Shown in pieces: positions 1 to 51,857 of a stretch of DNA of 51,857 nucleotides; position 1 is the first letter of the stretch; the number at the start of each line of letters is the position of its first letter. The stretch spans positions 1 through 51,857 of the forward strand of contig JACDNZ010000014.1 of NCBI GenBank assembly GCA_017656345.1. Direction: 5' to 3'. Both the position numbers and the translations under genes were made by a program. The notes beneath the pieces are model-generated. The model saw only the letters and a list, made by a program, of their open reading frames with translations, made no database searches and was not told the origin of the DNA. Origin of the DNA: Thermosipho sp. (in: thermotogales) (GTDB taxonomy: Bacteria > Thermotogota > Thermotogae > Thermotogales > Fervidobacteriaceae).

Positions 1-54
1 AGCAACTGATTCATAATCAGTGAGTCATGGGTTCGAGTCCCATCGCCGCCACCA
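1..54 (+). tRNA. tRNA-Met (anticodon CAT), 3' part only
   Basis: The window opens inside a tRNA. The anticodon stem is 5-9 with 17-21 and the seven-base loop 10-16 has CAT at 12-14. A five-base variable loop follows, then the T arm 27-43 with a TTCGAGT loop, the 3' acceptor strand CGCCGCC at 44-50, discriminator A and an encoded CCA at 52-54. The anticodon stem lacks the run of three G-C pairs of initiator tRNA, so elongator Met is favoured; a tRNA-Ile with lysidine-modified CAT cannot be excluded without the missing 5' half. Confidence 0.93.
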
Positions 55-71
55 GAATAAAAATATATTTG

Positions 72-106
72 AAAAGCCCCCTATTTTAGGGGGCTTTTAT
101 TTTATT
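72..106 (+). terminator. Rho-independent terminator after tRNA-Met
   Basis: A 12-bp stem, 72-83 pairing with 87-98, has a core of GCCCCC/GGGGGC and a three-T loop, followed by a T-rich tract. It lies 17 bases after the tRNA 3' end and ends the tRNA transcript. Confidence 0.88.
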
Positions 107-123
107 TGTAAGAATTTGGGATT

Positions 124-152
124 TTGTTTGTTTAAAGATAAAATGTTATAAT
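124..152 (+). promoter_or_regulatory. promoter for the lipoprotein gene
   Basis: TTGTTT at 124-129 and TATAAT at 147-152 are separated by 17 bases, and TG at 144-145 gives an extended -10 (TGTTATAAT). It sits about 65 bases before the lipoprotein start. Confidence 0.6.
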
Positions 153-218
153 TATTAGATAAAAGTGGAGAAAAAATTTCTAAAGGGGGAAAATTAGTAA
201 ATTTGGGAGGTGGTCGTT

Positions 219-758
219 GTGAAAAAAATAATTTTGTTGTTAGTATTAAGTGTTTTGGTATTAACAAGCTGTACACAAATTCCTTTTAGTTTTAATATTC
301 CACCAACAAGTCAGGTAACTTTGAATGTTGATACATACGGTGGAAGCCTTCCTGTGCTGTTTAAAGATATAGTTTTTGATCAACTAGAAAATGTAGAAGT
401 TTTTGATAGAGTTATTTTGGACTCTCTAAGAATTGATCTTGAATTACAAGCTACAGGTACTATCTTAAATGCGATCGATGTTTCAATTTATGCCAGTACA
501 ACGGAAATTACCTTAAGTGACATCGATGATTCATTGAAGATAGCGACACCAACATTTACAAGCACAAACAAAATAGTAAATGTTACACTTGATTCTTCAA
601 CATCTCCTGTTTTGAGTCAGGTAATTGAATATTTAAACAGTGGAGGCCGTATTTTCCATATAGCAGTATTTGTAGTTAATGAGGCAAGTAGCCTCGATGA
701 AGTTGGAGTAAGAGTTATAGGAGGCGAAATAAAAGGAAAATTTAAGATCATACAATAA
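219..758 (+). CDS. putative lipoprotein of unknown function
   Basis: A 179-residue protein with a lipoprotein signal peptide: two lysines, a hydrophobic stretch, and a lipobox LTSC with the Cys at about residue 18. The rest is mainly beta-prone sequence with no family I recognise. The GTG at 219 is chosen because GGGAGGTGG at 204-212 lies six bases upstream and it gives a normal MKK signal peptide; the GTG at 210 overlaps the ribosome binding site. The gene is monocistronic, between its own promoter and the terminator at 816-846. It is predicted to be anchored at the cell surface or periplasmic face. No enzymatic motif is visible. Confidence 0.85.
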   Translation: MKKIILLLVLSVLVLTSCTQIPFSFNIPPTSQVTLNVDTYGGSLPVLFKDIVFDQLENVEVFDRVILDSLRIDLELQATGTILNAIDVSIYASTTEITLSDIDDSLKIATPTFTSTNKIVNVTLDSSTSPVLSQVIEYLNSGGRIFHIAVFVVNEASSLDEVGVRVIGGEIKGKFKIIQ

Positions 759-815
759 AAAGAAATTCAAATTATAAGTTTTAATATATTAGTTTAATTG
801 TAATTAAGTTAGAAA

Positions 816-846
816 CGCGGAGCAAATGCTCCGCTTTTTTTTATTA
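816..846 (+). terminator. Rho-independent terminator
   Basis: The GCGGAGC/GCTCCGC stem at 819-836 is followed by a run of nine Ts. It ends the lipoprotein transcript. Confidence 0.88.
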
Positions 847-904
847 TTAGTTGATTTTCAGTGCTCACAAAATATTTTAATCTAAAAACAAAAAATTTTA
901 GTAG

Positions 905-933
905 TTGACAAAAAATTTTGGTAGTAGTATAAT
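905..933 (+). promoter_or_regulatory. consensus sigma-A promoter of the DUF2089 operon
   Basis: A perfect TTGACA at 905-910 and a perfect TATAAT at 928-933 are 17 bases apart. This is the closest match to consensus that I saw in the window. It is followed by a leader of about 80 bases containing a small hairpin (970-975 with 981-986) before the first ORF. Confidence 0.85.
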
Positions 934-1017
934 AAATTTTGCAGAGGGTAAAAAATATTTAGAAACGTGTCAAGAAACGGTCTTGAAGAAATTTAAGTAA
1001 GTTTGGAGGTGTTTTCT

Positions 1018-1080
1018 ATGTCTTTAGGTTGTATGTTTTCGATTTGTTCGATGTTGAAATTTTTTGGTTTCAGACTCTAA
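1018..1080 (+). CDS. 20-residue leader ORF upstream of DUF2089
   Basis: An ATG at 1018 sits seven bases after GGAGGT (1005-1010) and opens a 20-codon ORF ending with TAA at 1078-1080. The peptide is MSLGCMFSICSMLKFFGFRL: hydrophobic, with two cysteines, three Met and a basic end. It is the first ORF behind a consensus promoter and ends 32 bases before the DUF2089 start. It is not recognisable as an amino-acid attenuator, since no amino acid is strongly repeated. It could be a small membrane peptide or a translated leader; ORF reality rests on the ribosome binding site and position. Confidence 0.5.
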   Translation: MSLGCMFSICSMLKFFGFRL

Positions 1081-1112
1081 AATTTTGATTTTAATTGAAG
1101 GAGGTGATATAA

Positions 1113-1490
1113 ATGTTACCATTGTGTCCCGTGTGCGGGAAACCAATGAAGGTTACAGAACTAAAATGTACTCGTGATAATGTAAAAGTTTCGGGGTTAT
1201 TTACAGTTTCACCATTAGCTTTTTTAGAAGATGAGGATATGAAATTTATTATTTTGTTTTTAAGAAGTCGTGGAAATTTAAAAGAAATGGAAAGGGTAAC
1301 TGGTATAGGATATTTTACACTGAGGGGAAGACTCGAAAGATTACTTGATAAGATGGGATTAAAACCAATTGGTGATGAAGAATTTGCTGAAGAAGACGAT
1401 GTTTTCTCAAAATTAAAGAAGGGAATTATTACAGTTGAAGATGCAATAAACATAATTAAGAAGAAGAGTGGGGGTGAACAGAATGAATGA
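1113..1490 (+). CDS. DUF2089 family protein (zinc ribbon plus helix-turn-helix)
   Basis: A 125-residue protein. The N-terminus has a CPVCGKPM zinc-ribbon knuckle and a third Cys at about residue 19, followed by a helical region (residues about 40-80, with RSRGNLKEMERVTGIGYFTLRGRL) that looks like the helix-turn-helix of DUF2089 proteins. The C-terminus (about 98-120, FSKLKKGIITVEDAINIIKK) is a short helical hairpin of the kind found at the N-terminus of YvlB-like proteins, and the next gene begins with the same motif. The start has an anti-Shine-Dalgarno match AAGGAGGTGAT. It overlaps the next gene by 8 bases. A regulatory role is inferred from the family fold. Confidence 0.85.
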   Translation: MLPLCPVCGKPMKVTELKCTRDNVKVSGLFTVSPLAFLEDEDMKFIILFLRSRGNLKEMERVTGIGYFTLRGRLERLLDKMGLKPIGDEEFAEEDDVFSKLKKGIITVEDAINIIKKKSGGEQNE

Positions 1491-2427
1491 AATAAAAAAA
1501 GTGTTAGAAGCTTTGCAAAATGGGGAAATTACGGCAGAAGAAGCTGAAATTCTTATTCAAGCTATTAAAGAGAAGGAAAAAGAAAAAGAAAAAAGTATAA
1601 AAGAAGAGCAACAGGAAAAAATAATTGAAGAAACAGAGGAAAAAGAGGCAATAATAGGTGAGAAAACTATTATTGATGAAGGGGAAGTATATGATGGAGA
1701 CATAAATATAGTAAATGGAGAAGTAATAATAAGAGGAACTGTAAACGGGGATTGTTCAGTTGTAATGGGTAAACTTATTTTCTCTGGAGAAGTTATGGGA
1801 GACATGAATATTGTTGGTACGAAAGTTAAGTGGGAAGGTGGACTAATTCATGGAAGTTTAAATATTGTTGGAAGTAAAGAAAATGGTGAACTACCAAAAA
1901 TTAAAGGGGGTTTAACAAGAGTAAATAATTTATTTATGAGAGGACTTTTCGGATTATTTTTGAAACCTATACTTTCGGGTATTGAAGTAAAAAATGGGAA
2001 TTTTAGAGGAAAATGGAATTTTGGTAAAAACAAAACACAGGTTTTTGATAGGCTCGTTATCAAAGAAGGAGAAACATTTGAAACAAACGATGATATAAAA
2101 GCGGATGAAATAATTGTGAAGGGAAAACTTGTTTGTTCAAATATAAAAACTGATAGATTGTCAATTTATGGAGATGTTTCGAGTGGAAATATTTCGGCTG
2201 ATGAAATTGTTTTGTCTGATAATGGTGTTTTAAAATGTGGCAATATAACCGTTGAAGAGATAATAGTTGATGAAAATGCAAGTATAAAATGTGGAAATAT
2301 TTCAGCTGAGGACATATACTTAAATGGTGAAATTTCCGCGGGTTTAGTCAGCTGTGAAATTTTAAGAGGAAAAGGAAAATTAAAGGCAGGTGGAGTTTCC
2401 TGTGAGGAGAATGAGCTCGGAAAATAG
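1483..2427 (+). CDS. bactofilin-like / polymer-forming beta-helical protein with YvlB-type N-terminus
   Basis: A 314-residue protein. Residues 1-30 form the helical hairpin motif (VLEALQNGEITAEEAEILIQAI), 31-55 are a Lys/Glu-rich coiled region, and 56-314 is a series of short beta repeats with regularly spaced Gly and Ile/Val (INIVNGEVIIRGTVNGD, CGNISAEDI), typical of bactofilin-like right-handed beta-helices. No signal peptide is seen, so it is probably cytoplasmic and may polymerise. The ATG at 1483 is preferred over the GTG at 1468 because GTGGGGGTG at 1468-1476 is the ribosome binding site. It is coupled to DUF2089 by an 8-base overlap and to the downstream MFS gene by 26 bases. The function is unknown; a DUF2089-regulated envelope or cytoskeletal scaffold is inference. 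Confidence 0.75.
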   Translation: MNEIKKVLEALQNGEITAEEAEILIQAIKEKEKEKEKSIKEEQQEKIIEETEEKEAIIGEKTIIDEGEVYDGDINIVNGEVIIRGTVNGDCSVVMGKLIFSGEVMGDMNIVGTKVKWEGGLIHGSLNIVGSKENGELPKIKGGLTRVNNLFMRGLFGLFLKPILSGIEVKNGNFRGKWNFGKNKTQVFDRLVIKEGETFETNDDIKADEIIVKGKLVCSNIKTDRLSIYGDVSSGNISADEIVLSDNGVLKCGNITVEEIIVDENASIKCGNISAEDIYLNGEISAGLVSCEILRGKGKLKAGGVSCEENELGK

Positions 2428-3691
2428 GTTGTTTAATAGGAATTTTACCTTATATGCATTGGGAAGACTTGTTTCCATAATAGGTTCTGGTATTCAAATG
2501 ATTGCTATACCACTTTATATTTTGGATTTAACGGGTTCTGGAACTGCAATGGGTATTTTTACGCTTCTTGGAATACTTCCAAGACTTGCAGCTGCTCCGT
2601 TTGCCGGGGTGATTGGTGATAGGTGGAATAGGAAAAGTATAATGGTATGGACCGATTTTTTAAGAGGTTTCTTAATATTGTTTTTAGCGTTTCTTGCTTT
2701 TAATAATTTCATGAGTCTAATAGTATTGTTTGTTGTTCAGGCAATTATTTCAGTCTTTGATGGTTTTTTTGGAGCAGCAACAAGTGCAATGTTACCCGAT
2801 ATTGTTAGTGAAGAAAATTTGAGAAGAGCAAATTCAGTTCTTGGATCGGTGAATTCATTTTCAATGATTATTGGACCTATTTTAGGTGGAATTATTTATG
2901 GAGTTTTGGGTATATCTATGGTATTTTTACTTAACGGAATTTCTTTTGTTGTTTCAGCTATTAGTGAGTTGTTTATAACTTACAAGGTTAAGTTCAAAAA
3001 AGAGGCGAAATTAGATGTTAAAACTTTCTTTGTAGAGTTTAAGCAGGGAATAGCATTTATTTTTACCAATCGGGGGTTAAAATATCTTTTTACGTTTGCT
3101 ATGGTTACTAATTTTCTACTTTCACCTTTGTTCCAGGTTGTTGAACCATATGTTTTAAGACAAATTGTGAAAATGAGTTCTCAACAATATGGTTTTGTTC
3201 AAACGTTTTTCACAATAGGGATGCTTTTAGGAAATATTGTTTTAGCTTCATTTTTGAAGAAAGCTAGAAATAAAATATTAATGGTAAGTGGTCTTTTTAT
3301 TGAATTAGCGATGCTGATGATGTTCGGAGTTCTTATTTTCCCGAACATATTATCAAAAATGTCTATTTGGAACTTTTTCTGGATAACTGGATCTATTTAC
3401 TTTATTGTTGGTGTATTTAATACTTTTGTAAATGTACCTATTTTTACTAATTTACAACTCATGACCCCCTCTAGTATTAGATCGAGAGTATTTTCATCTA
3501 TTGAGATTTTCTCACAACTCATGACACCTCTTGGTGCTGTTATATACGGTTTTTTACTGGATCATGTTGCGGCACATTTGATGTTTATAAGTATAACTGC
3601 TCTATCTTCACTGATTACTCTCGTGTTCATTGTTATTGCACCACATGAGGTATATGACCCGGTTCCGGCAAAAGCTAACGCAGAAAGTTAG
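2402..3691 (+). CDS. MFS transporter, MFS_3 / macrolide-efflux type (copy 1)
   Basis: A 429-residue protein with about 12 predicted membrane segments. The loop after the second segment has the MFS motif A in the form GVIGDRWNRKSIM. The sequence resembles the MFS_3 exporters (EntS / macrolide-efflux-like), but the substrate cannot be read from sequence. The GTG at 2402 is chosen because the resulting N-terminus (MRRMSSENRLFNRNF) aligns with that of the paralogue at 4118, and GGTGGAG lies six bases upstream. It overlaps the bactofilin-like gene by 26 bases, so the two are likely co-translated. The transcript ends at the terminator 3721-3748. Confidence 0.85.
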   Translation: MRRMSSENRLFNRNFTLYALGRLVSIIGSGIQMIAIPLYILDLTGSGTAMGIFTLLGILPRLAAAPFAGVIGDRWNRKSIMVWTDFLRGFLILFLAFLAFNNFMSLIVLFVVQAIISVFDGFFGAATSAMLPDIVSEENLRRANSVLGSVNSFSMIIGPILGGIIYGVLGISMVFLLNGISFVVSAISELFITYKVKFKKEAKLDVKTFFVEFKQGIAFIFTNRGLKYLFTFAMVTNFLLSPLFQVVEPYVLRQIVKMSSQQYGFVQTFFTIGMLLGNIVLASFLKKARNKILMVSGLFIELAMLMMFGVLIFPNILSKMSIWNFFWITGSIYFIVGVFNTFVNVPIFTNLQLMTPSSIRSRVFSSIEIFSQLMTPLGAVIYGFLLDHVAAHLMFISITALSSLITLVFIVIAPHEVYDPVPAKANAES

Positions 3692-3720
3692 AACATCAAA
3701 AAAAGTGGTAAAACTTTTCA

Positions 3721-3748
3721 AAAGTCCCCAACAATGGGGACTTTTTTT
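3721..3748 (+). terminator. Rho-independent terminator
   Basis: A ten-base stem, AAAAGTCCCC with GGGGACTTTT, a six-base loop and a run of seven Ts lie about 30 bases after the first MFS gene. Confidence 0.9.
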
Positions 3749-4117
3749 GTGTGATAGTGAATCTTATAACCTGAAGTAAAATTTTTTGAATGATCCAATT
3801 AATTTGTATAATTATTTTTTTGATGATGTATTAAAGACTTTTTGAAGAATTGATATATTATAATTTATATATTAATAACACTTGAATATTTTTCTTGACT
3901 GATGTTTTCGAATTATATGTTAAAATACCGATTTATATCTTTTTCAAAAGAATGTATATTGTTAGATTAAATAATAATTAATCTTTAAGTAATATATAAT
4001 TAATATGCATGCGAGATAATTCATGTAAATGAAATGCAATGTTAAAATTTTGAAAAATTTATGGTATAATAAAAATTCAGATGAAAAACTCCTTTAGCTG
4101 GAGGGGGGATATAATTG
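3749..4117. other. AT-rich intergenic region between the two MFS genes
   Basis: About 370 bases with no credible ORF. I see an inverted repeat AGATTAA(7)TTAATCT at 3964-3984, an isolated TTGACT at 3895-3900 without a good -10, and an extended -10 promoter at 4062-4070. The rest is low-complexity A/T sequence. Confidence 0.6.
4042..4070 (+). promoter_or_regulatory. promoter for the second MFS gene
   Basis: TGGTATAAT at 4062-4070 is an extended -10; a weak TTAAAA at 4042-4047 is 17 bases upstream of the TATAAT. It allows the second MFS gene to be expressed apart from the first. Confidence 0.6.
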
Positions 4118-5392
4118 ATGAAAAAGTTATCGAATAATATCTTATTTGATAGAAATTTTGTTTTATACACCCTTGGAAGGTTGGTATCAGTTATAGGTTC
4201 TGGTATTCAAATTATTGCCATCCCCCTTTATATACTTGATGTTACAGGTTCTGGAACCGCTATGGGACTATTTACATTACTTGGAATGATTCCAAGACTC
4301 GTTGCTGCTCCGTTTGCTGGAGTTATTGGGGATAGATGGAACAGAAAGAAAATAATGGTATGGACTGATTTTTTAAGAGGTTTTTTGATACTTTTTCTTG
4401 CCTTGCTATCTTTTGGCAGACTTCTAACAATTCCTATTCTGTTCTTAGTTCAAGCTTTTGTTTCCGTGTTCGATGGATTTTTTGGTGCTGCTACAGAAGC
4501 AATGCTTCCGGATATTGTAAAAAAAGAACACCTGAGAAAAGCTAATTCTATTTTGGGTTCTGTTAACTCTTTTTCAATGTTGGTGGGGCCTGCATTAGGA
4601 GGATTTATTTATGGATTATACGGGATCTCTCTGGTATTTTTGCTAAATGGAGTTTCATTTGTAATTTCGGCAGTTAGTGAGATTTTCATTGTTTATAAAA
4701 GAAAGTTTAGCAAAGAAAGTAAGCTTAGCTTTAAGGTGTTTATTGTTGAATTCAAAGATGGGTTGTCTTTTATTTTTAGAAGGAGAGCTTTGAAGTATCT
4801 GGTAATGTTTGCAATTGTAATAAATTTCCTTATATATCCTTTATATGAAGTGGTTGAACCATATATTTTAAGGAAAGTAGTAAAATTAAGTGCTCAACAG
4901 TATGGTTTAATTCAAATGTTTTTTACAGCCGGGATGTTAATTGGAAACCTTATAATGGCGTCCTTTTTAACAAAGATTAGAAATAAAGTTCTTATGATTT
5001 CAGGAATAATAACCCAAACTATTATGCTAATATTCTTCTCTATTTTGGTCTTTCCGAATATTCTGTCTTTGTTCAGTATCTGGGAATTTTTCTATGCGAT
5101 TGGAGTAATTTATTTTGTAATAGGTTTTTTCAACACCCTGGTAAATGTTCCAGTTTCTACAAACTTACAATTACTTACACCTTCGAATATTAGAGCAAGG
5201 GTATTTGCTTCTTTGGGAGTACTATTTCAGCTTATGATTCCACTTGGGGCGGTAGTATATGGATTTTTACTTGATAGAATCCCAGCTCACATCATACTCT
5301 TTACTATATCGGTTATTGTACTTGTTACTTCAATGATATTTATTTTCATTTCTCCACATGAAATGTTTGAACCAGCAGTTGAGGAGAGTTAA
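4118..5392 (+). CDS. MFS transporter, MFS_3 / macrolide-efflux type (copy 2)
   Basis: A 424-residue paralogue of the protein at 2402-3691, similar along its whole length, with the same motif A (GVIGDRWNRKKIM) and about 12 membrane segments. The tandem arrangement points to local duplication followed by divergence in the periplasmic and C-terminal parts. The ATG at 4118 follows GGAGGGGGG by nine bases; a TTG at 4115 directly before it is equally usable. It has its own promoter. Its 3' end overlaps the convergent gene at 5389-5943 by four bases, with no terminator between them. Substrate unknown. Confidence 0.84.
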   Translation: MKKLSNNILFDRNFVLYTLGRLVSVIGSGIQIIAIPLYILDVTGSGTAMGLFTLLGMIPRLVAAPFAGVIGDRWNRKKIMVWTDFLRGFLILFLALLSFGRLLTIPILFLVQAFVSVFDGFFGAATEAMLPDIVKKEHLRKANSILGSVNSFSMLVGPALGGFIYGLYGISLVFLLNGVSFVISAVSEIFIVYKRKFSKESKLSFKVFIVEFKDGLSFIFRRRALKYLVMFAIVINFLIYPLYEVVEPYILRKVVKLSAQQYGLIQMFFTAGMLIGNLIMASFLTKIRNKVLMISGIITQTIMLIFFSILVFPNILSLFSIWEFFYAIGVIYFVIGFFNTLVNVPVSTNLQLLTPSNIRARVFASLGVLFQLMIPLGAVVYGFLLDRIPAHIILFTISVIVLVTSMIFIFISPHEMFEPAVEES

Positions 5393-5943
5393 ATTTTGTT
5401 TTTATAATACTCGGTTATAATGTCAAAGGCTTTATCTAGTTCTTTGATTTTATCTTCTTTTTCTTTTAATGTTAATTTTTTATCCATGTTTATTTTTTTT
5501 ATTTTTTCGAATAGGAGTTCATTAATTTTAGAATAAGACAAATTTGGAGTAGCTCCAAGTACTCTGAATGCTTCGATAGTGTTTGGATCGAGTCCTTCTT
5601 TTTTTAGTTCATTTTCGATTTTTGATTTGGTTTTACCAAGTGTTCTTTTGAATATTGAAAAGAAGATACTGATAAATATAACAGCGGGAATGAGAGATAT
5701 TATAATTTTAAATATTATTTCAAATCCGAACAAGGGAGGATAAAATCCTAAAACTAGATTTTTGAATATTGAAAAGAAGGTAATAAAGAATACAACCCCG
5801 ATTATTAAAGATACGATAAAAGAAATTATTTTTCCAATATTTATGTTAGTTTTTTTTCTGGACAAAATTTTTATAACTATTGAAATTAATATGAATATTG
5901 CTAAAAGTATTGTTAATAAAGTTTCAATATTAATGCTTGTCAT
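5389..5943 (-). CDS. membrane protein with degenerate J-like C-terminal domain
   Basis: A 184-residue protein with an N-terminal membrane segment (residues about 5-25), two further segments around 40-60 and 75-105, and a soluble C-terminal tail. The tail (about 130-184: LGATPNLSYSKINELLFEKI ... KIKELDKAFDIITEYY) has the spacing and hydrophobic pattern of a J-domain, but the HPD tripeptide is replaced by NMD, so Hsp70 stimulation is doubtful. The ATG at 5943 is chosen because AAAGGAGTGAT lies just upstream; a longer reading adds seven residues over this site. It is the last gene of the ddl operon. The J-like assignment is a pattern-level inference. Confidence 0.65.
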   Translation of the reverse strand: MTSINIETLLTILLAIFILISIVIKILSRKKTNINIGKIISFIVSLIIGVVFFITFFSIFKNLVLGFYPPLFGFEIIFKIIISLIPAVIFISIFFSIFKRTLGKTKSKIENELKKEGLDPNTIEAFRVLGATPNLSYSKINELLFEKIKKINMDKKLTLKEKEDKIKELDKAFDIITEYYKNKI

Positions 5944-6019
5944 TTGTATCACTCCTTTTTCCAACGATAAAATTGGAAAATTTCAAAGTGAGTGCTTTGA
6001 GTTCTTATAAAAAGGCAAA

Positions 6020-7567
6020 TCACATATAATTATCCGGGAGATCATTTTCAAATAGTACAACATCCCCTGGTTTTAAAAACTGCTTAAACTTTTCGGTTAC
6101 TTCATCTAATGTATCAACTTCAACTATTTTTTCCTCAGGAAATTTTGATTCAAGAAGTCCTTCTTTTATTTTTTGTGTTCTTTCTTTCCCGACAAGGAAA
6201 ACGTAGTCCGCATATTTTGCGAGAAGTTTTCCAAGTTTGTAATGTTCTTCGGCTTCTTTCTTTCCTAATTCTACAAATCCCGGTGTTACAACTATTTTTC
6301 TTCTATCACCGTATAAGCTTAAATATTCCAGGGCCATTTTGAAACCATTTGGATTAGAGTTAAAAGTATCGTCGATAACAGTGATAGTGTCATTTCTTAT
6401 AATTTCAAGTCTATGTTTTGGTTTTTCAACATTTTTAGCTCTTTCTATAACTTCTTCAACGGGTACTTTTATTTCAAAAGCGGTTACTATAGCTAGTAAC
6501 AGGTCTCTGATATTTTCAATGCCAAATATATTTGTTTCGATTTCAAAGCTTACGTTGTTGGGAGTTAACAGAGTAAATTTTGAACCATTTTTATCCTGTC
6601 TTATATTTTTTGCTATGTAATCTGCCTCTGCATTTTCTATACCACATTTCACAATTTCTTTGTTTCCTATTTCGTTGATTACTTTCTTAATATTTTCGTC
6701 GTCATAGTTTACTATCAACATTTTTCCCGACTTTTCATCTTTTAGATAATTTTTAAATGTCTCAATGATTTCATCCATACTATCAAATTCTTCAAAGTGT
6801 TGAATTCCAATAGATGTTAATATGGATATTTCAGGTTGAACGAGATTTAAAAGTTTTTTGTATCCGTATGAATCATTTTCAGCTAGTTCAACAACAAAAA
6901 CATCATGTGATTTATCAAGTTTCTCTCTGATTGTTCTGGTTATTCCCATAGTTGTGTTGTAGCTTTCTGGGGTCATCAAAGTATTAAAATGGTCTGAAAC
7001 CAGGTGGTAAATGTAATATTTTGTGCTTGTTTTTCCATAGCTACCTGTAACTGCGATAGTTAAAGGTTTTAATCTTCTGTATTTTCTTGCGGCATCTTTG
7101 TAATAGTAATTATTTATTAGTTTTTCCACAGGGGTCATTAATCCGTTAATTACCCAGAAATAAAGGGAATTAAATAAAGAAAGTGAAAATGTAGTTATAT
7201 CAAGTAAGAGAGTGTTGTAAATAATTACTTCAATAAAGAATAATATAAATATAATGTATGAGACATATAAGAGTCTTCGAAGCCTCTTTGTAAATTTTAA
7301 TGGTTTTTTTTGCTTTCTAAAAATGAATTTTCTAATGTCAAAATATAAAGAAATAGTGACAAAAGGAATTGCGTATAGAGGGTGCACAAAGTATAAAATA
7401 ATGGAAATTAGAAAGAAAAAGTTTGCAAAATATCTATCAAGATGAGTGAAAATCCATCTTAAAAACTTTTTTTCCGAGTATTCTTCAAGTTGCAACATGT
7501 GTAGTGAGTAAAAAGATCTTACAGCAAAACTTGTAGCAACAATCAGAAGGAATATAATTCTATCCAT
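6020..7567 (-). CDS. membrane-anchored MurF-like Mur ligase
   Basis: A 515-residue protein. Residues 1-165 hold about four membrane segments, which ordinary MurF lacks. From 170 on it is a Mur ligase: P-loop GSYGKTST at 175-182, the central-domain motif VVELAEND, TSIGIQHFEEF, and the DDTFNSNPNG motif equivalent to DDAYNANP of MurF. The end reads LFENDLPDNY rather than the usual KGSRG. By family it should add D-Ala-D-Ala to the UDP-MurNAc tripeptide, and Ddl, which makes that dipeptide, is two genes upstream. The ATG at 7567 follows GAGGT and overlaps the upstream gene by 8 bases. No other murF is present near murE/mraY in this window. Confidence 0.8.
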   Translation of the reverse strand: MDRIIFLLIVATSFAVRSFYSLHMLQLEEYSEKKFLRWIFTHLDRYFANFFFLISIILYFVHPLYAIPFVTISLYFDIRKFIFRKQKKPLKFTKRLRRLLYVSYIIFILFFIEVIIYNTLLLDITTFSLSLFNSLYFWVINGLMTPVEKLINNYYYKDAARKYRRLKPLTIAVTGSYGKTSTKYYIYHLVSDHFNTLMTPESYNTTMGITRTIREKLDKSHDVFVVELAENDSYGYKKLLNLVQPEISILTSIGIQHFEEFDSMDEIIETFKNYLKDEKSGKMLIVNYDDENIKKVINEIGNKEIVKCGIENAEADYIAKNIRQDKNGSKFTLLTPNNVSFEIETNIFGIENIRDLLLAIVTAFEIKVPVEEVIERAKNVEKPKHRLEIIRNDTITVIDDTFNSNPNGFKMALEYLSLYGDRRKIVVTPGFVELGKKEAEEHYKLGKLLAKYADYVFLVGKERTQKIKEGLLESKFPEEKIVEVDTLDEVTEKFKQFLKPGDVVLFENDLPDNYM

Positions 7568-8321
7568 TCTTATATACCTCACTTAAAAAATTGTTTAAAT
7601 CTGATATAAAGCGTTCAAAGTTTTCCAGATATGGGAAATGCCCGGCGTTTTCATACATAACAAGTTTTGATTCTTTAATCAATTCGTTGAATTTCTGACC
7701 TACTATTTTTGGCACAGCTTTGTCTTTTTTGCCCCAGATGAGCAAAGTTTTACAATTAATTTTGGATAGAATGTTTGAGATATCCTCATTTATAACTTTT
7801 TTAAGGATTTCGCGCATTATGTCTTTTGCATTTCTGTAATCTTCTGAGCCGAATTTTTTCTTAAGTTTTTCTAAGTATTTTTCTTTTTGTGGAAATAATG
7901 AGACAATTTTCTTTAAAAATTTATACGTATAAATTTTTAAAAGGGTTTTAAGATCTTTCTTAATTTTTATACCCGGGGATGCTATAATTACAAGACCTCT
8001 AAGCCATTTTGGGTTTTTACTTGCGATTATTGTTGCAATTTTTCCTCCAAAAGAGTGTCCTACAAGTACAGCTTCAGATAGATTGAAACTGTCAATTAAT
8101 TCGTTAATGATTTCAGCATATTCAAAACTATCAATAATTCTATCAGGGATATCGCTTTTCCCGAATCCAGGAAGGTCAATTAGAATTGATCTATAATTGA
8201 TCTGTTTGGCTATTGGGTGAAGTGAATGAAGATTTCCACCCCATCCATGTAGAAAAATAATATTTTTACCCTTTCCAATTACTTCATAATTAATTTTTAA
8301 TCCTCTGATCTCCCTTATCAT
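7560..8321 (-). CDS. alpha/beta hydrolase
   Basis: A 253-residue protein of the alpha/beta hydrolase fold. The oxyanion region is HGWGGN (about 25-30), the nucleophile elbow is GHSFGG (Ser at about 94), the acid is probably the Asp in KKDKAVP (about 200), and the His lies in AGHFPY (about 228). No signal peptide. It overlaps ddl (ATGA, 4 bases) and the MurF-like gene (8 bases), so the three are tightly coupled; a peptidoglycan-related esterase or amidase role is suggested only by this context. Substrate unknown. Confidence 0.85.
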   Translation of the reverse strand: MIREIRGLKINYEVIGKGKNIIFLHGWGGNLHSLHPIAKQINYRSILIDLPGFGKSDIPDRIIDSFEYAEIINELIDSFNLSEAVLVGHSFGGKIATIIASKNPKWLRGLVIIASPGIKIKKDLKTLLKIYTYKFLKKIVSLFPQKEKYLEKLKKKFGSEDYRNAKDIMREILKKVINEDISNILSKINCKTLLIWGKKDKAVPKIVGQKFNELIKESKLVMYENAGHFPYLENFERFISDLNNFLSEVYKNG

Positions 8322-9430
8322 TTACTCACCCTTAAAGAAAGAATGTTTGTGTCAATAGAGTATATTTTATTTTTTTTATCTTTGTGTACTTCCTCGGCTA
8401 TGTTAATCAAATTATCGATAAGTTGTGTAAATGTCAGACCACTTGCCTGCCATAGATAATATGCAAGAGCTCCTGGAATGGAATTAATTTCGTTTACATA
8501 AAGTTCGTCTTTATATAGAAAATCTATTCTAATATTACCATAGCAGTCGAGGCTTTTAAAGGTTTTTTTAGCAGTTTCAATAATTTTTTGGGTTAAATTT
8601 TCATCAATTTCTGCCGGGATTTTATGATTTGAAAATTTTTTACCTTTTGATATATATTTTTCGCTGAAGTCAAAAAGATCATTTTGTTTCACAATTTCTT
8701 CGACAACTGAAACAATAGGATTTTTGTACCCCATTACAGCGCAATTCAATTCTTTTGCATTTTCCAGATATTTTTCTACAAGAATTTTATCATCAAAGGA
8801 AAATGCAACTTCAGCTGCGTCAACAAATTCTTCTTTAGAGTTAACTTTTGTAACTCCTATACTGGAACCAAGTTTTGCAGGTTTTACAATCATTGGATAT
8901 CCAAATTCATTTTCGCAAGTTTTAATAAATTCATTGTTTGACGTAAGCCACTCGGTTTTGCTTATGTATTTAAAATCAATAACTGGTATACCGTGTTCTT
9001 TCAAAATTATTTTTGTAAGTACTTTGTCCATTGTAATAGAGGATGAGATAACACCTGAACCTGTATATGGAATATCAAACATTTCACAAAATCCCTGCAG
9101 AGTTCCATCCTCACCATATGTGCCATGAGTAGTTAAAAAAAATAAATCTACTTTATATGATTTAATACTAGTTTTAATTACAAGGTTTGAATCCTTTTTT
9201 TCAAAATATCTAATTTTTTTTGCTTTTTTTTCTATTAATTTTATATCTTTAAAATTGTTAAGATTTTCAAGAATAGAGCCAGTATACCAGATGCCTTTTT
9301 TATTAATGTAAATTGGTATTACATTATATTTATGTCTGTCAATTGCCTTAAATACTTGATTTGCAGTTATTATTGATATTTCATGTTCGACTGATTTTGA
9401 ACCAAATATTACAGCAATATTTTTTTTCAT
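8318..9430 (-). CDS. ddl: D-alanine--D-alanine ligase
   Basis: A 370-residue ATP-grasp ligase joining two D-Ala molecules for peptidoglycan. Visible signatures are GSKSVEHEIS near the N-terminus, HGTYGEDGTLQG, the ATP-grasp KPAKLGSSIG, and NEINSIPG near the C-terminus. The length matches the longer Ddl group (about 360-370 residues). The omega-loop region keeps a Tyr (SEKYISKGK), which favours D-Ala-D-Ala over D-Ala-D-Lac specificity. The ATG at 9430 follows GGGAGGAA. First gene of a four-gene minus-strand operon with a good extended -10 promoter. Confidence 0.93.
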   Translation of the reverse strand: MKKNIAVIFGSKSVEHEISIITANQVFKAIDRHKYNVIPIYINKKGIWYTGSILENLNNFKDIKLIEKKAKKIRYFEKKDSNLVIKTSIKSYKVDLFFLTTHGTYGEDGTLQGFCEMFDIPYTGSGVISSSITMDKVLTKIILKEHGIPVIDFKYISKTEWLTSNNEFIKTCENEFGYPMIVKPAKLGSSIGVTKVNSKEEFVDAAEVAFSFDDKILVEKYLENAKELNCAVMGYKNPIVSVVEEIVKQNDLFDFSEKYISKGKKFSNHKIPAEIDENLTQKIIETAKKTFKSLDCYGNIRIDFLYKDELYVNEINSIPGALAYYLWQASGLTFTQLIDNLINIAEEVHKDKKNKIYSIDTNILSLRVSK

Positions 9431-9471
9431 GTAATTCCTCCCATAGTTTTTTCATAAGATTATTATAACAT

Positions 9472-9480
9472 CAAATTTTA
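9472..9480 (-). promoter_or_regulatory. extended -10 promoter for ddl operon
   Basis: On the minus strand this reads TGTTATAAT (TG, one base, TATAAT), about 45 bases before the ddl start. No good -35 is visible, as expected for an extended -10. Confidence 0.55.
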
Positions 9481-9576
9481 TTCAAAAATGTATCGGTTTT
9501 TAATTATTAAAATATCTTGTCAGAATCTATATTAGAAGAAATGACATCGAATTTTAACACATTGTTTACTTTGGCA

Positions 9577-9585
9577 TGATATAAT
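9577..9585 (+). promoter_or_regulatory. extended -10 promoter of a candidate small RNA
   Basis: The plus strand reads TGATATAAT. No plus-strand protein gene follows; what follows is a hairpin, a pyrimidine-rich stretch and a strong terminator. Confidence 0.45.
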
Positions 9586-9591
9586 TTTTAT

Positions 9592-9713
9592 AGTAAAATT
9601 AGATTCGATTAGGTTTAGTTGAGAATCTAATTTTGAGTAAATCCACCTCCCTCTTGGGAATAAAATTAATACCTGTAGAAACCCGGGTGAAGCTGTTTCA
9701 CCCGGTTTTTTAT
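9592..9713 (+). ncRNA. candidate small RNA with anti-Shine-Dalgarno segment
   Basis: The segment between the ddl and nucleosidase genes has all the parts of a free-standing RNA: an extended -10 promoter, a perfect 12-bp stem (9595-9606 with 9623-9634) with a 16-base loop, an apparently single-stranded CCACCTCCCTC (9643-9653), and a nine-bp GC-rich hairpin (9683-9705) followed by TTTTTT. The pyrimidine segment is the exact complement of the GGGAGGTGG ribosome binding sites used here, for example at 204-212. I do not recognise it as a named RNA family. The transcript ends are estimates. Confidence 0.4.
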
Positions 9714-9715
9714 TA
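9683..9715 (+). terminator. Rho-independent terminator, plus strand
   Basis: The stem CCGGGTGAA (9683-9691) pairs with TTCACCCGG (9697-9705), followed by T6. The T-run is on the plus strand; read on the minus strand the tail is only GTTTCT, so it could also weakly stop the operon ending at 9731. Confidence 0.85.
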
Positions 9716-9730
9716 TTACATTTTTATATA

Positions 9731-10384
9731 TTATAACAGGTGTTTTTCGAGCATTTCTGCCACAATTGCGGAAGGAAAAGGTGCTAGTTTTTTTAGATTT
9801 CTTTGATATTCTATACGGGTGTTTTCTTTACTTGTATCGATAATTATTTTTAAGGCACAAAATTCAACGTCATTTTCATAGCATACTTTTGCAATTGCCG
9901 CACTATCCATATCTACAACTTCAGCTTTTGTTTCTAAATAAATTTTTTCTTTTTCAGCTTCTGATTCTACAAAAATGTCGCCACTTGCAATAGGTCCAAA
10001 AATAATATTATTGTATACATCATATATACGTTCTAAAAGAGTTTTTGATGGCTTTATTTTTGCCAGTTCTTTATTTCGAGAATGTATATCGTGTTCAATG
10101 TATTCTGTTCCACAAATTATTTCTCCAATTTTTCTTTTTGGATTTAATGCACCTGCCGAGCCGCAGTGAATGAAATATTTAGGATGGAATTTATCAATAA
10201 GTGCTTGAGCCATCATGGCTGCTTCGACTTTACCTATGAAGCCGTACGCTAGGACTACTTCATTTGTTCCAATAAGTCCCCTGGAATACGGCCTTTTAAG
10301 TATTTCACCGTTCTGTAAAATTGGAAGTAATTCCCTAAAGGCCCCCGTTATTTCATCTTTCAAAACACTTGTAATTACAATCAT
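9731..10384 (-). CDS. MTA/SAH nucleosidase-like protein (nucleoside phosphorylase fold)
   Basis: A 217-residue member of the PNP/UDP phosphorylase superfamily closest in pattern to methylthioadenosine / S-adenosylhomocysteine nucleosidase. It has GSAGAL (about 74-79), SGDIFV (about 134) and VDMDSAAIAKVCYEND, followed by KIIIDTS with the expected catalytic Asp. The usual VEMEGAA motif, whose second Glu contacts the ribose, reads VDMDSAA here, so Glu is replaced by Asp. That leaves specificity uncertain. Last gene of the minus-strand operon from 14714; 24 bases after rbgA. Confidence 0.72.
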   Translation of the reverse strand: MIVITSVLKDEITGAFRELLPILQNGEILKRPYSRGLIGTNEVVLAYGFIGKVEAAMMAQALIDKFHPKYFIHCGSAGALNPKRKIGEIICGTEYIEHDIHSRNKELAKIKPSKTLLERIYDVYNNIIFGPIASGDIFVESEAEKEKIYLETKAEVVDMDSAAIAKVCYENDVEFCALKIIIDTSKENTRIEYQRNLKKLAPFPSAIVAEMLEKHLL

Positions 10385-10408
10385 TTTTCACCACTCCCTG
10401 GTAAAAAG

Positions 10409-11197
10409 TTATTGAAAGATCCAATTTGAAAATTCTTTATCAAACGTAAATTTACCTAATTTACCTTCGGATAAAAGTTTAAAAAATGTATTTTTTGATC
10501 TTTCAAAATCACATTTTCCACCTTTTATTATAAATCCTCTTGATTTACCAAATTTTTCTATGTATTCTTCAAAGTTTTCATTAATTCCCGCTTCAGTTTT
10601 AAATAACTCAAAAGCCCTTGAAATTATATCATAATTATCCATATTTTCTATTGGTAAAGAACCAACAAGTAAAAGTTTGGCAGCGATATCTTTGTTAAAA
10701 AGCTTTGCAAATACTATTCCAGGTGTATCAAGAAGCTTAATTTTACCTAGGTTTATCCATTGAAGTCCACGTGTAACACCGGGAGCTGCCCCCGTTTTTG
10801 CACTCTTTCTTCCTGAAATTTTGTTTATAATAGATGATTTTCCAACGTTTGGTACACCAGCTATTAAGAGTCTTGTCTCATTTAATTTTGATTTTGCATT
10901 TTTTAAAACGAAATTTTTAATTTTTGAAATTGATTCATTCTTGTTAAATGAAATCACAGGAGCGCTTTTTCCTATTGTTTCTAACCACCTTGTAGTTAAT
11001 TCATTGTTTGCGATGTCAGATTTGTTTAAAACGAAAAGCAAGTTTTTACCTTTGAAAATATCAATTTCAAAAGCCGTAGTTGCAAGAGGTGCTCTTGCAT
11101 CAAGAACAATCAGTATAGAATCAACGGCTTTTAAATATTCTTTAATCTTTCTTTTTGCTTTATTTATATGCCCGGGATACCAGTTGAAGTTACTCAT
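10409..11197 (-). CDS. rbgA: ribosome biogenesis GTPase RbgA/YlqF
   Basis: A 262-residue circularly permuted GTPase that takes part in late 50S assembly. It starts with the typical WYPGHI, then the G4 motif NKSD (about 58-61) precedes G1 GVPNVGKSS (about 115), followed by the G2-type GVTRG and G3 DTPG (about 158-161). It starts inside the 3' end of pyrH (8-base overlap), so translation is probably coupled. Confidence 0.93.
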   Translation of the reverse strand: MSNFNWYPGHINKAKRKIKEYLKAVDSILIVLDARAPLATTAFEIDIFKGKNLLFVLNKSDIANNELTTRWLETIGKSAPVISFNKNESISKIKNFVLKNAKSKLNETRLLIAGVPNVGKSSIINKISGRKSAKTGAAPGVTRGLQWINLGKIKLLDTPGIVFAKLFNKDIAAKLLLVGSLPIENMDNYDIISRAFELFKTEAGINENFEEYIEKFGKSRGFIIKGGKCDFERSKNTFFKLLSEGKLGKFTFDKEFSNWIFQ

Positions 11198-11894
11198 TTG
11201 GTACCACCAGAGTACCTACGTTTTCTCCTCTGATTGCCTTTAACAGATTGCCTTTTTTGAAAAAGTCTAAAACCATAATGTGCATATTGTATCTTTTACA
11301 TATAGAAAATGCCTCTGTGTCCATTATTTTTAAATTTTTTTCAATTGCCTGATCAAAAGTTATTTTTTCAAATTTCTTGGCATCGTTGTATATTTTTGGA
11401 TCTTTATCAAAAACTCCTGGAACTTTGGTACCTTTAATTAGTATTTCTGCTTTCATTTCAACAGCTCTTAATGCTGCAGCCGTATCAGTTGTAAAAAATG
11501 GATTGCTTGTTCCACCCGCAAAGATCACGAGATATCCAGCATCAAAGTATAAATTAATATCATCATAATGGATTGGACGAATTGAAGGAAGTGAAGTTAC
11601 CTGGGAAACAACAACTGTTCTAATACTATTTTTTTCGAAAATGTCTTTTAGATAAAGAGCATTAATCACAGTACCAAGCATACCAATCTGATCGGCAATT
11701 GTTGGAGTAAGTTCGCTCATCTCTCTTCCTCTAAACAAATTTCCAGCACCTATAACTATTCCAATATTTGTTCCATATTCGATGATTTGTTTTAGCTCAT
11801 CGATCAGATATTCTATTTTCTTTAAATTAAAACCTTTTTCACCTTCACCACTTAGAACTTCTCCACTTAGTTTTAATAACACTCTTTTATACAT
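11190..11894 (-). CDS. pyrH: UMP kinase
   Basis: A 234-residue amino-acid-kinase-fold enzyme phosphorylating UMP to UDP. Signatures are KLSGEVLSG at the N-terminus, GAGNLFRG (about 50), DQIGMLGTVINA (about 68), GGTSNPFFTTDTAAALRA (about 125) and the C-terminal GTLVV. The length is normal. The ATG at 11894 follows GGAGGG. It sits between phoH and rbgA in the minus-strand operon. Confidence 0.96.
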   Translation of the reverse strand: MYKRVLLKLSGEVLSGEGEKGFNLKKIEYLIDELKQIIEYGTNIGIVIGAGNLFRGREMSELTPTIADQIGMLGTVINALYLKDIFEKNSIRTVVVSQVTSLPSIRPIHYDDINLYFDAGYLVIFAGGTSNPFFTTDTAAALRAVEMKAEILIKGTKVPGVFDKDPKIYNDAKKFEKITFDQAIEKNLKIMDTEAFSICKRYNMHIMVLDFFKKGNLLKAIRGENVGTLVVPNE

Positions 11895-11914
11895 CCAATC
11901 CCTCCAATGTATTT

Positions 11915-13147
11915 TTACAATAAATTTGCAGCTTCAGTAGCAAGTGGTGATCTCTCACCTTTGGTTAATACTATGTGAGCAGAAAGCCTGCTGTTAATGA
12001 ATTTAGTGGCTGCATATACCAGACCGTTACTGTCTTTATCTAAATATGGAGTATCGATCTGGTATGGATCACCAAGTAAAACTACTTTGGAGTTTTCTCC
12101 TGCACGGGTTAATATAGTTTTTATCTCATGAGGTGTTAGATTTTGTGCTTCATCAATTATGATAAATTGATTTGGTATTGATCTACCTCTGATGTATGTT
12201 AAAGCTTCAATTTCTATTATATCCTTCTTCATGAATTCTTTCATGTTTATATTTGAAAGTTTGAAAAGGTATTCGAGATTATCGTATACTGGTGAAACCC
12301 ATGGTCTCATTTTTTCTTCAAGACTTCCAGGTAAAAATCCTATTTCTTTACCTCCCATTGCAACAAGAGGTTTTGTGACTATGATTTTTTCATATCTTTG
12401 TTCAGTAATGGTTTTTTGAAGGGCACATGCTAGAGTGATAAAGGTTTTCCCGGTTCCAGCCATACCAATTAAAGACACAAGATTGATGTTATCATTTAAA
12501 AGAGCGTCCATTGCAAAAAATTGCTCTTTATTTCTGGGTTTTACATGCCAGACATCAAGGTTTTTGTGTATTTCTATAATGTTTTCTCCATCAAATCTAT
12601 AGTATTTATTTTTAGAGATTAAATATGCATTTGGAAATAGAGTGCTTTTATCAATATGTTCAATATTACTTGTTTCGAAAAAACCAGGGCTTAAATTTTC
12701 AAGGTCAGATCTATCAGTTAGATAATCTTGTGAGGGGATTCCTAAGGCATCTGCTTTTACTCTTAAGTTTATATCTTTTGTGACAAGAAAGGTAGGAATT
12801 TTGGAGTTTTTTAAAACATGGAGTGTATAAATTAGAATCCAGTTATCGATGTATTTTTCAAAGAGAAAGTCAACTTTTTCAGGAACGTTTCGAGGGAGCG
12901 AGAGAACTTTTATAGTGCCACCATTTTCTAGTTTTACTCCTTCTGATAATTTGCCCTTTTTTCGCAGAGCGTCCAGCTCTCGTATCGCGTCTCTTGCAGA
13001 TTTTCCTAAACTTCCAGAATATTTTTTTAAGTTATCCAGTTCTTCAAGTACAGGCAGAGGAATTATTATGTTGTTATCTTCAAATTCAAATATTGATTTT
13101 GGATCGTGAATTAGAACATTTGTATCCAGAATAAAGTTCTTTACCAT
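11915..13147 (-). CDS. PIN domain-PhoH family ATPase
   Basis: A 410-residue protein of the PIN-PhoH2 type. Residues 1-130 are a PIN nuclease-like domain (FILDTNVLIHD, with conserved acids); 205-410 are the PhoH ATPase with Walker A GMAGTGKT at 228-235 and Walker B FIIIDEAQN followed by GDPYQID. PIN-PhoH proteins are thought to act as RNA helicase-nucleases. The ATG at 13147 is used because GGGGTGG lies six bases upstream and the N-terminus then begins directly with the PIN strand. It overlaps the exonuclease gene by 7 bases. Confidence 0.92.
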   Translation of the reverse strand: MVKNFILDTNVLIHDPKSIFEFEDNNIIIPLPVLEELDNLKKYSGSLGKSARDAIRELDALRKKGKLSEGVKLENGGTIKVLSLPRNVPEKVDFLFEKYIDNWILIYTLHVLKNSKIPTFLVTKDINLRVKADALGIPSQDYLTDRSDLENLSPGFFETSNIEHIDKSTLFPNAYLISKNKYYRFDGENIIEIHKNLDVWHVKPRNKEQFFAMDALLNDNINLVSLIGMAGTGKTFITLACALQKTITEQRYEKIIVTKPLVAMGGKEIGFLPGSLEEKMRPWVSPVYDNLEYLFKLSNINMKEFMKKDIIEIEALTYIRGRSIPNQFIIIDEAQNLTPHEIKTILTRAGENSKVVLLGDPYQIDTPYLDKDSNGLVYAATKFINSRLSAHIVLTKGERSPLATEAANLL

Positions 13148-13707
13148 GATTTTCCACCCCATTTTCTGATAAATTCGGGTAAGTTTTCAATTCCAATTTT
13201 TTCTGAAAGCTTTATAAATACCTTGGCTGTTAAAATAGCGTCTTCAAGAGCTCTATGTGGAACTTTTGTCCCAATTTTAAATTCATTTATTAAGCTTTCT
13301 AAAGACCTTTTGCGACCATAGATTATCTGAGATAATTCAAGTGTATCAATGTATCTAAAGTTAATTGGAAATTCTCCTATTTCCTTTGTGGCAAAATCAA
13401 TGAATGACAGATCAAACTGTGCATTGTGCATGACAAAAATAGTGTTTTTTGCATACGCCCTGATATTTGAAATGACATTTTCAAGACTTGGTGCTTTTTC
13501 AATTTCAGAATTTGATATACCGTGTATTTTCTGAATTAACGCTGGTATTTTAATATTTGGATTTACAAGTGAGTGATATATCCATTTTTCAACAATTTTA
13601 TTTTTATATACCGGTACAATTGCAACTTCAACTATTCTATCACCAAAAAAGGGATTAAGTCCTGTTGTTTCTGTATCCATTACGCAGTATACATTTTCAT
13701 CTATCAC
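13141..13707 (-). CDS. DnaQ-type 3'-5' exonuclease (DEDDh)
   Basis: A 188-residue exonuclease of the DNA polymerase III epsilon family. ExoI DTETTG is at 11-16, ExoII is HNAQFDLSFI (about 94-103), and ExoIII HRALEDA (about 151-157) has the His of the DEDDh group. It is a stand-alone exonuclease domain without a polymerase, so it could be a proofreading subunit or a repair nuclease. The start is a GTG five bases after GGAGGA. It is coupled to phoH. Confidence 0.9.
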   Translation of the reverse strand: MIDENVYCVMDTETTGLNPFFGDRIVEVAIVPVYKNKIVEKWIYHSLVNPNIKIPALIQKIHGISNSEIEKAPSLENVISNIRAYAKNTIFVMHNAQFDLSFIDFATKEIGEFPINFRYIDTLELSQIIYGRKRSLESLINEFKIGTKVPHRALEDAILTAKVFIKLSEKIGIENLPEFIRKWGGKSW

Positions 13708-13739
13708 AAAAATCCTCCCAATCTATTTAACGGTTCAAT

Positions 13740-14714
13740 TTAGAACTTTATTTCAACGAATAGGTTATCAAAATCTCCATCAAACCCAAAACTTATTCTC
13801 CAATCTTTTTGACCATATCCTGCAATTAGAGAAAAGTTTCCAATACTAAATGGTTTTGAAAAATCGTAATAAAGTTCAAGTGAATATCCCAGAGGTTTAA
13901 AAAACGAAAAACCAATATATGGTCCTTTATACACACCTTCCTTATTATACCCCAAAATGTAGCCAAATACAATTGAATTGAAATGATCCAGTTTTATATG
14001 AGACTTTCCTCCAAGTTCAAAACTGTATAAAGTTTCAGTGGATATTTCGGTTATGAGTTTTGATGATATATCAAAATATACCTGGCCAAAAATATCGAAT
14101 AAAGTACCGACTTCAACTGAAATATCGAATGTGTTTGTGTCATTTTTAAATCCAGCTTGAAGATAATAAATATTTCTATCAACCAAGTTTATATCTCTAT
14201 TTATAGTTTTCGAAGATTCGATTACTTTTTCTGCGTATTTTATACCATTTTCTTTCATTATTTTGTTGTTTTCGTAATTTGATTCACCAACATTATATAT
14301 CGCAAGCGCTGTAGTTAGATCACCGTATTTTTCGTAATAAAACCTGAGCATTCTATCCGTTCCTAAAAGCGCATGCCAGGGATTCCATGCATTTATAACA
14401 CCAAAGTCTTTTGCGGTATCTTCTTTGAACTGGGTTATTCCCATAGCACCTGCGTATGATAGGGCATGAATATTAAAACCGGATTCAACGTAGGCTAATC
14501 CTTTAACTATGTCTGGAAACATCATTGTTTCGGTAAATGTATCGAATGAAACAATTTTGTAAACAATTGGGTAATATATGGAAATTTTACCCCCGTTGGT
14601 ATAAAATTTAATTTGCATACCGGGATCTTTCTCGGTAATGAAATTTATGGGATCATTTAAAAAAGCAAGAAGAATTGTAGGAATTAACATAAAAACAATT
14701 AAAAGTTTTTTCAT
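13740..14714 (-). CDS. secreted lytic transglycosylase domain fused to a putative outer-membrane beta-barrel
   Basis: A 324-residue protein. Residues 1-17 are a cleavable signal peptide. Residues 62-165 are an SLT/lysozyme-like domain with AYVESGFN (catalytic Glu 77), then SYAGAMGITQF and the ALAIYNVG end of the fold. From about 178 to 324 the sequence is about ten amphipathic strands with alternating aromatic residues, ending in VEIKF; a C-terminal Phe is typical of outer-membrane barrels. Lytic transglycosylases usually lack such a barrel, so this may tether the enzyme to the outer sheath. The ATG follows GGGGGGAAG. First gene of the minus-strand operon. Confidence 0.8.
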   Translation of the reverse strand: MKKLLIVFMLIPTILLAFLNDPINFITEKDPGMQIKFYTNGGKISIYYPIVYKIVSFDTFTETMMFPDIVKGLAYVESGFNIHALSYAGAMGITQFKEDTAKDFGVINAWNPWHALLGTDRMLRFYYEKYGDLTTALAIYNVGESNYENNKIMKENGIKYAEKVIESSKTINRDINLVDRNIYYLQAGFKNDTNTFDISVEVGTLFDIFGQVYFDISSKLITEISTETLYSFELGGKSHIKLDHFNSIVFGYILGYNKEGVYKGPYIGFSFFKPLGYSLELYYDFSKPFSIGNFSLIAGYGQKDWRISFGFDGDFDNLFVEIKF

Positions 14715-14777
14715 TTGCTTCCCCCCTTAGTTATATATTACCACAAAGGAAATGATAAAGTATATTGAGGTGTTGAA

Positions 14778-15338
14778 ATGGACTGGAAAATAAAAGTAAA
14801 AGATATAATTGCGAACAAAAAAATGAAACTTGAGGGTTTTTATGAAAAAGAATATATGGATTTTCATACAGGAACATACAGGGTAATTGACAGGAAATTT
14901 CATGTTAAAATTTCACTGGTATATACTGATGGTACTATTATAGTTGGTGGATTTGTAAAAGGAAAGATCGAAAGGCCATGTGATAGATGTTTGAAATTAT
15001 CGATACTTGAGCTAAATGGAACTATTGAGGGTATATATGATTTAAAAAATGAACCAAATTTTAAAGATTCTGAAATAGAAGATTTAAAAAATGTGATATA
15101 CTACAAAGGTGATATAATTGATCTTGAGGAAAGAATAATAGAAGCGCTCGTTGTGAGCGCACCTGATGTCTTTTTATGCAAGGAAGATTGTAAAGGACTT
15201 TGTCCGTTTTGTGGTGAAAATTTGAATGATCATCCAGATCATACATGTCCTGGAAAAGAAGAGTTTGAAAAGGGACAGGTTGATACGAGATTTAGAAAAC
15301 TGATAGATTTAAAGGATGAATTAGAAAATAATAATTGA
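14778..15338 (+). CDS. yceD: YceD/DUF177 family protein
   Basis: A 186-residue protein of the DUF177 family, which is commonly found next to rpmF and is linked to 23S rRNA/L32 metabolism. It has the CDRC pair (about 73-76) and a C-terminal CKEDCKGLCPFCG cluster, consistent with zinc binding. The order yceD-rpmF-plsX is the usual bacterial arrangement. The start follows GAGGTG. Only 22 bases separate it from rpmF. Confidence 0.9.
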   Translation: MDWKIKVKDIIANKKMKLEGFYEKEYMDFHTGTYRVIDRKFHVKISLVYTDGTIIVGGFVKGKIERPCDRCLKLSILELNGTIEGIYDLKNEPNFKDSEIEDLKNVIYYKGDIIDLEERIIEALVVSAPDVFLCKEDCKGLCPFCGENLNDHPDHTCPGKEEFEKGQVDTRFRKLIDLKDELENNN

Positions 15339-15360
15339 GAAAATAAAAGGAGGGATATTC

Positions 15361-15543
15361 ATGGCAGTTCCAAAACAAAAAAGATCAAGAAGTAGAACTC
15401 ATCACAAAAGGGCAAAAATATACAAAGCATTTTCAGTTCCAGTATCCGTATGTCCAAATTGTGGTGCGCCAAAACTTCCTCACAGAGTTTGTTTAAATTG
15501 CGGATACTACGGTAAAAAACAGGTGTTTGAAGTTGCACAATGA
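15361..15543 (+). CDS. rpmF: 50S ribosomal protein L32
   Basis: A 60-residue protein beginning MAVPKQKRSRSRTHHKRA, with CPNC and CLNC knuckles that form the zinc ribbon of the Cys-containing L32 type. It follows a strong AAGGAGGG ribosome binding site and overlaps the plsX start. Confidence 0.97.
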   Translation: MAVPKQKRSRSRTHHKRAKIYKAFSVPVSVCPNCGAPKLPHRVCLNCGYYGKKQVFEVAQ

Positions 15544-16550
15544 TGAAGAAAATAGCAATTGATTTAATGGGAGGAGATAAGGCGCCGGCCGAAATAATTG
15601 CTGGCGCCCTTTCTTTTGCCAGAGAAAACAAAGATGTTAAGTTATACCTGGTAGGTCTTGAAAGCAATTTTGAAGGAATAGATCTTCCAGAAAATTGTGA
15701 AAAAGTAGTAACTGATGACTATTTGCCAATGGATATCAAACCCACTGAAGCAGTTAGACGAAGAAATAGTACAATGTATTTGAGTTGTAAGCTGGTTAAA
15801 GATGGCGTAGTTGATGCTGTGGTAAGTGCTGGTAACACCGGCGCATTACTTGCGTGTGCAACGTTTGTCGTTGGTAGAATTAAAGGAATTGAAAGGCCAA
15901 CACTTGCTGTTCCAATTCCATCTTCTAATGATTTTTGTGTAATGGCGGATGCTGGAGCAAATATTGATGTAAAAACATCAAATTTACTTCAATTTGCCAT
16001 TATGGCTGTTGAATACGCCAAATTGCTTGGAAAGAAAAACCCAAAAATAGGTTTATTGAATGTGGGTACTGAGGATAATAAAGGTACGGAAAGAGAAAAA
16101 GAAGTCTTCAAAGTTTTAAAAGAAGTGTTTCAAGATCAATTTATAGGAAATGTGGAAGGAAATGATATAAACACGGGAAAAGTAGATGTTGTTGTAACCG
16201 ATGGTTTTGCCGGAAATGTTGCAATGAAAACAATGGAAGGTGTAGCTAAATTAATTACTAATCTCATAAAAGAAGAAACAAAGAAAAATGTTTTGAGTAT
16301 ACTTGGAGCATTATTAATGAAACCGGTATTTAATAAATTAAAAGAAAAAGTAGACCCGAGGAAATATGGAGGAACCTTTTTCATTGGAGTTAAAGGAGTT
16401 GTTGTAAAAGCACATGGAAATTCCGATAGAGTTGCTATTTATAATGCTTTAAAGGTTGCAAAAAGGGGAGTTGAAGAAGAGCTTCCAGAAAAAATAAGGG
16501 AGGCTATTAATAATGTGTGGAATAGTAGGAATAGTGGGGGCAGAGTTTAA
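15540..16550 (+). CDS. plsX: phosphate acyltransferase PlsX
   Basis: A 336-residue enzyme converting acyl-ACP to acyl-phosphate, the donor for PlsY (encoded at 29192 in this window). It has the N-terminal IAIDLMGGDKAP, SAGNTGALLA (about 97) and the C-terminal DGFAGNVAMKT. The start ATGATG overlaps the rpmF stop; the ribosome binding site is weak, so translational coupling is likely. The 3' end overlaps glmS by 38 bases. Confidence 0.95.
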   Translation: MMKKIAIDLMGGDKAPAEIIAGALSFARENKDVKLYLVGLESNFEGIDLPENCEKVVTDDYLPMDIKPTEAVRRRNSTMYLSCKLVKDGVVDAVVSAGNTGALLACATFVVGRIKGIERPTLAVPIPSSNDFCVMADAGANIDVKTSNLLQFAIMAVEYAKLLGKKNPKIGLLNVGTEDNKGTEREKEVFKVLKEVFQDQFIGNVEGNDINTGKVDVVVTDGFAGNVAMKTMEGVAKLITNLIKEETKKNVLSILGALLMKPVFNKLKEKVDPRKYGGTFFIGVKGVVVKAHGNSDRVAIYNALKVAKRGVEEELPEKIREAINNVWNSRNSGGRV

Positions 16551-18318
16551 AATTGATGAGCTTGTTAGTGATTTACAAAAATTAGAATATAGAGGGTATG
16601 ATTCAGCAGGAATAGCTTACATAGAAAATGGTAGGATTAGTATAACTAAGACACTGGGTAGGATTCAGAATTTAAAGGAAAAGATAAAACCTGTTACCTC
16701 ACTTGCGGGTATTGCACACACCAGGTGGGCTACACATGGCGTACCTAATGATATAAATGCACATCCACATACTGATTGTACCGGTAAAATAGCGCTTGTT
16801 CATAACGGGATAATAGAAAATTATGTTGAATTAAAAGAATTTCTACTTGAAAGAGGTCACAAGTTTATATCTGACACAGATACTGAAGTAATTGCACACC
16901 TTATTGAGGAAAATTATGAAGGAGACCTTTACAGAGCCGTATTAAAAACTGTAAAACAGTTAAATGGTGCGTATGCAATAGCTGTGATGCATTCAGATCA
17001 TCCGGATATACTTGTTGCGGCGAGAAAAGGAAGCCCTCTGGTATTAGGTAAAGCTGAAGATAAAGTTATATTGGCTTCAGATGTGACTCCAATAATAAAA
17101 TATACGAAAGATGTTGTATTTTTAGAAGAAGGAGATATTGCAATTTTAAAGGAGCGCGAGTATAAAATTACGGATTCAAATGGAAATTTAGTTGTTAGAA
17201 AGGTATATCACATTAATTGGGATGAAGCGGCAGCTGAAAAGTCAGGATATAAACATTTTATGATAAAGGAAATAAAAGAAGAGCCTGAAGCTATTGAAAA
17301 TGCACTTGTTGGAAGAATTACCCAGGAAGGACCTGTTTTAAATGAATTGAAAGAATTTGATTTAGAAAATATCGAAAAAATAAAACTTGTTGCATGTGGT
17401 ACAAGTTATCATGCAGCATTGGTGTTTAAGTATTTTGTAGAGAAACATTCAGATATTGATATAGAAGTTGATGTAGCATCTGAATTTAGATATAGAAATG
17501 TTCATGTCGATGATAAAACCCTTGTGATTGCAATTTCTCAATCAGGCGAGACTGCAGATACGCTTGAATCTGTAAGAATCGTTAAGAAAAAGGGTGCCAA
17601 AGTAGTTGCTATTTCAAATGTTGTAGGTTCAACAATTACAAGGGAAAGTGATGTAACAGTATATATGAATGCAGGGCCTGAAATTGGAGTTGCAGCAACA
17701 AAAACGTATGTAAATCAGCTTGTTGTATTATATATACTGGGTATGAGTCTTTTAAAAAGGAGAAATATATGGAATGAAGAACTGGAGAATGATTATAAAT
17801 TTTTAAAAGAATCTCCTAAATTGTTTAGAAAATTACTTGAAAGCTTAGATATAGATGAACTTGCTTCATATTACAAAAATTACAATCACTTTATGTATAT
17901 TGGAAGAGGTATTAATTATCCCACAGCTCTTGAGGGCGCATTAAAGTTAAAGGAAATTAGTTATATCAATGCAACTGCATATCCTGCTGGTGAATTAAAA
18001 CACGGCCCAATTGCTTTGCTGGATCCAACATTTCCAGTATTTGCAATTGCCCCACAGGGGTATTTATATGAGAAGATTAAAAGTAACATAGAAGAGTCAA
18101 AGGCTAGAAAAGCAAGAATTATTGCTGTTACTAATGAGGGAAATGAAGGCCTTTCTAAAATTGTTGATGATGTAATTTATGTTCCAAGTGCTCCAGATGA
18201 TATGTATCCTTTAATTATGTCACCGATTATTCAAATATTTGCTTATCTCATTTCTGATATGAGAGGATACGATCCCGATAAACCGAGAAATCTTGCAAAA
18301 AGTGTTACTGTAGAATAA
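16513..18318 (+). CDS. glmS: glucosamine--fructose-6-phosphate aminotransferase
   Basis: A 601-residue enzyme making GlcN-6-P from Fru-6-P and Gln. Cys2 (MCGIVGIVG) is the glutaminase nucleophile, followed by HTRWATHG and the EYRGYDSAG motif. Two SIS domains follow, with ISQSGETADT and the C-terminal DKPRNLAKSVTVE. It starts 38 bases inside plsX behind GGGAGG, and the start is fixed by the catalytic Cys. It supplies amino sugar for the wall genes in this window and runs opposite to the deaminase proposed for 50371-51402. Confidence 0.97.
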   Translation: MCGIVGIVGAEFKIDELVSDLQKLEYRGYDSAGIAYIENGRISITKTLGRIQNLKEKIKPVTSLAGIAHTRWATHGVPNDINAHPHTDCTGKIALVHNGIIENYVELKEFLLERGHKFISDTDTEVIAHLIEENYEGDLYRAVLKTVKQLNGAYAIAVMHSDHPDILVAARKGSPLVLGKAEDKVILASDVTPIIKYTKDVVFLEEGDIAILKEREYKITDSNGNLVVRKVYHINWDEAAAEKSGYKHFMIKEIKEEPEAIENALVGRITQEGPVLNELKEFDLENIEKIKLVACGTSYHAALVFKYFVEKHSDIDIEVDVASEFRYRNVHVDDKTLVIAISQSGETADTLESVRIVKKKGAKVVAISNVVGSTITRESDVTVYMNAGPEIGVAATKTYVNQLVVLYILGMSLLKRRNIWNEELENDYKFLKESPKLFRKLLESLDIDELASYYKNYNHFMYIGRGINYPTALEGALKLKEISYINATAYPAGELKHGPIALLDPTFPVFAIAPQGYLYEKIKSNIEESKARKARIIAVTNEGNEGLSKIVDDVIYVPSAPDDMYPLIMSPIIQIFAYLISDMRGYDPDKPRNLAKSVTVE

Positions 18319-18340
18319 AAAACTGAAAATTTATATAAAA

Positions 18341-18386
18341 AAATAAAAACCCCACTTGATATAAAAGTGGGGGTTATTTTTATTTC
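18341..18386. terminator. bidirectional Rho-independent terminator
   Basis: The stem CCCCACTT (18350-18357) pairs with AAGTGGGG (18365-18372). There is a T-rich tail on the plus strand and an A-rich 5' flank that gives a T-run on the minus strand. It separates glmS from the convergent cofactor locus. Confidence 0.85.
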
Positions 18387-18394
18387 AGAAAAGA

Positions 18395-18874
18395 TTATTT
18401 TACACAATTGGTACTTGAACCGTTTATTTTTTCAATTGCATAGGGAATTACGGGTAACAAAACATTGAGATTTTCTTTTACTGCTTTGGGGCTTCCGGGT
18501 AAATTTATAATTAAAGTTTTATTTGAAACTCCAACTATTGCTCTCAATAACATTCCATATGGAGTATGTTTTAAAGCTTCAATTATCATGGCTATCTCCG
18601 TACCATAAATTCTTCTTTCAATTACTTTTAGAGTAGCTTCTGGGGGAACATCTCTGGGAGTTAGTCCCGTCCCACCAGTTGTTATAACGACCTCTACGTC
18701 TTTTTCAACTAAATTTTTCAATTCTTTTTCTATTAATTTTTTATCATCAGGTAAAATTTTATAATCTATTAACTTTCCATTTATTTTTTTATTAATTCCT
18801 GGATGACTTTTCCACTTATATCTTCTTTCACCTCTTGATGCTTTATCACTTAATGTTAATACAAAGTATTTTAT
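18395..18874 (-). pseudogene. mogA: mogA-type molybdopterin adenylyltransferase pseudogene
   Basis: The translation from 18874 is a MogA/MoaB-fold protein (LTLSDKASRGER, then TTGGTGLTPRDVPPEAT, then LPGSPKAVKENL). The expected start codon reads ATA (18874-18872) behind AAAGGAGTG. Between SRGER and NGKLIDY the frame is scrambled: shifting the frame restores EDISGKVIQELIKK, so a two-base deletion and a one-A loss in an A-run have occurred. The two shifts compensate, leaving an open frame with a nonsense segment in the middle. An ATG inside (18721) would give only the C-terminal two thirds. A functional product is unlikely. Confidence 0.85.
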
Positions 18875-19107
18875 CTTTTTTCACTCCTTTTATATTCACC
18901 GCTTTTCCCGCCAGATTTTTCAAGTAAGTAGATTTCTGTAATTTCCATATCTTTGTCTATTGATTTTCACATATCGTAAATTGTTAATGCAGCAATATTT
19001 ACAGCAGTTAAGGCTTCCATTTCTACACCTGTTTGTGAATGAGTTTTTGTTGTTGAGAAAATTTCGATATTATCTTCGATTACTTTGAATTCTATTTCGA
19101 TTTTTTT
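18871..19107 (-). pseudogene. moaC: moaC remnant (3' half, with internal stop)
   Basis: The C-terminal half of cyclic pyranopterin monophosphate synthase Moa[19 protein letters not shown], then [21 protein letters not shown], then a stop TGA at 18969-18967 where the family has Cys, then KSIDKDMEITEIYLLEKSGG in the same frame to TAA at 18871. The 5' half of the gene is missing and the remnant runs in frame from the truncated wtpA. The final TAA overlaps the inferred mogA start (ATAA). The upstream limit is approximate. Confidence 0.85.
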
Positions 19108-19630
19108 GAGAATAAATTTATTTTTTGCAGTTGTAAAGTTTTCATAAAGGTTATTTGAAGAATAAAAATCTTGTATCAGTTTAATTACCATTAATGTTCT
19201 ATAACCAGCGGGATCTAAATCCGGGTTAGAATGGCCAAAAATACCCCCTTTTTTAAAGATTATCTTATACCAGCTATTTTCATTTATAACATTACTGAAT
19301 TTTGACTTATTTGTGTAGGCTAAAACTATACTATTATTGGAAAATATTACGTTGAAATTAGCGTATTTGTCGTATAAAAATTCGGGGATAATTGTATAAT
19401 CAGCTACGAAAGCTAAATCGGAAATCTGATTCAGATCTGTTATTTTTCTTGCAACTACTAAGCTCCCCGCAGCTATTAGTTTAACATTTATATTTGGATG
19501 TTCTTTTTCAAAAGATTTGGAATTTTCTTTCAAGAGATTTGTTAATACCAGCATGAAAAATTATTAAATCTTCTGTATAAACGTATGTTGAAAGAATTAA
19601 AAGTGATATTATTAGAAAAACTTTCTTTAT
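19108..19630 (-). pseudogene. wtpA: wtpA tungstate/molybdate-binding protein, truncated and frameshifted
   Basis: The translation from ATA at 19630 gives a signal peptide (KKVFLIISLLILSTYVYTED) followed by LIIFHAG, then a frameshift near 19575-19585; the next frame continues as [35 protein letters not shown] and [12 protein letters not shown], characteristic of WtpA/ModA-type binding proteins. The C-terminal third is gone and the frame joins moaC at about 19107. The inferred start is ATA instead of ATG; with ATG it would form an ATGA overlap with the preceding gene's stop. The ribosome binding site GGTGGAG is rather distant (about 14 bases). Confidence 0.85.
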
Positions 19631-20042
19631 GGTGTTTTTTTATCTCTCCACCTTTTAAAATCTTTAAGAATATTCCTTCAAGAGGCATGATACATTTTCC
19701 AATTTTTTGAGAAATAGCACAAGATATATGACATTTTTTCAATCTGGGTAATTTCGAGTAATGTATTTCCAATTCGGACTTTTGTACCTACTGGAAATTT
19801 ATGTATTTCTCCATCTTTTATTGTGATATTTTCAGCAAAATCACCATATTTTATTTCAAATCTATATTTTTTCATTTTTTCAATACTTTTAGTTGAAAGT
19901 ATTGATATTTGTCTTGGCCGATTACCAGCGTGTGCATCTCCTATAATACCCCAATTTTCTTTTAAAATAGCTTTTTCAACAGGTTTTTAGTTAGTCCCTT
20001 TTTTTCAGATATGTTTATAGAAACTATATAGCTTTTAAGCAA
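19627..20042 (-). pseudogene. MOSC-domain protein pseudogene
   Basis: A small stand-alone MOSC-domain protein of the molybdopterin pathway. It starts at TTG 20042 behind GGAGGGA and reads YIVSINISEKKG. The frame breaks in an A-run near 19985, resumes as PVEKAILKENWGIIGDAHAG, RQISILS, GDFAENITIKDG and VGTKVRIGNTLLEITQI, breaks again near 19735, and resumes as CHISCAIS, MPLEGIFLKILKGGEIKK. A third one-A loss near the end is likely. The intact ancestor would end overlapping the wtpA start. Confidence 0.8.
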
Positions 20043-20083
20043 TGTGCTCCCTCCGGGATTTAAGGATTCTTGGTTAATTATTA

Positions 20084-20092
20084 GTTATATCA
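20084..20092 (-). promoter_or_regulatory. possible relic promoter of the MOSC-wtpA-moaC-mogA operon
   Basis: The minus strand reads TGATATAAC, an extended -10 with one mismatch, about 45 bases before the MOSC start. A divergent TATAAT at 20143-20148 faces moeA. Confidence 0.35.
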
Positions 20093-20202
20093 TTTTTCAG
20101 TTTTTTAAAAATAGACAGTATTTTTGTTGAAGGTGGTTGTTGTATAATAAATTAAAATATTTGTCTATTATACAAAAAGTTAAACAAATGGGAGGTTATA
20201 AA

Positions 20203-21393
20203 ATAAAAAAAAGATTCCAAGTGTTTGTTCCTAGAATGGAAGTGTACAGTAATTACTTTGAAAAATTAGAAATAAGGACGAAAGTTATAGAAATAAATAC
20301 AGAAGATATCTACTCTCCTGAAGATTTACCGGGATTTAATAAATCTACTATTGATGGGTATGCTGTTCATTCAAAAGATACATTAGATGCAAATAAGGAC
20401 AATCCAGTGGTGTTAAAAATAGTCGGAGAAGTATTTATGGGGAAAAATACAATAGAAAAATAAAACCTGGTGAATGTGTCAAAATACCAACGGGAGGGAT
20501 ATTGCCTGAAGGTGCAGATGGTTGTGTAATGATCGAAGATAGAAGATACTAGAGAATTTGACGGAAAGGTCGAGATATTTAAATCTATCAAGCAAGGTGA
20601 AAATGTTTTAAAGAAAGATGAAGATGTGAAGAAAGATAGTGTGGTGATTAAAAAAGGGGAAACGATAAATGTAGGACATATACACAACTTAATGAGCTTG
20701 GGTATTACAAAAATTAAGGTTTTTAGAAAACCAACTGTTTGTGTCATTCCAACTGGTGATGAAGTTGTTGAACTGACACAAAAGAGAGAAAAAACTCAAA
20801 TTAGAGATGGTAATTCGTACGCATTGATGGCTTGGTTAAAGAAACAGGGTTATGAAGTAAAAAAATATAGAATAATTAAAGATAATCCTGAAGAATTTAA
20901 AAAAGCAGTAAAATGGGGTCTTGAAAATGGTGAAGCTCTTTAGGAGCAAAGAATTATTCATTATCTACAATAGAATATTTTGGGGAAGTTTTGTTTGGCG
21001 GTGTTAAAGTAAAGCCTGGAAAACCGGTTATATTTGGTAAAACAGATAAAAAAGTAATGCTAGGATTACCAGGAAATCCAACGTTATTTATTGTTAGCTC
21101 ATATTTTTTCTTATTTCCAATATTGAAAAAGATTTCTGGACACAATGATTTTTTACCGAAATTAACGTGCTATGTTGAGATCATGGCTAATGTATCAAAT
21201 ACATTGGAAAGGGAAAGGTTTATATTTGTAAAATTAGAAGAAAAAGAAGGTAAAATTTTGGCTTATCCAATTCTGGGGTGAATCAGGGATAGCTTCACCA
21301 ATCAGAATTGCAGATGGAGTTATTAGAATTCTACTTGGGAAGGAGAATTTGCGTATAGGTGAAATATGTGAGTTTTATTCATGGAAATATTGA
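20203..21393 (+). pseudogene. moeA: moeA molybdopterin molybdenumtransferase pseudogene
   Basis: A MoeA-type protein broken at least four times. The inferred start is ATA at 20203, six bases after GGAGGT. The first frame (FQVFVPRMEVYSNYFEKLE, LPGFNKSTIDGYAV) ends by a one-A loss near 20456-20460; KPGECVKIPTGG, LPEGADG and MIED follow. A 7-base tandem duplication GAAGATA (20535-20548) shifts the frame; the longest piece (EFDGKVEIF to ENGEAL) ends at TAG 20941, where a stretch around the LISGGSS motif is deleted; KPGKPVIFGKT and MLGLPGNP follow; an extra G near 21274 shifts the final IASPIRIADG. It is divergent from the MOSC-mogA series. Confidence 0.88.
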
Positions 21394-21434
21394 AAAAGGC
21401 CTGAATTTGGCTTTTTAATTTAGGTGGGGTAATA

Positions 21435-21476
21435 TGATAAAATTAAAATGTAACATTAAAGTTACATTTTAATTTT
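21435..21476 (+). promoter_or_regulatory. extended -10 overlapped by a 16-bp perfect inverted repeat
   Basis: TGATAAAAT (21435-21443) is an extended -10. From 21439 to 21476 there is a perfect 16-bp inverted repeat, AAAATTAAAATGTAAC, six-base spacer ATTAAA, then GTTACATTTTAATTTT, just before the binding-protein gene. Because the repeat starts inside the -10 and covers the expected transcription start, it may be a repressor operator with core TGTAAC-N6-GTTACA. As RNA it would also form a hairpin followed by T-rich sequence, so a terminator for the moeA relic is the alternative. Confidence 0.55.
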
Positions 21477-21504
21477 TTCTTTCATTAAAAGGGGAGGGAT
21501 AGCT

Positions 21505-22254
21505 ATGAAGAAATGGGTCGCTGTTTTTTTGGCACTGGTTATTGTGGGAGTGATTTTTTCCGGTACTCTTGCAGAAATAAAAGAAAGAGGAAAACTTATA
21601 GTTGGAACTGAACCAACTTTTCCACCATTTGAATATGTAAATGAGAATAACGAGATTGTAGGATTTGATATCGACATAGCCCAAAAAATAGCTGATGAAC
21701 TTGGTGTAGAGCTCGAAATATTAAACTTACCATTTGATTCACTAATTCCTGCGTTGATTTCAGATAAAATTGATCTTATAGTTGCAGGAATGACAATCAC
21801 GGAAGAAAGGGCAAAGGTTATTGATTTTTCAATCCCATATTTCAATGCTAATCAGGCTATAGTTGTTAGAGATGGAGAACCTTTCATGCCTCAAACGTTA
21901 GGAGATTTAAAAGGCAAAAAAGTAGCTGTTCAACTGGGTACAACCGGTGATCTTGTTGTTTCAGATATTAGTGGAGTAACAATTACAAGATTTCAGAAGT
22001 TTACTGATGCTTTCCTGGAATTGCAAAACAAAAGAGTAGATGCTGTTGTACTGGATGAAGCAGTTGCAAATGCATATGTAAAGACATTCCCTAAGTTTAT
22101 TGTAGCTGCTGTAATTGATACTGGCGAAAAGTACGGAATAGGAGTCAAAAAAGGTAATGAAGAATTGTTAGAATTTGTAAATACTGTAATTTCAAATATG
22201 TTTAAGAGTCCATACGATTTACTCGTTGAAAAGTGGTTTGAAGAAACTAAATAA
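21505..22254 (+). CDS. polar amino-acid ABC transporter, substrate-binding protein
   Basis: A 249-residue periplasmic binding protein of SBP family 3. Residues 1-22 are a cleavable signal peptide (no lipobox), followed by the family 3 signature RGKLIVGTEPTFPPFEYV, GFDIDIAQKIA, and MTITEERAKVIDFSIPYF. It belongs with the permease and ATPase that follow. Exact substrate (for example Arg, Gln, Cys) cannot be read from the sequence. A strong hairpin separates it from the permease, which probably keeps its expression higher. Confidence 0.93.
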   Translation: MKKWVAVFLALVIVGVIFSGTLAEIKERGKLIVGTEPTFPPFEYVNENNEIVGFDIDIAQKIADELGVELEILNLPFDSLIPALISDKIDLIVAGMTITEERAKVIDFSIPYFNANQAIVVRDGEPFMPQTLGDLKGKKVAVQLGTTGDLVVSDISGVTITRFQKFTDAFLELQNKRVDAVVLDEAVANAYVKTFPKFIVAAVIDTGEKYGIGVKKGNEELLEFVNTVISNMFKSPYDLLVEKWFEETK

Positions 22255-22283
22255 AAACAGGCAGCCAGGCTGCCTGTTTTTTG
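22255..22283 (+). terminator. intercistronic terminator-like hairpin after the binding-protein gene
   Basis: An 11-bp stem, AAACAGGCAGC with GCTGCCTGTTT, a CAG loop and a T6 tail start directly after the stop codon and lie 22 bases before the permease start. It is likely a partial terminator or mRNA-stabilising stem. Confidence 0.85.
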
Positions 22284-22304
22284 TTAAGGGAGGAGATGTA
22301 TCAT

Positions 22305-22955
22305 ATGGAGGCAATATCGGTTGTATTTGAAAATCTTCCTTTTCTTTTAATGGGAGCTTTGGATACTTTAAAACTTACATCTTTTTCGGTTTTAATTGGA
22401 CTTGTTTTGGGGACTTTAATAGGTATGGGAAGACTCTCAAAAATAAAAGTAATAAATGTACCTTCTACAGTTTATGTAGAGTTTTTGCGTGGTACACCAT
22501 TATTAGTGCAGATATCAATTGTTTATTTTGGTCTCCCACAGCTTGGAATACAACTTCAAGCCTATCCTGCAGCAATTGTTGCTCTCGGATTGAACAGTGG
22601 GGCATATATTGCAGAGATTGTAAGGGCCGGGATTCAATCAATTCCCAAAGGTCAGTATGAAGCTGCAAGATCGTTGGGACTCACCCATTGGCAAACTATG
22701 AGATATATAATTCTACCGCAGGCATTTAAAAATATTTTGCCGGCTTTGGGTAACGAATTTATTACACTTACAAAAGATAGCTCACTTGCTTCTGTAATAG
22801 GTGTTACTGAACTTATGCGAAGAGGTCAGTTTGTTATTACAAGGACGTTTCAGACTTTTTCAATTTATTTTGGAATAGCTTTGATTTACTTTTTGATGAC
22901 TTTTACTATTTCAAGACTTGTAAGGTATGTTGAAAAAAGGATGGCGGTAGCATGA
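22305..22955 (+). CDS. polar amino-acid ABC transporter, permease
   Basis: A 216-residue HisM/GlnP-type inner-membrane permease with about five membrane segments and the EAA loop [32 protein letters not shown] near residue 55 is typical of the family. The ATG at 22305 is used because GGGAGGAG (22288-22295) is at proper distance. It overlaps the ATPase gene by ATGA. Confidence 0.93.
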
Positions 22956-23683
22956 GTAAAATACTTGAAGTTAAGAATCTGCATAAGAGTTTTGGAAATC
23001 TCAGAGTTTTGAATGGGTTAAACCTTGAAGTAGGGCAAGGTGAAACTATAGTTATTATTGGCCCAAGTGGTGGAGGGAAAAGCACTTTCCTGAGATGCAT
23101 CAATCATCTTGAGGAATACCAAAAAGGGGAGATAATATTTCTGGGAGAAAAGATAGATAAACATCATTCAAATTTAAATGAAATAAGAACAAAAATTGGT
23201 ATGGTGTTTCAACATTTCAATCTTTTCCCACATATGTCAGTATTGGAAAATCTTATACTTGCCCCGGTAAAAGTTAAAAAAATTTCAAAAGAAGAAGCAA
23301 TAGAAAAAGCAAAGGCAATGCTTAAAAAAGTTGGACTTCTTGAAAAAATTGATGCATATCCTGATAATTTATCTGGAGGTCAAAAACAAAGAGTTGCAAT
23401 AGCAAGGGCGTTGATGATGGAGCCAGTGTTGATGCTTTTTGATGAACCAACTTCTGCATTAGATCCAGAACTTGTGGGAGAAGTTCTTGAGGTTATGAAA
23501 GACCTTGCAAAATCAGGAATGACAATGATAGTTGTAACTCATGAAATGGGTTTTGCAAAGGAAGTCGCTGATAGAATAATATTTATTGATAAAGGAGTAG
23601 TTGTAGAAGAAGGTACCCCCGATGAGATAATGAAAAATCCAAAACATGAAAGAACCAGAAATTTCTTAAGACATATTTTATAA
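22952..23683 (+). CDS. polar amino-acid ABC transporter, ATP-binding protein
   Basis: A 243-residue GlnQ/HisP-type ATPase. Walker [10 protein letters not shown] (about 34-42), Q-loop [10 protein letters not shown], signature LSGGQKQR (about 138), Walker [14 protein letters not shown] and the switch His in VVTHEMGFA are all present. Last gene of the three-gene operon. Confidence 0.95.
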
Positions 23684-23685
23684 AT

Positions 23686-23713
23686 AAAGTCTGGCAAACT
23701 GCCAGACTTTTCA
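23686..23713 (+). terminator. Rho-independent terminator
   Basis: An 11-bp stem AAAGTCTGGCA/TGCCAGACTTT with an AAC loop and a short T tail, immediately after the ATPase gene. Confidence 0.8.
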
Positions 23714-23771
23714 TTAAGATAATGTAATAAAATATTTTTGTGAAATTATTTTTGGTAAAAATAAAAAGATG

Positions 23772-23807
23772 AAAGCAATAATAAACCCCCGATGTTATTC
23801 GGGGGTA
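23772..23807 (-). terminator. terminator of the sugar ABC operon
   Basis: The stem ACCCCCGA/TCGGGGGT at 23784-23805 is followed on the minus strand by TTTATTATTGC. It lies 25 bases after the last minus-strand gene. Confidence 0.75.
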
Positions 23808-23831
23808 TTGTTATATATTTAAATTCATTTA

Positions 23832-24641
23832 TTATCCCTTTACAGACCCAGCAAGGAGACCTCTTATAAAATATTTACCCAGGAAGAAGTAGACAAGCAG
23901 TGTGGGTAGAGCTGTTAAAAGTGCACCGGCCATTTGCACGTTCCATTCTACTACCTGACTTCCTGCAAGGTTTACGAGCGCAACAGTAACAGGTTGTTTC
24001 TCTGGACTGCTTGTAACAGTAACTGCAAATAGAAATTCATTCCATATATTTGTAAATTGCCATATTATTACCACAACAAATGCAGGTAATGAAATTGGAA
24101 ATAGTACTTTTGAATAGGTTTTGAAAAAGCCTGCACCATCTATATATGCAGCTTCAACCAGTTCATCAGGTACTTCACTATAATAATTTCTAAAGATAAG
24201 TGTTGTAATTGGGATACCATATACAACATGCACTAATATCAATCCAGAAATGGTTCCATATAGTTTTATGCTCTGGAGAAATCTGATCAATGGGAATAGT
24301 ATACTTTGATAGGGGATAAACATTCCAAATAAGATTATTGCAAATATTAGGTTTGCACTTTTAAATTTAATCTTTGAAAAAACATATCCATTTATCGAAC
24401 CGATTAGTGAAGAAATAATTGTTGCCGGGATTGTTAAATAAAAGCTATTTTTTAAGTTAGGTGCTAATTTTTTAAAAGCTTTAATAAAACCGCTTAATGA
24501 CCAATTTTTTGGTAATTTCCACATATCTGAAATACCAATTTCTTCCAGTGGTTTAAATGTAGTTGCAAGTAAAACGTATAAAGGAAGAATAATGTAAATC
24601 GACACAATTATTAAAAGTAGATATGTGAGTATTTTTTTCAT
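23832..24641 (-). CDS. sugar ABC transporter permease (MalG type)
   Basis: A 269-residue inner-membrane permease with six predicted segments and the EAA loop EAAYIDGAGFFKTYSKVLFPISLP (about 178-201). It is one half of a CUT1 sugar importer with the preceding gene (4-base overlap). The operon has no ATPase, so a shared MsmK/MalK-type ATPase encoded elsewhere is implied. Confidence 0.92.
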   Translation of the reverse strand: MKKILTYLLLIIVSIYIILPLYVLLATTFKPLEEIGISDMWKLPKNWSLSGFIKAFKKLAPNLKNSFYLTIPATIISSLIGSINGYVFSKIKFKSANLIFAIILFGMFIPYQSILFPLIRFLQSIKLYGTISGLILVHVVYGIPITTLIFRNYYSEVPDELVEAAYIDGAGFFKTYSKVLFPISLPAFVVVIIWQFTNIWNEFLFAVTVTSSPEKQPVTVALVNLAGSQVVEWNVQMAGALLTALPTLLVYFFLGKYFIRGLLAGSVKG

Positions 24642-25558
24642 CTTTTTCCACCTCTCAAACTGGTTACAAGGTAAGGTATGATTACCACAGCTACAAATAA
24701 AAGCATTATAATAGCTATTGCAGATCCCATAGCATATCTATTACTTCTGAAGGTAAGTTCGAACATGTAAATAGCTGGCACATCAGTGACGAAGTTTGGC
24801 CCACTTCCGGTCATTGCAAACACAAGGTCAAATATTTTTAAAGAAATGTGTCCAAGAATAATAAGTGCACTTAAAGTGATAGGAGTTAAAAGTGGCATTT
24901 TTATTTTCCAGAATATTTTCCACTCATTTGCACCATCAACTTTTGCGGCTTCTATTATGTCGTCTGGAATGCCTCTAAGTCCAGCTAAATACATTGCCAT
25001 GGTATATCCAGCGAGTTGCCAGGTTGCCGCAATTATAACCGGGATGAGAGCAACGTTAAAATGTCCAAGAGAATCGGTTGATGTGTACCATCCCCACATT
25101 AATTTTTCAAGTCCAAGTTTGGTAAACAAAAGATTTATACCTTGTGGGTTATTTGGTAGAGTACCTGGTGCGAAAATCCAGCTCCATACTGTTCCTGTGA
25201 CTACAAATGAGATTGCCATAGGAAAGAGGAACAAATTTTGAAAAATTCTTGAACCTTTTAATCCTTTGTCTACTAAAGTTGCCATTAATATCCCCAGCGC
25301 AATTGTTCCAAGCAAGAAAAAGATTGTAAAAAATAGGGTATTCCATAGATCAGTTTGGAATCTATAATCCTGAAATAATCTTTCATAGTTTCTAAAACCA
25401 ACAAATTTATATATCCCTCTTAAAAGGGATGAAAAGCTATTCCAATTTGAAAAAGAAACTCTCAAAGTCCAGGAAATAAAACCATATACAAAAATGGCGA
25501 TTGCAACAATTGAAGGAAATACAACCGTTATTCCAATTATTAGGTTTTTCTTTTTCAA
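24638..25558 (-). CDS. sugar ABC transporter permease (MalF type)
   Basis: A 306-residue permease with six predicted membrane segments and the EAA loop EAAKVDGANEWKIFWKIKMPLLTP. The TTG at 25558 is chosen: GGGGTGAG lies just upstream and it gives a MKKKN start before the first helix; an ATG at 25585 would extend it by nine residues over the ribosome binding site. A 12-bp hairpin stands between this gene and the binding-protein gene upstream. Confidence 0.9.
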   Translation of the reverse strand: MKKKNLIIGITVVFPSIVAIAIFVYGFISWTLRVSFSNWNSFSSLLRGIYKFVGFRNYERLFQDYRFQTDLWNTLFFTIFFLLGTIALGILMATLVDKGLKGSRIFQNLFLFPMAISFVVTGTVWSWIFAPGTLPNNPQGINLLFTKLGLEKLMWGWYTSTDSLGHFNVALIPVIIAATWQLAGYTMAMYLAGLRGIPDDIIEAAKVDGANEWKIFWKIKMPLLTPITLSALIILGHISLKIFDLVFAMTGSGPNFVTDVPAIYMFELTFRSNRYAMGSAIAIIMLLFVAVVIIPYLVTSLRGGKR

Positions 25559-25594
25559 AGTCTCACCCCTTGGATTGATAAGCATGCTATTAAT

Positions 25595-25621
25595 GTAAGG
25601 GGCGGATTTTCCGCCCCTTAC
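25595..25621 (-). terminator. intercistronic hairpin between binding-protein and permease genes
   Basis: A perfect 12-bp GC-rich stem GTAAGGGGCGGA/TCCGCCCCTTAC with a three-base loop. There is no strong T-run on the minus strand, so an mRNA-stabilising or processing stem is more likely than full termination. Confidence 0.75.
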
Positions 25622-25634
25622 AAAATTGTGAAGG

Positions 25635-26882
25635 TTAGTCTGCTAAGTAGCCATTATCTTCAGCTATCCATAAGATCTCTTTAAATGTTTTATCAACATT
25701 CTGTTCGGTAACGAATATGTTTATTGCATCCATTAAAGAAGTTGCAAAGGATTCTGGTGCAGCGGAACCATGAATAATTGATGGACAGATTATTTTAGTT
25801 GAGAAATCATACATTGACCATTGTAGGTATACATCGTATTTTGATTTGTCTGCATCAATTCTGGCAGGAATTGAACCTTTGATTGGATTGAAAGTATCTT
25901 GAGCTTCAACAGTTGCAAGGAATTTCAGCCATTTGATGGCATTTTCCCTGTGTGGTGCATTTTTTGGAAGTCCAAAGGTATCAGATACAAGCATAAATGC
26001 TTTTTGAGTACCGGGAAGAGCAAACCAGCCGAATTCTACACCTGGTTTCCAACCAAGAGTTTTTAAGTAACCTTCAGCCCAGTCTCCCATCATATTACAG
26101 AAAGCTTTTCCTTCAAAGACAAGTCTTGTTGCATCTTGCCATGTTAATGCAGAATGGTCGGCATTAATGTATTTTAGTATGTCTTTCATAATGGTGAGAG
26201 CTCTTTTAATTGCTGGATCATTGAATGAAGCCTCACCCTTCCATAATTTGTTATATTTTTCAGGCCCAAGTTCTGCAAGCATTATGCTTTCAAAAAGATG
26301 TAAAGAGGTCCATTTATTTTTGTCACCAAGTGCTATTCCGATGTAACCCATTTGTTGAGCTTTGTCAAGGTACATGAGGAATTCAGCCCATGTGGTTGGT
26401 TCCTTTGTCATTCCAATTTCTTCTGCAATCTTTTTGTTGTAGAAAACAACATTTGCTCTGTGAACATTTACTGGAATGGAATAAACTTCTCCTTTGTAGC
26501 TTACAATGTCAATAAGATCTTTTGGGAATTTGTCATATGCCCCAATTTCTTTTAAAATCCAGGTAATAGGTTCCATAAGTCCTGGTATTACATAGGTATC
26601 TGTCAATTCCATACCAGCATGCACCTGGAATGAATCTGGTGGATTTCCACCTAGCATTCTCGTTTTAAGAACAGCTTTTGCATTTGTTCCTGCTCCACCT
26701 GCTACGGCTGCATTTATAATTTCAACATCCGGGTAATATTTGTGGAAAAGATCAAATAATGCAAGAAGTCCTTCTTCTTCTCCCCCACCAGTCCACCAGC
26801 TAAAAATTTCAAGAGCGTTTTCAGCAGCAAAAATACTAAATGAGAGGAAAATAACGGCAATGATTATAACAAAACGTTTCAT
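25635..26882 (-). CDS. sugar ABC transporter, substrate-binding protein (glucose/mannose type)
   Basis: A 415-residue extracellular solute-binding protein of family 1. Residues 1-19 are a signal peptide (cleavage near FAAEN). LEIFSWWTGGGEEEGL at the mature N-terminus is characteristic of the glucose/galactose/mannose-binding group found in Thermus and Thermotogales, and aromatic residues for sugar stacking are frequent. The start follows GGGGAGGTG. First gene of a three-gene minus-strand operon. The glucose-type specificity is an inference from the N-terminal motif. Confidence 0.9.
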   Translation of the reverse strand: MKRFVIIIAVIFLSFSIFAAENALEIFSWWTGGGEEEGLLALFDLFHKYYPDVEIINAAVAGGAGTNAKAVLKTRMLGGNPPDSFQVHAGMELTDTYVIPGLMEPITWILKEIGAYDKFPKDLIDIVSYKGEVYSIPVNVHRANVVFYNKKIAEEIGMTKEPTTWAEFLMYLDKAQQMGYIGIALGDKNKWTSLHLFESIMLAELGPEKYNKLWKGEASFNDPAIKRALTIMKDILKYINADHSALTWQDATRLVFEGKAFCNMMGDWAEGYLKTLGWKPGVEFGWFALPGTQKAFMLVSDTFGLPKNAPHRENAIKWLKFLATVEAQDTFNPIKGSIPARIDADKSKYDVYLQWSMYDFSTKIICPSIIHGSAAPESFATSLMDAINIFVTEQNVDKTFKEILWIAEDNGYLAD

Positions 26883-26911
26883 TTTTACACCTCCCCGTTT
26901 TAAAAATTAGC

Positions 26912-26940
26912 ATTAATATTTTATCATATATTTATGTCAA
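26912..26940 (-). promoter_or_regulatory. promoter region of the sugar ABC operon
   Basis: On the minus strand TTGACA (26940-26935) is followed 17 bases later by ATTAAT; an overlapping TGATAAAAT (26926-26918) is an alternative extended -10. They may be two overlapping promoters. Confidence 0.5.
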
Positions 26941-26986
26941 AAAATAAGCTAAAAAAAGTATGATAGAATATTTTAGAGGTGGTTAT

Positions 26987-28093
26987 GTGGAAAAATTATT
27001 TGTTATGCTAAATGTTCTTGCCATTTCTACTATTGTTAATTCTTTGGCACCGTTGATGCCCGTTTTTCAAAAAGAACTTAATATTTCGATATCAAGTTCT
27101 TCTTTTTTACCAGTTTTAAGTGTTCTTGGAACAACTGTTTTTTCATTTTTGATCTCAATTTTGATATCGAGACTTGGCCTGAAAAGAACAAATATATCAG
27201 GTTATATACTTATGTTTTTAGGGCTGCTGTTGTTTTCTTTTTCAAGAAATTCATTTGAAATGGCAGTAGGTGCTTTTTTAATTGGTTCCTCTACGGCTAT
27301 TTTATTTACGTCACTTACTACTTTACTTGCGCATCTTAAGAATCCCAGATTTGGATTAACCCACGCATTTTTTGGAATAGGTGGAATATTAGCACCGCTA
27401 CTTGTTTCGTTCTCTATTAAAAATGATTTTAGTTACAGATATTTGTATTTGCTGTATTTTTTTGTAATGATTTTGTTTTTTATCTGGAATTTTGTTTTAC
27501 GACTTCCAAATGCAAAATATGAATCTTTTAATTTTTCAAAAATGAAGAAGACGATTTTGAAACCCTTGTTTTTTATTTCTATAATTTCATTTTTTTTGTA
27601 TTCTGGGAGTGAAATTTCCTTAATTACTTGGGCTTCAAATTTGTTTATATATTTTGGATTTAATGAGGCAAAAGCAGCTATTATAATAAGTTTATTCTGG
27701 ATTTTCTATACTTTGTCACGGTTCTTGAGTGATTTTATTGTTAAAATTTTTGGTGAAAAGAAAATGGTTATTTTTTCTGCGTTGCTTTCACCTATTTTGA
27801 TTTCTCTAATGCTTTTAACGAAAAATGCTTATCTTTTTTCGGTTATTGGCTTTTTTATGGGGACAATATTTCCAATGATACAAAGATATGCAAATATGAA
27901 TTTAGATAAAGAAGAGGTTGGGTTATTGAATGGAGTAACTTATGGTTCAACTGGAATAGGTGGCATGTTTTTTTCATCAGTAATGGGTTATATTGCCAAT
28001 TTTAGTATACCCGGAATGTTTGTTTTACCTTTACTGGGGTTATTTGCACTTTCTGCCGTTCAAATTTTTGAAAAGAAGGGGGAAAGGACGTGA
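26987..28093 (+). CDS. MFS transporter (sugar/unknown substrate)
   Basis: A 368-residue protein with about 11-12 membrane segments, unrelated in detail to the MFS pair at 2402-5392. It has GLTHAFFGIGGILAPLLVS in the fifth segment, like FucP-type and YfkF-type transporters, and a weak motif A (ISRLGLKRTN). The GTG at 26987 is used because GAGGTGG lies just before it; the upstream ATG at 26960 lies in promoter-like sequence. It overlaps the epimerase gene, suggesting a functional link with amino-sugar or envelope metabolism. Confidence 0.8.
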   Translation: MEKLFVMLNVLAISTIVNSLAPLMPVFQKELNISISSSSFLPVLSVLGTTVFSFLISILISRLGLKRTNISGYILMFLGLLLFSFSRNSFEMAVGAFLIGSSTAILFTSLTTLLAHLKNPRFGLTHAFFGIGGILAPLLVSFSIKNDFSYRYLYLLYFFVMILFFIWNFVLRLPNAKYESFNFSKMKKTILKPLFFISIISFFLYSGSEISLITWASNLFIYFGFNEAKAAIIISLFWIFYTLSRFLSDFIVKIFGEKKMVIFSALLSPILISLMLLTKNAYLFSVIGFFMGTIFPMIQRYANMNLDKEEVGLLNGVTYGSTGIGGMFFSSVMGYIANFSIPGMFVLPLLGLFALSAVQIFEKKGERT

Positions 28094-29157
28094 AATTAGG
28101 GATAGTTTTTGGAACAAGACCTGAAGTTATTAAAGTAGCACCGGTTTATTTGAAAGCGAAAGAGTTGGGTGTTGATGTTGTGGCAATAGCAACAGCTCAA
28201 CACAGACAAATGATGGACATGATGCTGGATGTCTTTGGTATGAAACCTGATTACGATATGGATATTATGACGGAAAATCAATCTTTGAATGGTGTTGCAG
28301 CAAAGGTGTTGGTGAAACTTGAAGAAATAATTAAAAAAGAAAATTTAGACTGGATTTTTGTTCAGGGTGACACTACAACAGCAATGGCTGGAGCTCTGGC
28401 AGCTTTTCATATGGGGGTAAAAGTGGGCCATATAGAAGCAGGACTTAGAAGTGGAAATTTAAGAGATCCGTTTCCAGAAGAAATGAACAGACGGGTTATT
28501 GACCAGGTTTCAGATTTGATGTTTGCTCCAACTATTAATGCCAGAAAAAATCTATTGAAGGAAGGTTTTGAAAAGGAAAGAATAATTGTTACTGGTAATA
28601 CAGTTGTTGATGCACTTTTATACGTTCAGGAAAAATTTGATCTTGATGCAATTAGAAAAAAATACGTTGCAGAAGAAGGATATGTGCTTGTTACCCTTCA
28701 TAGAAGAGAAAACTGGGGAGAAAAAATGGAAGAGATACTTTCAGGAATAAGGAAATTTTCTGAAGAATACGATATTCCAATAGTTTTTCCAGTACACTTA
28801 AATCCAAGAGTAAGAAAAACTGTAAAAAAGGTACTGGAGGGATATGAAAAAGCAATTTTACTTGAGCCAGTTGGTTATATAACATTTTTGAGTCTTTTAA
28901 AAGGTGCAAGGATAATTGCATCAGATAGTGGAGGTATTCAGGAAGAAGCACCCAGTTTTGGTAAATTTGTAATAGTATGTAGGAATACTACTGAAAGGCC
29001 TGAATTAATTGATAGTGGATATGGAATTTTAGCAGGAACCGGGCAAAGTTCGGTATATAAATCGCTTGTTAAAGGCCTTGAAATAAAAATAGACAAATCT
29101 AAAAACCCATTTGGAGATGGCAATGCGGCATTAAGAATTTTAAAAGCTGTGATATAA
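28090..29157 (+). CDS. wecB: UDP-N-acetylglucosamine 2-epimerase (non-hydrolysing)
   Basis: A 355-residue enzyme interconverting UDP-GlcNAc and UDP-ManNAc. Signatures are GTRPEVIKVAP (7-17), TAQHRQMMD (about 38), QGDTTTAMA (about 94), HIEAGLRSG (about 118), FPEEMNRR, and the C-terminal SDSGGIQEEAP. The start is a GTG overlapping the MFS stop (GTGA). It supplies UDP-ManNAc, and the WecA/TagO-like transferase at 36608 would provide the lipid-linked starting sugar of a ManNAc-containing polymer. Confidence 0.95.
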   Translation: MKLGIVFGTRPEVIKVAPVYLKAKELGVDVVAIATAQHRQMMDMMLDVFGMKPDYDMDIMTENQSLNGVAAKVLVKLEEIIKKENLDWIFVQGDTTTAMAGALAAFHMGVKVGHIEAGLRSGNLRDPFPEEMNRRVIDQVSDLMFAPTINARKNLLKEGFEKERIIVTGNTVVDALLYVQEKFDLDAIRKKYVAEEGYVLVTLHRRENWGEKMEEILSGIRKFSEEYDIPIVFPVHLNPRVRKTVKKVLEGYEKAILLEPVGYITFLSLLKGARIIASDSGGIQEEAPSFGKFVIVCRNTTERPELIDSGYGILAGTGQSSVYKSLVKGLEIKIDKSKNPFGDGNAALRILKAVI

Positions 29158-29158
29158 T
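29150..29158 (+). promoter_or_regulatory. extended -10 promoter for plsY
   Basis: TGATATAAT at the very end of the epimerase gene, 34 bases before plsY. Confidence 0.5.
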
Positions 29159-29191
29159 TTTGTTGTAAGTAATTAGATAGGGAGGAGTAAA

Positions 29192-29800
29192 GTGAAAGAA
29201 TATATTTATCCTATACTTTTAGGTTATTTCATAGGAGCAATTCCTTTTAGTTTTATAGTCGCTAAATTAAAGGGAATTGATTTAAGAAAAATAGGAAGCG
29301 GGAACGTTGGCGGCACAAATGTTTTAAGAAATGCCGGAGCCCTTTATGGTGGTATTGCGTTCTTTTTAGATATTTTTAAAGGGGTAATTGTGGTATTACT
29401 GGTAAAGAAATATGGAATAAATGCCCAGCTTCTTGCGGGAAGTTTCGCTGTATTTGGACATTGTTATCCTATCTGTTTAAAATTCAAAGGTGGAAAGGGT
29501 GTAGCAACCACCCTTGGAATGTTCTTTGGTATTTATCCATATGCAGCTCTCGTTTTCCTTGCTATATGGATTTTTGTAGTTGGTATTACAAAGTATGTTT
29601 CACTTGCTTCAATTATAGGTCTTTTGTCTGCAAGTGTTTTTACTCTTTTGATGGGAAAAAGTTATTGGATGATTTTTCTTGCACTCTCTTTGTTTTCGAT
29701 ACTAAGACATGAATCTAATATTAGAAGATTGATCAGCGGAAATGAAAGAAAAACAGATGTGATTGCTATATTCTTTAAAAGGGAGCAGAAAAAAGAGTAA
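29192..29800 (+). CDS. plsY: glycerol-3-phosphate acyltransferase PlsY
   Basis: A 202-residue membrane enzyme moving the acyl group from acyl-phosphate (made by PlsX) to glycerol-3-phosphate. The three signature loops are GSGNVGGTNVLRNAG (about 36-50), KFKGGKGVATTLG (about 96) and RHESNIRRL near the C-terminus, with about five membrane segments. GTG start six bases after GGGAGGAG. Confidence 0.95.
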   Translation: MKEYIYPILLGYFIGAIPFSFIVAKLKGIDLRKIGSGNVGGTNVLRNAGALYGGIAFFLDIFKGVIVVLLVKKYGINAQLLAGSFAVFGHCYPICLKFKGGKGVATTLGMFFGIYPYAALVFLAIWIFVVGITKYVSLASIIGLLSASVFTLLMGKSYWMIFLALSLFSILRHESNIRRLISGNERKTDVIAIFFKREQKKE

Positions 29801-29821
29801 ACATAAGGGGGGAAATTTACA

Positions 29822-30484
29822 ATGGAAAATGCCGTAACTCCTGATGGACTTTTGATTTATTTAAAGCCCATTATTGAGCTTTGGTATTATTCTTTAATAG
29901 CTGGTTTATTTCTGGTATTTGCAGCAAAATTTGTTGAAAAGATATCAATAGCTTTACTGGGGTTCATTATAGGAATAAATGTATTATTTCCAGTTTTGCT
30001 GGATCAAATTCCAAAATTAAATGAATGGCTTTCAGATCCTGCATACTATCAGATTTCGATGCTTGTTTTTGGTGTAATAGTTGCCGCAGTATTATTTGCT
30101 TTGTATAAATCCTTTGTGTTTATTGCAGGATTTGGCGTGATAGGTTTAATAGGTTATTATCTTGCAGATTTTACTATTAAATTTTTTGATATACAGTTTA
30201 CTTTTAATCCTTTATATATAACTGCTACAGCGGGAATAATTTTTGGTATTCTTGGAGGAATTATTTCAAGCAAGAAAAGTTCTGAAGTTATTACTGTTAT
30301 GTCAATTTTAGTTGGTTCTGCTGCTTTAAGTGCGGTTATTTTGGGATTTATCCTGGGTGAAAGTATCCAGGATAAAATAACGCAACCTTTGTATTCTTCT
30401 ATTTTTATCGCTATTTTCCTTGTTCTCGTGATTTTGGGATTCGTATGGAATTTTAGAAAAAGTAAAAAATCGGAGGTGACGTAA
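29822..30484 (+). CDS. DUF4203-like multi-spanning membrane protein
   Basis: A 220-residue protein with about seven predicted membrane helices, glycine-rich turns (AALLGFIIG, GFGVIGLIGYYLAD, GIIFGILGGIISSKKSS) and a basic C-terminal tail. The pattern resembles the DUF4203 / TMEM198 type, but I assign it with low certainty. It lies between plsY and pheT with short gaps (21 and 2 bases) and is probably co-transcribed with both. Function unknown. Confidence 0.7.
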   Translation: MENAVTPDGLLIYLKPIIELWYYSLIAGLFLVFAAKFVEKISIALLGFIIGINVLFPVLLDQIPKLNEWLSDPAYYQISMLVFGVIVAAVLFALYKSFVFIAGFGVIGLIGYYLADFTIKFFDIQFTFNPLYITATAGIIFGILGGIISSKKSSEVITVMSILVGSAALSAVILGFILGESIQDKITQPLYSSIFIAIFLVLVILGFVWNFRKSKKSEVT

Positions 30485-30486
30485 AG

Positions 30487-32856
30487 TTGAGGCTTTCAAT
30501 AGAATGGCTTAAGGAGTTTGTTAATATTGATGCATCTGCTGAAGAAATTGCTGAAAAATATAGTTTGAGTGGAAACAATGTGGAGGAGATTATTTCCCCA
30601 TTTAATGTTTCTGGAAAAATTGTAGCTGGAAAGGTTATAAAAGTTCAGAAGCATTCCAATGCTGATAGATTAATTGTTTGTAAGGTAGATATTGGTTCAG
30701 AAGTAAGAACGATAGTTACAGGTGATTTGACGGTGAAGGAAGGAGACATTGTTCCACTTGCGCTTGAAGGTGCAAGGTTAGGTGAACTCGTTATTACTCC
30801 AAGAAAGATGAGGGGTATTTTATCTGAAGGTATGATGTGCTCGCTGGAGGAGTTAGGACTTGAAGAAAAATCAGAATCAGTTTACAGATTTAAAGAATAT
30901 GTAGAACCTGGAACAGATATAATTTCGTATCTGAAACTTGATGATAAAGTTCTGGATGTGGAAATTACTCCAAATAGATCGGATTGTTTAAGTGTTATTG
31001 GTCTTGCAAGGGAAGCATCAGCTTTATTTGATGTTGATTTGAATATAAAAGAAAAGGAATTTAAAGTAGAAGGTAAGTGTGATGTTGATGTTGAGATAGA
31101 AAGTGAAGGATGCTGGAGATATACAACAAGAATTGTAAAAGGTGTTAAAGTTTCAGAAAGCCCTCTCTGGCTACAGAGAAGATTAATTGCAGCAGGAGTA
31201 AGGCCAATAAATAACGTTGTTGATATTACAAACTATATGATGCTTGAAACGGGGCATCCTGTTCATGCATTTGACTTGAATCTTTTTTCAAATAGAAAGA
31301 TATTGGTTAGAGATGCTAAAAAGGGAGAAAAAATATTGCTTTTAGATGGGAATGAATATGAACTTGATGGTGGAGAAATATTAATAACCGATGGAGAAAA
31401 ACCTTTAGCACTTGCAGGTATTATGGGTGGAGAAGAAACAGGTGTAAATGAAAACACCACAGATGTATTACTTGAAATTGCTATGTTTGATCCTGTGAAA
31501 ATAAGAAAAACTTCCAAAAAGTTTGGCCTTATGACAGAATCTTCTTACAGGTTTGAAAGAGGTGTTGATCCAAATGATGCAGAATTTGTTATAAACAGAC
31601 TATCACAGCTTTTGTATGAACTCGCTGGTGGAATATCTACAGAAATCGTTGATGTGTATAAGAGAAAAATAGAAAATGTTGTAATTGAATATCCAAAAGA
31701 AATGACAAAAAAGGTTTTAGGGGAAGATTTTGAGGAAAATGTTAAAAAGAAAATTCTTCAAAGACTTGGTTTTGAAGTGGAAGACATCGATGAAAAAACG
31801 TGGAAGATATCTGTACCAACGTTTAGATTTTTTGATGTAGAAAGGCCAATTGATATTGTTGAAGAAATTTCAAGGATATATGGAACGGAAAAAATTGAAA
31901 ACGAACCATTTAGAATTCCTGCAGGAGGAATTGGAAGAACTAAAGAACAAAAATTAAGATATATGCTAAAACAGAATATGACATCTGAAGGATTCAGTGA
32001 AGCAATTACTTTATCATTTGTTTCAGAAGATATTGTAAACAAGTGGAATTTTACAAATGAAAAAGTAAAAATATCAAACCCAATCAACGAGGAAATGAAT
32101 GTTATGCGACCTTCGCTCTTGTATGGTCTTCTCGAATCACTTTCTTATAATTACAAGAGGCAGAACAGGGATGTAAAATTGTTTGAAGTTGGAAAGGTAT
32201 TCAGAGGAGCAACGGAAAAACCTGAAGATGTTGAAAAAGTAGCTGCTGTTGCAGTTGGAAGGATCAATAAATATGATTATACAGACTATAGGGTCTTTAC
32301 ATTTTACAATTTTAGAGGTATGCTTGATAATCTTGCAGAGGCATTCAGGATAAAAATTGAGTACAAAGAAAAAGAGTTACCTGGTTTTGTTCCAACAAGA
32401 ACAGCAGCGATTTATTTAAACGGAAAAGAAATAGGATTTGTTGGTATGATTGATCCAGAAATAGCAGATAAATTTTATGATGTAAAAGATGAAATTTATG
32501 TTTTTGAACTTTCAACTGCCGATTTATACAAAAATTATGTTGAAGTTCCTCAATATAGACAAAGTGTTGTATATCCTTCTGTTAGAAGAGATGTATCCTT
32601 CCTTGTACCCAAAGGATTTAAAATGGGAACAGTTATTGATGAACTATTTGAATATAAATACGTTGAAGAAGCTGGAATTTCTGATATTTATGAAGGGAAA
32701 GGTATACCAGATGGTTATACAAGTGTTACTGTTTACTGTGTATTTAGGTCGAATGAGAAAACCTTAAATGAAGAAGAAATTAATGAAACCTGGAATAATA
32801 TAAAGAGGAAACTAACAGAAAAATACCCGCTTAAGTTAAGATTCGAGGAGGTGTAA
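30487..32856 (+). CDS. pheT: phenylalanine--tRNA ligase beta subunit
   Basis: A 789-residue protein of full length. The N-terminal EMAP-like tRNA-binding domain (about 40-150), B3/B4 ([28 protein letters not shown]), B5 (about 400-470), the catalytic-like core, and the ferredoxin-fold anticodon-binding domain at about 695-789 ([13 protein letters not shown]) are present. The TTG start lies nine bases after GGAGGTGAC. The usual partner pheS is not in the window, so the two subunit genes are separated in this genome. Confidence 0.95.
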
Positions 32857-32857
32857 T

Positions 32858-33757
32858 GTGAGATCGGGTTTTGTTGCATTTGCTGGGAAGCCAAATGTTG
32901 GAAAATCTTCCATAGTCAATGCCATAATGGGGAGAAAAGTACTTATTGTTTCTGATAAACCCCAAACTACGAGAAACAGGATTAATGTTATATATACAAC
33001 TGAAGATTTTCAAATAATCTTTGTTGATACACCTGGTATACATAAACCTCTTTATAGACTTGGGGAATATATGGTAAAGGCTGCAGTTAATGCTTTAAAA
33101 GGTGTAGATTTAATATTAACTGTGGTTGATGCAAAAGAGGGTATTGGAAAGCCTGAAAAATTTGTTTTTGATTATGTCAATCATTCTGGAACAAAGACAA
33201 TAGGTGTGATAAACAAAATTGATCTTGTGAAAGAAAAAGTTGTTGAAAATCTTGCAAATAAAATGAAAGATGAACTAAAAAACTGTATTGGGATAGTTAG
33301 AACTTCAGCAGTTAAGGGTGAAGGTATAAAAGAGCTTCTTGATTTGATAATTGAAAATTTGCCTGAAGGTCCACAATTTTACCCCGAGGACATGATAACC
33401 GATAGACCTTTCTCGTTTATGGCATCTGAGATTGTTAGAGAGAAAATTTTTCATCATACATATGAAGAGGTCCCGCATTCAGTTGCGGTTATTGTAGAGG
33501 AAATAAAAGAAAGAGAAAATGGAGTTTTGTATATAAGAGCCAATATATACGTTGATAGAGAAAGTCAAAAAGGAATTATCATTGGTCACAAGGGAAGTAT
33601 GATTAAAAAAATTGGCCAGGAAGCAAGAAAAGAACTGGAATTTCTTACAAATCAAAGAATATTCCTTGATCTTCATGTAAAAGTAAAGAGACATTGGAGA
33701 GATAAAGATTTTATTATTTTAAACGAAATAGGTATGAAAGACGATATTAGAGATTGA
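32858..33757 (+). CDS. era: GTPase Era
   Basis: A 299-residue GTPase binding the 3' end of 16S rRNA during 30S maturation. G1 GKPNVGKS (8-15), G2 region QTTRNR, G3 DTPG (about 55-58), G4 NKID (about 121-124), then the C-terminal KH domain with [15 protein letters not shown]. The GTG start follows GGAGGTGTAAT, one base after the pheT stop. Confidence 0.96.
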
Positions 33758-33782
33758 AAAAATTAATAAAATGTTATATAAT
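33754..33782 (+). promoter_or_regulatory. promoter upstream of murE
   Basis: TTGAAA (33754-33759) and TATAAT (33777-33782) are 17 bases apart. Downstream, CTTGGA/TCCAAG (33796-33811) forms a six-bp hairpin that includes the first bases of the AAGGAGTGAT ribosome binding site. Confidence 0.7.
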
Positions 33783-33823
33783 TTTTAAAAAAGGACTTGG
33801 AATGTTCCAAGGAGTGATATTTT

Positions 33824-35302
33824 TTGAAAATAAAGGAATTATTAAACGCTTTAAATTCATTAGTTTTGAAAGTTAACTGCGATAAGGAAATAGAATTCGA
33901 GCATATTTCCTCCTATTCTCGTGATGTAAAAGAAGAAACTCTTTTTATTTGTCGTGAAGGTTCAAATTTCGATTCGCACACGATAATAGACAAAATTTAC
34001 AAACAGGGTGCAAAAGTATTTGTAGTTGAAAAAGAAGTTCCTGATTTTTATCCTTATATTCAGGTAGTTGATTCAAGAATAGCTGAGGCTATTATTTCCA
34101 GTGAATTTTTCGGAAGACCTTTTGAGAAACTCATCACATTTGGTGTTACCGGAACAAATGGAAAAACCACCACTGTCCATCTTTTCCATCATATCATGCA
34201 TTCACTTGGTTATAAAGGAAGTATTAGTGGAACAGTTTTAAATGATATAATGGGTGATAAATTTTATTGTCATAATACCACACCAAGTTCTATTGAAATA
34301 CTTAAAAATATGGCCAGGACTGTGGAAAATGGTGGAAAATATTTTGGAATGGAAGTTTCATCCCATGCTCTTGCACAATACAGAGTTGAAAGTGTGAAAT
34401 TTGATTTAGTTGGACTGACAAATATAACAAGAGATCACCTTGATTATCACATAACATTTGAAAATTATAAAAGGACGAAGTTACATATATTGAATCTTTT
34501 AAAACCTGATGGAATTGCAATTATTAATCATGAGTACTTAAAAGATATTAAAAATAACAATGGCAGGATTGTTACGTTTGGTGTAGATAGAAATTCAGAT
34601 TATGTAATTAAAGAGATCAATACTAACTGGTCTGGAACCTTCTTTAAACTTGATACACCTTTTGGTCCAAAGATGGTTTCATCTCAGTTGATAGGTGAGT
34701 ACAATGCTTTCAATATCACACTTGTTATAGCAGCACTTGTTGAAATTGGATATGATATTGATGAAGTTATTAACGCAGTTTCAACATTTAGAGGTGTTGA
34801 TGGAAGGTTTGAAATTATACATGAGGCGAGAAAGCTTGGTATAGAAGTAGTTGTAGATTTTGCCCACACACCAGATGCCCTTGAGAAAGTTATACTTTCT
34901 TTGAGAAAACTTGCTAAGGGGAGAGTTATTACAGTTTTTGGAGCTGGTGGACAGGCAGATGTTGGGAAAAGGCCATTAATGGGGGAAGTTGTTTCAAAAT
35001 ATTCAGATATTTCTATAATTACCACAGATGATCCAAGGGGGGAGGATCCAGGAAGAATAATCAAAGACGTTGAAAAAGGCCTTGTTCCAGGAAGTTTATC
35101 ACTTTCAATATTGGATAGACGTGAAGCAATTGAAACTGCTATTACACTAGCAAATAAAGGTGATGTTGTTCTAATTGCAGGAAGAGGACATGAGCCATAT
35201 CAGATTTTTGATGACAGTTATCAGGTTCCTTTTAAAGATAGAGATGTTGCGATTGATATAATATTTCAAAAAATAAATAAAGGAGAAAAAACGTTTAAAT
35301 GA
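33824..35302 (+). CDS. murE: UDP-N-acetylmuramoyl-tripeptide synthetase MurE
   Basis: A 492-residue Mur ligase adding the third residue of the stem peptide. The P-loop is GVTGTNGKTTT (about 107-117); the TTPSS, SSHAL and NITRDHLDYH motifs follow. The specificity motif, DNPR in meso-diaminopimelate enzymes, reads DDPRGEDP here, as I recall for the Thermotoga maritima MurE, which adds L- and D-lysine. TTG start after GGAGTGAT. It overlaps the next gene by ATGA. Confidence 0.94.
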   Translation: MKIKELLNALNSLVLKVNCDKEIEFEHISSYSRDVKEETLFICREGSNFDSHTIIDKIYKQGAKVFVVEKEVPDFYPYIQVVDSRIAEAIISSEFFGRPFEKLITFGVTGTNGKTTTVHLFHHIMHSLGYKGSISGTVLNDIMGDKFYCHNTTPSSIEILKNMARTVENGGKYFGMEVSSHALAQYRVESVKFDLVGLTNITRDHLDYHITFENYKRTKLHILNLLKPDGIAIINHEYLKDIKNNNGRIVTFGVDRNSDYVIKEINTNWSGTFFKLDTPFGPKMVSSQLIGEYNAFNITLVIAALVEIGYDIDEVINAVSTFRGVDGRFEIIHEARKLGIEVVVDFAHTPDALEKVILSLRKLAKGRVITVFGAGGQADVGKRPLMGEVVSKYSDISIITTDDPRGEDPGRIIKDVEKGLVPGSLSLSILDRREAIETAITLANKGDVVLIAGRGHEPYQIFDDSYQVPFKDRDVAIDIIFQKINKGEKTFK

Positions 35303-35703
35303 AAAAAGTTTGCCTTGTAAACATTGATACTGGAATGCTCAAAAGATTCCTTGGTATTCCCGTGGAATATGTAAATGCTGATGAATTTGATAAAATTTCC
35401 TGTAAAGAAACAGGAAATTTATTTTTTATTTATGCAGATGATGTTGAAAAATTAAAATACGATTGTGATGTAAAGATTATAAAGGAAGATGAAAAAATAG
35501 TGGTGTATAATGATGATGAATATTTAATATCTTTGAATGAAGGGGATTACCATGTTTTAGATTATAGAACCGATGGAGAAATACATAGGTACATTTTAAA
35601 AACGGGTAATTCGGAAGGTTTGTATATATTTAAAGAAAAATTGAGTAATGAGGAAATTCTACATTTCTTGCTTTCGCTTTTTGTTATTGAAAAAATAGTT
35701 TAA
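35299..35703 (+). CDS. unknown 134-residue protein in the murE-mraY interval
   Basis: A soluble 134-residue protein with no recognised family, no membrane segment and no signal peptide. It is acidic, with alternating beta and helical stretches, and ends in a hydrophobic helix. Its start overlaps the murE stop (ATGA) and mraY begins 15 bases after it, so it is clearly part of the mur operon. In many bacteria murF occupies this position; this protein is far too short to be a Mur ligase. A regulatory or adaptor role is only conjecture. Confidence 0.75.
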   Translation: MKKVCLVNIDTGMLKRFLGIPVEYVNADEFDKISCKETGNLFFIYADDVEKLKYDCDVKIIKEDEKIVVYNDDEYLISLNEGDYHVLDYRTDGEIHRYILKTGNSEGLYIFKEKLSNEEILHFLLSLFVIEKIV

Positions 35704-35718
35704 GAAGGAGAAGCGTAC

Positions 35719-36603
35719 ATGGATGGAATTTATATAATCTTGTCATTTGTTATATTAGGAGTATTGTTTCCAATTTATATAAAGCTTATGAAAAAATATA
35801 AACTTGGTCAATATATAAGGGAGGAAGGTCCCGATCTTCATAATTATAAGACTGGCACACCAACTGCTGGTGGCCTTCTTTTTATATCTGTTTCAGTGAT
35901 TTTTGGTTTAATAATGAAAGCATCTTTTGGTCTTATACTTTCTTTGATTCTTTTTGGATTAATAGGTTTTATTGATGATTTTGCAAGTATAAGGAAGAAG
36001 AATGCATTGGGTCTTCGTGCATATCAGAAATTAATCCTTCAAGTTATATTTTCTATAATCCTCATATCATTTACCGATGTAAAACCAATATTTGGATTTG
36101 AGGTTTCAAAAATTACATATTATTTATTCTGGATTTTTGTAATAACTGGAGCTTCCAACGCCGTTAACTTAACAGATGGGCTTGATGGACTTGCGGGTTG
36201 GGTGTGGATAACCTCTATTTTACCCATGGCGTTTCTGGCGAAAGATAAATTTACATTTTTAGTTGTTTCAGCGGTTCTTTCATTTTTGCTTTTCAATACA
36301 AGACCTGCATCGGTTTTTATGGGGGATACAGGTTCACTTGCGCTGGGGGCTTTTCTTGCAACTTTTGCAATGTATAAAGGTTTTGAAGTACATTTAATTT
36401 TTTCGTCAACAATATTTATAGCTGAAACGTTAAGTGTTATACTACAGGTAGGATCGTATAAGTTATTTAAGAAAAGATTGTTTAAGATGTCACCAATTCA
36501 TCATCATTTTGAACTTTTAGGCTGGAAAGAAGAAAAAATTGTAGGAGTATTTGCGGCAATAAACCTTGTAATTTCACTATCGTTTGTTTTGACAAGCTGG
36601 TGA
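35719..36603 (+). CDS. mraY: phospho-N-acetylmuramoyl-pentapeptide transferase MraY
   Basis: A 294-residue integral membrane transferase making lipid I from UDP-MurNAc-pentapeptide and undecaprenyl phosphate. About ten membrane segments; TPTAGGLLF, FIDDFASI, NAVNLTDGLDGLAG, FMGDTGSLALG and the MraY-specific HHHFELLGWKEEKI near the C-terminus are present. It is shorter than the roughly 320-360 residues usual in proteobacteria but normal for this phylum. Confidence 0.95.
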   Translation: MDGIYIILSFVILGVLFPIYIKLMKKYKLGQYIREEGPDLHNYKTGTPTAGGLLFISVSVIFGLIMKASFGLILSLILFGLIGFIDDFASIRKKNALGLRAYQKLILQVIFSIILISFTDVKPIFGFEVSKITYYLFWIFVITGASNAVNLTDGLDGLAGWVWITSILPMAFLAKDKFTFLVVSAVLSFLLFNTRPASVFMGDTGSLALGAFLATFAMYKGFEVHLIFSSTIFIAETLSVILQVGSYKLFKKRLFKMSPIHHHFELLGWKEEKIVGVFAAINLVISLSFVLTSW

Positions 36604-36607
36604 TAAT

Positions 36608-37480
36608 TTGAATGCGTTGGTTCCTGTTGTTGTAACTTTTCTTGTATATTATTTTTCAAAAAGATATAAAATACTTCTTGATTATCCAGATTCAAGAAAA
36701 AACCATCATTTACCAACTCCACAAATTGGTGGAATTATCCTCTTTATATCCCTTTTATTTTTATTCAGATTGAATGAAAATATTTTGTTTTCATTGGGAA
36801 TATTGTTATCCTTCTTCTTTGGAATTATTGATGATGCCAAAAATCTTTCTTATAAATCAAAATTTCTTCTCGAATCAATTATTGCTTTAATTTTTGTGTT
36901 GAATTCAAATTTGACACTATTTGGGTATAGTGGAATTTTTGTAAAGATATTTACATTCTTTTGGTTTCTTGCAATTGTAAATGGATTTAATATGATCGAT
37001 GGTTTGAATGGCCTTTCAACGGGAGTGTTGTTAATTTATTCTTTGTTTTTAAAAAGATATGACCTTTCGTTTATTTACCTTCCTATTTATCTTTTTAATC
37101 TTTTTGGAAAATTTTTCATGGGTGAATCGGGAACGTTGTTATCTTCCTTTTTACTTATAACTATTCTTTCAAATTCAAATGGAGAACTTGTCTATTTGAC
37201 GCTGTTTTTCGGATATCCTGCATATGAAGTAGTTTCAAGTTTTATTAGAAGAATAATATCCGGCAAGAGTCCCTTCCTGCCGGATAGAAAACATCTTCAT
37301 CATGTATTTTCTGAAAGATTTGGAAATGTTAAATTTTTGATTTTTGCGTATATTATTTCATCAGTTTTTGTGTTACTATCCCATAAATTCTATGGCGTTT
37401 TCATCTACATTTTTATCTGCCTCTTCCTCTTCGCCTTCCAGCGCAAATTCGAGAGAAGCAATAGCAACCTCAATTTGTGA
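36608..37480 (+). CDS. WecA/TagO-type undecaprenyl-phosphate sugar-1-phosphate transferase
   Basis: A 290-residue membrane protein of the same superfamily as MraY but without its HHHFE motif. It has PTPQIGGI, GIIDDAKNL, NGFNMIDGLNGLS, FMGESGTLLSS and DRKHLHHVF, the last being the HIHH-type motif of WecA/TagO. It should start a second polymer on undecaprenyl phosphate, probably with GlcNAc-1-P. TTG start four bases after mraY. Its last 105 bases overlap the convergent DUF1385 gene. Confidence 0.88.
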   Translation: MNALVPVVVTFLVYYFSKRYKILLDYPDSRKNHHLPTPQIGGIILFISLLFLFRLNENILFSLGILLSFFFGIIDDAKNLSYKSKFLLESIIALIFVLNSNLTLFGYSGIFVKIFTFFWFLAIVNGFNMIDGLNGLSTGVLLIYSLFLKRYDLSFIYLPIYLFNLFGKFFMGESGTLLSSFLLITILSNSNGELVYLTLFFGYPAYEVVSSFIRRIISGKSPFLPDRKHLHHVFSERFGNVKFLIFAYIISSVFVLLSHKFYGVFIYIFICLFLFAFQRKFERSNSNLNL

Positions 37481-38257
37481 GATGTCAGGTTCATCTGTGG
37501 TAAGTTTTTGAAGTAAAAGACCGGGAAATGATAAAAACCTCAAAAATGGAAATTTATCAAAAACTTTTAAAAGTTCATATGATAAAGACGCAACAACCGG
37601 AATAAAGATAATTCTAATTAATACCCTTTCAAGCCCTGTTAGAGGTCTCCAGATTCCAAATAAACTGAATAATAAGATTGCGACAATTAAAAATATCATT
37701 ACGAAGTTTGTTCCACATCTTGGATGAATAGTAGTATATTTTTTTACGTTTTCTGGTGTCAATTCTTCACCGTGTTCATATGCATGAATTGTTTTATGTT
37801 CAGCACCATGATATTGAAAGACTCTTTTAACATCTTTCATAAAGGAAATTATCCATACATAAAGTAAGAACAAAAATAATCTTATAAAACCATCGACAAG
37901 TGAAAATAAAAATTCATTATTTTTCAGCCCCATTAAATTGGTTAACCATACTGGAAGAAGAACAAATAGTCCAACACCAATGACGATTGCAATGATGATT
38001 GAGAAAATTGTGTCAGATTTTTTCATTTCTTCACCGGAAGAGATTTCTGCTGACCTATCCAGTGCTTTCATACCATAATAAAGTGAATAATACAAGCTAA
38101 AAAAACCTCTTAAAAATGGAATTTTTAAAAATTTTGTTCTTTTAATTTTTCCAAGTTCTTCAGTAACAATTTTCCCTTCTTTATCCCTTACAGCTATAGC
38201 AATCTTTTTGCCCATCATGAGGACACCTTCGATAATTGCCTGGCCACCAACTTTCAT
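37376..38257 (-). CDS. DUF1385 (YqhQ) family membrane protein
   Basis: A 293-residue protein starting with the family hallmark MKVGGQAIIEGVLMMG, with about four membrane segments, YHGAEHKTIHAYE (about 125-140), HPRCGTNF and the family end PGLLLQKLTTDEPDISQIEVAIAS. The ATG at 38257 follows AGGAGGTAT; upstream codons are not part of the family. The acidic tail after ALEG (about 25 residues) goes beyond the usual end and lies in the region overlapping the WecA-like gene. The role of the family is not clear to me. Confidence 0.9.
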   Translation of the reverse strand: MKVGGQAIIEGVLMMGKKIAIAVRDKEGKIVTEELGKIKRTKFLKIPFLRGFFSLYYSLYYGMKALDRSAEISSGEEMKKSDTIFSIIIAIVIGVGLFVLLPVWLTNLMGLKNNEFLFSLVDGFIRLFLFLLYVWIISFMKDVKRVFQYHGAEHKTIHAYEHGEELTPENVKKYTTIHPRCGTNFVMIFLIVAILLFSLFGIWRPLTGLERVLIRIIFIPVVASLSYELLKVFDKFPFLRFLSFPGLLLQKLTTDEPDISQIEVAIASLEFALEGEEEEADKNVDENAIEFMG

Positions 38258-38269
38258 AATTATACCTCC

Positions 38270-38298
38270 TACTAAAATAAAGGGTGCAATATGCACCC
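38270..38298 (-). terminator. terminator after spoVS transcript
   Basis: The stem GGGTGCA/TGCACCC (38282-38298, loop ATA) is followed on the minus strand by TTTATTTTAG. It lies directly upstream of the DUF1385 start. Confidence 0.7.
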
Positions 38299-38314
38299 AA
38301 ATATTATCATCATA

Positions 38315-38425
38315 TTAATGAATTTCCTTCATTGAAAATAAACCCTTGGCGAAGTTAGTTTTGTCTTTTTCCTTTTCTTTCTCGCCAAATTTTGCAAGAT
38401 CATAGAAATTAAATAAGAAATTCAT
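38315..38425 (-). CDS. possible small ORF (36 residues) downstream of spoVS
   Basis: An ATG at 38425 opens a 36-codon frame ending at 38315, 23 bases after the spoVS stop and just before the terminator at 38298. The product begins MNFLFNFYDLAKFGEKEKEK and is rich in Lys and Phe. The only ribosome binding candidate (AAGGGA) is about 15 bases away, which is long. The ORF fills the space between spoVS and its terminator, which is the main argument for it. Confidence 0.35.
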   Translation of the reverse strand: MNFLFNFYDLAKFGEKEKEKDKTNFAKGLFSMKEIH

Positions 38426-38448
38426 TCGGCAAAATCACTTTCCCTTAA

Positions 38449-38724
38449 TTACTCGGATTTTTTGTTAGTTAAATATACTCTAAATGAAATACCTGTTCTT
38501 GTTTCACCATCAATTTCAACTTCAATGAAACCTGGTACTGCATAGAGGTCTTTACCATCTTCTGCTAAAAACCTTCTTGCTACTGCGAGTGCTTTTGATG
38601 CTTGGTTGACTGCTCCTGCCCCTATTGCTTGAATTTCAAGCTTTTCGTTTTTGGTTAGTGAACCTACAATTGCTCCTGCAACTTTATTAGGATTAGACTT
38701 TGAGCTGACTTTCAATGTTTCCAT
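38449..38724 (-). CDS. spoVS: stage V sporulation protein S (SpoVS) family protein
   Basis: A 91-residue protein of the SpoVS family: LKVSSKSNPNKVAGAIVG, IQAIGAGAVNQASKALAVARRFL, and the C-terminal ISFRVYL. The family has an Alba-like fold and also occurs in non-sporulating bacteria including Thermotogales, where it may bind nucleic acid. The start follows GGAGGATGG. An extended -10 (TGTTAAAAT on the minus strand, 38788-38780) lies about 56 bases upstream. Confidence 0.95.
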   Translation of the reverse strand: METLKVSSKSNPNKVAGAIVGSLTKNEKLEIQAIGAGAVNQASKALAVARRFLAEDGKDLYAVPGFIEVEIDGETRTGISFRVYLTNKKSE

Positions 38725-39066
38725 ATACTTACCATCCTCCTTGTAGAAAAAATAATATGACTGTTAATATGGGTAGTAATATTTTAACATATAATTATAA
38801 AAAAACAAAATTTAAATGAAATTTTTTAATATAATTTTATTTTATATTGATATTGAATGTTGAAATGAAAGCAAATTGATATAAGCGAATAGAATAAATT
38901 AATAATTTTAGTGTGATTGAAGGCATCGAATAGTGCTATAGATAAGTTTTATTGAATTGAATTTCATAAATTTCAGAAAAGGGTAGATTGAAGAGATAAA
39001 TATTGTATATTTAATTGAATTTTTTAGTTGGAAAAATATTATGAATCATAAAAATACTTTTTATAG

Positions 39067-39100
39067 AAAAACAGCCCGGGGTTCTGTGGCTGTTTTTGTT
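39067..39100 (+). terminator. terminator-like hairpin in the intergenic region
   Basis: A ten-bp stem AAAAACAGCC/GGCTGTTTTT with an 11-base GC-rich loop has T-runs on both strands. No protein gene ends here on the plus strand, so it either protects the downstream operon or ends an unrecognised short RNA. Confidence 0.6.
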
Positions 39101-39244
39101 TATATATTAGGCATTACTGACCAGAAATTATGTTGCCGATTTTCCGAATCCGAAATTAAGTTTGTATTTGAATTAAAATGAAATACATGCAAAATTCTTC
39201 TATTTTTGCTTGATTTTAAATTTTTTTATTTTTGTAATATATTG

Positions 39245-39270
39245 TATAATTTTGTAGTAAAATTACAAAA
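39245..39270 (+). promoter_or_regulatory. promoter -10 and palindromic operator of the amino-sugar operon
   Basis: TATAAT at 39245-39250 overlaps the left half of a near-perfect palindrome, ATTTTGTAG-TAAAA-TTACAAAAT (39248-39270; eight of nine arm positions pair). The site covers the expected transcription start, a classic repressor position, and the operon's second gene encodes an RpiR regulator. No good -35 was found. Confidence 0.5.
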
Positions 39271-39313
39271 TATTCAATAAAAATTGAAATAATATTTCGT
39301 TTGAGGTGAAAAT

Positions 39314-40816
39314 GTGCTTATAAAACCTTTTTCGTTGATCGTTTCATGCCAGGCTTTTAATAATGAAGCATTGAGAGATTCATATGTTTTAGCTAAGATA
39401 GCTCTTGCTGCAAAAAATGGAGGTGCTTCATGGATAAGGGCTAATGGCCCAGAAGATATAAAAGGAATCAAAAAATTAACGGGCTTACCTGTAATAGGAA
39501 TTTATAAAGATTTTGAATCTTTAAAAAAATCTGAGGCTTTTATTACTGTAAGAAAATGGCAAATAAAAGAAATTATTGAGGCTGGTGCAGAAGTTGTAGC
39601 TATAGATTGTACGAGGCGTCCAAGACCTGAGCCCCTTAATGAATTATTTAGATTTGTGAGGAAAAACTACCCATCTGTAGAAATAATAGCAGATATTGCT
39701 GATTTAGAAGATGTAAAAACTGTGTTGAAATTAAAACCAGATTATTTTTCCACTACTTTAACTGGATACACTGATTATACGATGAATCATAAGAAGCCAG
39801 ATATAGAGCTTATAAGTAAAATTAAAGAGATTACAGATATTCCTGTCATTGCAGAAGGCCATTATAAAGAGCCACGTCAGGTGCGCCAGGCGTTGATTTA
39901 TGGAGCCCACGCAGTTGTTGTGGGTACAGCAATAACTCGGCCTCAGGTTTTGACAAGGAATTTTTATGATGCATTAAAAGATTTTTCATATAACACAAAA
40001 GTACTCGGTGTTGATATTGGTGGGACCTGGATAAGAATGGTTGTTGTAGATTTAAAAAGAAACATTTTGGAAAGATTCAAGTTTGAAAATCCACAGGAGA
40101 AAAATGAGATTTTTTCTGAAATATCGAGAGTGGTACAGAATTTAGGAGATATTACACACATAGGAGTTGCCAGTGCAGGAAGAGTGGATGTGGAAACCGG
40201 AATAGTGACTTTTGCTTCAGATAACATAAAGAATTGGAGTGGTGTGAATATTAAAAATGAAATATTCAAACGAACTGGTTTAATTCCGACGGTTGATAAT
40301 GATGCAAATGCGGCTGCTTTTGCACAGTGGGATAGGACAAAGGAAGAAAATTTAGTGTTGTTAACGGTTGGTACCGGAATCGGTGGTGGAGCGGTTGTAA
40401 ACGGAGAAATTTTGAAGGGGAAAAATGGGGGAGCATTTGAAATTGGCCATCTGATTTATCCTCTGAATACTAATAAATGCACTTGTGGAAAAACTGGTTG
40501 TGTTGAGACTCTTTTAAATGGGAAAAGTTTAAAATCTGCTTTTGAAATTAAAGATAAGAAAAAGATAGATTTTATTTCGGAAGTATATGCATGGTTGATT
40601 GATTCAACGAAAATGTTTGTTGATTTCGATAAATTTTATTTAACTGGGGTTATTAAGTTTTATGGGGATGAATTTTTAAATAAAATAAGAAAACAGTATG
40701 AAAAGTTATCAGTTTTAAACAAAGGTGAAGATATTTTGTTTTCAACTCTTGATGAATTTGGTGGAGCATATGGCGCTGCTCTTGAAAGTTTGTATTTTGG
40801 AGGTGAAAGTAAATGA
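39314..40816 (+). CDS. bifunctional ManNAc-6-P 2-epimerase / ManNAc kinase (NanE-NanK fusion)
   Basis: A 500-residue fusion. Residues 1-225 are a NanE TIM barrel converting ManNAc-6-P to GlcNAc-6-P, with Lys65 (GIYK) and Glu181 (AEGHY) in the expected catalytic places and CTRRPRP typical of the family. Residues 229-500 are a ROK kinase: DIGGT (234-238), DNDANAAA, GTGIGGG, and the zinc motif CTCGKTGC. Together they take ManNAc to GlcNAc-6-P. Separate genes are more usual. GTG start after GAGGTG. First gene of the operon; overlaps the RpiR gene by ATGA. Confidence 0.92.
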   Translation: MLIKPFSLIVSCQAFNNEALRDSYVLAKIALAAKNGGASWIRANGPEDIKGIKKLTGLPVIGIYKDFESLKKSEAFITVRKWQIKEIIEAGAEVVAIDCTRRPRPEPLNELFRFVRKNYPSVEIIADIADLEDVKTVLKLKPDYFSTTLTGYTDYTMNHKKPDIELISKIKEITDIPVIAEGHYKEPRQVRQALIYGAHAVVVGTAITRPQVLTRNFYDALKDFSYNTKVLGVDIGGTWIRMVVVDLKRNILERFKFENPQEKNEIFSEISRVVQNLGDITHIGVASAGRVDVETGIVTFASDNIKNWSGVNIKNEIFKRTGLIPTVDNDANAAAFAQWDRTKEENLVLLTVGTGIGGGAVVNGEILKGKNGGAFEIGHLIYPLNTNKCTCGKTGCVETLLNGKSLKSAFEIKDKKKIDFISEVYAWLIDSTKMFVDFDKFYLTGVIKFYGDEFLNKIRKQYEKLSVLNKGEDILFSTLDEFGGAYGAALESLYFGGESK

Positions 40817-41664
40817 ATGGAGTTATTGCGTTGATTAAGCATAGAATGAGTGATTTAACAAAGTCAGAAAAGAAGATTGCGGAAATAGTGTTGCAAAGCA
40901 CGAATCAAATCATAAAGATGACAGTAAATGAATTAGCGACGATGTGTGGTGTAAGTGATGCAACTGTAATCAGGTTTATAAAGAAACTGGATTTTGAAAC
41001 TTTTCAGGAGTTTAAGTTTTCTTTAGCCAAAGAAGAAGTAGAAAATGTAGAAGAAGAAATGGAGCTGGTATTAAAACCAAGCGATACGCCAGGGGATGTT
41101 CACAGAAAAATTACTTCAGCTTCTTTAAGAACGATTGAAAGTACATCAAAGATAACCAGGTTAAAGCTGGATTCATATATTGAAGTTGCGCGTGCGATAA
41201 GATCTTCAAATAAAATTTGTATTTTTGGAGTTGGTGCATCTGGAGCAGTATCCATATTTTTACAATACAAACTCACCCGGAATGGATATCCTGCCGTTGC
41301 AATTGTTGATCCACATATGCAGGCAATTCTGGCGGCAAATATGACCTCGAAAGATCTTGCAATTGGAATAAGTCAAAGTGGTTCAACGAAAGATACGGTA
41401 GATTCTTTAGCTGTTGCTAAAGAACACGGTGCTATGACTGTTGCTATAACTGATCACAAAAATTCGCCAATTGCAAAATATTCCTCAATAATAATTGAGA
41501 CTTTTTCAAGTGATAATCCCATAAAGAATAGTGCGGGCCGTTCCGTATTAGCACAAATTTATGCGATTGAAATATTAACCGGAATTCTGCAAACACTGGA
41601 TTATGAAAGAAGCGTGAAATTTGGTGAGGAAACAGCAAAGGCCGTTATCAAAAAGTTATATTAA
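40813..41664 (+). CDS. RpiR-family transcriptional regulator
   Basis: A 283-residue regulator with an N-terminal helix-turn-helix (about 1-75; LTKSEKKIAEIVLQ, TVNELATMCGVSDATVIRFIKKL) and a C-terminal SIS domain (about 120-260; FGVGASG, GISQSGSTKDT) that binds sugar phosphates. RpiR/NanR-type regulators commonly control sialic acid and amino-sugar genes. The palindrome at 39248-39270 is its most likely operator, and GlcNAc-6-P or ManNAc-6-P a plausible effector; both are inference. Confidence 0.93.
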   Translation: MNGVIALIKHRMSDLTKSEKKIAEIVLQSTNQIIKMTVNELATMCGVSDATVIRFIKKLDFETFQEFKFSLAKEEVENVEEEMELVLKPSDTPGDVHRKITSASLRTIESTSKITRLKLDSYIEVARAIRSSNKICIFGVGASGAVSIFLQYKLTRNGYPAVAIVDPHMQAILAANMTSKDLAIGISQSGSTKDTVDSLAVAKEHGAMTVAITDHKNSPIAKYSSIIIETFSSDNPIKNSAGRSVLAQIYAIEILTGILQTLDYERSVKFGEETAKAVIKKLY

Positions 41665-41697
41665 ATCAGCTTATTGTTTTATGAGGAGGAGTGAACT

Positions 41698-42939
41698 GTG
41701 CGTTGGAATGTAGCAGTTTTTGGTGGAGGTATTGCTGGTATAAGCGCCGCAGTTAATGCCTATAGATCAGGTAAATCAGTAATACTTGTGGAACAAAGTT
41801 TCACAATTGGTGGTAATGCAACTTCAGGACTTGTTAATCCGTTTATGAGATATTGGTTAGATAACAAGATACTTGCTGGAGAATTTTTTCAGGAAATTTT
41901 GGGAGATTTGAAAGATTACAATGCGAGATTTAAAAACACATTTGATTCTGAAATGTTAAAGATTATTTTGTTTAAGAAACTTGAAGGTGTGACTTTATTG
42001 TTCAGATCCATACCAATAGAAGTTTATAGAAAACATAAGACTATTAAAAAAGTAATTGTTCAAAGTAGTTTAGGAAACAGATACGAAATCGAAGCTGATT
42101 TGTTTATTGATGCAACTGGTGATTCCACGCTAGCTTATCTATCAGGTTGTAAGGTGGAATCAGGGGATGAAACTGGTACAAACCAGGCAACAACGTTGAT
42201 GTTTGTTATTGGAAATGTTGATTTTCATAAAGTAAGGGAAAGTATAAGAAAAGATCCTGATAATTTTTTTAAGTGGGTTTCACCAGATGCTGAAGTATTG
42301 TCAGTTGCAGGATACTTCAAGGAAATAAAGAAGGCCAGAAAAGAAGGTTTAACATACCCCAGCGATTATTTTTTCTTTGTGCAGCTTCCTGGAGAAGGAA
42401 GGGTTACAGTCAATACTACGCATATTGGAGTTAAGACAACAGATGATTTTGAAGTTTCTAAGGCAATGGAAGTGGGTCATAAGCAAGTTTATGATGTATT
42501 TAGATTTTCAAAAGAATATGTTCCCGGATTTGAAAATTCATATATTGAAAAAATAGCAAATATTTTGGGAATCAGAGAGAGTAGAAGGGGGACGGGACTT
42601 TACAAGTTCAAAGGAAACGATGTTTTGCAGAAATCAAAGTTTTCTGATGGGGTAATAAATGCATGTTATGGCATAGATGTGCATAAAAAAGAGCACAAAA
42701 TTGATAAAGCTGAAAGTGAATTTGTCCCAAAGTATGAAGATTATTATCAGATTCCTTTAAGAGCTTTAATTTCAAAGGATGTTGAAAATTTAGCTGTAAT
42801 TGGTCGAGGATTATCTTCAGATTTTCTGGGGCAATCTGCTGCAAGAATTATGCCAACTTGTGTGGATATGGGTGAGGTTGCGGGAAAACTTGCAGGGAAA
42901 GTGCAAAAAAGCTTTAGAGAAGCAATTAGTGAATTTTAA
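41698..42939 (+). CDS. FAD-dependent oxidoreductase of unknown substrate
   Basis: A 413-residue protein of the FAD_oxidored (PF12831-like) group. The dinucleotide motif is GGGIAGISAAVNAYRSGKSVILVEQ (8-32), followed by IGGNATSGLVNP. DLFIDATGDSTLAYLSG (about 134-150) and the C-terminal LAVIGRGLSSDFLGQSAARIMPT complete the fold. There is no signal peptide, so it is cytoplasmic. Members of this group occur in carbohydrate operons, but the reaction is not known to me. GTG start after GAGGAG. It stands between the regulator and the importer. Confidence 0.85.
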   Translation: MRWNVAVFGGGIAGISAAVNAYRSGKSVILVEQSFTIGGNATSGLVNPFMRYWLDNKILAGEFFQEILGDLKDYNARFKNTFDSEMLKIILFKKLEGVTLLFRSIPIEVYRKHKTIKKVIVQSSLGNRYEIEADLFIDATGDSTLAYLSGCKVESGDETGTNQATTLMFVIGNVDFHKVRESIRKDPDNFFKWVSPDAEVLSVAGYFKEIKKARKEGLTYPSDYFFFVQLPGEGRVTVNTTHIGVKTTDDFEVSKAMEVGHKQVYDVFRFSKEYVPGFENSYIEKIANILGIRESRRGTGLYKFKGNDVLQKSKFSDGVINACYGIDVHKKEHKIDKAESEFVPKYEDYYQIPLRALISKDVENLAVIGRGLSSDFLGQSAARIMPTCVDMGEVAGKLAGKVQKSFREAISEF

Positions 42940-42965
42940 CCACATTTGAAAAAGGGGGAATTTTG

Positions 42966-44213
42966 ATGAAAAAGTTTGTATTAATGTTGGTTGTTTTACT
43001 GGCTGTATTGAGTTTTTCTAAAACTGTAACTATTGAATTCTGGACACTTTCTTTAAGTCCAACTTTTGATGACTATATTAACGCAATTATTCAGGATTTT
43101 GAGACACAAAATCCAAACATCAAGGTGAAATGGCTGGATATTCCATATGGTGCAGCAGTTCAAAAATTTACTTCAGCGGTTGCAGCCAAACAAGCACCAG
43201 ATGTAATGAATCTGAATACATCTTGGGCAATTGATTTTGCAGCGCAGGGAGCTTTATTGCCTTTAGATGAATACCTGACTGAAGAAGATAAAGATATTTA
43301 CTGGGATAAGTTGTGGGAATCGACAGTTATTGATGGAAAGTCATATGCATTCCCATGGTATGCATCAATTCCTATCTTAATGTATAATAGAGAATTTTTT
43401 GAAAACGCAGGACTTGATCCTGATAATCCTCCAAAGACCTGGGATGAAGTATTTAATTACTCAAGAAAGATCAGAGCAGCGCTTGATATTTATGGTTTTG
43501 AACCAAACATAATTGCAATTGATGAGCTTTTACTTGAAGGTATTCCTATAGTAACTCCTGATGGCAAAAAGGCTGCCTTCAATACACCGGAAGCTGTAAA
43601 AAAATTAGAATGGTTCCAGAAAGCATATCGTGAAAACCTTATGCCAAGAAGTCTTGGCGGATATGGTGAAGGAAGACAATTGTTTGAAGCTGGAAAACTT
43701 GCTATGTATCCAGCAGGACTTACGATGTTAAAACACATTGAATCTAACAGCCCCGACATTTTTAAAGTTACAGATGTCGCAGAATTTCCAGTTGGAAAAG
43801 CTGGAATAGTAAAAACATCGTTGATGAATTTTGTTATTCCAATAACAACAAAACATCCAGAAGAAGCAGTAAAATTTGCTCTATTTATTACATCACCAAA
43901 ATGGCAGATTGAATTCAGTAAATATGCCACAATTCTTCCTTCAACCAAGCAAGGACTTGAATCCAGTGAAGAGTTCTTAAATAGAGCAAATGCGGGAGAT
44001 TTAAAGGCCAAGGCTATGTTAATGGCAAGTAAATCAATGGCAAAAGCAGTTGATTTAAATGCTATAACTGTACATCATATTCCTTCAGATAAATTTGCGC
44101 AGATAAGAAAAGTTTTACAGGATTATTGGCTAAAAGCAATAAAAGGGGAATATACAGCAGAAGAAGCTTTAAACCTTGCTGAAGAAGAAGTTAACAAGAT
44201 ATTGGCTGAATAA
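42966..44213 (+). CDS. sugar ABC transporter, substrate-binding protein (amino-sugar operon)
   Basis: A 415-residue extracellular solute-binding protein of family 1. Residues 1-19 are a signal peptide ending near SFSKT; VTIEFWTLSLSPTF, APDVMNLNTSW and ITTKHPEEAVKFALFI are typical for the UgpB/MalE group. The ATG at 42966 follows GGGGG by seven bases; a TTG at 42963 is an alternative. The operon context suggests a ManNAc-containing oligosaccharide or other amino sugar as ligand. Confidence 0.9.
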   Translation: MKKFVLMLVVLLAVLSFSKTVTIEFWTLSLSPTFDDYINAIIQDFETQNPNIKVKWLDIPYGAAVQKFTSAVAAKQAPDVMNLNTSWAIDFAAQGALLPLDEYLTEEDKDIYWDKLWESTVIDGKSYAFPWYASIPILMYNREFFENAGLDPDNPPKTWDEVFNYSRKIRAALDIYGFEPNIIAIDELLLEGIPIVTPDGKKAAFNTPEAVKKLEWFQKAYRENLMPRSLGGYGEGRQLFEAGKLAMYPAGLTMLKHIESNSPDIFKVTDVAEFPVGKAGIVKTSLMNFVIPITTKHPEEAVKFALFITSPKWQIEFSKYATILPSTKQGLESSEEFLNRANAGDLKAKAMLMASKSMAKAVDLNAITVHHIPSDKFAQIRKVLQDYWLKAIKGEYTAEEALNLAEEEVNKILAE

Positions 44214-44218
44214 AAAAA

Positions 44219-44244
44219 CGGGGGAGGAGCTTTTCCCTCCCCCA
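44219..44244 (+). terminator. intercistronic hairpin between binding-protein and permease genes
   Basis: The stem GGGGGAGG/CCTCCCCC (44220-44243) starts six bases after the stop codon. It has no T-run, so it is more likely an mRNA-stabilising stem or partial terminator. Its 3' arm CCCTCCCCC can also pair with purine-rich ribosome binding sites. Confidence 0.7.
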
Positions 44245-44269
44245 TGGTTATAGTAAAGGTGGTGCTAGT

Positions 44270-45151
44270 ATGAAATCAAGAAAAAAGCAAGTGTATTTTA
44301 TTGTATTTCTATTTTTAGTTGTTCCATTAACATTGCTGGGGATATTTACTTACTATCCAATTGTAAGGGGAGTAGTATTATCGTTTACAAAGTATAATAT
44401 GTTGTTAGATAAGGCAGATTGGGTAGGCTTAAAAAATTACGCTTATTTGTTTAAGGACAAGTATTTTTACATTGCTTTGAAAAATATTTTTAAGTATTTG
44501 CTGGTAGTTCCATTTATTCAGTTTTTCTCAATATTAATTGCCGTTCTTGTTAATCAAAAGTTACCTGGGATAAAGTTTTTTAGAACTTTGTTTTACGTAC
44601 CTGTAATCACCGGGTCTGTTGTTGTAAGTATGGCATGGAAGTGGATTTTTAACGTTGATGGATTGTTAAATTATACGTTGATAAATTTTGGACTTATTAA
44701 AGAACCCATTTTATGGTTGAGTGATTCAAGGTATGCAATTTATTCTGCCATGTTTGTTACTTTTTGGCGTGGACTTGGTTATTATATGGTAATTTATTTA
44801 GCAGGTCTTCAAAATATACCAGTTGAATTATATGAAGCAGCCAAAATAGATGGAGCAAATAAAAGGGATATTTTTTACAAAATTACCCTCCCTTTACTCC
44901 GTCCAACAATGCTTTTTTGTTTCATAATTTCAACACTTGCAGCATTGAAAGTATTTGAGGAAATTTATTTACTTACTCAGGGAGCTTCTGGTACCACAAC
45001 AATGATGTATTTAATTTATGATTATGCATTTGTTAGATACAAATTTGGAATATCTGCAGCAGCTTCGGTAGTGTTTTCTGCAATTCTGCTGATATTTACG
45101 ATTATTAACTTTAAATTTTTCGGTTTAGGTGGTGCGAAAAATGAAAAATAA
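44270..45151 (+). CDS. sugar ABC transporter permease (MalF/UgpA type)
   Basis: A 293-residue permease with six predicted membrane segments and the EAA loop EAAKIDGANKRDIFYKITLPLLRP (about 186-209). The ATG follows AAAGGTGGTG. It overlaps the next gene by 11 bases. Confidence 0.93.
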   Translation: MKSRKKQVYFIVFLFLVVPLTLLGIFTYYPIVRGVVLSFTKYNMLLDKADWVGLKNYAYLFKDKYFYIALKNIFKYLLVVPFIQFFSILIAVLVNQKLPGIKFFRTLFYVPVITGSVVVSMAWKWIFNVDGLLNYTLINFGLIKEPILWLSDSRYAIYSAMFVTFWRGLGYYMVIYLAGLQNIPVELYEAAKIDGANKRDIFYKITLPLLRPTMLFCFIISTLAALKVFEEIYLLTQGASGTTTMMYLIYDYAFVRYKFGISAAASVVFSAILLIFTIINFKFFGLGGAKNEK

Positions 45152-45971
45152 TAAAAAGAAAATTTTAAGGGTTGTTTTTACATATATTCTTCTTATTGGA
45201 CTTGCTTTATTTTTTACATTTCCATTTTTGTGGGTTTTATCGACTTCCTTTAAAGGGCCGGAAAATGTTTTTGCCTGGCCACCAGAATGGATACCAAAAA
45301 AGCCAACAATTGAAAATTATGTGGCTGTTTTTAAGAAGGTACCAATGGCAAAGTATTTTTTGAATACTTTTATAATTACTTCTCTTGGAGTTGTATTTCA
45401 GGTTGTTTTGGCTTCTTTGGCGGCATATCCACTTGCAAGGCTTAAGTGGAAAGGAAAAGATTTAGTGTTTAAATTCATTTTACTTCCAATGTTAATTCCC
45501 ATGCAGGGAGCGTTGATAGTTAATTTTATTACAATAATTAAACTTAATCTGTACAATAGTTATCTTGGAGTTGTTTTGCCAAGTGCAGTAACTATTTTTG
45601 GTATTTTTCTTATGAGACAGCATTATTTATCCGTGCCAGCTGAACTCGAAGATGCTGCCAGAATAGATGGTTGTAATGAATTTCAAGTATTCTGGAAGAT
45701 TTCTTTCCCGCTGGTAAGGCCGGCAACATCAGCACTTGCAATTTTTGCCTTTACCGCTTACTGGAATTCATTTTTGTGGCCTCTTATTGTTTTGAATTCT
45801 CCGGATAAATATCCTGTTCAGGTGGGGCTTGCGCAACTTAGCAGTGCATTTGAACCCAATTTTAGAGTTGCATCTGCTGCAATTGTGCTTGTAATGGTTC
45901 CAATTCTTATATTCTTCTATTTAACTCAAAAGTTCTTTATTGAAGGTTATAAAGGAGCTATTTTAAAATAA
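45141..45971 (+). CDS. sugar ABC transporter permease (MalG/UgpE type)
   Basis: A 276-residue permease with six segments and the EAA loop EDAARIDGCNEFQVFWKISFPLVRP. The ATG at 45141 is used because AGGTGGTG (45127-45134) precedes it. The operon lacks an ATPase gene, as does the sugar transporter at 23832-26882. Confidence 0.93.
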   Translation: MKNNKKKILRVVFTYILLIGLALFFTFPFLWVLSTSFKGPENVFAWPPEWIPKKPTIENYVAVFKKVPMAKYFLNTFIITSLGVVFQVVLASLAAYPLARLKWKGKDLVFKFILLPMLIPMQGALIVNFITIIKLNLYNSYLGVVLPSAVTIFGIFLMRQHYLSVPAELEDAARIDGCNEFQVFWKISFPLVRPATSALAIFAFTAYWNSFLWPLIVLNSPDKYPVQVGLAQLSSAFEPNFRVASAAIVLVMVPILIFFYLTQKFFIEGYKGAILK

Positions 45972-45991
45972 AGAAATGTGAGGTGTTTTCG

Positions 45992-48874
45992 GTGAGAAAA
46001 ATTTTGATTTTTTTAACTTTAATACTTGGAATTTATTTGTTTTCAACCCCTCTAGTTGGGGTGTTATATTCAAAAACATCTGAAACTTACTATACAAAAT
46101 CAAGTTATCAAACGATACTTGAGGGTTTAGAGTTAGCGCTTCAATGGGGAAATATTGAATATGAAATTATTGATTCATCTACTGATGAGATACCCGAAAA
46201 TATAAAAGTTTTAATTGATCCATCTAATGCTGCGTTAAAAGATTCTGAAGTGAAATTGGTTGAAGATTTTCTTTTAAGAGGTGGAAAAATACTTGCGGCG
46301 TATGAGAGTAGTTTGAGATTTTCGGATGGAAAATTAAGGAGTAATTATGTATATGGTGATTATTTAAATATTAATTTCAAAGCCTGGAAGAGTGGGGGAT
46401 ATAACTATCTTAAATTAACAGAAGAAGGTAAAAAAGTATTTGGGATTCATAAGGATTATATAAGGCTTCCAAGGGGATTTACCTTTGTATTTAATTCATC
46501 TGCAACACCACTTGCTGTATGGACAAAGGACGAAAATGGGACATTAACCAATAAAGAATTTCCCGCAGGAGCAATTTTAAGTGATTTTGGAATATTTTTT
46601 GGCGAGAATATTTACCTTCATACGGAAAATGATGAGGTTAAGCTTTTAATTGTAAATTCAGTTAAATATTTGCTTGATATGCCAGCTGACAATATTAATT
46701 TTGTAGAGATTCAAAAAAGGAAATTGTATGGTGAAATTACTGTGCTGGAAAATTTATTACAAAATGAAGGTTATAAGTTATCCAGTAAAAATTTAAAAGA
46801 AATTCAAAATAATATTTCTGAACTAAAAAGTAAATTAGAAAATGTATCAAATGAAAATGAATTTGATGAAATAAAGAAGATTGTAAAAATTTATCAGTTA
46901 AAATTTCAGCAAAATCATTTCGTTGAAACAAGAGCGATCTGGTTGGATCATGGAGCAATTGAAAGTACAGGTTCACCTGAAGGGCTAAGAAAGACATTGA
47001 GAAAGTTGAGGGATTGGGGTTTTAATCTGGTGATTCCGGAAGTAATTTACAGAGGATATTCAATTTCACCAAACCTATCAAACTACCCACAGGATGATAT
47101 ATTTAAAGATTGGAAAGAAGATCCATTAGAAGTAATAATTGATGAATCAAAAAAACTTGGAATGGAAGTACATGCTTGGTGCTGGGTATTTGCAATTAGT
47201 AGTGCAAATAAATACAGTAAAGTTATGTTAGATCATCCTGATTGGATTGAAAAAGATAAATTTGGAAATATATTTATGGAGAAGCATAAAATAGCCTGGC
47301 TTTCTCATTCAAATCCAGAAGCTAGAAGTTACATTATGAACGGTATTTTAGAAGTAGCACAGAAGTACGATGTTGATGGAATTAACCTTGATTATATAAG
47401 ATATGCGTCAGATTTGATGGGGTATGATGATTATTCTATTCAGGAGTTTAAAAATGAAACCGGGATCGATCCATTTAAAATTGAAAAGTACAGTGAAGCA
47501 GAAGTAAAATGGCATATGTGGCGGGAAGAAAAGGTAAATTCATTTTTAAGAGAATTCTATGAAAGAGTGAAAGCAATAAGGGAAGATATATTGGTCAGCG
47601 TAGATGTATATCCTATACTAAGTGGTGCAAGATTAAATAAAAAACAAAACTGGGAAGCGTGGATCCGAAATGGATACGTGGATATAATTATCCCAATGGA
47701 TTATAGAAGTGGGATAGATGATTTGAAAATTTTACTTGATATGCAAGGAAAGTACAAAAATATGGTTTACATTCTTCCAGGTTTGCAGATTATGACATTA
47801 AAAGATACAGAAGATCTGGTTCAACAGATTTTGGTAACCAGAAATTGCATTGATTATGGAGAAGTTTTATTTTCGTTATCATATGTTGATAAATACGACT
47901 TTGATTATTTAAAGTATGGAGTATTTAGAAGCAAATCTGTACCATCACATGCTGATTTGCAGAAAATTATAGAAGCATTTAAAAAGGAGCTTGATGCCGG
48001 GTTAAGTATATCTAGAAAGTTTGGTATGAGTGAAGAAGACTATCAGGTAGTTGTGGAAAAGTGGAATGAAATAGTAAAGAAAGTTGAAATTAAAGAATTA
48101 TTTAATGAACTTGTTGATTTTGTATTTTTCATCTCAGATGAAGTAGATAATCCTAAAGCATCGATTTTACTTGCTGACACGGTATCTTGGATGGTTAACA
48201 TTTTAAGACCGAGAATTTACAAAATTACCGCCAGAAAAGATTTTGTTCCGGAAAAGCCTGAAGAGATGATAGTTGTTGAGAATATAAAACCAATTCCAGA
48301 AACAAAAGTAACATATGGCAAAGTAATTGTTGATGGGTTATTGGATGAATGGGAAAATATCCCGAAACTTTCAGATTTTTTGAAATATGATACAGGGGAA
48401 CTCTTTGAACCAGAAACTTATGTAAAACTTCAATATGATGAAGAAAATCTATACGTTTTGTTTGTCTGTAATGAACCGCAGATCGATGAGGTAAAAAAAT
48501 TCTCAGGTCCAAGAGATACCAGAACATATCTGGGTGATTCTGTTGAGATTTTTATTTTAAAAGACGAACAGACCAAAGAGTATTATCATTTTGTTATAGG
48601 AGTGGATGGTACCATTTATGATGAAAAAGGTTTTGATAGTAAATGGAATGGAGATATTGAAGCAAAAGTCAACATGAAGGATGATTGCTGGTGTGTTGAA
48701 GTAAAAATTAATTTAAAACAGATAGGAATTGAGCCCAGGAAAGTTCAACAGTTAAAAGTTAATTTTAACAGAAACAGATGGAAAAATAATAAACCGCAGT
48801 ACAGTTGTTGGAGTGTTACATATGGTTCTTACCATACCATAGAGCGATTTGGAACAATAATATTTGGAGAGTGA
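45992..48874 (+). CDS. secreted GHL10 (DUF187) glycosidase-like protein with C-terminal carbohydrate-binding-like domain
   Basis: A 960-residue protein. Residues 1-22 are a signal peptide or anchor. About 35-230 resembles a class I amidotransferase-like domain (IKVLIDPSNAALKDSEVKLV, EDFLLRGGKILA), about 235-300 is a predicted coiled coil, 311-640 is the GHL10 TIM barrel (VETRAIWLDHGAI, WGFNLVIPEVIYRG, VDGINLDYIRYA at 461-472), and about 790-960 is a CBM9/DOMON-like beta domain (VDGLLDEWENIPKLSDF). GHL10 members are thought to be glycosidases, including glycosaminidases. GTG at 45992 follows GAGGTG. It probably cuts the polymer whose fragments the transporter imports. Confidence 0.85.
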   Translation: MRKILIFLTLILGIYLFSTPLVGVLYSKTSETYYTKSSYQTILEGLELALQWGNIEYEIIDSSTDEIPENIKVLIDPSNAALKDSEVKLVEDFLLRGGKILAAYESSLRFSDGKLRSNYVYGDYLNINFKAWKSGGYNYLKLTEEGKKVFGIHKDYIRLPRGFTFVFNSSATPLAVWTKDENGTLTNKEFPAGAILSDFGIFFGENIYLHTENDEVKLLIVNSVKYLLDMPADNINFVEIQKRKLYGEITVLENLLQNEGYKLSSKNLKEIQNNISELKSKLENVSNENEFDEIKKIVKIYQLKFQQNHFVETRAIWLDHGAIESTGSPEGLRKTLRKLRDWGFNLVIPEVIYRGYSISPNLSNYPQDDIFKDWKEDPLEVIIDESKKLGMEVHAWCWVFAISSANKYSKVMLDHPDWIEKDKFGNIFMEKHKIAWLSHSNPEARSYIMNGILEVAQKYDVDGINLDYIRYASDLMGYDDYSIQEFKNETGIDPFKIEKYSEAEVKWHMWREEKVNSFLREFYERVKAIREDILVSVDVYPILSGARLNKKQNWEAWIRNGYVDIIIPMDYRSGIDDLKILLDMQGKYKNMVYILPGLQIMTLKDTEDLVQQILVTRNCIDYGEVLFSLSYVDKYDFDYLKYGVFRSKSVPSHADLQKIIEAFKKELDAGLSISRKFGMSEEDYQVVVEKWNEIVKKVEIKELFNELVDFVFFISDEVDNPKASILLADTVSWMVNILRPRIYKITARKDFVPEKPEEMIVVENIKPIPETKVTYGKVIVDGLLDEWENIPKLSDFLKYDTGELFEPETYVKLQYDEENLYVLFVCNEPQIDEVKKFSGPRDTRTYLGDSVEIFILKDEQTKEYYHFVIGVDGTIYDEKGFDSKWNGDIEAKVNMKDDCWCVEVKINLKQIGIEPRKVQQLKVNFNRNRWKNNKPQYSCWSVTYGSYHTIERFGTIIFGE

Positions 48875-48878
48875 ATCT

Positions 48879-50324
48879 ATGAGAATAGTTTTTTTGCCTT
48901 TAGATGAAAGGTTTTGTACGAAAGATTATTTTATAATGCTGGCAAAATCTTTTAATCTTCAGGTAATTTATCCGGAATTTTTGGGCCAGAAAAAAATTCC
49001 AGCAGATACCAGTTACCTGTCTAACTGGCTTTTGAAAAACGCACAAAATGGTGATATACTCCTGATTTCAATTGATATGTTACTCCATGGAGGATTAATA
49101 CCTTCAAGAATGGATTTATTAAAGTTTGAAACACTTTTAAAGAGATTGGAAGTGTTGAAAGAATTAAAAAAGAAAAATGTAAAAATATATGCTGTTAAGA
49201 CACTTACACGAATTCCAAAATATAATTCAAGTGATGAAGAGCCAGATTATTGGGAGTATGTTGGGAAAAATTTATATGAATTTTCTTTGAAACTGGCCAG
49301 AGGGTTGAAAAAAAGTGAAAGGATCCCAGAATGGATTGTTGAAGATTTCCTCTGGAGAAGAAAGAGAAATTTTGATTTAACAGTTGAGTGCATAAATTAT
49401 GTTGAAAAAGGCATAATTGATAGTTTGAATATTATGCTTGATGATAATTCAGAAGGAAGCTTACTTTCAAAAGAAGCAAAAGATCTTGAAAAATATGCAA
49501 GGTCTCAGGGAGTCTCTTCAAAAGTTTACATTCGAAATGGTGCAGATGAGGCTATGCTAACAGTACTTGCAAAGTCTTTGACTGATTATTTTAAAGTAAC
49601 TCCTGAATTTGAAGTTTTTTATACATTCCCGCAGTCGAAACATCTGATACCACCATATGAAAGTTTCCCGCTATATATGAATGTGCAAAATCACATTGAA
49701 GCATGTGGAGGACAGATTGGAAGTAGTTTTGATTCAGGAGTTATTATGTACGTTAATAACTTTAAGGGTGATGAGAAAAGTTTTGAAGCACCATTTCAGG
49801 AGGAACATTCTACCCTGGTAAATAAAGATGTGTTTAATAAGGGTAAAATTGTGGGAATAAGTGATGTAAGATACGCAAATGGTTCTGATGCACCTTTTGT
49901 AGAAAAATTACTTGAAATGAACTTAGATTGGACAAAAACTTCTTACTATGGCTGGAATACCCCAGGTAATACAATTGGTTCAGCTTGCGCTCATGCTACA
50001 CTCCAGTATATTGCAGAAAAGAAATTACTAAAAGTTAATGAAGATGAGATGAAAAAATATCAGGCAGTATTATTTTTAGAACATTTTGGATATCAAGCAG
50101 ATGTAAGACAAAAGCTGGTAAATGAAATTGAAAAAAGAGGTCTTATAAATCAATCAAAATTACCATATAACCTTATTTTAATTGAAGATTGGGCCATTGA
50201 ATTTGTCAGGAAAGAATTAAATGTATATCTTGAGAAAATAAATAATTCATTTAAAACATCCTGGCAAATGGAAATATTTTTCCCGTGGCACAGAACGTTT
50301 GAAATTGGAATAAGATTGTTTTGA
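48879..50324 (+). CDS. DUF4127 family protein
   Basis: A 481-residue soluble protein with the DUF4127 N-terminus MRIVFLPLDERFCTKDYF, then ISIDMLLHGGLIPSR (about 63-77) and a conserved C-terminal half with WNTPGNTIGSACAHAT (about 365-380) and LEHFGYQADVRQ. There is no signal peptide. The family has no known function. The ATG at 48879 follows GGAGAGTGA; the gene starts five bases after the GHL10 gene. The conserved Asp, His and Asn-rich loops would suit a metal-dependent hydrolase, but I cannot name a reaction. Confidence 0.85.
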   Translation: MRIVFLPLDERFCTKDYFIMLAKSFNLQVIYPEFLGQKKIPADTSYLSNWLLKNAQNGDILLISIDMLLHGGLIPSRMDLLKFETLLKRLEVLKELKKKNVKIYAVKTLTRIPKYNSSDEEPDYWEYVGKNLYEFSLKLARGLKKSERIPEWIVEDFLWRRKRNFDLTVECINYVEKGIIDSLNIMLDDNSEGSLLSKEAKDLEKYARSQGVSSKVYIRNGADEAMLTVLAKSLTDYFKVTPEFEVFYTFPQSKHLIPPYESFPLYMNVQNHIEACGGQIGSSFDSGVIMYVNNFKGDEKSFEAPFQEEHSTLVNKDVFNKGKIVGISDVRYANGSDAPFVEKLLEMNLDWTKTSYYGWNTPGNTIGSACAHATLQYIAEKKLLKVNEDEMKKYQAVLFLEHFGYQADVRQKLVNEIEKRGLINQSKLPYNLILIEDWAIEFVRKELNVYLEKINNSFKTSWQMEIFFPWHRTFEIGIRLF

Positions 50325-50370
50325 AAAGGTGGGAGTAATATAGAAAATGAAGTTTTAGGAAGGTGGAGTT

Positions 50371-51402
50371 ATGTCAGGTTATAAAATGATAAAAGAAATC
50401 TACGAGGTAAATAAAGTAATAAATGAGCTCTATAAACTTGAAATTGATAAAATTAAAAAAATTTCAGAAAAATTTAGAAAAATATCTCCAGAATTAGTTT
50501 TGTTTGTGGGGCGAGGTTCTTCGGATAATGCGTGTATATATGGGCAATACCTCTTTCAATCAAAGCTTAGAATACCCACTTCACTTGCATTAGGTTCTTT
50601 ATACATTTATTATAAAACTCCTCCGGATTTAAGAAATTCAGTTGTAATAGGAATTTCTCAATCAGGTGAAACAACTGACGTAAATGGGGTATTAAAAGTT
50701 GCAAAAAATGAGAATGTATTTGCAATTGGAATAACAAATAATCGTAATAGTACTATGTCAAAAATGCTGGGTGAAAACACATTGTATTTAAATGCAGGAA
50801 TAGAAGAAAGTGTTGCTGCTACCAAAACATTTGTTTCGTCACTGGCAACCCTTATGTTTTTAGTTAACGCTATTTGTGATGAAAATATAAGAATTGATAA
50901 GTTAGAAGAACTTTTAAATTATGTGGTTAATAGAGAAGAAGAAATCAAAAACATTGCTGAAAGGTTTATTTTTGCCCGGGATATAGTAATTCTTGGAAGT
51001 GGCTTTAATTATTCTATAGCACTTGAAAGTGCTTTAAAACTCAAAGAAACCTGTTATATAAATGCGCAGGGGATGTCAACAGTTGATTTTGTTCATGGAC
51101 CACTTGCAATGCTTGAACCAGATATTCCTGTAATAGTTATTGCCCCGGATGATGGTACGCTGGAAGTAAATAAAAAAGTAATTAACAAGATAAAAGAAAT
51201 TGGAGCACATACATTACTTTTATCTGATAATGAAGAAGTTTTAAAGGAAGGAGATTTTTCTTTCAAACTTTTAAAAACAGAAAAAGAATTATATCCATTT
51301 CAGTCTGTAATGTTTATGTATTTGTTTTCATATTATCTTTCAGTGTCAAAAAAATTGAATCCTGATAAACCCAGATTTTTAAATAAAATCAGTAAAATAT
51401 AA
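50371..51402 (+). CDS. SIS-domain sugar-phosphate isomerase/deaminase (NagB-II/AgaS type)
   Basis: A 343-residue protein with two SIS domains, equivalent to the isomerase half of GlmS without the glutaminase part. Visible are VGRGSSDNA (about 44-52), ISQSGETTDV, ESVAATKTFVSSLA, ALKLKETCYINAQGMSTVDFVHGPLAML, and a C-terminal DKPRFLNKISK. This architecture matches NagB-II deaminases, which turn GlcN-6-P into Fru-6-P and ammonia. It would complete ManNAc catabolism apart from the deacetylase NagA, which is not in the window. ATG at 50371 behind AAGGTGGAG. Confidence 0.88.
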   Translation: MSGYKMIKEIYEVNKVINELYKLEIDKIKKISEKFRKISPELVLFVGRGSSDNACIYGQYLFQSKLRIPTSLALGSLYIYYKTPPDLRNSVVIGISQSGETTDVNGVLKVAKNENVFAIGITNNRNSTMSKMLGENTLYLNAGIEESVAATKTFVSSLATLMFLVNAICDENIRIDKLEELLNYVVNREEEIKNIAERFIFARDIVILGSGFNYSIALESALKLKETCYINAQGMSTVDFVHGPLAMLEPDIPVIVIAPDDGTLEVNKKVINKIKEIGAHTLLLSDNEEVLKEGDFSFKLLKTEKELYPFQSVMFMYLFSYYLSVSKKLNPDKPRFLNKISKI

Positions 51403-51556
51403 GTATTATTGAATTTATTTTTTAGAACATTATTAGAAAATAGCCCATCTTTGATAATGTTTTCCAAAAGAAGTGTTTCCCACGCTATAATTATCAGTTC
51501 AGGTTTAGTAAATTAAAAACGACGAGTAAGTCAACCTTTTATGCACTATAAACAAG

Positions 51557-51583
51557 AAATGGCTCCATACTGGAGCCATTTTA
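51557..51583. terminator. hairpin terminator between convergent genes
   Basis: An 11-bp stem AAATGGCTCCA/TGGAGCCATTT with a TAC loop and modest T-rich flanks on both sides. It lies between the SIS gene and the convergent GH65 gene. The 150 bases before it (51403-51556) show no ORF; they contain only a weak inverted repeat around 51425-51461. Confidence 0.75.
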
Positions 51584-51597
51584 AAGTTTTGGTGGAT

Positions 51598-51857
51598 TTA
51601 TTGAGGAAGAGGTGTTTTGGTAACTTTAACGTTGTTTTTAGTGATGAAAACGTTGTAAAGCTTCTTTTTAAAAATTACTTTGAAACTCATTGAATCCCAA
51701 TGTTCAGGAAGCCAGGGGTCAAATAAAAGTTCATTTTCTTTAATTTTCATTCCTCCAAATCCAAATACTGCTGCCTGCCATGTTCCACCAGCGCTTGCTG
51801 CGTGAATTCCATGGTCCGTATTACCCTGGTTGTTTTCAAGGTCTACAAGAGCTGTTC
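51598..51857 (-). CDS. glycoside hydrolase family 65 phosphorylase-type protein, C-terminal part
   Basis: The last 85 residues of a protein running off the window edge. The start of this part, ALVDLENNQGNTDHGIHAAS followed by GGTWQAAVFGFGG, is the conserved C-terminal motif of GH65 enzymes (maltose, trehalose, kojibiose phosphorylases). It continues with DPWLPEHWDSMSFKV and stops at TAA 51600-51598. The substrate cannot be told from this fragment. Confidence 0.85.
   Translation of the reverse strand, partial: TALVDLENNQGNTDHGIHAASAGGTWQAAVFGFGGMKIKENELLFDPWLPEHWDSMSFKVIFKKKLYNVFITKNNVKVTKTPLPQ

Follow-up and report, generated by a model that had tools for sequence, protein, structure and literature searches.

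The stretch of DNA analysed here (the window, 51,857 nucleotides) belongs to a 2.12 Mb Thermosipho genome (G000), which was compared with three congeners (G001, G002, and G003), two of which, G002 (JACDOA010000016.1) and G003 (JASKLO010000006.1), are MAGs of Thermosipho sp. The gap under study (9431-9730) lies between two minus-strand genes: ddl, coding for a D-alanine--D-alanine ligase (8318..9430; Pfam PF07478/PF01820), and a gene for an MTN-type nucleosidase of the phosphorylase superfamily (9731..10384; PF01048). The two genes are adjacent in all four genomes of the genus, with synteny kept. In agreement with the initial annotation, we found no convincing plus-strand gene in the gap, its sole plus-strand open reading frame being a 57-aa TTG frame that is not conserved. 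Upstream of ddl, the minus-strand TGTTATAAT (9462..9470), within a block that is nearly invariant in all four congeners, is the probable extended -10 of this gene, so that ddl and a plus-strand small RNA (sRNA) would be transcribed divergently from one gap, with the nucleosidase gene convergent to the latter. Elsewhere in the window, a tRNA gene at 1-51 (Rfam, 39 bits) is cut by the left end.

The initial annotation had proposed an sRNA gene formed by an extended -10, a 12-bp stem, a C-rich segment, and a terminator, all of which are present on the plus strand at the places it gave. The extended -10, TGATATAAT (TG-A-TATAAT, 9577..9585), would direct transcription from a predicted start at ~9592. 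There is no good -35 at 17 nt and a simple promoter scan missed this element; for most T. maritima promoters, the mode that carries the most information is the extended -10 (PMC3636130). It is followed by a stem-loop (9595..9634) with a perfect 12-bp stem, the arms of which are AAAATTAGATTC (9595-9606) and GAATCTAATTTT (9623-9634), and a 16-nt loop. When the gap was shuffled 400 times with dinucleotides preserved, the best perfect stem was 7 bp on average and never as long as 12 bp, and the fold of the 124-nt RNA has a z of -5.5. The C-rich segment, CCACCTCCCTC (9643-9653), occurs only once in the window and is part of a 13-nt core, TCCACCTCCCTCT (9642..9654), the complement of the Shine–Dalgarno (SD) sequence AGAGGGAGGTGGA and the predicted pairing region. 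On its 3' side there is an A-rich stretch, GGAATAAA (9657..9664), a possible Hfq contact, and then an intrinsic terminator, CCGGGTGAAGCTGTTTCACCCGG followed by TTTTTT (9683..9711; stem 9683-9705, T-tract 9706-9711). Terminators of this kind are unremarkable in number (1 found against 0.8 expected), yet this one is conserved (see below).

The core is identical in G000, G002, and G003, at a syntenic site and with the same order of elements. In G002 and G003 an extended -10 (TGATATAAT and TGATAAAAT, respectively) stands at the syntenic place upstream of the core, and a CGGGTGA...TCACCCG terminator downstream of it, so that, as judged from sequence, the three genomes have a predicted promoter and a terminator in the same place of the intergenic gap. 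Outside the core and terminator the three gaps have strongly diverged: the three carriers share the same base in only 28% of the upstream columns, against 13/13 in the core. No other invariant run in the gap alignment is as long, and one of this length has an expectation of ~2e-5 under independent columns. A G-purine-AATAAA sequence also follows the core in the three carriers, with AATAAA as an invariant 6-nt run. The 12-bp stem, in contrast, is absent from the gaps of G002 and G003, where the predicted RNA would measure about 85-89 nt instead of ~120 nt. Thus, of the two features for which the annotation had expected conservation, the CCTCCC segment is maintained and the stem is not, the latter being a feature of the G000 lineage rather than a defining element of the RNA family. 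The relatives thus lend good support to a putative sRNA gene that has an anti-SD segment conserved in three carriers, though these are too small a set for covariation.

The fourth genome, G001, has a shorter gap that keeps only the terminator (G001:C4:162200-162600), and the core, even with one mismatch allowed, was not found anywhere in this genome. As the homologous terminator is present there without the sRNA, in the carriers it may double as the end of the minus-strand nucleosidase mRNA, and in G001, where it is bidirectional, this is probably its role. In a tree of the proteins encoded by both flanking genes, G001 stands beside G002 and G003, which makes loss of the sRNA in G001 the likelier reading, though not a secure one given the weak support for this position (61%).

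We consider that the best overall explanation, and one that is fairly probable, is a trans-acting sRNA directed at the SD sequences of a restricted number of mRNAs, possibly aided by Hfq. From the extended -10 promoter to the intrinsic terminator, a stand-alone RNA would be produced that presents a conserved and partly unpaired C-rich segment, UCCACCUCCCUCU, which presumably resembles the 3' tail of 16S rRNA. By pairing with GGGAGGTGG(A/G) SD sequences of a few mRNAs, this segment would keep the ribosome off and so repress their translation. The annotation had described the segment as single-stranded, which holds in part: UCCACCU is free, but a predicted 4-bp hairpin can form between CCCU and GGGA. 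In the predicted folds of the three carriers the mean unpaired probability of the core is 0.39-0.68 at 37 °C and 0.57-0.71 at 70 °C, and in the two short forms (G002 and G003) the core is less paired at 70 °C. An Hfq gene is found in all four congeners (PF17209, above cut-off), and the sRNA may act on Hfq, its U-rich tail and A-rich stretch being suggestive at most.

The gene order admits another reading, in which the effect is exerted in cis, either by a plus-strand RNA antisense to the intercistronic portion of a nucleosidase–ddl transcript, or by a promoter and terminator that insulate both genes. In a related genus (g4) ddl and the nucleosidase gene are nearly adjacent, being 22 bp apart in one genome (G016), so they may once have formed an operon; the RNA would be wholly antisense to any nucleosidase–ddl read-through, and G001, with no sRNA, has the terminator too. 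However, the conserved extended -10 just upstream of ddl suggests that this gene has its own promoter, and an effect in cis makes no demand on sequence, yet the C-rich 13-mer has been kept unchanged in an overlap that has mostly diverged, which leaves this an unlikely reading.

The proposed trans-acting sRNA has functional counterparts in several phyla. In Campylobacter jejuni, CJnc230 is also a stand-alone sRNA with a conserved potential anti-SD sequence; it has 98 nt, this sequence lying in a single-stranded stretch of 12 nt between two stem-loops, and it acts on genes of a surface appendage (the flagellum), the candidate targets in Thermosipho including a pilin (see below). It differs in having a CCUU motif, in its RpoN dependence, and in being encoded downstream of flgE, in a member of the Campylobacterota (PMC11187230). 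SisA-D of Caulobacter crescentus share a 10-mer anti-SD signature and are presumed to act on Hfq in repressing many mRNAs, but they are four siblings with a sponge partner (PMC12559287), whereas the Thermosipho sRNA is present in one copy and in a different phylum. The alphaproteobacterial alpha-r14/NfeR1 (Cuckoo RNAs) are similar in that an ultraconserved anti-SD motif, CCUCCUCCC, which is unpaired in their case, stands beside diverging stems, although they have three hairpins with the motif in each (PMC10746234), in contrast to a single core outside a hairpin loop. The streptococcal csRNAs (87-151 nt) likewise carry conserved sequences complementary to ribosome binding sites (RBSs), but are controlled by CiaR and found in several copies per genome, in the Bacillota (PMC8186281). 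In Bacillus subtilis, RoxS and FsrA also contact their mRNA targets through C-rich regions, of which they have several, and serve iron and redox control (PMC8216469). The Thermosipho sRNA has no Rfam match: in a covariance-model search no family reaches its gathering cut-off, the sub-threshold scores including the trpB motif (27.2 of 59 bits), SorX (15.2 of 46.6), and anti-hemB (11.6 of 49.5). As it would work like the sRNAs described above while matching no Rfam family in sequence, it is to be placed in the anti-SD functional class and not in any named family.

Sponge partners of C-rich sRNAs are also known, such as RosA for RoxS and FsrA (PMC8216469), and the RNA could instead be a decoy or sponge, its core engaging a protein or some other G-rich RNA, or titrating Hfq, and not the RBSs of mRNAs. 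The three RNAs differ outside the core, and only a short contact is therefore conserved. Nonetheless, the 13-mer matches RBSs at the right distance from the start codon in three genomes, and we regard a sponge as improbable.

The literature search retrieved no earlier report on small RNAs of Thermosipho itself, and in T. maritima only 12-13 putative non-coding RNAs were reported, with no definable structure (PMC3636130). If true, a conserved anti-SD sRNA would point to regulation by RNA, possibly with Hfq and directed at the envelope, in an early-branching phylum of heat-loving bacteria in which SD pairing is unusually strong, and the sister species with and without it would offer a natural presence/absence comparison.

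As regards its distribution, TCCACCTCCCTC is found in exactly one copy in each of G000, G002, and G003, and nowhere else in 20 genomes of the family. The covariance search suggested in the annotation was run against these 20 genomes with a model of the core and terminator; it retrieved the three carrier loci as the only real matches. Weaker matches, where inspected, turned out to be ordinary terminators, the ends of tRNAs, or stretches of coding sequence, and on the minus strand of the locus the model picks up the carriers' own terminators in reverse. The 16 other genomes of the family yielded no homologue, 103 Thermotogota genomes no further copy of the sRNA, and plasmids and viral contigs no match. 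When the whole region was searched against the DNA of the genus, one match fell outside the window, a chance match in coding sequence. The sRNA is thus confined to Thermosipho among the genomes searched, and an analogous RNA of different sequence may exist elsewhere. Matches to the core with one mismatch in the family are mostly RBS complements, coding sequence, or an element resembling a TPP riboswitch. In several genomes, matches to TCCACCTTCCTC fall within a conserved CCCTCCGCCGG...CAGGTTC...GGGTCGAAGG element, which on the opposite strand resembles a TPP riboswitch.

These searches also bear on whether there is an RNA gene at all, since the C-rich block could simply be complementary to an RBS on the minus strand, or a DNA site to which a protein binds, next to an ordinary terminator active in both directions. 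Six other exact 13-mers were found in the 103 Thermotogota genomes, and the four inspected adjoin starts of minus-strand genes, have no sRNA context, and look like RBS complements; moreover, the terminator alone persists in G001. At the Thermosipho locus, however, none of the three carriers has a minus-strand start codon at a suitable distance, and the block always lies ~20-57 nt 3' of an extended -10 and ~30 nt 5' of a terminator, on the plus strand, so we consider this reading quite improbable. A tiny peptide, TTG-(K/E)-STSL-stop, is hardly credible: G002 and G003 both have the frame open, up to stops (TGA and TAA) at the same place, but it has six codons only, a GG directly against the TTG start with no usable SD spacing, and a stop that is not kept in G000, where the frame runs through the terminator.

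The initial annotation had envisaged repression of many mRNAs, and complementarity to RBSs is indeed observed, but the core fits the minority RBS GGGAGGTGG(A/G), and strong candidate targets are few. Its complement, AGAGGGAGGTGGA, exceeds the common AGGAGGTG in length and departs slightly from it, and the latter pairs with the core over a shorter length. Targets were ranked by duplex energy at 70 °C, using each genome's own core, among GGGAGGTG-N2-10-ATG sites only, of which 32 were collected in G000, 18 in G001, and 25 each in G002 and G003. In this ranking of GGGAGGTG...ATG sites the same two genes stand near the top in all three carriers: the best-pairing sites (9-13 bp) include those of a predicted outer-membrane beta-barrel protein and of a type IV pilin (Pfam N_methyl). 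By pairing energy the beta-barrel gene ranks 1st of 30 in G000, 2nd of 24 in G002, and 1st of 25 in G003 (12, 11, and 12 bp), and the pilin gene 2nd, 3rd, and 2nd; within this set of sites, the RBSs of both pair over 11-13 bp, except for the G002 pilin (9 bp). The former codes for a secreted protein of 163-167 aa with no Pfam family, which we take for a beta-barrel from its signal peptide, alternating strands, and mostly aromatic C-terminus. A transaldolase-like gene with a GTG start, missed by the ATG pattern, has an 11-bp match in G000 (G000:C2:32664).

In G001, which lacks the sRNA, the beta-barrel and pilin genes both carry AGGAGGTGG, with weaker pairing (~-10 kcal/mol, against -11 to -14 kcal/mol in the carriers; the pilin value, -9.8, is approximate, since bases upstream of the RBS were filled in and not read). 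The families were chosen for having GGGAGGTG in the carriers, which biases this contrast, and RBSs would be conserved in any case, so that complementarity common to relatives is not independent evidence, and the two genes are to be seen as candidates. The GGGAGGTG:AGGAGGTG ratio is 82:224 in the genomes with the sRNA and 18:83 in G001, a weak excess, and G001 retains two GGGAGGTGG genes of its own. The base before UCC is A in the G000 RNA and G in that of G003, with U and C in the respective targets, a compatible double change that, in a single column, is a hint only. A more speculative reading would be a young, genus-confined sRNA that controls the outer envelope, through the beta-barrel protein and the pilin, by mimicry of the 16S tail, with target RBSs tuned to it, having G opposite a C of the core in the carriers and A in the sister without the sRNA. 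In G002 (C2) and G003 (C4), and not in G000, the beta-barrel gene lies ~25 nt behind a diverged paralogue, and in these pairs the GGGAGGTGG site is confined to the second copy.
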